49,984 bases of DNA. It comes from Thiomicrorhabdus sp. Lineage in GTDB: Bacteria; Pseudomonadota; Gammaproteobacteria; Thiomicrospirales; Thiomicrospiraceae. The stretch lies in NCBI GenBank assembly GCA_015487015.1, contig WFQP01000025.1, forward strand, positions 1 to 49,984, given 5' to 3'. The notes under the pieces are model-generated. The model was given only the letters and a program-made list of their open reading frames with translations, was not told the origin of the DNA and searched no databases. Numbering within the stretch: position 1 is the stretch's first letter; each line of letters opens with the position of its first letter. Made by a program: the position numbers and the translations under genes. Below, one piece after another: positions 1 through 49,984 of this stretch.

Positions 1-63
1 CCCGGAGTCGAACCGAGGTAGATGGATTTGCAATCCACTGCATAGCCACTTTGCTATTCCGCC
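1..63 (-). tRNA. tRNA-Cys (GCA), 3' end cut by the window edge
   Basis: Read on the minus strand, the sequence begins GGCGGAATAGCAAAGTGG and carries an anticodon stem-loop with GCA in the loop, followed by the T-arm sequence GGTTCGACTCC. The acceptor 3' side and CCA lie beyond position 1. It sits directly downstream of tRNA-Gly and pgsA. The same order (uvrC-pgsA-glyW-cysT-leuZ) is known in Escherichia coli, so a tRNA-Leu may lie just outside the window. Confidence 0.93.
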
Positions 64-70
64 TTTAAAC

Positions 71-145
71 TGGAGCGGGAAACGAGGATCGAACTCGCGA
101 CCCCAACCTTGGCAAGGTTGTGCTCTACCGCTGAGCTATTCCCGC
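71..145 (-). tRNA. tRNA-Gly (GCC)
   Basis: The minus strand gives a full cloverleaf: acceptor GCGGGAA pairing with TTCCCGC, D-arm AGCTCAGCGGTAGAGC, anticodon GCC in the loop, T-arm GAGTTCGATCCTC, and an encoded 3' CCA. It follows pgsA and precedes tRNA-Cys by 7 bases. A near-consensus promoter lies just upstream at 158-185, so the tRNA pair can be transcribed independently of pgsA. Confidence 0.96.
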
Positions 146-157
146 TTGATGGGGCGT

Positions 158-185
158 ATTATAGGGGAACGAGGTTGAAGGTCAA
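158..185 (-). promoter_or_regulatory. Sigma-70 promoter for tRNA-Gly/tRNA-Cys
   Basis: On the minus strand TTGACC (185-180) is separated by 16 bases from TATAAT (163-158). A GC-rich discriminator, ACGCCCC, follows, as is typical of stable-RNA promoters under stringent control. The tRNA-Gly 5' end is about 12 bases beyond the -10 box. The regulation is inferred from the motif only. Confidence 0.75.
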
Positions 186-207
186 GCGCTTTTTTGTAAA
201 ATTTTAT

Positions 208-783
208 TTATTTTGAATTTGCAGAACGAATCAGCTCTGGCAAAGCAGCTTTGGTGTACTGAACCCACGTAATTAAGGTAAGTGTAGCGGCAAAGTACAG
301 CATATAAAACCCTAGCTCACCCCAGTTTACACCCCAAAGTACGCCCCCATACAATAACCATGTAAGCGCAGCCAGTTGTGAGGCGGTCTTAATTTTACCT
401 AACCCCGATACGGCCACCACATCTCGCGCATTATTTTCAGCCATCCACTCTCGTAAGGCGGATACGGCAATCTCTCGCATGATGATGATTACAGCGGATA
501 AAATCACCAGCAGGTTATCATGGTATTCGGCGGCTACTACAATTAGAGCCGCAGCAACGATGAGTTTATCGGCGACAGGGTCTAAAAAAGCCCCCAGTTT
601 ACTGTCGCTTCCTAACTTACGAGCTAGGTAGCCATCAAACCAGTCGGTAATGGCAGCAATCATAAAGGCAAAACCTGCCCATAAACGTGCGTCTTCGAAG
701 GGTAAGTAGTACAAAATCAAGAAGATGGGAATCAGGGCAACCCGTGACCATGTCATGATCATTGGCAAGGATTGTAGGGACAT
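208..783 (-). CDS. pgsA: CDP-diacylglycerol--glycerol-3-phosphate 3-phosphatidyltransferase
   Basis: This inner-membrane enzyme makes phosphatidylglycerol phosphate from CDP-diacylglycerol and glycerol 3-phosphate, the committed step toward phosphatidylglycerol and cardiolipin. The 191-residue product has the complete CDP-alcohol phosphatidyltransferase signature DGx2ARx8Gx3Dx3D: D50, G51, A54, R55, G64, D68 and D72, with D47 just before. Several hydrophobic segments (about 8-28, 33-48, 85-105 and the C-terminal 30 residues) fit a polytopic protein. Length is typical of bacterial PgsA. It lies between uvrC upstream and two tRNAs downstream, an order conserved in Gammaproteobacteria. The 242-base gap to uvrC suggests it has its own promoter. 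Confidence 0.95.
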   Translation of the reverse strand: MSLQSLPMIMTWSRVALIPIFLILYYLPFEDARLWAGFAFMIAAITDWFDGYLARKLGSDSKLGAFLDPVADKLIVAAALIVVAAEYHDNLLVILSAVIIIMREIAVSALREWMAENNARDVVAVSGLGKIKTASQLAALTWLLYGGVLWGVNWGELGFYMLYFAATLTLITWVQYTKAALPELIRSANSK

Positions 784-1025
784 AATATTTTTTCCAAAAA
801 CGGCAATTAAAAAAACAACGCAAATTCTATCATAATGTGAGGCATAAGGTTTTTATAACGCTTTTAGTCACAGCTCCTCTCTCCTCTAAAATCCGTTATT
901 TTGGTGTTAAAAAATGATCATTTACTGCTGTAAACACACGTTTTTCGCCTTGAACCAACGGGTTTTAGGTAATTTAAGTAGACATACGATTTGGATGACT
1001 CGTTAAGCCGTTACTACTTTTATAT

Positions 1026-2891
1026 TTATAATGCACCATGAAAGAAATCGTATATTTGCTGTGCTTTATGGGCACTAATCCCCTTTACTTTACTTAATTC
1101 AGAAATAGAAGCCTGCTTAACGTCATTTAGTCCACCAAAATGGGTTAACAGTGTTTTGCGTGTTTTGGGGCCAATGCCGTCAATACTCTCTAGGCTTGAA
1201 TGGGTTTGAGCTTTCGTGCGCTTAGATCGGTGTGCGGTAATGGCAAACCGGTGGGCTTCATCTCGAATATAGTTAATGAGGTGCAGTGCAATATCATCCG
1301 ATTCTAAATCAATGCCATCCATATTATGGGGGGTAAATAAAATCTCTAACCCCGCCTTTCGTCCTTCACCTTTTGCCACAGAAACCAGTGGAATGTGTTC
1401 CAGTTCAAGCCCTTTTAATACATCAATCGCTTGATTAAGCTGCCCTTTACCGCCATCCACCACAATTAAGCTTGGAAGTTTTTCCCCCCCCTCTTTTTGA
1501 GCCTCTTTTAAACGACGATACCGACGTGTCAGCACTTGATGCATTGCCGCGTAATCATCGCCCCCAGTAATGCCCTCAATATTAAATTTTCGGTAGGCTT
1601 GGGTATTGGGAATACCGTCATTAAATACTACGCAACTGGCTACGGTAAGCTCACCTTGTGTATGGCTAATATCAAAACACTCGATATGATTAGGCGGTGT
1701 TTCTAACGCTAAGACCTCTTGCAACGCCTCCACGCGATCACGTTGAGTCGCTTTTTGAGTGAGGTGCTGCTTTAATCCCGTTAATGCATTGGTGGTGGCC
1801 AAAGCCATTAACGATTTAGCTGTTTGTTGAACAGGCTGTTTTAAGCGTACCGAGGCTCCACGTTTCTCTTTTAACCACGCCTCTAAATAAGTGTGCTCTT
1901 TTAACTTTATCGGCAGTAAAATCTCGGCGGGTACTGGGTACAATTGGTAATGTTGGGTTAAAAAGGCATCTAAAATCGCATCGTTGTCGGCCTGAGCTTG
2001 TGTTTTTGGGTAAAAGTGCTCACTGCCCCACAGGTTGCCACCACGGTACATCATTAAACAGACACACACTTGACTGGCTTGCTCGGCCACCACAATCACA
2101 TCCATATCCTTACTGCTCGGTTGATTAATTAGGTGCTGGCTTTGAATGGCTCTTAATGCCGAAATTTTATCACGGTACTGCGCCGCCTCTTCAAACTCTA
2201 AAGCGTGTGAAGCCGCTTCCATTTTCTGAGCTAACTCATCTACCACATCAAATCGCTTACCTTGTAAAAACAGTAAGGTATGTGCCACATCGTTTTGGTA
2301 GGCTTCTTTTGTTACCAATCCTTCAACACATGGAGCAGAGCAGCGTTTTATTTGATATTGCAAACAGGGGCGAGAGCGATGATTAAAGACACTTTCGGCA
2401 CACTGGCGAACCTTAAATATTTTTTGCAATGCTTGTAGGGTTTGATGCACGGCCGAGGCATTAGGAAACGGCCCAAAGTAGTCACCTTTTCTACGCTTAG
2501 CGCCACGGTGATAACTTAATGCAGGAAACGCTTTATCGGTGGAGACATAAATATACGGATAGGATTTATCGTCCCTAAATAAAATATTGTATTTAGGTTT
2601 ATGCCGTTTAATGAGCGTGTTTTCTAAAATAAACGCTTCGCTCTCCGTGTCGGTCACCGTTACCTCTACACGGGCAATGTGCGCCACCATCGCGCTGGTT
2701 TTTATTTCGTCATGATTTTTTTTAAAATAACTCGAGACCCGTTTCTTTAAGTTTTTAGCCTTACCCACATAAATAATGGTTCCTACAGCATTTAACATAC
2801 GGTACACACCGGGGCGTTGCGTAAGTTGCTTTAAAAAAGCGTTCACGTCAAAGGGTGTAGCCATACTTTTTTCACTCTTTTTTTCAGTCAT
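1026..2891 (-). CDS. uvrC: Excinuclease ABC subunit C (UvrC)
   Basis: UvrC is the dual-incision nuclease of nucleotide excision repair, cutting 3' and then 5' of a lesion loaded by UvrA/UvrB. The 621-residue protein has an N-terminal GIY-YIG domain (GVYRM near residue 28, then YVGKAKNLKKR), a central UVR helix pair around 215-250, the RNase H-like second nuclease domain beginning near CFDISH, and a C-terminal helix-hairpin-helix region (SIDGIGPKTRK). Met1 is used, but Met10 (2864) is an alternative; neither has a strong Shine-Dalgarno. A TATAAT at 2934-2929 could be its -10 box. A G8 tract lies in codons for Gly-Gly-Glu at 1491-1484. It is divergent from the S49 peptidase gene. Confidence 0.97.
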   Translation of the reverse strand: MTEKKSEKSMATPFDVNAFLKQLTQRPGVYRMLNAVGTIIYVGKAKNLKKRVSSYFKKNHDEIKTSAMVAHIARVEVTVTDTESEAFILENTLIKRHKPKYNILFRDDKSYPYIYVSTDKAFPALSYHRGAKRRKGDYFGPFPNASAVHQTLQALQKIFKVRQCAESVFNHRSRPCLQYQIKRCSAPCVEGLVTKEAYQNDVAHTLLFLQGKRFDVVDELAQKMEAASHALEFEEAAQYRDKISALRAIQSQHLINQPSSKDMDVIVVAEQASQVCVCLMMYRGGNLWGSEHFYPKTQAQADNDAILDAFLTQHYQLYPVPAEILLPIKLKEHTYLEAWLKEKRGASVRLKQPVQQTAKSLMALATTNALTGLKQHLTQKATQRDRVEALQEVLALETPPNHIECFDISHTQGELTVASCVVFNDGIPNTQAYRKFNIEGITGGDDYAAMHQVLTRRYRRLKEAQKEGGEKLPSLIVVDGGKGQLNQAIDVLKGLELEHIPLVSVAKGEGRKAGLEILFTPHNMDGIDLESDDIALHLINYIRDEAHRFAITAHRSKRTKAQTHSSLESIDGIGPKTRKTLLTHFGGLNDVKQASISELSKVKGISAHKAQQIYDFFHGAL

Positions 2892-2946
2892 AAGCCAGAT
2901 AACAAGGTAGAATTAGCAGAATCTCCATATTATAAGGTATTCATTC

Positions 2947-3900
2947 ATGGAACAATCGCCCGAAAACAATAACAATAATTTTGAACGACTGGCACTGGCC
3001 GTTGAGTCCTTAGTGAAACAAGAGCGTTGGACTCGTCGTTTTGCTAACTTCCTTAAACTCGCCATTGCCGCTTACGTGATCTTTTTTATCTACCTTGCCG
3101 TTCAAAAGCTCGATGTAATTGACGACACCACGGCCACCGCCACAGGAAACACCCATGTTGCAGTGGTTAAACTTGAAGGCCCAATTGTTCCCGGTACCAA
3201 AATCAGTGCCGAAGTCATCAATCCATTACTAGAGAAAGCCTTTAGTAACCACTCAAGCAAAGCCGTTATTATTCAAGCCAACTCCCCTGGGGGCAGTCCA
3301 GTCCAATCAGCAATGATTAATGATGAGATCATTCGCCTAAAAGCACTCTATAAAAAGCCCGTATATGTTGTAGTGGAAGACATGTGTGCATCTGGTTGCT
3401 ATTACATAGCCGTTGCTGCGGATAAAATTTATGCCGATAAAGGCTCCATGGTCGGTTCCATTGGGGTACGAATGGATACCTTTGGATTAACAGGTTTAAT
3501 GGATAAGCTTGGCATTGAAAACCGTTCCATGCACGCTGGGGATCACAAAGCCTTTATTGACCCATTCAGTAAAAAAGACGAAGAAGGCCGTCAGTTTTTT
3601 CAAACAATGGTACTTGAAAAAACCCATCAACAGTTCATTGCAACCGTTCGTGCAGGCCGTGGTGATCGTTTACAAGAAACCCCTGAAACTTTCTCTGGTT
3701 TAGTTTGGTTAGGTGAAGATGCCGTTAAAAATGGGTTAATTGATGACCTAAATACCGTCGGTGGCGTGGCCAGAGACATTGTTGGTGTGACCAATATTAA
3801 CGTGTACTCACCTCAAAAAACCTTTATGGAAGAGATTATGGGCGACATTACTAGCCAAACATCGGCTAAATTGGCGCTCATGTTAAGCTCTATGCGTTAA
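2947..3900 (+). CDS. sppA: S49 family signal peptide peptidase (SppA-like)
   Basis: This is a membrane-anchored serine protease of the S49/ClpP-crotonase fold that is expected to degrade cleaved signal peptides in the inner membrane. The 317-residue protein has one N-terminal transmembrane segment (about 34-52), and its body should face the periplasm. The putative Ser/Lys dyad is visible: Ser149 in MCASGCYY and Lys201 in GDHKAFIDP. That spacing is the same as in short-form SppA such as that of Bacillus subtilis. The SPGGSP motif at 113-118 is typical of the fold. It is the single-domain form, not the double-length E. coli SppA. An AAGG about 9 bases upstream supports the start. Confidence 0.92.
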   Translation: MEQSPENNNNNFERLALAVESLVKQERWTRRFANFLKLAIAAYVIFFIYLAVQKLDVIDDTTATATGNTHVAVVKLEGPIVPGTKISAEVINPLLEKAFSNHSSKAVIIQANSPGGSPVQSAMINDEIIRLKALYKKPVYVVVEDMCASGCYYIAVAADKIYADKGSMVGSIGVRMDTFGLTGLMDKLGIENRSMHAGDHKAFIDPFSKKDEEGRQFFQTMVLEKTHQQFIATVRAGRGDRLQETPETFSGLVWLGEDAVKNGLIDDLNTVGGVARDIVGVTNINVYSPQKTFMEEIMGDITSQTSAKLALMLSSMR

Positions 3901-3922
3901 GGAAGTTCAATTCTATAAATAA

Positions 3923-3951
3923 AGAGGGGGGAATTTTCTCCCCCCCCCTCT
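3923..3951 (+). terminator. GC-homopolymer hairpin downstream of sppA
   Basis: AGAGGGGGG (3923-3931) can pair with CCCCCCTCT (3943-3951) around an 11-base loop. The C tract is nine long, so the pairing can slide. The following sequence is only moderately T-rich, so termination is plausible but not certain. Confidence 0.45.
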
Positions 3952-3968
3952 CTTATCTATTTACATAA

Positions 3969-4009
3969 AAAATGCCCGAAAGATTCAATTAAATCTAACG
4001 AGCATTTAT
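3969..4009 (-). terminator. Likely terminator of the carbonic anhydrase-like gene
   Basis: An imperfect hairpin pairs AAATGC with GCATTT and AGATT with AATCT around a short loop. Read on the minus strand it is followed by TTTTTTATG. It starts about 75 bases after the stop codon at 4084. Being nearly symmetric, it may also act for sppA on the plus strand. Confidence 0.55.
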
Positions 4010-4083
4010 ACAACCTTATTTACTCAAGCGTACCTTCTACAATACACCCTTAAGAGTAAATTAAATCAAACTACTGGATAATA

Positions 4084-4956
4084 CTACTGGGTAATCTTAG
4101 ATAAAAGATCAGGGTTAACAACCAAGTTTCTCACGCCGTGTGCATGATCTTCTTCAAATACATTCAATTTGCACCACTCTCCCACAGTTTCAATATTAAC
4201 CTTAGCTACCTGAGGACGCACACTCCAACTTACCTGAAGTGGAGAAGCGACTTCATTATAACTTGGCCCTGTTGTAGACCCTTCGTATTTAACCGCTACA
4301 CCCGTATCACTTGGGATGTTTAAGGCTTGATGCATATTATTTTTTACACCATGGCGAGTTAACTCAGCAAAGTTACCTGCACTGTCATCATTCACTAAAA
4401 CATACACCTGAGTCTCTACACGTAGTTGTGGGTTTTTAATCGAATCACTCAAGCACGAACCTAACGTAGGTCCTGGTTGAACCTGTGCCGTTGAATGTAC
4501 ATAATGCACTTCAATCGTATCTCCTGGCGCAAGCCCGCCATAAGTACTTGGGCAAATATCTTTATTAACAGGAGCTAATTCAGAGGCACTTAATGTACCA
4601 GAATATTTGTAACCAGACTGATACCCTTTACCATCACCATTCCCAGCATACACGCTAAACTCTCCGCCCTGATGCTCCGCATTTTTATGAAAATGAATAT
4701 TACAAAGGTTCATCTCTTGATAAGAAGGCGCGGCGCTAAAGATACGCTCATTCGTTCCATTAACAGAATCGATATTTCTTGGAGACTGTGGCCCAAACCC
4801 CTTACCTTCTGTATTTTTCTTTAACTGAGCACGTTGCTCCGCAATCACTTGATCAGAAACAGGAACACTGTCCGCTCCTATTTTTTGAGTTCCAACACTG
4901 GCACAACCGGTTAATAATGCACTGCCTGCAAGTAACATAAACATTCTGGTTTTCAT
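4084..4956 (-). CDS. Putative delta-class carbonic anhydrase-like lipoprotein
   Basis: The 290-residue product starts with a lipoprotein signal peptide: a positive N-region, a hydrophobic core, and lipobox LTGC with acylated Cys18. The core resembles the delta carbonic anhydrase-like family (CA_like, first known from diatom TWCA1) as I recall it. There is a histidine cluster at H88, H90 and H95 (NIHFHKNAEH), then VHYVH with H151 and H154, and conserved-looking cysteines at 85, 135 and 168. If active it would interconvert CO2 and bicarbonate at the periplasmic or outer-membrane face. AGGAG with a 7-base spacer fixes the start. It is monocistronic, between sppA and mfd. Family assignment is from memory of motifs; catalysis is inferred. 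Confidence 0.7.
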   Translation of the reverse strand: MKTRMFMLLAGSALLTGCASVGTQKIGADSVPVSDQVIAEQRAQLKKNTEGKGFGPQSPRNIDSVNGTNERIFSAAPSYQEMNLCNIHFHKNAEHQGGEFSVYAGNGDGKGYQSGYKYSGTLSASELAPVNKDICPSTYGGLAPGDTIEVHYVHSTAQVQPGPTLGSCLSDSIKNPQLRVETQVYVLVNDDSAGNFAELTRHGVKNNMHQALNIPSDTGVAVKYEGSTTGPSYNEVASPLQVSWSVRPQVAKVNIETVGEWCKLNVFEEDHAHGVRNLVVNPDLLSKITQ

Positions 4957-5289
4957 TTAATACTCCTAATATTATTGTTTATAAAAATAATGGAATCACC
5001 CCATACATTAAGCTAACAATATCCACAACGGCCGCTAAAATTAGCATGTTTCCATAGGTTTTGCAAAACAAGTAACATTTAACATTTAACATTTAACATT
5101 TAACATATTGATCCTAATGAGAATATGACGACATATAAAACAATTTTCTACGCTCTCATTTCCACCTCTAATTTGGGATATATGGGTTTAAAAACAAAAC
5201 CTCAAAACCGAATGCAATTAAAAACTGCTAAAATAGCGTGACTAAAAATGAATGGTTAACATTCCCCCCTAAACACACTAAAAAACGTA
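4957..5289. other. 333-bp divergent intergenic region between the carbonic anhydrase-like gene and mfd
   Basis: AT-rich and without a coding sequence I can support. It must hold the promoters of both flanking genes, but I see no convincing paired -35/-10 boxes. It contains the heptamer tandem repeat at 5073-5106. A short reading frame at 5238-5489 runs into mfd in another frame and looks spurious. Confidence 0.6.
5073..5106 (+). repeat. Heptanucleotide tandem repeat, TAACATT x 4.9
   Basis: Four perfect copies of TAACATT (5073-5100) are followed by a partial fifth, TAACAT. The tract lies about 117-150 bases upstream of the carbonic anhydrase-like start codon. Tandem repeats of this kind can change copy number by slippage; an effect on expression is conjecture. 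Confidence 0.9.
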
Positions 5290-8200
5290 ATGACTATGAC
5301 CACACCACTGAGTACCGAACACATCGCTTTAAAAGGCCAACGCTCTTACTGGGGAGCCTTAAACCCGACAGAAAGTGCGCTGGCCATTGCCAATACCTAC
5401 CAGCAATCGGATGGGTTAATCGTCGTGTTAACCCAAGACAGTCAAACAGCCAACCAGCTTCAAGAGTCCTTAGCCTTCTTTCTGCCTGAGAGTCACAATA
5501 TTTTGTCATTTCCTGAGTGGGAAACCCTGCCTTACGATCAGTTTTCGCCACATCAAGACATTATTTCGGAACGCCTTAAAACGTTATACCGCTTGCCCAA
5601 TTTAAAACAGGGTATTTTGATTTTACCAATCTCAACGGTGCTGCAAAAAATTGTGCCACTAGACTACATTCAGCACTTTACCTTCTTACTGGCGTGTGGC
5701 GATACTTTAGAGATTGAGCCGTTCACTCAAAAGTTAGAAACCAGCAGTTACCAGCGTGTAAGTCAGGTTATGGAACATGGGGAGTTTGCGATTAGAGGAT
5801 CCATTATTGACCTGTTTCCAATGGGCAGTAAAACCCCATTTAGAATTGATCTGTTTGATGATGAAATTGAGACCATTCGCAGCTTTAACCCCGAGAATCA
5901 ACGCTCGATTGAGCAGGTTAATGAGATCAAACTCCTTCCTGCAAAAGAGTTTAACTTTACAGATCAAGGTATTGATTTATTTAGACAAAAATTTAAACAG
6001 TACTTTGGAGATGACGCCCGAAAAGCACACATCTATAAAGCAGTCTCCGACAAACAATCTGTTGGAGGATTGGAATATTACCTGCCGCTGTTCCACCCTA
6101 ACTTAACCACTCTCTTTGAATACCTCCCCTCAAATACGCTATTTTTTGACTTTAACCATAGCCACCACAATGAGCATGAGCATCAACAAAACACTTTAGA
6201 CAGCACACTTGAAAAAATTCAATCGGAATACCAAGAGCGCTATCAAGTTGGGCAACATAACCCTGACTTCCCCCTACTGAAACCCGAAGAAATTATTTTA
6301 AGCCGCACCGAGTTTTTAACCGCACTCAAGGCCTACCATCGCATTACCTTAGAGCCAACTGTTTCGGCTAAAAATACGGCCAAATTTGCGACCAAGACCC
6401 TACCTGATCTCAGCATTCAAGCACAAAGCGATTACCCACTTGCTAAGCTGAATGCCTTTTTGGATCACTATACCGGTCAAGTCATTTTCAGCGCTGAGAG
6501 TACTGGGCGTAGAGAAACCCTGCTTACGCTGCTGGCAAAACACAAGCATAAACCCCGTATTGTCGAAGATTGGCAAGCCGCACTCGAGCACAGCCAAAGT
6601 CGCTCTAAAACCCCCTCTATTTTAGTCAGCCCACTTGAAGACTCCGTGTATACCGAACAGCTGTGCATTCTTTCAGAATCACAAATTTTTGGCAAAACCG
6701 TTATTCAAAAACGTCGTCGTAAGCGCAAGCACAACGACTTTGACAGTGCCATCAGCAACCTCATTGAGCTCGATATTGGCAGCCCTATTGTGCATATAGA
6801 CCACGGTGTTGGTCGCTACTTAGGCTTAGAGAGCCTGAGTATCAATGACGAAGAGAAAGAGTTTTTAATGCTGCAATATGCTGGCGATGCCAAGCTGTAT
6901 GTGCCTGTGACCTCGTTGCATTTAATCAGCCGTTACACTGGCGCAACACCCGAAACCGCACCACTGCATAAGCTAGGCAGTGATCGCTGGGAGAAAGCTA
7001 AACGCAAAGCGGCTGAAAAAGTACACGATGTGGCCGCCGAGCTGCTGGATATTTATGCCCAACGTGCCGCCCGACCTGGTTACGCCTTTAAAACACCAGA
7101 AGAAGCGTATCAACGTTTTTCGGCCAGCTTTCCATTTGAAGAGACCCCCGATCAGCAACAGGCAATTGATGCGGTATTTGATGACATGCACTCCGACAAA
7201 CCGATGGATCGCCTTATTTGTGGCGACGTGGGCTTTGGTAAAACCGAGGTGGCCATGCGCGCGGCCTTTATTGCTGCATACGATGGTAAACAAGTGGCTA
7301 TTTTAGTCCCCACCACTCTGCTGGCACACCAACACCACGAAAACTTTAAAAACCGCTTTGCAGACTGGCCGATGCGCATTGAAGTGCTGTCCCGCTTTCA
7401 AACCGCAAAAGAGCAAAAGCAGATACTGGAAGACCTTAAAAAGGGTCAAGTGGATATCATTATCGGCACACACAAACTCATCCAAAAAGACGTGGGCTAT
7501 CAAGAGCTTGGCTTAATCATTGTGGATGAAGAACACCGTTTTGGCGTACGTCAAAAAGAGCAACTGAAAAAAATGCGTGCCGAAGTGGATATTTTAACAA
7601 TGACCGCTACGCCAATTCCTCGTACCCTCAATATGGCAATGAACGATTTACGTGATCTCTCCATTATTGCCTCCCCTCCGGCTAAACGCCTTGCGGTGCA
7701 AACCTTTGTGCAGGAGTGGAATGATGATGTGGTGCGCGAAGCCTCTTTACGTGAAATTCGCCGCGGGGGTCAGGTCTATATTCTTTACAACCAAGTCTCC
7801 AAAATGGAGCAAATGGTCGAACACATTCAAGCACTGATTCCAGAAGCTAAAGTGACCCTTGCACACGGACAAATGAATGAGCGTGAACTGGAATCGGTAA
7901 TGGAAGATTTTTATCACCGCCGTTACAACATCTTAGTGTGTTCCACCATTATTGAAACAGGGATTGATATTCCTACCGCCAATACAATCTTAATTGACCG
8001 TGCCGATAAATTTGGACTGGCGCAACTGCATCAACTGCGCGGGCGCGTTGGACGCTCACACCACCGTGCTTACGCCTATCTATTTACTGCTGGCAAAGAG
8101 TCGATTTCCAAAGACGCCAAAAAACGCCTAACCGCCATTGCTAAATACAATACGCTGGGCGCAGGGTTTATTTTAGCCAGCCATGATTTAGAAATTCGTG

Positions 8201-8787
8201 GTGCAGGAGAGTTGCTAGGTGACGGACAGTCGGGACAAATTCAAGAGATTGGCTTTGGACTGTACAGTGAACTGCTTGAACGTGCCGTTAACGCCTTAAA
8301 GTCAGGCAAACAACCTGAACTTAATACCACTCTGCACACAGGCAGTGAGGTCAATTTAAGTGTACCAGCCTTAATACCCGAAACCTATCTACCCGATGTA
8401 CACACTCGCTTAGTCTTTTACAAACGCATTGCCAGCGCACAAAGTAAGGGGGCGCTCAGGGAGCTTGAAGTCGAGATGATTGACCGTTTTGGTCTCCTAC
8501 CCGATCAGGTTAAAAACCTGCTGTTAGTGACCCAAGTTAAACTCTTAATTGAACCGATTGGCATCATAAAACTCGATGCCACCGAGCAAATGATTCGAGT
8601 TCAATTTAATGCTCAACCCGACATTGATCCGCTTAAGTTGATACAGCTTATTCAAACGCACCCTAAGCAATATCAACTAAAAGGCCAAACAGAACTGAAG
8701 TTTTTAGATACAATGCCTGACATCAATCAACGTATTAATGCCATTGAACTCTTAATCAAAAGTATTCAAAGCCAGCCTAATCATTAA
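5290..8787 (+). CDS. mfd: Transcription-repair coupling factor Mfd
   Basis: Mfd pushes RNA polymerase off lesions and recruits UvrA, coupling transcription to excision repair. The 1165-residue product shows the family order: an N-terminal UvrB-homology module, the RNA-polymerase-interaction domain starting near residue 497 (IVHIDHGVGRYLG), an SF2/RecG-like translocase with Walker A GFGKTE near 644, DEEH near 744 and the QLRGRVGRS motif near 915, and a C-terminal TRCF domain. Length matches E. coli Mfd (1148). The start is ATG 5290 or ATG 5296, with no strong Shine-Dalgarno. csiV follows after 15 bases, and the mfd-csiV pairing is known in other Gammaproteobacteria. Confidence 0.97.
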   Translation: MTMTTPLSTEHIALKGQRSYWGALNPTESALAIANTYQQSDGLIVVLTQDSQTANQLQESLAFFLPESHNILSFPEWETLPYDQFSPHQDIISERLKTLYRLPNLKQGILILPISTVLQKIVPLDYIQHFTFLLACGDTLEIEPFTQKLETSSYQRVSQVMEHGEFAIRGSIIDLFPMGSKTPFRIDLFDDEIETIRSFNPENQRSIEQVNEIKLLPAKEFNFTDQGIDLFRQKFKQYFGDDARKAHIYKAVSDKQSVGGLEYYLPLFHPNLTTLFEYLPSNTLFFDFNHSHHNEHEHQQNTLDSTLEKIQSEYQERYQVGQHNPDFPLLKPEEIILSRTEFLTALKAYHRITLEPTVSAKNTAKFATKTLPDLSIQAQSDYPLAKLNAFLDHYTGQVIFSAESTGRRETLLTLLAKHKHKPRIVEDWQAALEHSQSRSKTPSILVSPLEDSVYTEQLCILSESQIFGKTVIQKRRRKRKHNDFDSAISNLIELDIGSPIVHIDHGVGRYLGLESLSINDEEKEFLMLQYAGDAKLYVPVTSLHLISRYTGATPETAPLHKLGSDRWEKAKRKAAEKVHDVAAELLDIYAQRAARPGYAFKTPEEAYQRFSASFPFEETPDQQQAIDAVFDDMHSDKPMDRLICGDVGFGKTEVAMRAAFIAAYDGKQVAILVPTTLLAHQHHENFKNRFADWPMRIEVLSRFQTAKEQKQILEDLKKGQVDIIIGTHKLIQKDVGYQELGLIIVDEEHRFGVRQKEQLKKMRAEVDILTMTATPIPRTLNMAMNDLRDLSIIASPPAKRLAVQTFVQEWNDDVVREASLREIRRGGQVYILYNQVSKMEQMVEHIQALIPEAKVTLAHGQMNERELESVMEDFYHRRYNILVCSTIIETGIDIPTANTILIDRADKFGLAQLHQLRGRVGRSHHRAYAYLFTAGKESISKDAKKRLTAIAKYNTLGAGFILASHDLEIRGAGELLGDGQSGQIQEIGFGLYSELLERAVNALKSGKQPELNTTLHTGSEVNLSVPALIPETYLPDVHTRLVFYKRIASAQSKGALRELEVEMIDRFGLLPDQVKNLLLVTQVKLLIEPIGIIKLDATEQMIRVQFNAQPDIDPLKLIQLIQTHPKQYQLKGQTELKFLDTMPDINQRINAIELLIKSIQSQPNH

Positions 8788-8802
8788 AGGACTTATTGCG
8801 CC

Positions 8803-9477
8803 ATGCTAAGAACACATTTTGTACCCAAAAAAACAGATATTTCCCCCCCCCCTCTATTTAAAAAAGGGAGAGCACTTGCAATACTAAGTGTATTCGTTGG
8901 GTTAATCGCGGTTCAATCAACTGCACAAGCGCAAACGCCCAACTACACCATTGAAGTGATTGTGTTTGAAAATCTTGCTCTCAAAGGGTGGACTGAAGAG
9001 CGCTGGCCAGATGAAATTGAGCTGCCCAATACCGACAACAGCGTGTCATTAAATACGCCCGAAAAATCACGCTTATACCTCAAAGAAAAAAACACACAAC
9101 TTACCGAGGTAGCGGACAAAGTCGCTAAAAATTATCGAATTATTTTTCATCAAGCCTGGTCACAAAACGCCTACAGCCCTCAAAAAACACCGACGGTACT
9201 CATTGAAAACGACCGTGCAGGAGGCACCAATCTACTTGGAACGGTTAAGCTCTATAAAACCCGCTTTGCCCATGTACAATTTGATTTAGAGCTTGAAAAA
9301 CGCATCCCCTCTAAGGTTCGAGAGGCCGTTGCAGAAAACCAACAAGTAGCTATTGAAGACTTGCCACAGTATTGGCGCTTTAACGTGGTTGAAAGCCGAA
9401 AAATAAAACCCAGTGAACTGCACTACATTGACCACCCACTGTTTGGAATATTGGTTAAAATTCATAAAAATAATTAA
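8803..9477 (+). CDS. csiV: CsiV family protein (putative periplasmic peptidoglycan-binding protein)
   Basis: The 224-residue secreted protein has a signal peptide whose hydrophobic core is about residues 24-38, ending in the cleavage-like AQAQ. The mature protein opens with YTIEVIVFEN and then GWTEERW, the start I associate with CsiV, a periplasmic protein described in Vibrio and usually encoded beside mfd. The N-region is unusually long (about 22 residues) because it contains a C10 tract (8843-8852) read as Ser-Pro-Pro-Pro and followed by LFKKG. A one-base slip there would remove the protein. AAGGA upstream supports ATG 8803. It is probably cotranscribed with mfd. Its function in this organism is unknown. 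Confidence 0.8.
   Translation: MLRTHFVPKKTDISPPPLFKKGRALAILSVFVGLIAVQSTAQAQTPNYTIEVIVFENLALKGWTEERWPDEIELPNTDNSVSLNTPEKSRLYLKEKNTQLTEVADKVAKNYRIIFHQAWSQNAYSPQKTPTVLIENDRAGGTNLLGTVKLYKTRFAHVQFDLELEKRIPSKVREAVAENQQVAIEDLPQYWRFNVVESRKIKPSELHYIDHPLFGILVKIHKNN
8843..8852 (+). repeat. C10 homopolymer inside csiV
   Basis: This is the longest homopolymeric G/C run in the window. It spans codons about 14-17 of csiV, ahead of the hydrophobic signal core. The sequence after it (TCTATTTAAAAAAGGG) makes an imperfect C-rich/G-rich palindrome. Confidence 0.95.
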
Positions 9478-9483
9478 AGTTAA

Positions 9484-9506
9484 GAGACCTTTGCTACAAA
9501 GGTCTC
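9484..9506 (+). promoter_or_regulatory. Perfect 10-bp hairpin in the mrp leader
   Basis: GAGACCTTTG (9484-9493) pairs perfectly with CAAAGGTCTC (9497-9506) around a 3-base loop. No T-run follows; instead the Shine-Dalgarno of mrp comes 8 bases later. It looks like an mRNA processing or stability element rather than a terminator, but it could be a weak one. Confidence 0.6.
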
Positions 9507-9524
9507 AAATAAAAGGAACTGAAT

Positions 9525-10673
9525 ATGGGATTTTTTAACAATTTGTTTTGTTCTAAACCAAGCCATGACGTGCAACATAAAATTGAACAGATCGTCAGTG
9601 ACTATAAAAACCCACTGGATAACACGCTAGAGGATACAAAGAGCCCATCTGGCTTTTTATCTGCTAAGTCACTCTCTAACCTAACACTTAAGAGAAAAAC
9701 CTTAACCTTTACGCTGACCCTTCCTTACCCGTGTAAAAGCCTATGGCCGAGTATTGAGCAGTCTCTGGCGCATGAACTCATGCAACTGGAAGAGATTCAA
9801 TCGGTCTCCATTACTTTTAAAACCGTTATTGTGGCGCATGATGCTCAAAAAGGCATATCTCCCCTGCCTGAAATTAAAAATATTATTGCCATTGCATCAG
9901 GAAAAGGTGGGGTTGGAAAATCCACCACCAGCGTAAATTTAGCCCTTGCTTTGCAACAAGAGGGCGCAAGCGTCGGTATTTTAGATGCCGATATTTATGG
10001 TCCAAGCATTCCAAGCATGTTAAACATCACAGAAAAACCAGACTCTAAAGATGGCAAAAGCATGCAACCACTTTCCGCTTATGGGCTACAAGTAATGTCC
10101 ATTGGGGTTTTGATTGAAGAGGACTCGCCCATGATTTGGCGCGGACCAATTGTGACCCAAACCCTCACCCAACTGCTTAAAGAAACGCAGTGGAAAGCGT
10201 TAGACTACCTCATTATAGATTTACCCCCCGGTACAGGCGATGTTCAGCTTACGCTGTCGCAACAAATTCCTGTCACCGGTGCCGTGATTGTCACCACACC
10301 ACAACCCATTTCACTCATTGACGCCAAAAAAGGCTTAAAGATGTTTGAAAAAGTTGAGATTCCTATTCTGGGTATTATTGAGAATATGGCCACCCATATT
10401 TGCAGTCAATGCAAACATGAAGAGGCTATTTTTGGGGCAAACGGAGGGCAAGAGATGGCCAAACAGTATTCGGTTGATTTTTTAGGCAGCCTGCCCTTGG
10501 ATAAACGTATTCGAGAAGATGTCGATCAAGGTCACCCCACTGTCACCGCCCAACCCGACAGCGAGCTGGCGCAAAAATACCGCAATATGGCACATAAAGT
10601 TAGCTATAAAATAGGCACACAAAAACGCAATTACGCCAATGTGTTTCCTAAAATTGAAGTCTTAAACAGTTAA
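9525..10673 (+). CDS. mrp: Mrp/ApbC family iron-sulfur cluster carrier ATPase
   Basis: Mrp/ApbC is a cytoplasmic P-loop ATPase of the MinD/NBP35 superfamily that binds and delivers Fe-S clusters. The deviant Walker A GKGGVGKST is at residues 126-134. The cluster-binding CxxC (CSQC, about 292-295) and the LIIDLPPGTGD motif are both present. The N-terminal 115 residues correspond in position to the DUF59/MIP18-like region but look diverged. At 382 residues it is of usual length. An AAAAGGA upstream fixes the start. mrp lies close to metG and the Rnf operon, as I recall for Pseudomonas, and Rnf and Nth nearby are themselves Fe-S proteins. Confidence 0.94.
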   Translation: MGFFNNLFCSKPSHDVQHKIEQIVSDYKNPLDNTLEDTKSPSGFLSAKSLSNLTLKRKTLTFTLTLPYPCKSLWPSIEQSLAHELMQLEEIQSVSITFKTVIVAHDAQKGISPLPEIKNIIAIASGKGGVGKSTTSVNLALALQQEGASVGILDADIYGPSIPSMLNITEKPDSKDGKSMQPLSAYGLQVMSIGVLIEEDSPMIWRGPIVTQTLTQLLKETQWKALDYLIIDLPPGTGDVQLTLSQQIPVTGAVIVTTPQPISLIDAKKGLKMFEKVEIPILGIIENMATHICSQCKHEEAIFGANGGQEMAKQYSVDFLGSLPLDKRIREDVDQGHPTVTAQPDSELAQKYRNMAHKVSYKIGTQKRNYANVFPKIEVLNS

Positions 10674-10692
10674 TTTAATAATTTGGCTCCCT

Positions 10693-10758
10693 CCTGAAGC
10701 AAGTCACACTTCAGGATAGGCGCACTCTGAGCAGCGACTATAGATATTAATCGCTGAG
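10693..10758. terminator. Two hairpins between convergent mrp and the STAS gene
   Basis: CCTGAAG and CTTCAGG (about 10693-10715) form one hairpin. CAGCGACT and a near complement ATCGCTGA (about 10733-10758) form another. Neither is followed by a long T-run, so both are weak candidates for transcription ends of the converging genes. Confidence 0.35.
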
Positions 10759-10777
10759 TTGTACTCAATTTACAGAC

Positions 10778-11092
10778 TTAAGCTTTAGGCTCAATTAAGA
10801 ACAGTTGATTAAATTGGGCAATTTCCAAAATACTTTGCACCTCTGTCCCTACATTAATTAGGCGTACTCTTGTTTTGTCGCCTAAAGTTTTCTCTCTTAG
10901 CAACAACAACATGCCCAACGCTGAGCTGTCCATATAAGTGGCCTGCTCTAAATCAATAATAAACGTATTTGAATCGGTTAAGTATTTTCGGCAATTTTCT
11001 TTAAATTCCTCATAAGCACTGACATCAAAGCTTCCAATAACAAAGATGGTAACCACCCCTTTATCTTCATCCACAACCGTTTTTATACTCAT
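10778..11092 (-). CDS. STAS-domain anti-anti-sigma factor-like protein
   Basis: The 104-residue single-domain STAS protein belongs to the SpoIIAA/HsbA type. The signature MDSSALGMLLLLRE at 54-67 contains Ser57, which corresponds to the phosphorylated serine of SpoIIAA, where phosphorylation by an anti-sigma kinase controls partner binding. No kinase, phosphatase or response regulator lies beside it, so the partner must be elsewhere. It is monocistronic and divergent from metG. HsbA-like proteins affect flagellar or biofilm switching in Pseudomonas; that role here would be inference. Confidence 0.85.
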   Translation of the reverse strand: MSIKTVVDEDKGVVTIFVIGSFDVSAYEEFKENCRKYLTDSNTFIIDLEQATYMDSSALGMLLLLREKTLGDKTRVRLINVGTEVQSILEIAQFNQLFLIEPKA

Positions 11093-11220
11093 AAGAATCT
11101 GCCTGTCTTAAAAAAAATACTGTTTGCTATCATAATGCAGTGTTTAAAGTATCACAACCGAGAAATTACGCAATACAACTTTTAATCCAATAAAGCTCAA
11201 AATCATACTTTGAATATCGC

Positions 11221-11226
11221 TATAAT
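11221..11226 (+). promoter_or_regulatory. -10 box of the metG promoter
   Basis: A perfect TATAAT stands 39 bases before the metG start codon. No good -35 box is visible at 16-18 bases upstream, so the assignment is tentative. Confidence 0.45.
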
Positions 11227-11265
11227 ATTCGGTTATCTTTTAAAGGACAAGTTGGAAAACATTAC

Positions 11266-13350
<2,085 letters not shown>

Positions 13351-13401
13351 TATTAAATAAAATATTAAACCCAACGGAATAGCCAAGTAAGGATAAAATC
13401 A

Positions 13402-13980
13402 ATGCAAGAATACGTTTTAATTTTGATTAGTACCGTACTGGTCAATAATTTTGTATTGGTTAAATTTTTAGGGCTTTGCCCCTTTATGGGGGTGTCTAAA
13501 AAAACAGATGCAGCACTCGGTATGGGGCTGGCAACTACGTTTGTACTCACTCTATCTTCGGTATTAAGTTACATCATCTACAGCTATCTGCTACAACCTT
13601 TTGGACTGGAATACCTGCAAACCATCGCCTTTATTTTAGCCATTGCGGCAGTCGTAGGCTTTACTGAAATGGCGATACACAAAACCAGCCCCGCGCTGTA
13701 TCAAGTATTAGGTATTTACCTCCCCCTTATAACCACCAACTGCGCAGTATTAGGGGTTGCACTGCTCAATGTCACAGAAAACAATAACTTCTTAGAGTCG
13801 GCGTTTTTTGGATTTGGTGCCGCTGTTGGCTTTACCTTAGTGATGGTGCTGTTTGCCTCGCTTCGAGAGCGTATTGATGCCTCCGATGTCCCCACCCCTT
13901 TCAAGGGTGCACCCATCGCATTAATTACCGCTGGGCTTATGTCTATGGCCTTTATGGGATTTGGAGGGATGGTTCATTAG
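13402..13980 (+). CDS. rnfA: Rnf/Rsx electron transport complex subunit A
   Basis: RnfA is one of the two homologous membrane subunits at the core of the Rnf complex, which couples ferredoxin:NAD electron transfer to ion translocation; as Rsx it reduces SoxR. The 192-residue product has about six transmembrane segments and the conserved [10 protein letters not shown] motif near 22-31, whose cysteine contributes to a membrane-embedded Fe-S site in this family. A matching LLGLCPLLA occurs in RnfE. AAGGA 9 bases upstream supports the start. It opens the tight rnfABCDGE run and overlaps the assigned rnfB frame by 20 bases. Confidence 0.95.
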
Positions 13981-14626
13981 TATTACTGCTGCTATTCTGA
14001 TTTTTGTAGGGCTGGCCTTAATTTTTGGGTTGTTGCTGGGGTATGCGGCTGTCCGCTTTAAGGTTGACGGCAATCCACTGGCTGAACAAATTGATAAGGT
14101 TTTACCACAAACTCAATGCGGGCAATGCACCTACCCTGGTTGCAAACCTTACGCCGAAGCTGTTGCTAAAGGAGAGGCCGAAGTTAATCTGTGCATACCC
14201 GGTGGTACAGACACCATGATTCTTATCTCTGAAATAACGGGACTCGAACCCAAAGAGATGGAAGCCAACGAAGCTGAACACAAACCCAAAGAGACCGCCT
14301 TTATTGATGAAGACGTCTGCATTGGCTGTGTTTTATGCATTAAAGCCTGCCCTGTTGATGCCATTTTAGGCGCAACCAAATTGATGCACACCGTCATTCA
14401 GTCCGAATGTACGGGTTGTGATAAGTGTGCACCTGTTTGCCCAGTAGACTGCATTGATATGCGCCCCCCTTCCATTTCAATTGAAAATTGGCAGTGGCCT
14501 GAACCCAACATAATACCAACAGTACCCTCTGAAAAAATATCTGAATCAACGATAAATTCTAACTTAAATTCAAACGATACTGATTTGATTTATAACGAAA
14601 AAACAACCGAAGGAGACTCTAAATGA
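13961..14626 (+). CDS. rnfB: Rnf/Rsx electron transport complex subunit B (ferredoxin-type)
   Basis: RnfB carries the Fe-S relay that receives electrons on the cytoplasmic side. An N-terminal transmembrane segment (about 6-30) is followed by an Fe-S domain with C53, C56, C61 and C78, then two 4Fe-4S ferredoxin motifs: C120/C123/C126/C130 and C150/C153/C156/C160. The C-terminal 50 residues are low-complexity and variable. The frame begins at TTG 13961 with no Shine-Dalgarno. GGAGGG at 13963-13968 instead points to ATT 13976, which also fits the usual RnfB N-terminus better. The stop overlaps the rnfC start by 4 bases. Confidence 0.95.
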
Positions 14627-16629
14627 AGCAATTAATCATTCGTTTACTCTCCTTTATTTACCCCATGGCAAAACGTGGATTACACCGTTTTCACGGAGGG
14701 ATTTTTCCTAAGAGCTATAAATCACTCTCCTTAAAACACCCCATTGTTTCCTCCCCCATTCCAGAACGTTTAATCCTGCCAGTTAAACAACTCTCTGGGC
14801 AAAAAATAGATTGGCATGTGGCTGTGGGCGATACTGTACAGAAGAACCAGTGTCTCATCAGCGCGGCAAAAGAAAATACAAAAGGCATTATCGTGCCGAT
14901 TCATGCCCCCACCTCAGGCATAATTGAGGCGATCGAAATGGCTCCCTTACCACACCCTTCAGGGTTAAATGCGTGTTCTATTATTATCAAACCCGATTTT
15001 GAAGACCGCACACTTGAAAACGTCCTCAATATGAACGGTACACGACCCGAGACTCCGCAACAGCTTAAAAATATTTTGCTGAATGCTGGTATTGTCGGCT
15101 TAGGTGGCGCAGGGTTTCCTACCTTTGCCAAACTGCCTAACCAAACAGGGCTGATTAAAACATTAATCATTAATGGTGCTGAGTGCGAACCATTTATTAC
15201 CTGTGATGATGTGCTGATGCAAACACAGGCACAAGATATTCTAAAAGGGGCGTTAATGGTCGCCCAGACACTGGATATTCCTCAAATTGTCTGTGGCATT
15301 GAAGCCAATAAGCCGGCCGCTATTCAAGCTATGCAAACCGTAGCAGACGCCCTAACGAAATCAAACTCAACTCAAATCCGCATTCAAGCACTGCCTGCCG
15401 TCTACCCAATGGGGGGGGAAAAACAGCTGATTCAAGAACTCATGGAGATAGAAATACCCGCCAAAACTCATGCGATTGACAGCGGATTATTGGTCTTTAA
15501 CGTGGCGACTTTTGCCGCAATATTTAAAGCCATTCACTTAGGTGAACCCCTGACACAACGTTTAGTAACCGTGGCTGGTTTAGAGTTAAAGCGCTCTTAT
15601 AACACGTATGCACGAATTGGCACCCCTTTTATCACCTTAGCCCAAGCAGGTCAGCCCAAGCAACCCATACAAACCCCACTGATTATGGGCGGCCCTATGA
15701 TGGGCTTTCAAGTTGCGGACAACCAAGTACCAGTGATTAAAACCACCAACTGTATTTTGGTACAACCACCTGAACCAGTTCAAGCCACCGTGATGCCTTG
15801 CATTCGCTGTGGAGACTGCATGGACGCTTGCCCTGTTAATTTACTGCCCCAACAGATGTACTGGCATAGCCAAGCCCATGAGTTTGATAAGGTTGAAAAG
15901 CTCAATGTGTTTGACTGCATTGAGTGCGGTTGCTGTAGTTACGTGTGCCCAAGCCATATTCCTTTGGTACAGTTTTACCGCCATGCAAAATCCGAAATTA
16001 AACACATTCATGCCGAACAACAAGCCGCCGAACTCGCCAAACAGCGCCATGAATTTAGATTGGCGCGTATTGAGCGTGAAAAACAAGAACGAGAAGCGCG
16101 TATTAAAGCCAAAAAAGCTGCGGTTAAAAATCAAGCGGCCAGTGCAAAACCAGAACCGAAGTCAGATCCAAAAACCAGCGGTGCTACCACACCAGCAAAA
16201 TCTGCGGCCATGAAAGCAGCGGCGGCAAGAGCTGCGGCAAAACGAGCACAAAACAAAACCAGCCAACCAGCTGAAAAATCTCCCCCCCTCTCTGCACGTC
16301 AAAAAGCCATTGATGCGGCTAAAAAACAAGCCGCAGCTAAGGTTGGTTCTAAAATAGCGCCCAATAAAGACCCCAGAACCTCGGCCAAGCAAGCGGCAAA
16401 AAAAGCGGCTGCGATGGCGGCTGCAAAACGCCGTGCTCAAAATAATAATGAGGCTGAGTTAACAACTAAGTCTACTACCGAAGCAAAAATGGACTCAAAG
16501 ACAAACCATTCCGAAACCTCTGAGCCTTCAAAGCTTGCTATAAATGAAAAACGCCAAAAAGCCATGGAGGCCGCTAAAAAACGTGCGGCCGAACGAAAAG
16601 CGCGTCAAGCACAACAGGAATCATCTTAA
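14623..16629 (+). CDS. rnfC: Rnf/Rsx electron transport complex subunit C
   Basis: RnfC is the peripheral NADH- and FMN-binding subunit with two 4Fe-4S clusters. The NuoF-like core contains the glycine-rich [10 protein letters not shown] (about 165-174) and the GAECEP motif. Two cluster motifs follow, [12 protein letters not shown] (about 393) and [12 protein letters not shown] (about 433). Beyond residue 460 the protein becomes a Lys/Ala/Arg/Glu-rich extension of about 200 residues with repeated AAKK- and AAAK-type units, as seen in many gammaproteobacterial RnfC proteins. A G8 run (15411-15418) encodes part of YPMGGEKQL, and a C7 run lies in the extension. Start and stop abut rnfB and rnfD, showing translational coupling. 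Confidence 0.96.
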
Positions 16630-17730
16630 ATGAGTTCACTCACTCCGCTGTCATCGCCCCTTTCATCCCCTTTTGCACACAGCAACCAATCCATTCGTCG
16701 CTTAATGTTTAAAGTGCAACTCGCGGTTATTCCCGCCCTCTTGGTACACCTTTATCTATTTGGCTTTGGCATTATCATTCAATGGGCACTGGCATTTGCT
16801 ACCCTAATGCTGGTTGAGTTCAGCATGCTGAAACTCAGAAACCGCCCTGTGCGCCCTTTTATAACCGATATGAGTGCCATGATTACCGCCACCGTACTGG
16901 TCTTTTGTATTCCCGCTGGCGCACCTTGGTGGATTATTGTCAGCGGAACCGCCTTTGCCCTTATTTTTGGTAAGCATATTTATGGTGGGTTAGGCTACAA
17001 CCCCTTTAACCCCGCTATGCTCGGCTATGCATTTTTACTGCTCTCCTTCCCAGTACAAATGACGCAATGGACAGCACCCACCGAAATATTAGATTATTCC
17101 GTTAACTTTACCAATAGTTTGCAGCTTATTTTTACCGGAAGCCTACCGCAAACTGCTCTAGATATAGTCAGTGCTGCCACACCTCTGAGCCAACTACAAA
17201 CAGGAGTCTCTCAAGGACAAGGGGTAACCGAAAGTTTAAACCCCATTGCGTTAGAAGCCCAAACACACTATATAAATGGCTCGTTTGTAAATGGCTTCTT
17301 TTACTCCACCGCACAATTTTTTAGCTTAAACAGTTGGGCTTGGGTTAATGTGGCATTTTTAATTGGTGGACTCTGGTTGCTCGCGGTCAGAGCCATTCGC
17401 TGGCAATACCCAGTTGGGTTTTTAAGCAGCTTAACCTTAATCAGTCTTATTTTTTACACCATCGACCCCAACACTTACCCGCCCGTTGACTTTATGCTGC
17501 TTTCAGGGGGAACCATGCTGGCGGCCTTCTTTATTATTACCGATCCCGTCACCTCCAGCACCACACCCAAAGGACGCTTTATTTTTGCCTGTAGCATTGG
17601 TATTTTGGTATATGTGATTCGTACTTGGGGAATTTTTCCAGACGGCATCACCTTTGCCGTATTACTGATGAACATCGCTGTACCACTTATTGACCAATAC
17701 ACACAGCCTCGTGTGTATGGACATAAATAA
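16630..17730 (+). CDS. rnfD: Rnf/Rsx electron transport complex subunit D
   Basis: RnfD is a polytopic membrane subunit related to NqrB that carries covalent FMN. The 366-residue product has multiple hydrophobic segments and the flavinylation motif SAAT at 181-184, in which Thr184 is the expected FMN-phosphodiester attachment residue. The conserved YGGLGYNPFNPAMLGYA region is near 117-133. It begins immediately after the rnfC stop codon with no intervening base. A poly-G-rich AGAGGGGGGAG between it and rnfG serves as the rnfG ribosome-binding site. Confidence 0.95.
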   Translation: MSSLTPLSSPLSSPFAHSNQSIRRLMFKVQLAVIPALLVHLYLFGFGIIIQWALAFATLMLVEFSMLKLRNRPVRPFITDMSAMITATVLVFCIPAGAPWWIIVSGTAFALIFGKHIYGGLGYNPFNPAMLGYAFLLLSFPVQMTQWTAPTEILDYSVNFTNSLQLIFTGSLPQTALDIVSAATPLSQLQTGVSQGQGVTESLNPIALEAQTHYINGSFVNGFFYSTAQFFSLNSWAWVNVAFLIGGLWLLAVRAIRWQYPVGFLSSLTLISLIFYTIDPNTYPPVDFMLLSGGTMLAAFFIITDPVTSSTTPKGRFIFACSIGILVYVIRTWGIFPDGITFAVLLMNIAVPLIDQYTQPRVYGHK

Positions 17731-17748
17731 GATAGAGGGGGGAGAAAA

Positions 17749-18420
17749 ATGACAAAGCACACAAAACCATCCTCTAAAAGTAGCTCAAATAATACGTTAT
17801 TTAAGCATATGTTTGCTTCGGCCTATAAACTCGGTCTGTTTATGTTTGTCTGCATTATTTTATTATTAGCGACCGACTACTTAACGGCTCCTAAAATTGC
17901 ATACGAACATCGCCAAGCTATGCTTAAAACCTTTAACCAAGTACTTCCCCCACACCTTTATAACAATACCCCGCTAGAAGATACCCTAACTCTCTCAGAC
18001 CCCAAACAGTTTACACAACTGGGCAGTGAACACCCTGTTACACTTTACCGAGCGCGTAAAGACAACCAACCTGCTGGGCTTATTTTTCAAATAAAAGCCC
18101 GAAACGGCTACAGTGGACATATCAACCTACTCATGGCTGTACTGCCCAATGGAAAGATATCTGGTGTACGCGTTTTAGAGCATCGAGAAACGCCAGGGCT
18201 TGGAGATAAAATAGAACTTCAAAAAAGTGATTGGATTTTAAGCTTTAATGGCCAAACCATTCAAGCTCACCAGCCCAATGATCCACGCTGGGCGGTCAAA
18301 AAAGATGGCGGTGATTTTGATCAATTTACAGGTGCCACCATCACACCCAGAGCCGTAGTAGGCGCCATTAAAAAAGCCTTACTCTTTATTCAGCAACGAG
18401 GAGAATCGTTATATGAGTAA
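17749..18420 (+). CDS. rnfG: Rnf/Rsx electron transport complex subunit G
   Basis: RnfG is a single-span subunit with a periplasmic FMN-binding domain. After a polar N-terminus there is one transmembrane segment (about 28-46). The covalent FMN motif FTGATIT is at 193-199 with Thr197 as the attachment residue, preceded by the conserved [10 protein letters not shown]. At 223 residues it is of normal length. Flavinylation normally requires an ApbE enzyme, which is not in this window. AGAGGGGGGAG just upstream acts as a strong Shine-Dalgarno. The 3' end overlaps rnfE by 8 bases. Confidence 0.95.
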
Positions 18421-19174
18421 CGCCAACCAGACAGAACAAAGCCAAAATACCGCTGAACCAACACGCTGGCAAACGTACAAACACATCATGGATAACGGGC
18501 TATGGAAAAACAACCAAGCCCTTGTAGCGTTGCTAGGGCTATGCCCTCTTCTCGCCGTCTCTAATAATATTGTCAACGGACTTTCACTGGGCTTGGCCAC
18601 CTTAGCGGTGCTGTTAATTTCCAACGGTCTTATTTCACTGATTCGTAATCATGTCTCCAGTGACATACGTATTCCCGTTTTTGTCGCCATCATCGCCACG
18701 GCCGTCACCATTATTGACCTACTGATGAACGCTTACCTGCACACACTGCACGGTATTTTAGGGATTTTTATTCCCCTCATCGTTACCAACTGCGCTATTT
18801 TAGGACGTGCCGAAGCCTATGCCTCTAAAAATACCTTAGACAAAGCCCTTGTGGATGGATTTTTTATGGGACTCGGCTTTCTGTTAGTACTGGTCTTACT
18901 TGGAGCATTACGCGAAATGATTGGTAACGGCACGCTGTTTGAACACACTCACCTGCTGTTTGGTGATATAGCCCAAAACTGGACCATTCACTTTAGCGAC
19001 AACTACCAAGGTGTCTTACTGGCTGTTTTACCCCCCGGTGCCTTTATTGGATTAGGGCTACTTATTGCTCTTAAAAATGCCTATGACGCGAAAAAAACAG
19101 CTAAAACAAATAATGCACTGGGCATTCCCATTGCCATCACTCCCGCCCCACAACAGCAAGAAAATCGTCCATGA
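18413..19174 (+). CDS. rnfE: Rnf/Rsx electron transport complex subunit E
   Basis: RnfE is the membrane partner homologous to RnfA, arranged with inverted topology to form the electron and ion conduit. The 253-residue protein has about six transmembrane segments and the conserved [10 protein letters not shown] near 40-49, plus a mirrored [13 protein letters not shown] motif. A hydrophilic tail of about 25 residues follows the last helix. GAGGAG upstream of ATG 18413 is a good Shine-Dalgarno. The stop overlaps the nth start (ATGA), so nth is translationally coupled. All six Rnf subunits are present and intact. Confidence 0.95.
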
Positions 19175-19806
19175 ATAAAGAAATTCGTCTTAAAATTTTT
19201 GAACGGCTCTCAGAGGCCATTCCAAACCCCGAAACTGAACTTAATTACAGTAACCCGTTTGAGTTGCTGATTGCGGTGATTCTCTCGGCACAAGCCACTG
19301 ATAAAGGCGTCAATATCGCCACCGATAAACTGTTTCCTGTGGCGAATACCCCCCAAGCTATTTACGATTTGGGCGAAGAAAAACTCAAATCCTACATCAA
19401 AACCATCGGACTGTTTAACACCAAAGCCGCCAACATTATTAAAACCTGTAAAATGTTAGTCGAGCTTCACAACTCCGTTGTACCAAATAACAGAGAGGAC
19501 TTAGAAGCCCTGCCTGGCGTTGGTCGAAAAACCGCCAATGTGGTACTTAACACTGCTTACGGCCAGCCAACGATGGCGGTAGATACCCATATATTTAGAG
19601 TATCCAATCGTACCAAGCTGGCCACGGGTAAAAATGTACTGGAAGTTGAAAAAAAGTTGCTCAAACACATTCCAAAACAGTACATCATCCCCGCGCACCA
19701 CCTGCTTATTTTGCACGGACGCTATACCTGTGTGGCCAGAAAACCCCGCTGTGGTGCTTGCTGTATTTATGACTTATGTGAATACAAAGATAAAATAACG
19801 GAATAG
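19171..19806 (+). CDS. nth: Endonuclease III
   Basis: Nth is a DNA glycosylase/AP lyase that removes oxidised pyrimidines. The helix-hairpin-helix [12 protein letters not shown] contains catalytic Lys120, and Asp138 in VDTHIFR completes the active site. The C-terminal 4Fe-4S cluster ligands are C187, C194, C197 and C203. All six residues fall at the same numbers as in E. coli Nth, and the length is 211. The start overlaps rnfE by 4 bases. The rnf-nth link is conserved in Gammaproteobacteria. Confidence 0.97.
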
Positions 19807-19860
19807 AGAACAAAAATATCCCCCTATTACTTTTAAACATGAAACAACACAAGAAAGCTT

Positions 19861-20292
19861 ATGTTATATACTTCAGAACGCGACAAACTTAGACAATTTT
19901 ATGTGGACACTTGGCAAAAAGCACGCTTTGGCAGCCCAATGGATCCAATGGAAACCATGGTGGCACGAGTCATTGAACAACATCCTGAATACCATGAGAT
20001 GCTGGTCAACAGCAAACACCTCGGCAATGAATACAAGCCCGAAGACGGTGAAACCAATCCCTTTTTGCACATGGGGATGCATCTAGGACTGCAAGAGCAG
20101 GTATCAATGGATCGACCACAAGGCATTCAGGCCGTCTACCAACAACTGGGGGAAAAGCTGGGCGATGTACACAAAACTGAACACGCGATGATTGAGTGCC
20201 TAGCCGAATCGCTATGGAGCGCGCAACAAAATGGGGTAGAACCCGATGAACAAACCTACCTACATAACCTACAAACCCTACTGTTAAAATGA
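19861..20292 (+). CDS. DUF1841 family protein
   Basis: The 143-residue soluble protein is of unknown function. The opening (SERDKLRQFYVDTWQKAR), HPEYHEMLVN near 39-48 and the NPFLHMGMHLGLQEQV block near 60-75 match the DUF1841 family as I remember it. Conserved histidines and acidic residues suggest a metal or nucleotide site, but that is speculation. No signal peptide or membrane segment is visible. It is 54 bases after nth and overlaps the next gene by 4 bases (ATGA), so it belongs to the same transcription unit. The ribosome-binding site is weak. Confidence 0.8.
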   Translation: MLYTSERDKLRQFYVDTWQKARFGSPMDPMETMVARVIEQHPEYHEMLVNSKHLGNEYKPEDGETNPFLHMGMHLGLQEQVSMDRPQGIQAVYQQLGEKLGDVHKTEHAMIECLAESLWSAQQNGVEPDEQTYLHNLQTLLLK

Positions 20293-20768
20293 GCAACCCC
20301 ATCCCCATTCATATCTACAGCGATGGTGGTTATTTTGAAAAACAGGATATTGGTGGCTGGGGCATGGTTATCTTTAAAGATAAACAAGAGTTACTGCGGC
20401 TATCGGGTTGGCAAAAACACGCCTCCAGTTTAGAAATGGAGCTTAAAGCCGCCCTAAACGCCTTACAACAACTCAACCACAGTCTGTCCCCTCTGGAAAG
20501 CTACCAAATCACTCTCTTTACGGACTCCCGTATTCTGATCGAAGGCCTAAGCCAAAAAATAAAACACTGGCGACAAACCCACTGGATACATAAGTCCGGA
20601 AATCCCATCAAATACCAACCGCTATGGGAAGCGCTAGACACTCTTACCCAGCACCACCACATACAGTGGCAATGGGTTAAAGCGCATAATGGAAATCATG
20701 GCAACACCCTCGCCGATCAACTTGCTCGAGAGGCCGTTACAGAGCGATACGACTTAGATAAAGTCTGA
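20289..20768 (+). CDS. Ribonuclease HI (single-domain)
   Basis: RNase HI degrades the RNA strand of RNA-DNA hybrids. The 159-residue product shows the four acidic catalytic positions: Asp in IYSDGG, Glu in LEMELKAAL, Asp in LFTDSR, and Asp in TLADQLAREA, plus the basic WVKAHNGNHGN loop. It has no N-terminal hybrid-binding domain, unlike the second RNase HI at 46633-47412. It is coupled to the DUF1841 gene by a 4-base overlap, and its 3' end overlaps the convergent ABC ATPase gene by 15 bases. Which of the two paralogues is the housekeeping rnhA cannot be decided from the sequence. Confidence 0.9.
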   Translation: MSNPIPIHIYSDGGYFEKQDIGGWGMVIFKDKQELLRLSGWQKHASSLEMELKAALNALQQLNHSLSPLESYQITLFTDSRILIEGLSQKIKHWRQTHWIHKSGNPIKYQPLWEALDTLTQHHHIQWQWVKAHNGNHGNTLADQLAREAVTERYDLDKV

Positions 20769-22448
20769 AAATATTTTAGGAGCAGAGCTTAACAGGGCTT
20801 TTGTGTAATCATGTTTTGGGGAGTGCATCACTTGCTCTACTGAGCCTTGCTCCACAATTTTTCCCTCTTTCATTACAGCAACTTGATGTGCTATCGCGGG
20901 AATAATAGATAAATCGTGGGTGATGAATAAAAATGAGAGTTGATATTTTTGCTGTAAATCTTCGAGTAAACTTAACACTTGTGCTCGCACGGTCACATCG
21001 AGTGCACTGGTCGGCTCATCACAAATAATCAGCTCAGGCTCTACAGCTAAGGCTCTTGCAATGCCAATACGTTGGCGCTGGCCCCCTGAAAACTCATGAG
21101 GGTAGCGCTTTTTATGTTCAGGCAATAACCCAACCTGCTCTAATAGCTCTTCAATACGTTGATCCTGATCAACTTTATTACCTGATCCGACGTGTAAACT
21201 TACCATGCCTTCTCGAATAATTTCATCAATGGTCATACGCGGGTTCAAAGCTGAAAAGGGATCTTGAAAAATGACCTGTACTTTCTTACGAAAGGGTTTC
21301 ATCTGTTTTTCAGTTAAATGCGTTAAATCAATACTCTGTTCAAGCGGATTCTCTGTCTGATCTTCCCCCCCCTTCTTTGGTATATTTGAAAAGCAAACCG
21401 AGCCAGAAGTACTGTCCACTAGCTTTAGAATCGCTTGGCCAATGGTACTTTTTCCACTGCCTGATTCTCCCACTAACGCTAATGTTTGCCCCTTCTTTAT
21501 TTCCAGTGTCACACCATCCACGGCTTTTACATAGCCTACGGTACGTTGAAACAGCCCTTTTTTAATGGGAAAATGCACTTTTAAATCTGTTAATTGCAAC
21601 AACGTTTTAGAGTCAATTTCAGGTTTAAAAGAGTGGCTTGGAATGGCATCTTTTAATAGCTTTTGGGTATAGGGGTGCTGCGGGTTTCTGAAAAATTCAT
21701 GCTTTTCTGCTTGTTCAACAATTTCACCTTGCTTCATCACCGCCACATGATCGGCCATCTCATTCACCACGGCCATATCGTGCGTAATAAATAAGATGGA
21801 CAGCCCTCTTTTATCTCGAATCTCTTTTAAAAGCTTCAATACCTGTGCTTGAATGGTCACATCCAACGCGGTGGTCGGTTCATCCGCAATCAATACATCT
21901 GGTTCACACGCCAAGGCCATCGCAATCATGACGCGTTGTTTTTGCCCCCCTGATAGTTGGTGAGGGTACCAATCATAGCGGGTTTTAGCTTCTGGAATCC
22001 CCACTTCATCAAACAATGAAATGACTTTATTTTTTGCATTAGAACCACTGAGTTTTAAGTGAACCCTCAGTACTTCAGCCACCTGTTCACCCACTTTCAT
22101 TACTGGGTTAAGAGAGGTCATCGGTTCTTGAAAAATCATGGCAATTTGTTTGCCACGTACTTTTTGCATTTGAAACTCAGGCATTTGAAACAAGTCCTGT
22201 TGATCAAGCAAAATAGTGCCGGAGGTTACTCTTAATGCTTCGGGCAACAGACGCATAATGGCTAAGGAGGTTAATGACTTACCACTCCCCGACTCCCCCA
22301 CCAACGCAAAAATTTCTCCCCCCCTTATTGAGAAGCTAATATTATTGATTAAGGGAGAGTCATTGACGAGAACGGTTAAGTTTTGAACACTTAGTACGAT
22401 TGACGCTTCTTGATCTGTGAGCTCTTTCATAAGAATATCTTTTTTCAT
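20754..22448 (-). CDS. Peptide ABC transporter ATPase, fused double ATP-binding protein (YejF-like)
   Basis: The 564-residue cytoplasmic protein holds two complete ABC modules in tandem, corresponding to fused DppD/DppF and to E. coli YejF. Walker A GESGSGKS occurs twice (about 52 and 328), with an LSGGQ/FSGGQ signature and a D-E-P-T Walker B in each half. The second half carries the oligopeptide-type C-terminus. Two G tracts, G8 (21372-21365) and G7 (22324-22318), lie in Gly-Gly codons. It is the last gene of a four-gene minus-strand operon in yejABEF order. The predicted role is to energise uptake of peptides or peptide-like compounds; the substrate is not evident. Confidence 0.92.
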
Positions 22449-22454
22449 TAGGGT

Positions 22455-23867
22455 TTAATTATTACGTCTTGGATCTAATACCGTCTGTACTCGATCGGAA
22501 AATAGATTTGCTGCGAGTACCAGAGTAAACATAAAGGCAAAAGCTGAAAACAGTGACCACCAAACCATTGGCTCTCGTGCCATCTCCAAACGAGCTTGAT
22601 TAATCATGTTCCCCCAACTGGCCGTGGTTGGGTCAACCCCTACACCTACATAAGAGAGCACCGCCTCCGCCAACACCAACCCACTAAAATCTAATACCAG
22701 TGCAATCAAGACCAAGTGCATCAAATTAGGCGTAATGTGTTTTTGAATGATTCTAAAGGGCGATAAGCCAAACGATTTGGCGGCAGTCACGTATTCCACT
22801 TGGCTAATTTTTAACGTTTCGGCACGCAACAGACGACATAAGCCTGTCCAACTGGTCAGCCCTAGGATAAAAATTAGAAACAGTAAACGTAAATCAGCAC
22901 GCTCTTCGGTACTACCAAACCAACCGCTGTTGTTGCTAATAATGACTTGCATCATTAATACAGCGGCCGCAATCAATAAGACACCCGGTATCGAATTTAA
23001 AGTGGTGTAAAGGTATTGAATAACATCGTCTACCCAGCCTTTAAAATACCCAGCACTGATGCCTAAAATCAGTGCTAAAGGCAACATCACTAAGGTGGTT
23101 AACAATCCAATCAATACGCCCGTTCGAATACTTTTTATCGCTTGATATAGAACATCTTGCCCAACCTTGTCGGTTCCCAATACATGATAAAAATGACTTA
23201 AGTAATAGAACCAACTGAATAAAAAAACCAATAAAAACAGCGTTAAATACGCCGCTCCCCAAGGCAGTTCATCCTCTGGTTTTGGTTGGTTTTCGTAATA
23301 GTCAATGTAGTTACCACGGGTTTGTAAAAACCCCCAGCCTAAATGAATAGTAAAAATAATGGCAATAAAAACACAGCTAAACAGAAAAGGCACCGCTGTT
23401 TTAACCATTACATCATCCAGCGTAGAGTGTTTACCCGTTAAGTGTTGCCCACCAAATTTAAGCGGGCGATACACCTGAAAGACCGACCCCGATTCATCAT
23501 AGCTTAAGGAACTGCTGTACTCATGCGTTGCAAAAGGTGCGGAGTAAGTGCGTTCAGTTTGCGTTCTCAAGTGCGGTAATATCACATCCAAAAGGCTTAA
23601 AACACCTTGGTCATGAACGGATACAGTAGAAGATTCACTGCTGGAACTGGTGCTGCTAGGCGTATATTGAAAGTGAACAGAATCCAATAAAGCAAACAGC
23701 AGGTAAACACTTAAAATAATGGCCGCCGACATCGCTATTGGGGACTTTAAAATATGAAACCACTGCTTTCTAACATGCTCAGAACGCCGAATAGAACGAA
23801 CGGCACCAATTAATACCAGCACCAGCGTCCAAACTAAGATGTCCGTCCATAACCATACAAAACTCAT
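22455..23867 (-). CDS. Peptide ABC transporter permease (YejE/OppC-like) with an enlarged N-terminus
   Basis: The C-terminal half (from about residue 240) is an ordinary binding-protein-dependent permease domain opening with HVLGTDKVGQDVL, with the EAA-type loop EYVTAAKSFG. The protein is 470 residues, about 130 longer than E. coli YejE. The additional N-terminal part has about four hydrophobic segments (near 5-25, 45-65, 160-180 and 205-225) and a Ser/Thr-rich loop at about 68-155 that is probably periplasmic. The start overlaps the upstream permease stop by 4 bases. The extension may interact with the equally unusual binding protein; that is a guess. Confidence 0.9.
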   Translation of the reverse strand: MSFVWLWTDILVWTLVLVLIGAVRSIRRSEHVRKQWFHILKSPIAMSAAIILSVYLLFALLDSVHFQYTPSSTSSSSESSTVSVHDQGVLSLLDVILPHLRTQTERTYSAPFATHEYSSSLSYDESGSVFQVYRPLKFGGQHLTGKHSTLDDVMVKTAVPFLFSCVFIAIIFTIHLGWGFLQTRGNYIDYYENQPKPEDELPWGAAYLTLFLLVFLFSWFYYLSHFYHVLGTDKVGQDVLYQAIKSIRTGVLIGLLTTLVMLPLALILGISAGYFKGWVDDVIQYLYTTLNSIPGVLLIAAAVLMMQVIISNNSGWFGSTEERADLRLLFLIFILGLTSWTGLCRLLRAETLKISQVEYVTAAKSFGLSPFRIIQKHITPNLMHLVLIALVLDFSGLVLAEAVLSYVGVGVDPTTASWGNMINQARLEMAREPMVWWSLFSAFAFMFTLVLAANLFSDRVQTVLDPRRNN

Positions 23868-24841
23868 GATAGTTTCACCCTTGGGTCAAAAAACGTATAA
23901 GAAATATCCGTTAAAATGAGTCCGATTATGTAGAGTACAGAGCCTAAAAAGACCATCGCTTTTACTATGCCAAAATCTTGAGCATTAATGGCATCAAGGG
24001 TGTAACTACCTAACCCAGGAATACCAAAAAAGGATTCCATAATCAGACTGCCCATAAATAATGTTGGGATCACCACCACCACGCCCGTTAAAATAGGCAA
24101 CATTCCGTTATGCAGTACATGCCCAAATAAGACCTTAATATCCGACAACCCTTTGGCTTTAGCGGTGCGTACATAATCCTTACTCATTTCCTCTAAAAAG
24201 ATGCTTCGATACCAACGCATGCCGGCACCAATCCCTGCAAAAATGCCGATGAGAATTGGTAAAATTAAAAATTTAACCCCCTCCCACCCTTCGGTATAGC
24301 CCGAAATAGGTACCCAGTGCCACACCTTACTAAACAAGACTTGCCCTGCAATAATATAAAACAGCCCCGAAATAGACATAATGGCGACCGCTACCATCAT
24401 GGTGATGGTATCCAACCTTGAGCCTCGAAATAGAACAATCAATAGAGCTAAAGCAATGTTAGTCACCAGCCCTATTACAAAAGTAGGTAGAGCAATAGCT
24501 AAGCTTGGCCCCATTCGCTCTTGAATATCTGCTGAAATTTGTCGCCCCGAGTCCGACTGTCCAAAATCAAAGACAAACAGTTTAAGCGACTCTTGTACAA
24601 ATAAGGTCTCTTGTATTTTTCCAAAGCCTGAAGCGTCCCCATTAAAAAATAGGGGGTTGTCGTAGCCATTTTCAACCTTCCAAGATTGAATCATTTCAGG
24701 GGTGGTTTGTTTGGCACCTAATTGAGCGCGCGCCATATCATCAGGTGTATTGACCATAAAAAAGAGCGCAAAGGTAATCACATTTACCCCAATTAAAATT
24801 GGAACGGCAAACAAAAGTCGTTTAAGAATGTATGCAAACAT
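23864..24841 (-). CDS. Peptide ABC transporter permease (YejB/OppB-like)
   Basis: This is a 325-residue inner-membrane permease of the DppB/OppB type. The opening MFAYILKRLLFAVPILIGV is the typical first helix, and the EAA loop DYVRTAKAKGLSD and the final SYTFFDPRVKL are also family hallmarks. Five to six transmembrane segments are visible. It starts 7 bases after the stop of the binding-protein gene. The G9 tract at the end of that gene lies at the right distance to act as its Shine-Dalgarno. It forms the translocation channel with the YejE-like subunit. Confidence 0.93.
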   Translation of the reverse strand: MFAYILKRLLFAVPILIGVNVITFALFFMVNTPDDMARAQLGAKQTTPEMIQSWKVENGYDNPLFFNGDASGFGKIQETLFVQESLKLFVFDFGQSDSGRQISADIQERMGPSLAIALPTFVIGLVTNIALALLIVLFRGSRLDTITMMVAVAIMSISGLFYIIAGQVLFSKVWHWVPISGYTEGWEGVKFLILPILIGIFAGIGAGMRWYRSIFLEEMSKDYVRTAKAKGLSDIKVLFGHVLHNGMLPILTGVVVVIPTLFMGSLIMESFFGIPGLGSYTLDAINAQDFGIVKAMVFLGSVLYIIGLILTDISYTFFDPRVKLS

Positions 24842-24845
24842 AAAT

Positions 24846-27074
24846 TTACCCCCCCCCTTTTTTAGTTTTTAAAATAACCACAGCGGTTTGACGTGTTCGA
24901 TAAGCCTTCCATAATGGATAAATACTGAGTAACAGCAATAGCCCCACTACCATAAAGGGCCAAATTACTGGTTGATTCCATAACGCTTGTTTTTCAACCC
25001 GATCCGCCACGTCAATACGTCGGTATTTTACGGTATTATTAGCCAAAGGGTTAGGCCAAACATTGTGCAACCAACCGTGGTATAAAGAGAGTGATTTGGG
25101 GTAATAGCCCCATGCCCACGGCGCATCTTCTTGTAAAATATTCAGCATCTTTTGGATAGTTTTTAACCGTTCTGGAGTATTTTCCATGGTTTTCATCTGT
25201 TGAAAAAGTTGATTAAATTCAGGGTTATCGTAGTTGGCGCTATTAATTCCCGATCCATTGGTGTTAATCGTGGCATTCTTACCATTAAGTAAAAACAGAA
25301 AATTCTCTGGATCAGGGTAGTCGGCATTCCAACCCCAAGAAAACATCTGAACCTTAGCTTTTCTGACCTTATCTTGAAAACGATTATAGTCAGTCGCACG
25401 AATCACTAGCTCAACGCCAAGCAGAGCAAATTGTTTACGGTACCAATTTAACATCGACTGACTATCAGGCCCTGTGGCTGCCGTATCATAGTGCAAAACC
25501 AATGGTTTTCCATCTTCGTCCATACCATTTGGATACCCCGCATCGGCCAATAACTGTTTTGCTTGCGCTAACGATTTGCGTTGCAGTCGCCCCTTATCCC
25601 ACTCATACACAACAGGATTGATGCCTGCCTCGCCCTCTGTATAGCCAAATATCCCTGGGGGAATTGGGCCTTGAGCGGGCTCGCCTCGACCGTTTAAAAA
25701 GATCGAAATATACTCTTCAAAATTAATGGCAATACTTAGTGCTTGCCGTAGCTTGCGCTGTTTTTCAGAGTAACCACCAATAACGGGATCAGCCATATTA
25801 AAACCAAAATACATAATGGTGGGCTGTGTGATATTTAAAAATTGAATATTTTTCTCTTTTAGTTCAGACGTTAAGTTCATAGCGCCTGAATTAGAGACCG
25901 AAACGGCCTGATCAAAACTATCAGAGCTCACGCCCGATGCATCGTAGTAACCTTGTAAAAACTTATTCCATAACGGAACACTCTCTTTTTCCAAAGAGTA
26001 AACGACCTCTTTAATAAACGGCAACGGTTTGCCTGCATCCAACAATAACTCTGGATTTGCCCCCACGGCTAACCCCTCTGACGGATATAACTCTAAACGA
26101 TAATGAGGGTTCGCCAATAGTCTCATTCGTTTATTCGGATTATTTTCAACCAGTTGATAAGGCCCCGTTCCAATGGGTGAGGTGTCTAAGGTTATATTTT
26201 TTTCAACCAAGGCTTGTTGCTTATAAAACGCATCTGCTTCCCAAGGAATGGGCGCAAAAAAGTTCATGGTTAACCAATATAAAAATTGAGGATAAACGCC
26301 TTTTACCAAAACTTTATATTGATATTTATCAACAACTTGAACACCACTTATATCAAACTGATTTAAATCAAAAAAGTGCGTTGAAGCACGTTTACTTTGA
26401 TGTTTAAGTTCTGAACGGTAGTGCTCAGTTACCTGTTCTGAAAATTCTTTTAACCCCACAATATACTGAGCCATTGAATCCAAAACAGGTGAGTGATTTT
26501 GTCTGAGTGCCATGCGTTTCAACGCATATACATAATCTTCCGCACGGAGTTCTCGAGTTGCTTGCTCTTTAAAATCCGTTACCGACTTAATATCATCCAC
26601 GTCATCTTCGGTTAAGTGATGATAAAGAAAGGCCTGATTGGAATCTTTAGCAAAGGCTGGATGTAAATGAAATTGAATGCCTTGTTTAAGCGTAAACAGA
26701 TACTCCGTAAAGACAATACGAGAACTGCTCGCACTCACCTCTTGATGATTTTTATCTAAATAACGAACATCAGGCATTTTTTCTAAGGTTAACGGCTCCA
26801 ACGTATAGGGGCGTTTTAAATAGTGGTACTGCAAAGGGGGTTCATACACTTGGCTTAAAATCGCCCACTCATTCGAATTATAAGAGACAACGGGATCTAA
26901 ATGTTTAGGTGACTGACTGAACGAACTGAACAGTGTCGACGACTCAACTTGTTCGGCCGTATATGGACTGTTCCAGTTACTGGCCATCGTATTTGTCGTA
27001 TAGGCTAAAAATAGAATAATAAAAATGTTATAAAAAACACGACAAGTAAATAAAGAATAAAAGGGAGTTGTCAT
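24846..27074 (-). CDS. Extracellular solute-binding protein family 5 with a C-terminal membrane anchor (YejA-like)
   Basis: This large peptide-type binding protein has a hydrophobic N-terminal export signal and a family 5 fold. Recognisable parts are HLDPVVSYNSNEW near the start of the mature protein, SPIGTGPYQLVENN, and a C-terminal WNADYPDPENFLF. After the fold comes a transmembrane helix (PVIWPFMVVGLLLLLS) and a basic tail, so it is probably tethered to the inner membrane. The frame is open from 27110. I prefer ATG 27074 because it gives a compact signal peptide; TTG 27080 has a better-spaced AGGA. The last codons are AAA-AAA-GGG-GGG-GGG. It leads the operon and is divergent from fabI. Confidence 0.88.
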   Translation of the reverse strand: MTTPFYSLFTCRVFYNIFIILFLAYTTNTMASNWNSPYTAEQVESSTLFSSFSQSPKHLDPVVSYNSNEWAILSQVYEPPLQYHYLKRPYTLEPLTLEKMPDVRYLDKNHQEVSASSSRIVFTEYLFTLKQGIQFHLHPAFAKDSNQAFLYHHLTEDDVDDIKSVTDFKEQATRELRAEDYVYALKRMALRQNHSPVLDSMAQYIVGLKEFSEQVTEHYRSELKHQSKRASTHFFDLNQFDISGVQVVDKYQYKVLVKGVYPQFLYWLTMNFFAPIPWEADAFYKQQALVEKNITLDTSPIGTGPYQLVENNPNKRMRLLANPHYRLELYPSEGLAVGANPELLLDAGKPLPFIKEVVYSLEKESVPLWNKFLQGYYDASGVSSDSFDQAVSVSNSGAMNLTSELKEKNIQFLNITQPTIMYFGFNMADPVIGGYSEKQRKLRQALSIAINFEEYISIFLNGRGEPAQGPIPPGIFGYTEGEAGINPVVYEWDKGRLQRKSLAQAKQLLADAGYPNGMDEDGKPLVLHYDTAATGPDSQSMLNWYRKQFALLGVELVIRATDYNRFQDKVRKAKVQMFSWGWNADYPDPENFLFLLNGKNATINTNGSGINSANYDNPEFNQLFQQMKTMENTPERLKTIQKMLNILQEDAPWAWGYYPKSLSLYHGWLHNVWPNPLANNTVKYRRIDVADRVEKQALWNQPVIWPFMVVGLLLLLSIYPLWKAYRTRQTAVVILKTKKGGG
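24849..24857 (-). repeat. G9 tract at a gene junction
   Basis: Nine G on the minus strand encode the last three glycines of the binding protein. With 7 bases before the permease ATG, they also sit where a Shine-Dalgarno should be. Confidence 0.9.
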
Positions 27075-27204
27075 AAACAAATGAATTTTCCTGTTTAAAG
27101 AGACACACATTAACGGTTATAATGCTTGCAAATTAAAACATATCATACGTTATTTTTAACGGTATTTATCACCTATTTTACAAGGCTTGTGCCTTAAATA
27201 CGAT

Positions 27205-27208
27205 GGAG
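27205..27208 (+). promoter_or_regulatory. fabI: Shine-Dalgarno that decides the fabI start
   Basis: GGAG is placed 6 bases before ATG 27215. An in-frame ATG at 27203 overlaps this GGAG and has no ribosome-binding site of its own, so 27215 is the likely start. Confidence 0.8.
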
Positions 27209-27214
27209 AACAGC

Positions 27215-27994
27215 ATGGGATTTCTAGCAGGGAAAAAAGTCTTAATCATTGGGGTTGCCAACAACAAATCAATTGCCTACGGCATTGCCAAACAAATGCA
27301 CGCACAAGGCGCCGAAATTGCACTCACCTATCAAAGTGACAAACTAAAAGGCCGCGTTGAGAAAGTTGCAGACGAACTGGGCTGCTCTATTGTCTTACCA
27401 TTAGATGTCTCCAGCGATGCTGAAATCAAACATGTATTTTCAGAGCTTAACAAGACTTGGACAGATGGACTGGATGTCTTGGTACACTCCGTAGCCTTTG
27501 CACCACGAGAAGAACTTGAAGGACGTATGATTGATGCCTCAACACGCGAAGGGTTTGCTATGGCGCATGACATCAGTGCATACAGCTTAACGGCTTGTAC
27601 TCAGGCCGCTTATGAGATGTTGAAAGCTAAAAATGGTTCGGTCTTAACATTATCATACCTAGGGGCTGAACGTGCCGTGCCTAACTACAACGTAATGGGC
27701 GTAGCCAAAGCCTCTTTAGAAGCGACTGTGCGTTACTTAGCCGCAGACTTAGGGCAAGATGGTATTCGTGTTAACGCGGTATCTGCTGGTCCAATTCGTA
27801 CGCTGGCTGCTGCTGGAATTAAGAACTTTAAGAGCATGCTTAATAAAGCCGCTGAATCGACACCATTACGCCGTAATGTGACCATTGAAGAAGTAGGCAA
27901 TACCGCTGCATTTCTGTGTTCTGACTTAGCCTCAGGGATTACTGGTGAAATTACTTATGTCGATGGTGGATACAACATTACCGCCTCCAACTAA
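27215..27994 (+). CDS. fabI: Enoyl-[acyl-carrier-protein] reductase (NADH), FabI
   Basis: FabI catalyses the last reduction in each round of type II fatty-acid elongation. The protein is 259 residues from the preferred start ([14 protein letters not shown]). It belongs to the divergent short-chain dehydrogenase group: the nucleotide site is [13 protein letters not shown], and the catalytic region [13 protein letters not shown] contains the Tyr, with Lys in the Y-x6-K spacing of FabI rather than the usual Y-x3-K. The C-terminus ends with the typical TYVDGGYNI. It stands alone, divergent from the peptide transporter, with a strong terminator after it. It is the target class of triclosan and isoniazid-type inhibitors. 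Confidence 0.97.
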
Positions 27995-28003
27995 ATCAAG
28001 TTT

Positions 28004-28011
28004 CCCCCCCC
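28004..28011 (+). repeat. C8 tract in the fabI 3' region
   Basis: Eight consecutive C lie 10 bases after the fabI stop and just before its terminator hairpin. It is one of the four non-coding G/C tracts in the window. Confidence 0.9.
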
Positions 28012-28015
28012 TACC

Positions 28016-28057
28016 TAAAAACCACTGCTCTAATCCATTAGAACAGTGGTTTTTTTA
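28016..28057 (+). terminator. fabI: Terminator of fabI
   Basis: AAAAACCACTGCTCTAAT pairs with ATTAGAACAGTGGTTTTT with one mismatch and a 2-base loop, ending in seven T. This is a textbook intrinsic terminator, symmetric enough to work in both directions. Confidence 0.92.
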
Positions 28058-28216
28058 TCCCCCCTAAAACATAAAGAAAAAGCCAAAAGATTGATGGAGT
28101 ACTGGGCGCTTAGAAAACAACGGTACCTTTACACGGTAATCGGTCATGTTTTAACGCATAGCTCTAATCGTTCATGAATGGATCGCTTGAAGTACTCTAA
28201 ACCGAGAGGCTAAAAT
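28058..28216. other. Unassigned spacer between fabI and the tRNA cluster
   Basis: About 160 bases lie between two terminators. I find no reading frame with a ribosome-binding site and no RNA family I recognise. It may be degraded sequence. Confidence 0.5.
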
Positions 28217-28258
28217 GAAAAAAGCCACTATGGGGTTAATTCCATAGTGGCTTTTTAA
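28217..28258 (-). terminator. Terminator of the tRNA-Val/tRNA-Asp operon
   Basis: AAAAAGCCACTATGG pairs perfectly with CCATAGTGGCTTTTT around an 8-base loop, with T-runs on either strand. Read on the minus strand it begins 5 bases after the CCA of the last tRNA-Asp. Confidence 0.92.
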
Positions 28259-28262
28259 ATGA

Positions 28263-28339
28263 TGGCGGAGCGGACGGGATTCGAACCCGCGACCTCCTGC
28301 GTGACAGGCAAGCATTCTAACCAGCTGAACTACCGCTCC
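28263..28339 (-). tRNA. tRNA-Asp (GTC), copy 1
   Basis: The minus strand gives acceptor GGAGCGG, the D-arm, anticodon GTC in the loop CTGTCAC, the T-arm GGGTTCGAATCCC, and an encoded CCA. It appears identical to the copy at 28543-28619, exactly 280 bases away. Confidence 0.97.
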
Positions 28340-28347
28340 TAATTGTA

Positions 28348-28423
28348 TGGTGGGTGATACTGGGCTCGAACCAGTGACCCTCGCCTTGTAAGGGCGATGC
28401 TCTCCCAGCTGAGCTAATCACCC
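28348..28423 (-). tRNA. tRNA-Val (TAC), copy 1
   Basis: The minus strand gives GGGTGAT at the acceptor, anticodon TAC in CTTACAA, the T-arm and an encoded CCA. It differs from the copy at 28628-28703 by one base in the D-loop (C here, T there). It precedes tRNA-Asp by 8 bases. Confidence 0.97.
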
Positions 28424-28429
28424 TGGGTA

Positions 28430-28461
28430 CTCTAATACGTGGTCATCATCACGTATCAGAG
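28430..28461. repeat. Perfect-arm hairpin in the tRNA spacer
   Basis: CTCTAATACGTG (28430-28441) and CACGTATCAGAG (28450-28461) pair over 12 positions with one G-T wobble and an 8-base loop. It lies just 5' of tRNA-Val copy 1 in the transcript. Confidence 0.8.
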
Positions 28462-28463
28462 GG

Positions 28464-28511
28464 TTACGGCAATTCGTATCAAGTTATTCAACTTAAAATA
28501 ATTTGCCGTAA
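28464..28511. repeat. Nested inverted repeat in the tRNA spacer
   Basis: Outer arms TTACGGCAA (28464-28472) and TTGCCGTAA (28503-28511) are perfect complements. Inside them AAGTT and AACTT (28481-28494) form a second hairpin with a 4-base loop. It looks like a folded spacer RNA or a tiny palindromic element between the duplicated tRNA pairs. Confidence 0.8.
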
Positions 28512-28542
28512 AAAAAGACAGTCGAAACTGACTTTAGATATA

Positions 28543-28619
28543 TGGCGGAGCGGACGGGATTCGAACCCGCGACCTCCTGCGTGACAGGCAAGCATTCTAA
28601 CCAGCTGAACTACCGCTCC
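28543..28619 (-). tRNA. tRNA-Asp (GTC), copy 2
   Basis: Same cloverleaf, GTC anticodon and encoded CCA as the copy at 28263-28339, with no difference seen. It is the second tRNA of the transcript, between tRNA-Val copy 2 and the palindromic spacer. Confidence 0.97.
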
Positions 28620-28627
28620 TAGTTGTA

Positions 28628-28703
28628 TGGTGGGTGATACTGGGCTCGAACCAGTGACCCTCGCCTTGTAAGGGCGATGCTCTCCCAACTGAGCTAATCA
28701 CCC
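28628..28703 (-). tRNA. tRNA-Val (TAC), copy 2
   Basis: First tRNA of the minus-strand operon Val-Asp-spacer-Val-Asp. It has anticodon TAC and an encoded CCA, and one D-loop base differs from copy 1 (position 28688 versus 28408). It begins about 69 bases after the -10 box of a perfect promoter. Confidence 0.97.
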
Positions 28704-28771
28704 AATTAAACTACCTTGGCAAGCTACTCTATCCTGCTTATCAAAGTCTTTGTGCTTAATTGATGTGGCGT

Positions 28772-28799
28772 ATTATAGAGTGATGCGAGAGGTTGTCAA
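28772..28799 (-). promoter_or_regulatory. Consensus sigma-70 promoter of the tRNA-Val/Asp operon
   Basis: On the minus strand there is a perfect TTGACA (28799-28794), a 16-base spacer and a perfect TATAAT (28777-28772). The discriminator ACGCC is GC-rich, like that of the tRNA-Gly promoter at 158-185. Confidence 0.9.
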
Positions 28800-28906
28800 T
28801 CTAAAATATGAAGTTTTATTCATTTTTTTCAAACGACCTAATGAACACCTCTCATCCCTAACCAAAACGTAAATTAGAACATAACAATTTAGGTAAATAA
28901 AAACTC

Positions 28907-28946
28907 AAAAAGGCCACATGACCCTATAAGGTGATGTGGCCTTTTT
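28907..28946 (-). terminator. hupB: Terminator of hupB
   Basis: AAAAAGGCCACAT and ATGTGGCCTTTTT are perfect complements around a 14-base loop. On the minus strand the hairpin ends in a T-run. It lies 70 bases beyond the hupB stop codon. Confidence 0.88.
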
Positions 28947-29016
28947 GAAAGGGCTAAGCGCCTCAAAAGCTTGTGCTCTAAAAAAATATCTCTATTTGAG
29001 GACTCAGAAACTAATG

Positions 29017-29292
29017 TTAACCATTAACGGCTTCTTTAAGAGCCTTACCCGCTGTAAACTTAGGAACTTTAGCCGCTGGAATTTGCATTTCTGCACCTGT
29101 TTGAGGGTTACGACCCGTACGCGCAGCACGATCCCCAACTTTAAACGTACCAAAACCAATAATGGCGACAGAATCCCCTTTACTCATTGCTCCAGTGATT
29201 GCAGAAACGGTCGCATCTAATGCTTTCGCTGCATCTGCTTTTGTTAAATCGGCACCTTCGGCTATTGCACTTACTAACTCAGACTTGTTCAT
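29017..29292 (-). CDS. hupB: HU family DNA-binding protein
   Basis: HU is a small nucleoid-associated protein that binds and bends DNA as a dimer. The 91-residue product opens with [14 protein letters not shown] and carries the [21 protein letters not shown] arm region (about 47-67), which inserts in the minor groove. GGAG 6 bases upstream fixes the start. It lies directly after lon, the usual lon-hupB order, but has its own near-consensus promoter at 29368-29397 and its own terminator. Confidence 0.96.
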
Positions 29293-29367
29293 TATGTTCT
29301 CCGTAAAGTATTAATAATTCAATGTTTAACCATTCAATTCTATCGTGACCACGAATTGACTTTAGCA

Positions 29368-29397
29368 TTTATAGCAACCAACCCTAGACAGTGTCAA
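29368..29397 (-). promoter_or_regulatory. hupB: Sigma-70 promoter of hupB
   Basis: TTGACA (29397-29392) is separated by an 18-base spacer from TATAAA (29373-29368) on the minus strand, about 76 bases before the hupB start. Confidence 0.8.
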
Positions 29398-29413
29398 GAA
29401 AATAAAGAGATTT

Positions 29414-29439
29414 AAGGCAAATTAGTGGTGATTTGCCTT
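29414..29439 (-). terminator. lon: Hairpin overlapping the lon stop codon
   Basis: AAGGCAAAT and ATTTGCCTT are perfect 9-base arms around an 8-base loop. The left arm in the mRNA lies inside the last lon codons. The following sequence is T-rich but interrupted, so it may be a partial terminator or an RNA 3' stabiliser. Confidence 0.55.
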
Positions 29440-31839
29440 GTTTTCAGCCGTTTTCTTCGATTCCGACTCTTTAAAAACCACATCATCCAGTTTTTTATTT
29501 AAAGGCTCTGGTTGCTTTACGAGTGCTAATTTTAAAACATCATCAACCCACTGAACGGGACGAATATCCAGCTGTGCTTTTACCTCATCCGGTACATCCG
29601 CTAAATCTCGAACATTATCATGAGGAATTAAAACCATTTTAATTCCTCCGCGCAGTGCCGCCAATAACTTCTCTTTTAACCCACCGATAGGAAGTACTTC
29701 TCCTCTTAAAGTGATCTCTCCCGTCATCGCCACATCGGAGCGTACCGCAATATTGGTAAACACCGACGTAATGGCTGTGCAAATAGCGATTCCTGCACTT
29801 GGACCATCCTTTTTAATTGCCCCTTCAGGAAAATGTAGGTGCAAATCAAATTTTTCATAAAAGTCACTCTCTAGCCCCAATGCCTCAGAACGGCTGCGAA
29901 TGACACTCATAGACGTTTGAACAGATTCTTGCATGACGCTGCCCAGCTGCCCTGTACTAGAGAGCTTACCCTTACCTGGCATCGCTGTCGCCTCAATACG
30001 TAATAGGTCACCACCTACTCGCGTCCATGCTAAGCCAGAGACCTGACCAATGCGATTCTCTTTATCTGCCAAACCAATTCGATATCGCGCAACCCCTAAA
30101 TAGTCCTCCAGCTCATCAGGCGTTACTTTGATATGCCCTTTTACCTCATTAGTGACTAACTTTTTAACCGCTTTGCGACAAATTTTCGCCAGCTCTCTCG
30201 CCAATAAACGTACCCCCGCCTCTCGGGTATAACACTGAATAATCTCCTGAATCGCTTCCGTTGTAATCTCCAGCTCACCTTTTTTCAGCCCATGATCTTT
30301 TATGGCTCTAGGGAGCAAGTGCTGAAGTGAAATTTTTAATTTTTCTGGTTCGGTATAGCCTGAAAGTGTAATCACCTCCATTCGGTCGAGCAGAGCCTCA
30401 GGAATGTCCATTGAGTTAGAGGTAGCGACAAACATCACATCTGATAAGTCGTAATCCACTTCTAGGTAGTGGTCGTTAAAGGTTGCATTTTGCTCCGGAT
30501 CTAACACTTCCAACAGAGCAGAAGCGGGATCGCCACGCATATCACTCGACATTTTGTCAATTTCATCTAACAAAAACAGTGGGTTTTTAGTGCCTGCGGT
30601 TTGCATTTTTTGAATAATTTTACCGGGCAATGCACCAATATAGGTTTTACGATGACCTCGAATTTCAGCTTCATCCCGTACCCCTCCTAACGACATCCGT
30701 ACATACTTACGATTGGTTGCTTCTGCAATCGCACGTGCTAAAGAGGTTTTACCCACCCCAGGAGGTCCCACTAAACATAAAATAGAGCCTTTCATTTTGC
30801 GCACACGTTTTTGAACCGCAAGGTATTCGATAATACGCTCTTTTACCTTATCTAACCCATAATGCTTCGCATCTAAAATTAACTGACTTTTATTTAGATC
30901 CTTAGAGACACGGCTCATTTTTTTCCAAGGAATGTCCAATAACCAATCTAAATAATTACGCACCACCGTTGCTTCCGATGACTGTGCTGGCATCATTTTT
31001 AATTTTTTAAGCTCTGCCTCAGCCTTTTCAACCGCTTGCTTGCTTAATCCAGCCTCTTTAATTCGCAATGCAATTTGGTCAAATTCATTAACAGCAGCTT
31101 CATCACCACCCGCTAATTCACTGTGAATGGCTTTTATTTTTTCATTTAAATAATATTCGCGCTGCGTTTTATCCATCTGCTTTTTAACACGCGTCGTAAT
31201 ACGCTGCTCAGATTCCAGCAACTCCAACTCCGTCTCAACCATCGCTAACATGCGCTCTAATCGTTCGTTAATTGAAGTAATTTCCAGCAGAGTTTGTTTA
31301 TCACTCACGCTTAAACTTAAATTGGCTGAAATCAAGTCCACAATTCGGTCAGGGTTTTCCTCTTTTTGAATCGAGGACTTAACTTCAGATGGGATTTTTT
31401 TATTCAGCTGTGCAAAATCAGCAAAACGGGTACGAAGGCTGCGAATTAACGCTAAAACGCCTACGCTGTCCTCTTCAACGGAAAGAATTTCTTGAATATC
31501 ACCCAGTAAAACGGATTCTTCATTATTCAAACCAATCAGTTCAAAACGCTGAATGCCCTCAACCAATACCTTAACGGTACCGTCAGGTAATTTAAGCAGC
31601 TGTAAAATACTTGCAACCGTTCCAACGGTGTACAAATCTTCTAAAGACGGGGTGTTTAGCTCGGCACTTTGTTGCGTAATCAGAAATATTTTTTTATTCT
31701 TCTTCATCGCTTCATTTAAGGTTCGAATCGATTTTTCTCGCCCTACAAATAAAGGCATCACATTACCGGGAAAAACCACCACATCTCTTAAGGGAAGTAC
31801 CAGTACATTCATTTCCATGCTTACTTGATTAATATCCAT
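29422..31839 (-). CDS. lon: ATP-dependent protease Lon
   Basis: Lon is a homohexameric AAA+ protease that degrades misfolded and short-lived regulatory proteins. The 805-residue protein has the N-terminal substrate-binding domain ([12 protein letters not shown] near 15-26), coiled coil to about 300, Walker A GPPGVGKT near 356-363, Walker B FLLDEIDK, and the S16 protease domain with Ser681 in DGPSAG. The catalytic Lys partner is in [10 protein letters not shown] near 724. AAGGG 6 bases before ATG 31839 supports the start. It is downstream of clpX but separated by a terminator. A possible heat-shock promoter lies just upstream. Confidence 0.98.
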
Positions 31840-31914
31840 TTACACCCTTTTAACACTCTTAAACCCAGAACCACACATAGAAACACAGCTTGTACTCTAA
31901 TTCACATTTCTATT

Positions 31915-31938
31915 ATGTGGTTCTAGGTTAAACTCAAA
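31915..31938 (-). promoter_or_regulatory. lon: Candidate heat-shock (sigma-32) promoter of lon
   Basis: On the minus strand TTTGAGT (31938-31932) is followed after 11 bases by CCACAT (31920-31915), resembling the sigma-32 boxes CTTGAAA and CCCCAT. Position between the clpX terminator and lon is right, but the match is imperfect. Confidence 0.35.
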
Positions 31939-31960
31939 AAATTAAGCAATGGTTAAAGAA

Positions 31961-31987
31961 AAACCCAGACTGGCTGGGTTTTTTTTC
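31961..31987 (-). terminator. clpX: Terminator of clpX
   Basis: AAACCCAG and CTGGGTTT are perfect arms around a 5-base loop, with T-runs on both strands, 25 bases beyond the clpX stop. It separates the tig-clpP-clpX genes from lon. Confidence 0.85.
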
Positions 31988-32011
31988 ATTACATCTTAAA
32001 ATGGTTATCCA

Positions 32012-33268
32012 TTAAGCCTCTTTAGACTTGCTCTCTTGATACACCAACAACGGTGGTTTTTTACCTTGAACCACAGCTTTATTAATAACGACCTTTTCAA
32101 CTTCTTTCAAGCTAGGTAAATCATACATCGTATCTAATAATAACTGTTCTAAAATAGAACGCAAACCTCGAGCACCGGTTTTACGCTGAATGGCAAGCTT
32201 GGCTATTTCAGATAAAGCATCCTTTCTAAATTGCAGTTCTGCACCTTCCAGCTCAAACATTCTTTGAAACTGCTTTACAAGCGCATTCTTAGGTTCGGTT
32301 AAAATTCGAACCAGTGCACTTTCGTCCAGCTCTTCAAGCGAAGCAATCATCGGTAAACGTCCAACAAACTCAGGAATTAAGCCAAATTTAATTAAATCTT
32401 CAGGCTCAATTTTTTGAAACTTTTCAGAGATAGACAGTTTATTATCTTCACCCTTCACTTCAGCCGAAAAACCGATACCGACATTCGTCTCAATTCGTTG
32501 ATCAATGATTTTGTCTAAGCCTTCAAATGCCCCACCAACCACAAACAGAATCTTAGAGGTATCTACCTGAATCATCTCTTGATTTGGATGCTTACGTCCA
32601 CCTTGCGGAGGAACAGAAGCAACAGTACCCTCAATCAACTTCAATAACGACTGCTGAACCCCTTCACCCGAAACATCACGCGTAATGGATGGGTTTTCAG
32701 ACTTTCGTGTAATTTTATCAATTTCATCAATATAGATAATGCCGCGCTCAGCTTTTTCAGGGTCATTATCAGAGCGTTGTAACAACTTAAGTACAATACT
32801 CTCAACATCTTCCCCAACATAACCCGCTTCGGTTAAAGTGGTTGCATCAGCAATAGCAAACGGAACATCCAATAAACGAGCCAATGTCTGAGCCAATAAT
32901 GTTTTACCAGAACCAGTAGGTCCTATTAATAAAATATTACTTTTAGTCAGTTCAACATCATCTTTAATATGTGCCTGTTGCAGACGTTTATAGTGATTAT
33001 AAACAGCCACGGACAATACTTTTTTAGAACGTTTTTGACCAATGACATAATCATCTAAAATCGCGCTGATTTCATGAGGCGTAGGTAAATCCGTCAGTTC
33101 AAATGGAGAGCTTCCCCCCTCTTCACCAAACTCTTCTTTTAGAATGTCGTTACACAACTCAACACATTCATCACAAATATACACAGATGGACCTGCAATT
33201 AGCTTTCTTACTTCATCTTGGTTTTTGCCACAAAATGTACAATCTAAAGACTCTTCACTCACTGCCAC
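32012..33268 (-). CDS. clpX: ATP-dependent Clp protease ATP-binding subunit ClpX
   Basis: ClpX is the AAA+ unfoldase that feeds substrates to ClpP. The N-terminal zinc-binding domain has C10, C13, C32 and C35. Walker A GPTGSGKT is at 116-123, Walker B is IIYIDEIDK, and the IGF-type loop used for docking ClpP is near IGFSAEV. The length of 418 is standard. The frame starts at GTG 33268, but AAAGG lies directly against it; GTG 33262 has proper spacing (8 bases) and may be the true start. It is 5 bases after clpP and probably cotranscribed with it. Confidence 0.97.
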
Positions 33269-33273
33269 ACCCT

Positions 33274-33873
33274 TTATCTATTTTTTAAAACCGTATCAAT
33301 TAAACCATAATCACACGCGTCTTGCGCACTCATAAAGTTATCACGATCCGTATCTTTTTCAACGGTTTTTAATGTTTGCCCTGTATGCTCAGCCAACGCT
33401 TTATTTAAGCGTCCTTTGATTTGCATAATTTCTTGAGCGTGAATTTGAATATCACTTGCTTGCCCCTGAAAACCACCCAAAGGTTGGTGAATCATGACAC
33501 GAGAATTTGGCAACGCAAAGCGTTTACCTTTTTCACCCGCGGACAACAAAAAAGCCCCCATACTGGCCGCTTGACCAATACACATAGTACTCACATTGGG
33601 CTTAATAAAACGCATGGTGTCATAAATAGCCATTCCAGCCGTCACACTTCCACCAGGGGAGTTGATGTACAAGTGAATATCTTTATCAGGATTTTCAGAC
33701 TCTAAAAACAGCATTTGAGCCACAATTAAGTTTGCCATATGGTCTTCCACTTGGCCCACTAAAAAAATCACTCGCTCTTTTAATAATCTTGAGTAAATAT
33801 CATAAGAACGTTCGCCACGGCTAGTCTGTTCAACCACCATTGGAACCAACGTATTGTGAATCATATTATCCAT
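33274..33873 (-). CDS. clpP: ATP-dependent Clp protease proteolytic subunit ClpP
   Basis: ClpP is the tetradecameric serine protease chamber used with ClpX (or ClpA). The triad is visible at Ser104 (GQAASMGAF), His129 (RVMIHQP) and Asp178 (TDRDNF). The N-terminal 12 residues before [13 protein letters not shown] are likely a propeptide or axial loop. The length of 199 is usual. It is followed by clpX after 5 bases and lies downstream of tig, the classic trigger factor-ClpPX order. Met4 is an alternative start. Confidence 0.97.
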
Positions 33874-33953
33874 ACTTTATCTTTCATCCTAATTTGATAT
33901 TTATTCAGTTTTTTTATTCAGAAGGTTTTGCATAATTTAAACAGATTATGACG

Positions 33954-34001
33954 CAAAAAAACTTAACCCCAACAAATAAAAAAATTCGTTAAGATTAAGT
34001 T
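33954..34001 (-). terminator. tig: Possible terminator of tig
   Basis: On the minus strand AACTTAATC can pair with GGTTAAGTT (33968-33960) over a large loop, followed by seven T. The stem is imperfect, so some read-through into clpP is likely. Confidence 0.4.
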
Positions 34002-34026
34002 TTAAAAAACGTAAATCAGAGTGCCG

Positions 34027-35337
34027 TTATGCCGCAGGACCAACGACTTCATCAAAGGCTTTAGTCACCTCTGAAACAGTGGCTTCCGATAAAATTTTAG
34101 CCGCTACTTTTTCTTCTACTAAAATAGCACGAATCTCATTTTTAGCTTCTGCATTTTCAGAATACCAAGCAACCACTTCCGCAGGATCATCATAAGAAGC
34201 CGCTTGATTTGCGATATAAGCATTCACGTCCTCTTCTGTCGCTTCTAGATTATTCTCTTTAATGATATCACCTAAAACCAATCCTAATGTCACGCGCTTT
34301 TTAGCTTCTTCTTCAAACTGACCCGCTTCCATTTTAATATCTTTTGGATCCATTCCTTGCTGTTGCAAGTTTTGTGCCGCACGATTCATCAAGTTTTTAA
34401 TTTCTTGATCAACCAATGACTTAGGCATTTCAACATCAACCGCATCACCTAATGCATCCAAAACAACTGAACGGTTTTTACTCTCTACCGCACGCTCCAA
34501 CTCTTTTATCATGTTGGCTTTAATCTCTTCAACTAAAGAGGCTTCGGTGCCATCTTCCACACCGAATGACTTCACAAACTCTTCATCAATTTCTGGTAAC
34601 TCTTTAGTCATAACCGAGTGTACCGTAATATCAAAGGTAACCGTTTTACCTTTTAAATGCTCTGCACGGTAGTCTTCTGGAAAAGAGACTTCAATCGCTT
34701 TCTCTTCCCCTTTTTTCATTCCAACAATTTGATCTTCAAAACCAGGAATCATTCGACCACTGCCTAGCTCTAAAGGAACGTTCTCACCCGCTCCCCCTTC
34801 AAAGGCTTCGCCGTCGATCTTACCAACGAAGTCGATCATCACTTGCTCACCTAGTTTTGCTTTTTTATTACCATTCGCAGGTTTCCAAGCCGAACGTTGC
34901 TCACGTAAACGCGTAATCATTTTTTCAACGTCTTTATCAGTTACTTCAGCGTTAATTTTTTCAACTTCAATTTTGCTAAACTCAGGCAGTGTAAGCTCAG
35001 GGTACACTTCAAAACGCGCTAGAAAAGTAATTTCACCGTCCGCATCTTTTAAGTCATCAAAGGCTGGAAAGCCTGCAACTTTTAAGCCTTCTTGATCTAC
35101 GGCATCATAAAATGCTTTTTGTAATGCATCGCCCATGACTTCTTGTCTTACTTGCCCACCGTGGCGTTTTTTAACAACACTAAGGGGTACTTTTCCTGGA
35201 CGAAAACCATCCATTTTAACCGAGCGACGAACTTCATTTAAACGCTTTTCAATATTGGCATTTAAGTCACCTGATGGAAACGTGACAGTCATTTTGTGCT
35301 CAAGGCCTTGTTCTGGTTTTTCTACAGTTACTTGCAT
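34027..35337 (-). CDS. tig: Trigger factor
   Basis: Trigger factor is the ribosome-bound chaperone and peptidyl-prolyl isomerase that meets nascent chains at the exit tunnel. The 436-residue protein has the ribosome-docking signature GFRPGKVP (about 45-52) in the N-terminal domain, an FKBP-type isomerase domain around 160-245 (GEQVMIDFVGKIDG), and the helical C-terminal chaperone domain. Length matches E. coli Tig (432). It is the first gene of the tig-clpP-clpX cluster. The ribosome-binding site is weak (GAG). Confidence 0.97.
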   Translation of the reverse strand: MQVTVEKPEQGLEHKMTVTFPSGDLNANIEKRLNEVRRSVKMDGFRPGKVPLSVVKKRHGGQVRQEVMGDALQKAFYDAVDQEGLKVAGFPAFDDLKDADGEITFLARFEVYPELTLPEFSKIEVEKINAEVTDKDVEKMITRLREQRSAWKPANGNKKAKLGEQVMIDFVGKIDGEAFEGGAGENVPLELGSGRMIPGFEDQIVGMKKGEEKAIEVSFPEDYRAEHLKGKTVTFDITVHSVMTKELPEIDEEFVKSFGVEDGTEASLVEEIKANMIKELERAVESKNRSVVLDALGDAVDVEMPKSLVDQEIKNLMNRAAQNLQQQGMDPKDIKMEAGQFEEEAKKRVTLGLVLGDIIKENNLEATEEDVNAYIANQAASYDDPAEVVAWYSENAEAKNEIRAILVEEKVAAKILSEATVSEVTKAFDEVVGPAA

Positions 35338-35416
35338 TTTAAAATCTCAAAGTTCATTTTTAAAAGAATTACGGGAGTTTAGTCAAAAAACGAATTAACT
35401 AAAAATTAGGATCAAA

Positions 35417-35422
35417 ATTATA
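35417..35422 (-). promoter_or_regulatory. tig: -10 box upstream of tig
   Basis: A perfect TATAAT on the minus strand lies 80 bases before the tig start. No clear -35 box precedes it. Confidence 0.4.
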
Positions 35423-35527
35423 CTGACTTCATGCTGAAAATAAAAGAAAAACAATTCGTAACTACTAAAATAGTGAATAAAAACAGTGTTAAAATCTATG
35501 CAACCCTCGACCTTTAGAGCACATCTA

Positions 35528-35575
35528 ATAATTATGAATGTATCTCAAGACCTGCATTCACTCATTATTTAAAGG
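35528..35575. promoter_or_regulatory. Dyad upstream of the DUF2892 gene
   Basis: TGAATG and CATTCA are separated by about 13 bases and flanked by AATAAT and ATTATT, forming a loose dyad about 40-80 bases before the start codon. It could be an operator; there is no other support. Confidence 0.25.
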
Positions 35576-35609
35576 TACTCTTTAAACAATTCAAAAGGAA
35601 TTAAAAACA

Positions 35610-35813
35610 ATGCCCATTGAAAAAGTTATCTTACTCGCATCCGGCACAATGGTACTGCTTGGCTCAATCTTAACCATCTACCACTCACCAGCATGGGTAT
35701 ATTTAACGGCATTTGTAGGCGCAAACCTATTTTTTGCAGGCTTAACAGGCTTTTGTCCCATGGTTAAACTACTCAGAAAACTGGGTTTTAAGCACGGCCA
35801 AGCGTTTAAATAG
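35610..35813 (+). CDS. DUF2892 family small membrane protein
   Basis: The 67-residue protein has two hydrophobic helices (about 5-22 and 28-47) followed by TGFCPMVKLLRKLGF. The helix pair and the late FCP motif match DUF2892, the membrane module also found at the C-terminus of YgaP-type rhodaneses. The conserved cysteine (about 51) may matter in sulfur chemistry; that is speculation, though a free-standing rhodanese occurs 12.6 kb away. AAAAGGA upstream supports the start. It is a single gene ending in a G/C-tract hairpin. Confidence 0.8.
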   Translation: MPIEKVILLASGTMVLLGSILTIYHSPAWVYLTAFVGANLFFAGLTGFCPMVKLLRKLGFKHGQAFK

Positions 35814-35820
35814 TTTTTCT

Positions 35821-35876
35821 CCCCCCCCTCTAACCTTGCAACCTTTGCATAAAAAAATAGGGGGGGGGTATTTTTT
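35821..35876 (+). terminator. Terminator built from opposed C8 and G9 tracts
   Basis: CCCCCCCCT (35821-35829) can pair with AGGGGGGGG (35859-35867) around a 29-base loop, followed by TATTTTTT. It closes the DUF2892 transcript, and the end touches the stop of the convergent ABC-F gene. The register of pairing can slide. Confidence 0.55.
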
Positions 35877-37794
35877 AAACCAACTCCTTCTCAAGCACGG
35901 CCTGTTCGGCTTCTAAATCCTCTTGCAAGGATAACCACTCCATTTCACAGCTTTCAAGTGCTTGCTCGCAGGCGGCTTGCTCTGTTAAACAAAGAGCTAG
36001 TTTCTCTTTATTACTCGCCTCATATAGCGCATTGTCTTCCATCATAAGATGGTAGCCTGCTTGCTGCTCTTGCAACGACTCCAGAGTCTTCTCTACCTTT
36101 TTAAGCGCTTTTTTAATAGGTTTTAAACGAACTTCGACCTGTTTTCGAACCTGGGCACTGGCCTGTCTTGTTTGCTTTCTTGTTTGTCCCTGCTTTTGAG
36201 GTTTGGCAGCATTGGCTTGCTCTTTTAAAGTCTTGAGTCGCATTTGCAAATACGCATCCAAATCCCCCATAAAGTGCGAGACTTCACCTTGATGCACCCA
36301 CCAGTATTGGTCGGCAATACTCGCTAAAAGATGCTTGTCGTGCGTCACAACAATTAGTGCTCCGTCAAAGTCTTGCAACGCCATATCCAACGCATCGCGT
36401 GTATCCATGTCTAAATGGTTGGTAGGTTCATCTAAGATAATTAAATTAGGTTTTTGATACACAATTATGGCGAGCGCTAAACGGGCTTTCTCTCCCCCCG
36501 AGAAGTGCTCAATGGAATCCAAACACTGCTCATTTGAAAAGCCAAAGCTACCTAAAAAATTACGAGCTTCTTGATCGCTGGGCGGCTCAGGTAACATTAA
36601 CAAGTGTTGCAGGGGGCTTTTTTCATAAATCAGCGATTCAAGCTGATGCTGTGCAAAATAGCCAAATTTTACCCCCCTACTGATTTTAACCTTACCGTTT
36701 TCAGGCATTAAGTCACCCACCAACAGTTTAATTAAGGTCGATTTACCGGAACCATTCACCCCAACCAAACCAATACGGTCTCCGGCACGTAAAACAAGAT
36801 CAACTCCTTTTAGAATACTAAAGTGGTCATATGAAAAATCCACTTGCTCCAAACTTAACATCGGATCGGGTTGGTGTTGGGGGGGGGAAAATTTAAAGGT
36901 AAAAGGATTACTGGCCTGTACAGCTGCGACCTCTTCCATACGCTCCAATGCTTTAACTCGGCTTTGGGCTTGCTTGGCTTTACTGGCTTTGGCTTTAAAA
37001 CGTTCAATAAAACTTTTAAGGTGTTGCATCTGCTGCTTTTGTTTGTCGTGCAACGCTTGTTGTTGCATTAACTGTTCATTGCGCTGACGCTCAAATGAAG
37101 CAAAGTTACCCGAATAAAAAGCAATCTTTTGACTGTGAATATGGGCAATGCCCTGCACGACTTGATCTAAAAAATCTCGGTCATGTGAGATAATTAAAAT
37201 GGCACCACTGTAGGACTTTAACCACTGAATAAGCCACGCCACCGCTTCAATATCTAGATGGTTGGTGGGTTCATCTAATAACAATAGATCTGAACGTTGC
37301 ATTAATGCTCGAGCCAACTTTAATCGAACCTGCCAACCCCCTGAAAATTCAGATATTTTTTTCTCAAAATCCTCGACTGTAAACCCTAGGCCATACAGTA
37401 GTTGACGCGCATTATTCGGCACTGAAAAACCATCAATTTTATCCAATACATCGTACGCTTTGACCAGTTCATCATGGTTTTGAGTTTGCTCAGACTCGGC
37501 AATCATCTTTTGTGCATTGGCGTATTTCGTATCACCAAAACAGACATAATCCAATGCATTTAAGTCAAGCTGTTTAACCTCTTGCTCAACACTGCCAATT
37601 AACCAATTTGCGGGAATGGCCACTTGACCTTCATCCACGGTATGTTCACCTAATATGGCTTTAAACAGCGTGGTTTTTCCCGTACCATTTTGACCAATTA
37701 AGCCTACTTTTTGTCCAGGGTGAACATTTAGATTCGCCCCCTGAAATAGCAGTTTAACACCAGCACGAATGGATAAATTTTGCAGTGACAGCAC
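35875..37794 (-). CDS. ABC-F family ATPase (YheS/Uup type)
   Basis: This 639-residue soluble protein has two ABC ATPase modules and no membrane domain, so it belongs to the ABC-F group that acts on ribosomes. Walker A motifs are GQNGTGKTT and GVNGSGKST; the signatures are SEFSGGW and EHFSGGE. The linker between them is a long charged helix pair (about 235-285) typical of the P-site tRNA-interaction motif. A C-terminal coiled coil follows (about 525-639). Length is closest to E. coli YheS (637). It starts with GTG immediately after the lolD stop. A C9 run on the coding strand encodes Ser-Pro-Pro near residue 303. Confidence 0.9.
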   Translation of the reverse strand: MLSLQNLSIRAGVKLLFQGANLNVHPGQKVGLIGQNGTGKTTLFKAILGEHTVDEGQVAIPANWLIGSVEQEVKQLDLNALDYVCFGDTKYANAQKMIAESEQTQNHDELVKAYDVLDKIDGFSVPNNARQLLYGLGFTVEDFEKKISEFSGGWQVRLKLARALMQRSDLLLLDEPTNHLDIEAVAWLIQWLKSYSGAILIISHDRDFLDQVVQGIAHIHSQKIAFYSGNFASFERQRNEQLMQQQALHDKQKQQMQHLKSFIERFKAKASKAKQAQSRVKALERMEEVAAVQASNPFTFKFSPPQHQPDPMLSLEQVDFSYDHFSILKGVDLVLRAGDRIGLVGVNGSGKSTLIKLLVGDLMPENGKVKISRGVKFGYFAQHQLESLIYEKSPLQHLLMLPEPPSDQEARNFLGSFGFSNEQCLDSIEHFSGGEKARLALAIIVYQKPNLIILDEPTNHLDMDTRDALDMALQDFDGALIVVTHDKHLLASIADQYWWVHQGEVSHFMGDLDAYLQMRLKTLKEQANAAKPQKQGQTRKQTRQASAQVRKQVEVRLKPIKKALKKVEKTLESLQEQQAGYHLMMEDNALYEASNKEKLALCLTEQAACEQALESCEMEWLSLQEDLEAEQAVLEKELV

Positions 37795-38478
37795 TTACAA
37801 CACCTCTTTAAGTTGACCGCTGGATAAGCGTAATTGACGATCCATTTTTCCCGCTAAAGCTAAATCATGCGTGACAATGACCAGTGCAGTATTAAACTCT
37901 TGGTTTAGCTCAAGCAGCAGTTGAAACACTTGATCTGCTGAGGCATCGTCTAAATTCCCCGTAGGTTCATCGGCTAAAATACATTTAGGTTTGGTAATGA
38001 GTGCACGCGCAATCGCTACTCGCTGGCGTTCGCCACCCGACAACTCACTAGGCTTGTGCACCATTCGATCAGCCAACCCCACACGCTCAAGCAACTGCTC
38101 TGCTTTGATTTGTGCTTCTTTGGCTGGGGTTCTTCTTACTCTAAGTGGCAGCATGACATTTTCTAGCGCCGTCAACTCAGGTAATAAGTGATGAAACTGA
38201 TACACAAAACCCATGTATTGATTACGTAGCCGACCACGAAGTGTGCCTTTTTCTTTTGAAAAAGAGTGGCCATTTAACAAAACCTGTCCACTATCTGGTT
38301 GATCTAAACCCGCTAAGATATGCAATAAGGTACTCTTTCCCGAACCCGACGCACCCACAATGGCCACTTTTTCTCCTGGTTGTATCGCTAAATTTACATC
38401 GGTAAAGACGGTGGTTTGTACCGCAGCCTCTTGAAACGATTTAGACAGCCCTTTGGCCTCTAGTACAAACTCACTCAT
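37795..38478 (-). CDS. lolD: Lipoprotein-releasing system ATP-binding protein LolD
   Basis: LolD powers extraction of outer-membrane lipoproteins from the inner membrane to LolA. In the 227-residue ATPase, Walker A is GASGSGKST (about 38-46), the signature is LSGGERQRVAIARAL, and Walker B is ILADEPTGNLD, all of the MacB/LolD subgroup. YQFHHLLPELTALENV in the Q-loop region is characteristic of LolD. It overlaps the upstream permease gene by 8 bases and is followed directly by the ABC-F gene, so three genes are likely coupled. Confidence 0.95.
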   Translation of the reverse strand: MSEFVLEAKGLSKSFQEAAVQTTVFTDVNLAIQPGEKVAIVGASGSGKSTLLHILAGLDQPDSGQVLLNGHSFSKEKGTLRGRLRNQYMGFVYQFHHLLPELTALENVMLPLRVRRTPAKEAQIKAEQLLERVGLADRMVHKPSELSGGERQRVAIARALITKPKCILADEPTGNLDDASADQVFQLLLELNQEFNTALVIVTHDLALAGKMDRQLRLSSGQLKEVL

Positions 38479-39724
38479 AACGTAGTGCCTCAGCTGGTTG
38501 CAGTTTTGCGGCCTTTCTAGCAGGGTACAACGTGGCTAACAGAGTCAACACAAAGGCCAACCCCGTTACCGACCAAACATCGCTCCACTCTACTTTAGAA
38601 GGCACGCTGCTAATGTAATAAACATCTGCAGGAAAAAACTCAATCCCCAATAGGGTTTCGATAAAGGGAATAATCACATCAATATTAAAGGCCAAACTCA
38701 ACCCCCCCACCAAGCCCATTAAAGAGCCAAGTACCCCAATAACCAACCCTTGAATAATAAAAATAAGCTGAATACTGGTAGGCGAAGCACCAATGGTTCT
38801 CAACACTGCAATGTCACCCTGCTTATCGGTCACCACCATCACCATCGTTGAGACAATATTAAACGTGGCGACCATAATAATTAAGGCCAAAACAATAAAC
38901 ATCATTCGCTTTTCCATCTCAATCGCTCTAAAAAAGTTGGCATGTTGCTGTGTCCAATCTCGTAAATACAAGGTTTTATCTGCCACTTTTGCCAATTGGT
39001 TTTTTACTTTTGCAACCAAAAACATATCATCCAGTTTTAACTGCAATGCACTGACCGAATCGCCATATTTAAAGACTTTTTTAGCATCATCAATATGAAT
39101 AATCGCTAATCCACTATCATACTCGTGCATTCCTGCCTCAAATACACCAACCACAGTAAAGCGCTTAATTCGTGGCACCATTCCCACGGGTGAAATAGTT
39201 CCTTGCGGGGCAATCAGTGTCACTTTATCCCCTACAACCACCCCTAAACTTATCGCTAATTCACTGCCCAAAATCATGCGGTATTTTTTAGCCTTTAAAT
39301 CCGCCAACTGACTCGCGCCCAGCATTTTACTGTCAATGTCTGCCACACTATTTTCCAGCTCGGGCAATACACCTCGAACCGCCACACCTTTTACTTCCCC
39401 CGCATGACTTAACATGCCCTGCTCCATAATATTCGGGGCTGCACCTGTTACATGAGGCTGGTTAATCATCTGATTATAAAGTGAGTTCCAATCTTCTAAA
39501 CGATTGTTCTGTTCGTTAATGGTCATGTGTGCCGTCATGCCTAAAATACGGTCTCGTAGCTCCTCTTGAAAACCATTCATAATCGACATAATGGTGATCA
39601 ACGCGGTCACGCCCAGAGCAATTCCCACCATCGACGAAAAGGAGATAAAGGAGATAAATCCATTACGCCTTTTGGCGCGCGTATAGCGCAACCCTAAAAA
39701 TAGTTCATAAGGAACTTTAAACAT
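38471..39724 (-). CDS. lolC: Lipoprotein-releasing ABC transporter permease (LolC/LolE family)
   Basis: The 417-residue inner-membrane protein has a first transmembrane helix near 22-48, a large periplasmic domain (about 50-265), and three further helices near 270-295, 315-345 and 380-400, the LolC/E topology. The C-terminal ATLYPARKAAKLQPAEALRYE is the family hallmark. Only one permease gene is present beside lolD, so the transporter may be a LolF-like homodimer or the second permease may lie elsewhere. A G7 run (38708-38702) encodes Gly-Gly in a membrane helix. Confidence 0.93.
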   Translation of the reverse strand: MFKVPYELFLGLRYTRAKRRNGFISFISFSSMVGIALGVTALITIMSIMNGFQEELRDRILGMTAHMTINEQNNRLEDWNSLYNQMINQPHVTGAAPNIMEQGMLSHAGEVKGVAVRGVLPELENSVADIDSKMLGASQLADLKAKKYRMILGSELAISLGVVVGDKVTLIAPQGTISPVGMVPRIKRFTVVGVFEAGMHEYDSGLAIIHIDDAKKVFKYGDSVSALQLKLDDMFLVAKVKNQLAKVADKTLYLRDWTQQHANFFRAIEMEKRMMFIVLALIIMVATFNIVSTMVMVVTDKQGDIAVLRTIGASPTSIQLIFIIQGLVIGVLGSLMGLVGGLSLAFNIDVIIPFIETLLGIEFFPADVYYISSVPSKVEWSDVWSVTGLAFVLTLLATLYPARKAAKLQPAEALRYE

Positions 39725-39747
39725 AACAATGCAAACCCTTTTACAAA

Positions 39748-40389
39748 TTAATGAGAATCATCCGAATCATGCTTGTGAATCGGATTAAATACCGGCAGGC
39801 TGTAATTGCCAATAATGGCTAAAATACGCAAACTAAAGACCACCACAATACACAAAATTACCGCTACTTCTTGCTGCTCAAACACACCAGCCGCCAACAA
39901 CATTACACTAGCACCCACAAAACTGGCCGTGGCATAAATTTCTTTACGAAAAATTAAAGGAACTTCACCCACTAAAACGTCACGAATAACCCCTCCAGCG
40001 GCGCCAGTCATAATGGCGGTCATAATAATAATGGGATCACTCAAGCCTAAATCCATCGCTTTTTGTGCGCCAATCGCCGTAAAAACGGCCAGCCCCAACG
40101 CATCTAAATACAAAAGCAAACGCATAGGGGCAGGCTTAAATTTAGCGTAAAAAAACATAAACAATGCCGCTACCACCACAATATAAATATACAGAGGTTG
40201 CGTGACCCAAAAAACGGGCTGATCTAAAATAAGATCACGTAAAGTTCCCCCCCCTATCGCCGTGACCATCGCAATCACAATGGCACCAAATAGGTCTAAT
40301 TGCTTGCGACTGGCCGCCAACAATCCTGTGATGGCAAACACCACCGTCCCCAGTAAATCCAGTGCACTTATTGTCATATCAAAATTCAT
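39748..40389 (-). CDS. TRIC-family (UPF0126/YadS-like) membrane protein
   Basis: The protein is about 213 residues from ATG 40389, with seven hydrophobic segments arranged as an internal duplication: AIGGGTLRDLILD in the first half and AAGGVIRDVLVGE in the second are the paired glycine-rich kinks of prokaryotic TRIC cation channels. The open frame runs back to 40509, but the added 40 residues lack a family match and have no ribosome-binding site. A TATAAT (40401-40396) lies only 6 bases before ATG 40389, so the transcript may be leaderless. A G8 run encodes part of the first GGG motif. Confidence 0.87.
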   Translation of the reverse strand: MNFDMTISALDLLGTVVFAITGLLAASRKQLDLFGAIVIAMVTAIGGGTLRDLILDQPVFWVTQPLYIYIVVVAALFMFFYAKFKPAPMRLLLYLDALGLAVFTAIGAQKAMDLGLSDPIIIMTAIMTGAAGGVIRDVLVGEVPLIFRKEIYATASFVGASVMLLAAGVFEQQEVAVILCIVVVFSLRILAIIGNYSLPVFNPIHKHDSDDSH

Positions 40390-40626
40390 GCGCACATTAT
40401 AGAGGCTATCACCCAAAAAAAGAAAAAAAGGAGGACGTATATAAAAAAGGAGATAGGAGAGAGAGTTCGACTTACAACAAGTAAAAAATAAAAAAGCCCC
40501 TGAACTCAATTAAGTTCAGAGGCTTAACATCAAAAACCACATCAAGCTCAAACGAGCATTAAGAGATTGATTAAAAGGCCTTTTTAACTGTTTTTTTAGC
40601 GGACTTTGCAATTTCCATTACTGACT
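40390..40626. other. Intergenic region between the TRIC gene and the cyclase gene
   Basis: It holds the promoter-like TATAAT of the TRIC gene, a purine-rich plus-strand stretch at 40425-40470, and the terminator of the cyclase at 40490-40526. No further gene is recognisable. Confidence 0.5.
40490..40526 (-). terminator. Terminator of the diguanylate cyclase gene
   Basis: On the minus strand AGCCTCTGAACTT pairs with AGTTCAGGGGCT with one mismatch, followed by TTTTTTATTTTTT. It lies about 100 bases after the cyclase stop. Confidence 0.75.
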
Positions 40627-42396
40627 CTATTTTTTATTGGGTGGCTCATTTGCAGTACAGACCTTATTTTTTCCAGAACGTTTTGCTTGATACAAAGCAA
40701 CATCTGCTTTTTTAATCAGTTCATCAATGGTTAAACCAGACTGATAAGAAGCCACTCCTAAACTTACCGTTACCTTTGTCACGACTTCAAAAGGATGATT
40801 TGCAATAGCAATACACAAACCTTCAGCTATTTGAACAGCCATGTCCTCTTCTATTTTAGGGAGCATAATAATAAATTCTTCCCCCCCAAACCGACAAAGA
40901 GTATCCACCTCTCTTACAAAACGACTGGCTACTTTAACCAATTCAATCAACACCAAGTCACCCACATCGTGGCCATGCTGGTCATTAATTTTTTTAAAAT
41001 TATCAACATCCAATAAAATTAAAGAAAAGGTATCATTAAATCGTTTACTACGACGAATTTCTCCTTCAGCGATTTTCATAAATGAATACCGGTTATCAAC
41101 CCCCGTTAAACAATCGGTTCGAGCAAGCACCTCAAGTTCATCATTAATATCTTCCAATGCTTCAGTTCTTTTTAAGACCTTTTTTTCGAGTTGCTCATTC
41201 CACTCAAGCAACTCTTTATTTTTCTCTTCAACCTCTAAACGATACCGCCATAATAAACGAAATACAGCCAGCGAAAGTAATACAGATACCCCAATTGAAA
41301 TAATAAAAACCCAAAACGCTATATTTAATAATTGGTCTATCTTTTTTTGGTTCAATGCAATACTTTCAATAATCTTAGGAGCTAACTCCCTAACAATATC
41401 TTCTGGATAAAAGCCACTACCGACAATCCAATCTGAATTAGGTACGGCTTTGACATAAGACAGCTTTAGCTCAACTTTATTTTGGCTTGGATTCATCCAT
41501 AGATATTCAATAAATTGAGTATTCGAAGGGTTTTCAGCCGCTTGCAATACTTTTTTATACAAGGCTTTATATGCTGTATCACTCGCACCGCTATCTTTAT
41601 AACTCAACCCCACCCACTCAGGGCGTGCACTGTTTAATAAAATAGCTCCCTTTAAATCCATGACAAAAAAGTAGTTTTGGCTACTGCCACTTAACTGTCG
41701 AATCTCAGACAAAAGTTTTTTATCTGCTCGTTTTGTTGCAATATCTAAGTACTCAGCAGAGCCTAAATACCAGTTATAAAACCCAAGACTTTTTACAAAA
41801 GCCAATTGCTCAAATTGCTCATCTGTCCCGATTTTTGGCCGAGTAAATGTATCCCATAAAAAGCCTTCACCCCCATCACGCGTCAGAGCAATTTCCTCTT
41901 TAATCACGGCTCGCCCTGTAGCATCTTTAAAGTCAATAATGGAAGTTCCCTCTAAATGCTGTAAATACCCTGGAGCTAGTTGAAAATTTCCATCAAAATC
42001 TAATATCCAAATAAAACTCTCACCATCATTCCAAGTTAAAGGACGCAATGCTTCAATAATTAACGACTTTACCTCTTGTTCAGGCTGGGTGGATGAATAA
42101 CGATCATGCAAAGCCACGGCAATACCATATGCATCCTCAACACGTTGTTGAATGCGATCATGTAATTCATCCTTAACCACCGACTTTTGATGAACCGCCA
42201 AATCAACAATACTATTTACTTTAGATTGAATTTCTGCCTTAACACTGTCTATCGTGTTTTGCTCCATAATAGACACACTGCTTTCCAGCTTTTCAGATTC
42301 TGCTTGAATTACAATATAAGAAAGTAGTACAACCATTAACGGAATAACCAACATTGGGCCAATGGCTAACAGCGTAATCCAGTTTCGGTGTTTCAT
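40627..42396 (-). CDS. Membrane diguanylate cyclase with Cache-type sensor and GGDEF domain
   Basis: This is predicted to make cyclic di-GMP. One N-terminal transmembrane helix (about 10-30) is followed by a periplasmic region of about 310 residues with two Cache_2-like repeats (around FIWILDFDGNFQLAP and NYFFVMDLKGAILLNS), a second helix (about 350-375), a coiled coil, and a GGDEF domain. The active site reads GGEEF, and the inhibitory I-site RxxD (REVD) stands five residues before it, so product inhibition is likely. The frame opens at GTG 42408; ATG 42396 is the more probable start. The G7 tract at 40887-40881 encodes the catalytic Gly-Gly itself. No ligand is predictable. It is monocistronic. 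Confidence 0.92.
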   Translation of the reverse strand: MKHRNWITLLAIGPMLVIPLMVVLLSYIVIQAESEKLESSVSIMEQNTIDSVKAEIQSKVNSIVDLAVHQKSVVKDELHDRIQQRVEDAYGIAVALHDRYSSTQPEQEVKSLIIEALRPLTWNDGESFIWILDFDGNFQLAPGYLQHLEGTSIIDFKDATGRAVIKEEIALTRDGGEGFLWDTFTRPKIGTDEQFEQLAFVKSLGFYNWYLGSAEYLDIATKRADKKLLSEIRQLSGSSQNYFFVMDLKGAILLNSARPEWVGLSYKDSGASDTAYKALYKKVLQAAENPSNTQFIEYLWMNPSQNKVELKLSYVKAVPNSDWIVGSGFYPEDIVRELAPKIIESIALNQKKIDQLLNIAFWVFIISIGVSVLLSLAVFRLLWRYRLEVEEKNKELLEWNEQLEKKVLKRTEALEDINDELEVLARTDCLTGVDNRYSFMKIAEGEIRRSKRFNDTFSLILLDVDNFKKINDQHGHDVGDLVLIELVKVASRFVREVDTLCRFGGEEFIIMLPKIEEDMAVQIAEGLCIAIANHPFEVVTKVTVSLGVASYQSGLTIDELIKKADVALYQAKRSGKNKVCTANEPPNKK

Positions 42397-42605
42397 AAGA
42401 TTTACCACTAAAAAAATAGGAGAAATAAAATTCTGGGCATTCTCGCACTAAAGTAGATAAAAATCCACCAAACTAAGCATTAACATCAACATACAAACAA
42501 CCTTCTAAAAAGCATTCAACTATTTTTTGAACACATTCCCCCCTAAATAAAAAGCCAAGTGAGCTATTTAACCCTTCCCATGGCTTACTCTCCCTATAAT
42601 TAACA

Positions 42606-42634
42606 TTTATAAACTCATTTTTTTTAGATATAAT
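42606..42634 (+). promoter_or_regulatory. Promoter of the PCMT-family gene
   Basis: TTTATA (42606-42611) and a perfect TATAAT (42629-42634) with a 17-base spacer lie about 40 bases before the start codon. Confidence 0.6.
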
Positions 42635-42675
42635 CGCAAGATTAAAAAATAGACATCGACTACAAGGATATTCAT

Positions 42676-43326
42676 ATGGATTTAGATCAAGCCCGTTTTT
42701 TCATGGTAGAGCAACAAATTCGACCATGGGATGTGTTGGACCCCAAAATTCTTGATTTATTGCAGGATACACCTCGTCACCTTTTTGTAGAAAAAGACAA
42801 TGAAGAGCTTGCTTACAGTGATATTGAGCTACCCATTGGCTCAAAACAAGCCATGATGTTTCCACGCGTAGAAGGTCGATTATTACAAGCTGTAGACATT
42901 GATTCATCAGAACGTGTCTTAGAAATTGGAACGGGAAGTGGCTACCTAACCGCCTTAATCGCCAAGCAAGCAAAATCAGTGGATACCGTTGAGTTGCATG
43001 CCAACCTGCAAGAAGCGGCTAAACCTCGCTTAAAATCGTTTGAAAACATCACATTTCATACCGGAGATGGCAGTACAAACTGGAATGATGGACAAGAGTA
43101 CGATGTAATTATCTTAACGGGGTCTGTTATTGACATCCCACAAGCTTATAAAGAAAAGCTCACATTAGGTGGCCGCTTATGTGTTGTGGCTGGTAATGCA
43201 CCCGCCATGACCGCACAAGTAATCACCCGCATAAGTCAGCAAGAGTGGGAAGTCGAGACTTTATTTGAAACAGAGTTAACTGCACTCACCTCACCTACTC
43301 AAAACACCAACGCCTTCTCTTTTTAA
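42676..43326 (+). CDS. Protein-L-isoaspartate O-methyltransferase family protein
   Basis: The 216-residue cytoplasmic SAM-dependent methyltransferase has motif I VLEIGTGSGYLTALIA (about 78-93) and the family opening MVEQQIRPWDVLDPKILD, seen in the proteobacterial PCMT-like group that differs from true Pcm. The predicted role is repair of isoaspartyl residues or a related methylation; several members of this subgroup lack shown Pcm activity, so the substrate is open. AAGGA 7 bases upstream fixes the start. It has its own promoter and terminator and is convergent with the fli genes. Confidence 0.88.
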   Translation: MDLDQARFFMVEQQIRPWDVLDPKILDLLQDTPRHLFVEKDNEELAYSDIELPIGSKQAMMFPRVEGRLLQAVDIDSSERVLEIGTGSGYLTALIAKQAKSVDTVELHANLQEAAKPRLKSFENITFHTGDGSTNWNDGQEYDVIILTGSVIDIPQAYKEKLTLGGRLCVVAGNAPAMTAQVITRISQQEWEVETLFETELTALTSPTQNTNAFSF

Positions 43327-43349
43327 TTAAGCCCTTAAAAAGTACACAT

Positions 43350-43382
43350 AAAAAAGGCCTGTCATCTAACAGGCCTTTTTAA
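43350..43382. terminator. Bidirectional terminator between the PCMT gene and fliT
   Basis: AAAAAGGCCTGT and ACAGGCCTTTTT are perfect arms around a 6-base loop, with T-runs on both strands. It serves both converging transcripts. Confidence 0.93.
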
Positions 43383-43400
43383 ACACTCTAAAATTAAAAA

Positions 43401-43691
43401 TTATTCAAGATAAGATTTAATGGATGAAATATTCTTAGTATTTTTTCCTAACTGATCTAGCAATACCCTTTGCTCTTTTCCCATGCAAGCTTGAATTTTT
43501 TGATTATCTTTTATTAACTCCTCTCCTGTTAGCTGTAGCGCATCGCCATAGCACTTAACGGAAGATTGTAATAAAAACATCCAACCACTCTCTAAGTCTG
43601 AAAAACGATTCCAATCTTTTTTTTGTGCAGCATCCAACATATTTTTAGAGTGAGTGAGTAATTTTAACTTTGTCACTTCAAGCGAGTCCAT
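43401..43691 (-). CDS. fliT: Probable flagellar chaperone FliT
   Basis: The 96-residue, highly helical, soluble protein lies 3 bases after fliS, where fliT normally sits. WNRFSDLESGWMFLLQ (about 27-42) resembles the FliT helix pattern, but FliT proteins are poorly conserved, so the call leans on context. FliT is the export chaperone of the cap protein FliD, and in enteric bacteria it also restrains FlhDC. An AAGG upstream supports the start. It is the last gene of the fliDST operon. Confidence 0.72.
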   Translation of the reverse strand: MDSLEVTKLKLLTHSKNMLDAAQKKDWNRFSDLESGWMFLLQSSVKCYGDALQLTGEELIKDNQKIQACMGKEQRVLLDQLGKNTKNISSIKSYLE

Positions 43692-43694
43692 AAT

Positions 43695-44129
43695 TTAACC
43701 CTTAACCTTATCCAGTTGCTCTTTAGAGAATCGTTTAAAGTTATCCGGCATCTCTGACCATGCCTCCTTAAGTACAGTGATATGACCCAGTACCTCATTT
43801 AATACAACAGGGTTGTTTTGGGTAGAAGCCGTAAATAGAGTACGGTAACAGTAATCATACAAACCATACAAGTTTTGAGCGACTTCCCCACCCTTATCCA
43901 AATCAACACCTGCTCTTAATGCATTTAAAATAGCCAATGCTTTATTAACATGCTCTGCTTTTTTTTCATAGTTTTTTTGCTCAATAAAGACTTTGGCCAA
44001 GTTCATGTTTTTAATGGCACCTTCATACAGCATTTCAACTAATTTATGTGGCGTTGCTTCAGAAACAGCTGTCTCAACATAGTTATTAGCATATTGTTTA
44101 GTAAATTGTCTCTTAAGTGCTAAGTTCAT
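43695..44129 (-). CDS. fliS: Flagellar export chaperone FliS
   Basis: FliS binds the C-terminus of flagellin in the cytoplasm and prevents early polymerisation. In this small four-helix protein of about 144 residues, YANNYVETAVSEATPHKLVEMLYEGAI spans the conserved N-terminal helix and the flagellin-binding surface. The frame can be read from TTG 44135, but AGGA with a 7-base spacer points to ATG 44129. It is 12-18 bases after fliD and coupled to fliT. Confidence 0.95.
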   Translation of the reverse strand: MNLALKRQFTKQYANNYVETAVSEATPHKLVEMLYEGAIKNMNLAKVFIEQKNYEKKAEHVNKALAILNALRAGVDLDKGGEVAQNLYGLYDYCYRTLFTASTQNNPVVLNEVLGHITVLKEAWSEMPDNFKRFSKEQLDKVKG

Positions 44130-44147
44130 GATCAAATCCTATCCACA

Positions 44148-46472
44148 TTAATTATTATTGTTATTTGAGAACGTTGCAGTCAAAAAATCACTGGTCTGCT
44201 CAGTACTGGATAACAAAGCCTGCAATGCACCAAACTCGATTTGATATTTTAATAAAAGCTTATCGTAACGAGTGTCTAGCTTCTCTCTTTTTTCCTCATA
44301 ATCGATACTCTTTTCACTCAACGACTCAATTCTATTTTTAACTAAACCATTTTCGTCTTCAAACAAGCGCTGAATAGTATCCTCTAAACGGCTTGCAAAC
44401 CCCTGTGAAAAGTTAATATCGCCTCGTGCACCCGTTGTTCCACCTAAAATTTCAAACTCTAACCCTCGAACTTCTGCTGGCGAAGAACCGATAATAGCAA
44501 AGTCAGATATTTTCACTTTACGACCATCTTCCCCATCCACATAAGCCCCCAAGCTTAAACTGCCTGTTGCTGTGGTAATCGTACCATCCAAATTCAAACC
44601 ACTATCTGTTAAATCCGCTGCTAGCCCAGCATTGCCGAGGTTAGTAAAGTTAGATAAAGTCACATTTGATGCAATTCCATAACGATCTGATGCTATATTC
44701 AACACACCACCTTCTGTAGATATATTCACCGAAGCGCCCGAGCCAGAGACCTCTGTTAAACCATTAATATTATTTTGTAACGTATTGGCCAACTCATCCA
44801 ATGTGTACTTATCCGCCGCAACACTTGCCGTAACCGTCGTCGAAGCGTTGATTGAAACATCAAAACTCCCAGGAGCTGCAGATAAATCAATCAAAGCATC
44901 TCCTGTATACGCTGTGTTTGCAGCAAAGCCTTGGTTGGTCATATTTGTCATCGCTGATAAATCTAATGTACCGTCAGCTGTCGTAACCTCATATCTGGAC
45001 TGCGAAACATCATAAGCAACAGAAACCGTCGGTCCGGCAAGGGCGGCATTAATGTCCAATTGCATTTGAGCTGCCACATCCTCTTTTGTTGCATAGTTTC
45101 CTGCGGTTAAATTAACAGCCACATTGGCAGCTCCATTAATTGAAACTTCCAGCCCAGCACCCGCATCAATAGTTAAAGCTGCTGTTGGATCAAATACACG
45201 GTCTCCATTAGCTCGAAATTCATTCGCAGCAAACGTAACACCCCCTCCCGAAACTGACGCACGTTCAGCCACTTGAGTTATATCAATGGCATAGTTTCCA
45301 GCGACCGTTTCATCACTGCCACCAATCACATTTACTAAAGGATCGGTACTACTACCCCCTTTTGAAAAAACCAGCCCGAGTGCATCTAAATTATTTGTTG
45401 CTACGGAGTCCAAAATACCACGATCTAAAACCATTTGACCTTCTCGGTCAATTGAAATACCAACGGAAGCGAGCGTATTTGGGTCTGATAACTGAGAAAT
45501 ACTGCCACTTAACGCATCCCTTAACTGCCCTTTTAAATCCCTTAGAAGCGAGCTACCTGATAAATCGCCAAAATAATCAAACTCTGGTGACTCTTCCTCA
45601 GCGGCCGTTAACGTTTTATACGAACCTAAATCATCTAAAATGGTTTCCAGCTGGTTATAAACCTCTACAAAATTCGAAACGGTATCCACAACCTTTTGGG
45701 TATCGGATGCAACACCTACACTTTGAACGGTCGTTGATACCGACTTAAGCTGAATATTTAAACCATCAATAACACCACTAAAATCATTCGTGCTATTGGC
45801 GATATTAAGTCCATTAATACTCATCACAGCATCTCTTGCTTCTGCCGTAGTGGTAAGCCCATCTACATCAAAATCTGCTAACCCTGATAGAGCAATATTA
45901 GACGCCGCACCCGTATCCTTAGAAGAGAACATAATTTGATATTGTCCACCGTTATTCACAATGGAGGCATTCACACCATAATCGCCATTATTTACAATAG
46001 ACTGTAACCCCTCCAAAGTATTATTAGAGGCATCAATCACAATGTCTTTTGTCTGCCCTCCCACACTAATACTCAATGTTCCCGTAGAAATAGTGTCTGA
46101 GGCTGAACTGTACGTTTTATTCGAGACCAAAGTATGCGCTTGCGCCAACTGTTTTGACTCAATTTGATAATTTCCCGTTACAGCTTGTCCTGTAGCCTGA
46201 ACGGCCACAACCGTCTCATCTGAAGAACTCACAGAACGTGATTCGAATAAATCGGGGGATGAAAGGTCAACTAAGTACGAATTAAAGGCCTGAATATTTG
46301 TATCTAAATACGTAATCGCCGCTAACTCTAAATTATTTTTTTCTTCTTTTTTGTCTAACGTTGCGCGAGGGCTGGCAACACTTGCATCAGCCATGACCTT
46401 TGCCATGCTACCGCTATCAAAGGTGCTATTTGTTAAGCTATTTAATAGCGTAGTACCAATTTCGTTCGCCAT
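44148..46472 (-). CDS. fliD: Flagellar filament cap protein FliD, enlarged
   Basis: FliD (hook-associated protein 2) forms the cap under which flagellin folds at the filament tip. From ATG 46472 (AGGAG, 7-base spacer) the protein is 774 residues, well above the roughly 450-500 of many FliD proteins. The FliD N-terminal domain and a first Flagellin_IN-like motif come first. A region around residues 390-660 then carries two related modules (compare LEVSINGAANVAVNL and FDVSINASTTVTASV). The C-terminal coiled coil (about 700-755) follows, ending in a poly-Asn tail. The frame upstream to 46517 is probably not translated. A sigma-28 promoter precedes it. Confidence 0.93.
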   Translation of the reverse strand: MANEIGTTLLNSLTNSTFDSGSMAKVMADASVASPRATLDKKEEKNNLELAAITYLDTNIQAFNSYLVDLSSPDLFESRSVSSSDETVVAVQATGQAVTGNYQIESKQLAQAHTLVSNKTYSSASDTISTGTLSISVGGQTKDIVIDASNNTLEGLQSIVNNGDYGVNASIVNNGGQYQIMFSSKDTGAASNIALSGLADFDVDGLTTTAEARDAVMSINGLNIANSTNDFSGVIDGLNIQLKSVSTTVQSVGVASDTQKVVDTVSNFVEVYNQLETILDDLGSYKTLTAAEEESPEFDYFGDLSGSSLLRDLKGQLRDALSGSISQLSDPNTLASVGISIDREGQMVLDRGILDSVATNNLDALGLVFSKGGSSTDPLVNVIGGSDETVAGNYAIDITQVAERASVSGGGVTFAANEFRANGDRVFDPTAALTIDAGAGLEVSINGAANVAVNLTAGNYATKEDVAAQMQLDINAALAGPTVSVAYDVSQSRYEVTTADGTLDLSAMTNMTNQGFAANTAYTGDALIDLSAAPGSFDVSINASTTVTASVAADKYTLDELANTLQNNINGLTEVSGSGASVNISTEGGVLNIASDRYGIASNVTLSNFTNLGNAGLAADLTDSGLNLDGTITTATGSLSLGAYVDGEDGRKVKISDFAIIGSSPAEVRGLEFEILGGTTGARGDINFSQGFASRLEDTIQRLFEDENGLVKNRIESLSEKSIDYEEKREKLDTRYDKLLLKYQIEFGALQALLSSTEQTSDFLTATFSNNNNN

Positions 46473-46567
46473 AATTGTACTCCTAGTTGGTAAAACGTAT
46501 TTTTTATAATCCATCATTTAAAGCACTAAAAATGCCAAAACATCGGTTTATAACTTGGATACTAAGT

Positions 46568-46594
46568 ACATCGGCTAAAGAGACAAAAACTTTA
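46568..46594 (-). promoter_or_regulatory. Sigma-28 (FliA) promoter of fliDST
   Basis: On the minus strand TAAAGTTT (46594-46587), an 11-base spacer and GCCGATGT (46575-46568) match the FliA consensus TAAAGTTT-N11-GCCGATAA at 14 of 16 positions. The start codon of fliD lies about 96 bases downstream. Confidence 0.9.
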
Positions 46595-46632
46595 GAGGTT
46601 CTTTATCTAAAAGTAAGATAAAAAATATTAAA

Positions 46633-47412
46633 TTAACCTGTACGCAGTGCCAAAATAGATTCAATACTCATTTCTTCTTGATAACAAACAAATTCAGGCT
46701 CTTTTAACTTAATCGCTAACATCGACATCCTATCAGCCAACTCATTGCCTTCCACCCCCACATGCCCATTTACATGAAGCACTTGAACGTTGGTTTTAAT
46801 GGCTTGATAGCGTTCAAACATCTCTTGAATAAGAGGCAGGTTTTTAATTTCCCCCCCCGCCTTTTTCCATCCTTTTTTTTGCCAACCTTCTGCCCATTGC
46901 GTAATGCACTGAATGGAGTATTTAGAATCACAAAAAATAGCGACACTTTGCCCAGAATCACTCTCTTTTTTTGCCATAATAAAGGCTTGATTCAATGCAT
47001 TCAGCTCCGCTGTGTTGTTAGTACCTTGGGGGTTGTATAATCCATACCAAAGAGATTCAAGTGACTCATTACGGTACAATGCCATGCCCGAGCCTGCTTT
47101 ACCAGGGTTTGGATCGCAACCACCGTCTGTAAATATTTTAACTTCAATAGGCAGTGACGCAATTTCAGAAGCTGTGTAGGTTTTTACCCCTTGTCGCTTT
47201 GTTGGTTGAGTTTTTAATTTCTTCCCCCCCCCTTTTTTATCAACGTCTGCCGTAACTCGCCCGCCTTTAAACGCTGTTTGCGCATCAGATAAACTTGTAA
47301 ATGACTTATACCTTGCCCCGGCAAATTTATCCACTTGACGCTTGCACTGATTCCAGTCGGTATAAATACCAGGCTCTCTGCCTTGCCAAACCACATAAAA
47401 CTTTTTGGCCAT
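46633..47412 (-). CDS. Ribonuclease HI with N-terminal hybrid-binding (viroplasmin-like) domain
   Basis: The 259-residue protein has two domains. Residues 3-48 (KFYVVWQGREPGIY) are the RNase H N-terminal RNA-DNA hybrid-binding domain also found in eukaryotic RNase H1. Residues about 90-235 are the catalytic domain with Asp96 (FTDGG), Glu in NNTAELNAL, Asp in FCDSKYS, and His and Asp in GHVGVEGNELADR. The linker contains KKGGGKK, encoded by an A6G9 run (47237-47224 region); a G8 run also lies in the catalytic domain. It starts 2 bases after the RIO kinase stop. A second, single-domain RNase HI is at 20289. Confidence 0.93.
   Translation of the reverse strand: MAKKFYVVWQGREPGIYTDWNQCKRQVDKFAGARYKSFTSLSDAQTAFKGGRVTADVDKKGGGKKLKTQPTKRQGVKTYTASEIASLPIEVKIFTDGGCDPNPGKAGSGMALYRNESLESLWYGLYNPQGTNNTAELNALNQAFIMAKKESDSGQSVAIFCDSKYSIQCITQWAEGWQKKGWKKAGGEIKNLPLIQEMFERYQAIKTNVQVLHVNGHVGVEGNELADRMSMLAIKLKEPEFVCYQEEMSIESILALRTG
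47224..47232 (-). repeat. G9 tract in the RNase HI linker
   Basis: Six A followed by nine G on the coding strand encode Lys-Lys-Gly-Gly-Gly (residues 59-63), between the hybrid-binding and catalytic domains. Confidence 0.92.
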
Positions 47413-47414
47413 AT

Positions 47415-48272
47415 TTAATTGTTTCCTTCAGCCATGCGTAAACGCTCCTGACGCATCTCTTCTTCTGCCAGTACGGCTTTAATTTCTTCTAAAACAGAAT
47501 CCACATTGGCCGCTTTTTCTTTTACATGGTATAAACCAGTTAACTCTAAATCAAGATGCAAGTCTCCCGCCTCAAACAGTGCCCACATCTCTTTGGCGTA
47601 CTGTGTCTTTAATAGTTCAGGTGCATATTGGGCATAGTAGTTAGTGATATTATCAACATCACGCGTTAACATCCGTTTAGCACTATTATTGGCAGCGGCA
47701 TCAACCGCCTGGGGCAAATCAATAATCACGGGGCCGTACTCATCAACCAGTACATTGAACTCCGATAAATCGCCATGTATTACGCCCACACACAGCATGC
47801 GCATAATGTAATTCATGACAATAGCGTGATCTTCTCGTGCTTGCTCAGCGCTCATAGAAATATCGTTTAAACGTGGGGCAATATGACCTTCTTCATCCGT
47901 GATCAGCTCCATAAGTAACACGCCATCAAAGCAACCATAAGGCTCAGGAACTCTTATCCCAGCGTTAGCCAATTTATACAGCGCATCCACCTCGGCACTT
48001 TGCCAAATGGTCTCTTGCTCTTTACGCCCAAATTTAGACCCTTTTTGCATCGCTCTTGCACGACGACTATTTCGAACCTTTCGGCCTTCTTGATACTCGA
48101 CAGCCTTTTTAAAACTGCGCTTAGCAGCCTCTTTATAAACCTTGGCACAGCGGATTTCATCACCACAACGCACTGAAAAAACATCCGCTTCTTTGCCACT
48201 CATTAATCGACGAATGACTTCATCAACCAACCCATCCTCAACCAAAGGTAAAATTCGTTTAGGTGTTTTCAT
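47415..48272 (-). CDS. RIO1-family atypical serine protein kinase
   Basis: This 285-residue soluble RIO kinase is of the bacterial type. The catalytic loop HGDLSEFNVL (near 165-174), the metal-binding IIDLPQ (near 182-187) and the family opening VIRRLMSGKEADVFSVRCG (nucleotide loop) are present. RIO1 in eukaryotes and archaea acts in small-subunit maturation; the role of the bacterial enzyme is poorly known. A GGGGGAGAG upstream of ATG 48272 is a possible Shine-Dalgarno. It is coupled to the two-domain RNase HI gene (2-base gap), hinting at shared RNA-related functions. Confidence 0.9.
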   Translation of the reverse strand: MKTPKRILPLVEDGLVDEVIRRLMSGKEADVFSVRCGDEIRCAKVYKEAAKRSFKKAVEYQEGRKVRNSRRARAMQKGSKFGRKEQETIWQSAEVDALYKLANAGIRVPEPYGCFDGVLLMELITDEEGHIAPRLNDISMSAEQAREDHAIVMNYIMRMLCVGVIHGDLSEFNVLVDEYGPVIIDLPQAVDAAANNSAKRMLTRDVDNITNYYAQYAPELLKTQYAKEMWALFEAGDLHLDLELTGLYHVKEKAANVDSVLEEIKAVLAEEEMRQERLRMAEGNN

Positions 48273-48393
48273 ACAGAGTAACTCTCCCCCTACTCCATTT
48301 AATTATCTGCTAATTTTACAGGAATTCAGCCATTTCTTAAGAAATCTCTAAAAAAGAGTTCCCAATCCCAAATAAAAATGCGAATTGTAGAAA

Positions 48394-48421
48394 TAAAAAA
48401 AGCGCTGAGTGCGCTTTTTAT
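48394..48421 (-). terminator. Terminator of the rhodanese gene
   Basis: AAAAAAAGCGC and GCGCTTTTT flank a 5-base loop, 25 bases after the rhodanese stop on the minus strand, with T-runs on both strands. Confidence 0.85.
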
Positions 48422-48445
48422 CAAAAATATTTTTTATTTTTCAGC

Positions 48446-48748
48446 TTACCCTTCTGGGCATTCACTCCAAGCCTTATAAGAGCCTAAGTTATAAACCTCA
48501 TTAAACCCTTGCGATAATAATATTTGCATCGCCATTTGAGAGCGCTGCCCTGAACGGCAAAATACGACCACAGGATTCTCTTTACTCAACCGATGAACCC
48601 CCATGTAATCAATACTTTGTAAAGGAAGATTCACCGCACCAGGCAATTTACAACTTTCAAACTCTTCTGGTGTACGAACGTCTACCAACTGCGCTTTTTT
48701 TTCTTTAATCAAACGCTTTGCATCTTCACATGGAATAAACATGACCAC
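48446..48748 (-). CDS. Single-domain rhodanese-like protein
   Basis: The roughly 100-residue rhodanese has active-site Cys64 in FCRSGQRS, a six-residue loop of the sulfurtransferase type, and LVDVRTPEEF (21-30) and LPGAVNLPL (35-43) as the other family marks. It probably transfers sulfane sulfur to an acceptor such as cyanide, thioredoxin or a trafficking partner. No signal peptide is visible. GTG 48748 has AGGAG 5 bases upstream; ATG 48742 is an alternative. It is a single gene with its own terminator. Confidence 0.92.
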   Translation of the reverse strand: MVMFIPCEDAKRLIKEKKAQLVDVRTPEEFESCKLPGAVNLPLQSIDYMGVHRLSKENPVVVFCRSGQRSQMAMQILLSQGFNEVYNLGSYKAWSECPEG

Positions 48749-48909
48749 TCAATCTCCTAAAAATAGGCCAAAAAAGTTTCAGCCATTTTAATTTTGTTGC
48801 GTAATATACCTTAAATTTCAACCAAAATCCAAACGCAAATCATATCAGAGATCAATAATACTATTAAATCTGTATTTTCAAAAGAACTTATCCAAGACTA
48901 CCTTTACGT

Positions 48910-48915
48910 TATAAT
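48910..48915 (+). promoter_or_regulatory. purB: -10 box of purB
   Basis: A perfect TATAAT 60 bases before the purB start. The -35 region is poor. A small hairpin (TGCC-TTTTT-GGCA) lies in the leader. Confidence 0.45.
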
Positions 48916-48927
48916 AGTCGCCACTAA

Positions 48928-49984
<1,057 letters not shown>

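Follow-up and report, generated by a model that had tools for sequence, protein, structure and literature searches.

The window, which is the whole stretch of 49,984 nucleotides analysed here, contains at 4084..4956 on the reverse strand an open reading frame for a protein of 290 amino acids. It starts with ATG, and an AGGAG sequence lies just 5′ of this codon (CTCCT on the forward strand, 4963-4967). The Pfam profile for delta carbonic anhydrases, PF10563, matches residues 79-257 over its full length (positions 1-181), scoring 268.2 bits against a cut-off of 26.3 (E value 5.3e-80). Because this match spans the full profile and 81/81 members of alignment A2 match the same family, we do not regard the reading frame as a chance one. 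By this family test the product is a delta-class carbonic anhydrase (delta-CA), as the first-pass annotation had proposed, and an ordinary member of the family; the class is already known in bacteria, and this protein adds one more member. The sole match in NCBIfam was a weak, signal-peptide-like one to NGK_0946_fam (E 0.028), under its cut-off. We took as chance a weak PDB match to GH61E (E 0.39) and weak Pfam matches of delta members to RBD, WSS_VP, LptD_2, DUF3857 and NinG (E 0.022 or worse). The host assembly (1.98 Mb, 144 contigs, 85% complete) holds one delta-CA copy.

Two relatives help to place the protein. TWCA1/TweCA of Thalassiosira weissflogii, also a PF10563 protein, shares with it the full-profile match, an export signal and the three-histidine site reported for the class; the window protein differs in being bacterial and in having a lipobox, and the two were likened through the family profile. 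A Shewanella baltica plasmid protein, WP_011979500.1, annotated as a delta-class carbonic anhydrase, is 65.3% identical over 98% of the query. Its gene sits between transposase and recombinase genes, whereas the window gene lies on a chromosome-like contig, where it stands alone between divergent neighbours and is flanked by an S49-type peptidase gene and an mfd-like gene. Among the fetched loci (open reading frames of 180-600 amino acids), no neighbour family spans more than 10 loci, and several of the largest are antisense frames or belong to alpha-CA loci. A conserved gene neighbourhood was rejected, since no operon partner was found among these loci. Reading by eye, we noted some four to five tandem copies of the heptamer AACATTT at about 5073-5107, in the gap separating the delta-CA and mfd-like genes. 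Elsewhere in the window, 13402-19806 contains a gene run that looks like an Rnf-type complex, with an endonuclease III-like gene after it.

Export signal and lipid anchor

The first 18 residues (4903..4956, reverse strand) read as a signal peptide in which a hydrophobic stretch is followed by the lipobox L15-T16-G17-C18, confirming the earlier assignment of a lipobox with Cys18. We thus read the protein as exported and probably anchored by lipid to the outer membrane, and after export the mature form would start at lipidated Cys18. The anchor that had been proposed is likely for this protein, but is not a trait of its relatives: among 12 other genus-related N-termini, nine have a Cys at the lipobox site and three carry ordinary signal peptides; across the wider delta-CA set, a permissive lipobox pattern fits 28 of 106. 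Judged from these N-termini, lipid anchoring is not a family-wide trait.

Conserved residues and a putative metal site

Residue conservation was read from two alignments, one of 92 rows from 91 loci and a later one of 114 rows that adds 20 lower-scoring places from the phylum sample and two plasmid copies; the window protein is present twice in each (in the first as q and L001). The five histidines named by the first-pass annotation, H88, H90, H95, H151 and H154, are where it had placed them. In the 92-row alignment the first four are invariant and position 154 is His in 87% (80 rows). In the 114-row alignment H88, H90, E94, H95, E149, H151, T228, T229, W244, C85 and C168 are identical in every row, and position 154 is His in 85, Tyr in 22 and Phe in 7. 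The conserved residues thus extend beyond the earlier set, which lacked E94, E149, T228, T229, C85, C168 and two C-terminal histidines, H271 and H273 (conserved as His in 110 and 112 rows, respectively). Positions 135 and 262 covary: 98 rows have Cys at both and the remaining 16 at neither, which points to an exported disulfide pair. We infer a second pair from the invariant C85 and C168, so that the protein probably has two disulfides, C135-C262 and C85-C168.

Most of these residues fall in five short blocks, all on the reverse strand. The first is QSPR at residues 57-60 (4777..4788), with Q57, P59 and R60 in all 114 rows and S58 in 89; it would be the counterpart of the N-terminal QSPI/VD/N of alpha carbonic anhydrases (alpha-CAs). 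A putative first zinc strand, C85-NI-H88-F-H90-KNA-E94-H95 (4672..4704), has its five labelled residues in every row. In the putative second zinc strand, E149-V-H151-Y-V-H154 (4495..4512), the same is true of E149 and H151. The block G226-S-T-T229-G-P231 (4264..4281), with its first five residues in all rows and P231 in 113, is the likely counterpart of alpha-CA GSLTTP. Finally, H271-A-H273 (4138..4146) lies outside the Pfam match, and these histidines could possibly act as a proton relay. Two distant rows, L128 and L129, have HTH instead of HFH in the first zinc motif and Trp in place of Y152, so a separate sub-branch with an altered pocket may exist.

At least three conserved histidines able to bind metal are therefore present, H88, H90, H95 and H151 being invariant (114/114), and our choice among them follows a mapping onto human carbonic anhydrase II (CA II). 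We take H88, H90 and H151 to correspond to His94, His96 and His119 of CA II, E94 to Glu106, E149 to Glu117 and T229 to Thr199, and H95 and H154 to the non-ligands H107 and H122. On this mapping H88 and H90 would be metal ligands, H151 the third zinc ligand, E94 a gate partner and T229 the gatekeeper. The histidine core had been put forward as a set of metal ligands; H88, H90 and H151 keep this part, and H95 and H154 lose it. X-ray absorption in older work is said to have given TWCA1 an alpha-like metal site. His94, His96 and His119 are described as the zinc ligands of CA II in passages of PMC4730368, and delta-CAs are reported there and in passages of PMC8132391 to use three His ligands.

Predicted fold

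Two template-free AlphaFold models were made, the first from 51 rows and the second, covering residues 33-290, from 81 bacterial rows with at least 69% identity to the window protein. Confidence is low for both (mean pLDDT 62.0 and pTM 0.63 for model 1; 66.5 and 0.71 for model 2). In model 2, residues 83-91, with H88 and H90, and 147-155, with H151, are predicted as strands. The T229 loop (227-238) and residues 268-290, which hold H271 and H273 and are the worst-predicted part of both models, have pLDDT below 50.

Foldseek against the PDB gave 205 matches for model 1 and 186 for model 2 at E up to 10, none of them at or below 0.001; the best rows, 3b1b_A (E 1.4e-3) and 1jcz_A (E 1.1e-3), are both alpha-CAs. 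The best 50 of the 205 and the best 50 of the 186 are all alpha-CA or CA-like domains, with TM-scores of 0.17-0.32. On the same lists VIA-align 2 gave best Z-scores of 4.3 (rmsd 4.5, 124 aligned) and 4.7 (rmsd 4.4, 122 aligned), in a range (Z below 8) where the program warns that a match may mean a mere common arrangement. Its best 50 rows are again alpha-CA-fold chains and include vaccinia D8, PTPRG, PTPRZ and dioscorin, of which we take D8 and dioscorin to have the alpha-CA fold. Fifty such rows are not 50 independent votes, because many rows are versions of the same few proteins, and alpha-CAs are over-represented in the PDB. The HFH motif alone might also lead a structure network with prior exposure to alpha-CAs to draw the alpha hairpin. 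A search of BFVD returned 117 matches, none with E at or below 0.001; five of the first nine were named OPG105 or carbonic anhydrase, and the rest were unnamed or unrelated.

Resemblance to alpha carbonic anhydrases

The host assembly also encodes two alpha-CAs (PF00194; L094 and L095), both with export-like N-termini, and these show the same motifs as the delta protein in the same order: QSPID for QSPRN, HFH..E for HFH..E, EAHFVH for EVHYVH and GSLTTP for GSTTGP, followed by V.W. The spacing differs in two of three intervals. From QSP to HFH there are 57-62 residues in the alpha-CA rows and 31 in the delta protein; the alpha-CA segment bearing NNGH and the His64 shuttle would thus be missing or moved. 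From HFH to ExH there are 17 residues in the alpha-CA rows and 61 in the delta protein; the 77 residues of the latter from ExH to GS fall within the 64-82 of the alpha-CA rows read.

The prevailing account of this likeness is that delta-CAs have an origin separate from that of alpha-CA, and that the shared HxH...EH and ExHxxH reflect convergence on a three-histidine zinc site. Classes are called unrelated or convergent in passages of PMC8132391, PMC7215798 and PMC5574912 and "evolutionarily independent" in PMC10880623, and the part of PMC4730368 consulted treats the classes, delta included, in the same way. Profile searches agree with this account: with HMMER at E up to 10, PF00194 is not among the families matched by any of the 81 delta members, and the delta profile matches no PDB sequence. 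The low TM-scores also speak for it. Convergence of ligands, in turn, does not predict ordered matches outside the ligands, namely QSP, the E-H after HxH, the ExHxxH spacing and GSxTxP..W, nor is it favoured by a structure search in which the best 50 PDB rows for each model are all alpha-CA-fold chains.

The motif order was put to several nulls. An ordered pattern (QSP, HxH..E, ExHxx(H/Y/F/I), GSxT..W), written after the alignment had been seen, fits 113/113 delta open reading frames, 20/30 alpha frames and 0/3028 others; it fits no sequence among 200,000 shuffles of the mature window protein. On its own, the shorter HxHxxxEH matches 1/3028 others and 102/200,000 shuffles. With signal peptides trimmed, local hhalign scored 23.97 (E 0.011), above all of 31 decoy families, some of which are antisense frames (mean 14.1, sd 2.2, maximum 19.1), which argues against an independent origin; its probability of 3.9%, in the range of 3-4%, argues for one. 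QSPR is paired with alpha QSPID by hhalign, and a local match covers residues 214-261 around the GSTTGP block. Untrimmed, the local score of 23.8 stood beside non-collinear alternative paths at 22.5, 21.5 and 19.0. The global alignment gave a probability of 22.8 with signal peptides, which helped it, and mis-threaded the HFH block; trimmed, the probability was 0.28 and 2/31 decoys scored as high or higher, so it was not used as support.

A custom profile alignment, run at two gap settings, beat 150/150 column-permuted alpha profiles at each (39.61 versus a maximum of 30.89, and 51.26 versus 47.85). Block-shuffled alpha profiles, in which local motifs are kept, reached the observed score in 7 and 4 of 150 trials, a point for the convergent account and an indication that motif order adds only modest weight beyond the motifs themselves. 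At high gap cost the alignment found the HFH block only, which is the best single block shared with alpha-CA (score 16.6, with no null run). Weighing these results together, we consider an independent origin of the delta class unlikely. Motifs and rough predicted fold are instead suggestive, short of proof, of a delta class that is a remodelled alpha-CA.

Distribution and autotrophy

Genome contigs yielded 406 relatives when scanned. The best 80 of the 406, at 64-77% identity, are mostly from Gammaproteobacteria, with others from Campylobacterota, Nitrospirota, Desulforhopalus, Mariprofundaceae and Alphaproteobacteria. Many of these 80 bear the names of heterotrophs, among them Colwellia, Grimontia, Enterovibrio, Vibrio and Shewanella. 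The family is thus found in many marine bacteria. In a phylum sample, 77 of 398 genomes have a delta-CA, 52 of the 77 belonging to one family, f40; f40 rows adjoin Mariprofundaceae rows in a quick tree (support 83), and f40 is probably Mariprofundaceae. The description of the class as best known from diatoms is accurate for the literature but not for its spread, since these counts make it common in bacteria. Two matches in the phylum sample (G071:C24 and G291:C38) are interrupted by in-frame TAG or TGA codons and are either decayed copies or assembly errors. Bacterial genomes with the delta class are also counted in passages of PMC10880623.

Within the genus, 16 of 32 genomes have the gene and the other 16 lack it. 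Plasmids carry it in 8 of 72,556 records, and 7 of these copies are already annotated as delta-class carbonic anhydrase. The copies on the S. baltica plasmid (L092) and on a Piscirickettsia salmonis plasmid (L093) lie beside transposase or recombinase genes, and the latter, at 50.2% identity, is the most divergent plasmid copy covering at least 80% of the query. Carriage by phages or viruses was rejected, as phages gave no delta-CA match and none of 48 pattern matches in viral contigs encodes a relative. The gene phylogeny is a quick tree only. In it the window protein falls in no starred set and same-genus rows are scattered: five group with L073 and L031 (support 92), three form another group (96), and L082 and L091 stand apart. 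One same-genus row, L090, is identical over the aligned columns to that of Thiomicrorhabdus sp. 6S3-12 (L073), which makes Thiomicrorhabdus the probable genus of the window. The scatter, the carriage by half of the genus and the plasmid copies weakly suggest repeated gain of the gene in the genus.

The host had been called a likely autotroph, and its assembly does encode a RuBisCO large subunit (457.8 bits) with an adjoining small-subunit-like open reading frame. Neither beta-CA (PF00484) nor DabA (PF10070) had a match in the same assembly, which is weak evidence of absence because the assembly is 85% complete. The host RuBisCO, together with the RuBisCO-family (PF00016) matches in 43 of the 52 f40 delta-CA genomes and a report that genes of the dissolved inorganic carbon toolkit are as a group commoner in autotrophs (PMC10880623), leaves room for a dedicated part of the enzyme in concentrating CO2 for autotrophic growth in this lineage. 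Counts over the 398 genomes, 117 of which match PF00016, make us doubt it. Outside f40, PF00016 goes unmatched in 21 of 25 delta-CA genomes, and three of the other four score only 205-233 bits, probably from RuBisCO-like proteins, against 458 bits in the host genome, the single full-scoring case. Conversely, delta-CA is absent from 56 of 60 genomes outside f40 that match PF00016, and half of the genus lacks it. The delta-CA gene is therefore no marker of autotrophy: it is present in an autotroph but not confined to autotrophs, and the supply of carbon to an autotroph, once suggested as the purpose of the enzyme, does not hold as a general role given these 21 genomes and carriers such as Colwellia, Vibrio, Grimontia and Shewanella.

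Discussion

We put at a little under four in five the probability that the gene at 4084..4956 encodes an exported, probably lipid-anchored and disulfide-bonded delta-CA that uses a zinc or cobalt site on H88, H90 and H151 to equilibrate CO2 and bicarbonate in the periplasm. Zn (or Co) would be held by these residues on two strands, and the metal-bound hydroxide would attack CO2 while oriented by E94 and T229, as by Glu106 and Thr199 in alpha-CA. The enzyme would thereby keep periplasmic CO2 and bicarbonate in equilibrium; in this autotrophic host that could feed carbon uptake, and heterotrophs with the gene would use it to handle pH or CO2. It may be redundant, because the genome also has two exported-looking alpha-CAs. 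Dead CA-like domains typically lose their zinc histidines, and H88, H90 and H151 are invariant in 114/114 rows, so we think it very improbable that the protein keeps a carbonic anhydrase fold without a working enzyme, in the manner of the PTPRG and PTPRZ domains or vaccinia D8, even though such domains are among the top VIA-align rows and the literature searched held no assay of a bacterial delta-CA; the diatom member TweCA-delta is active, with a kcat of 1.3e5 per s and a KM of 3.9 mM (passages of PMC6009927).

On origin, we hold it probable that the delta class is a deeply diverged alpha-CA and not an independent invention. It would have retained both zinc strands, the Glu/Thr gate and the C-terminal strand-helix. 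The segment bearing the His64 proton shuttle would have been lost or moved, and some 44 residues would have been added between the zinc strands; H271 and H273 could be a replacement proton relay. Other classes have been drawn together in passages of the literature, eta as a possibly divergent alpha (PMC10880623) and theta as resembling beta (PMC8132391). Among the titles and abstracts searched, where subscription journals are poorly covered, none linked delta to alpha by descent, and a prior claim elsewhere is possible. Algal delta enzymes, for their part, may descend from, or be cousins to, a large bacterial periplasmic family.

The mapping onto alpha-CA matters because the delta profile matched no structure among PDB sequences at E up to 10, and a passage of PMC6009927 likewise gives no delta-CA structure or homology model as of 2018. 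If it is true, a carbonic anhydrase class so far counted as independent merges with another, mutagenesis can directly test the catalytic residues and proton path of delta-CAs, and knowledge of alpha-CA inhibitors would be transferable to the delta class.
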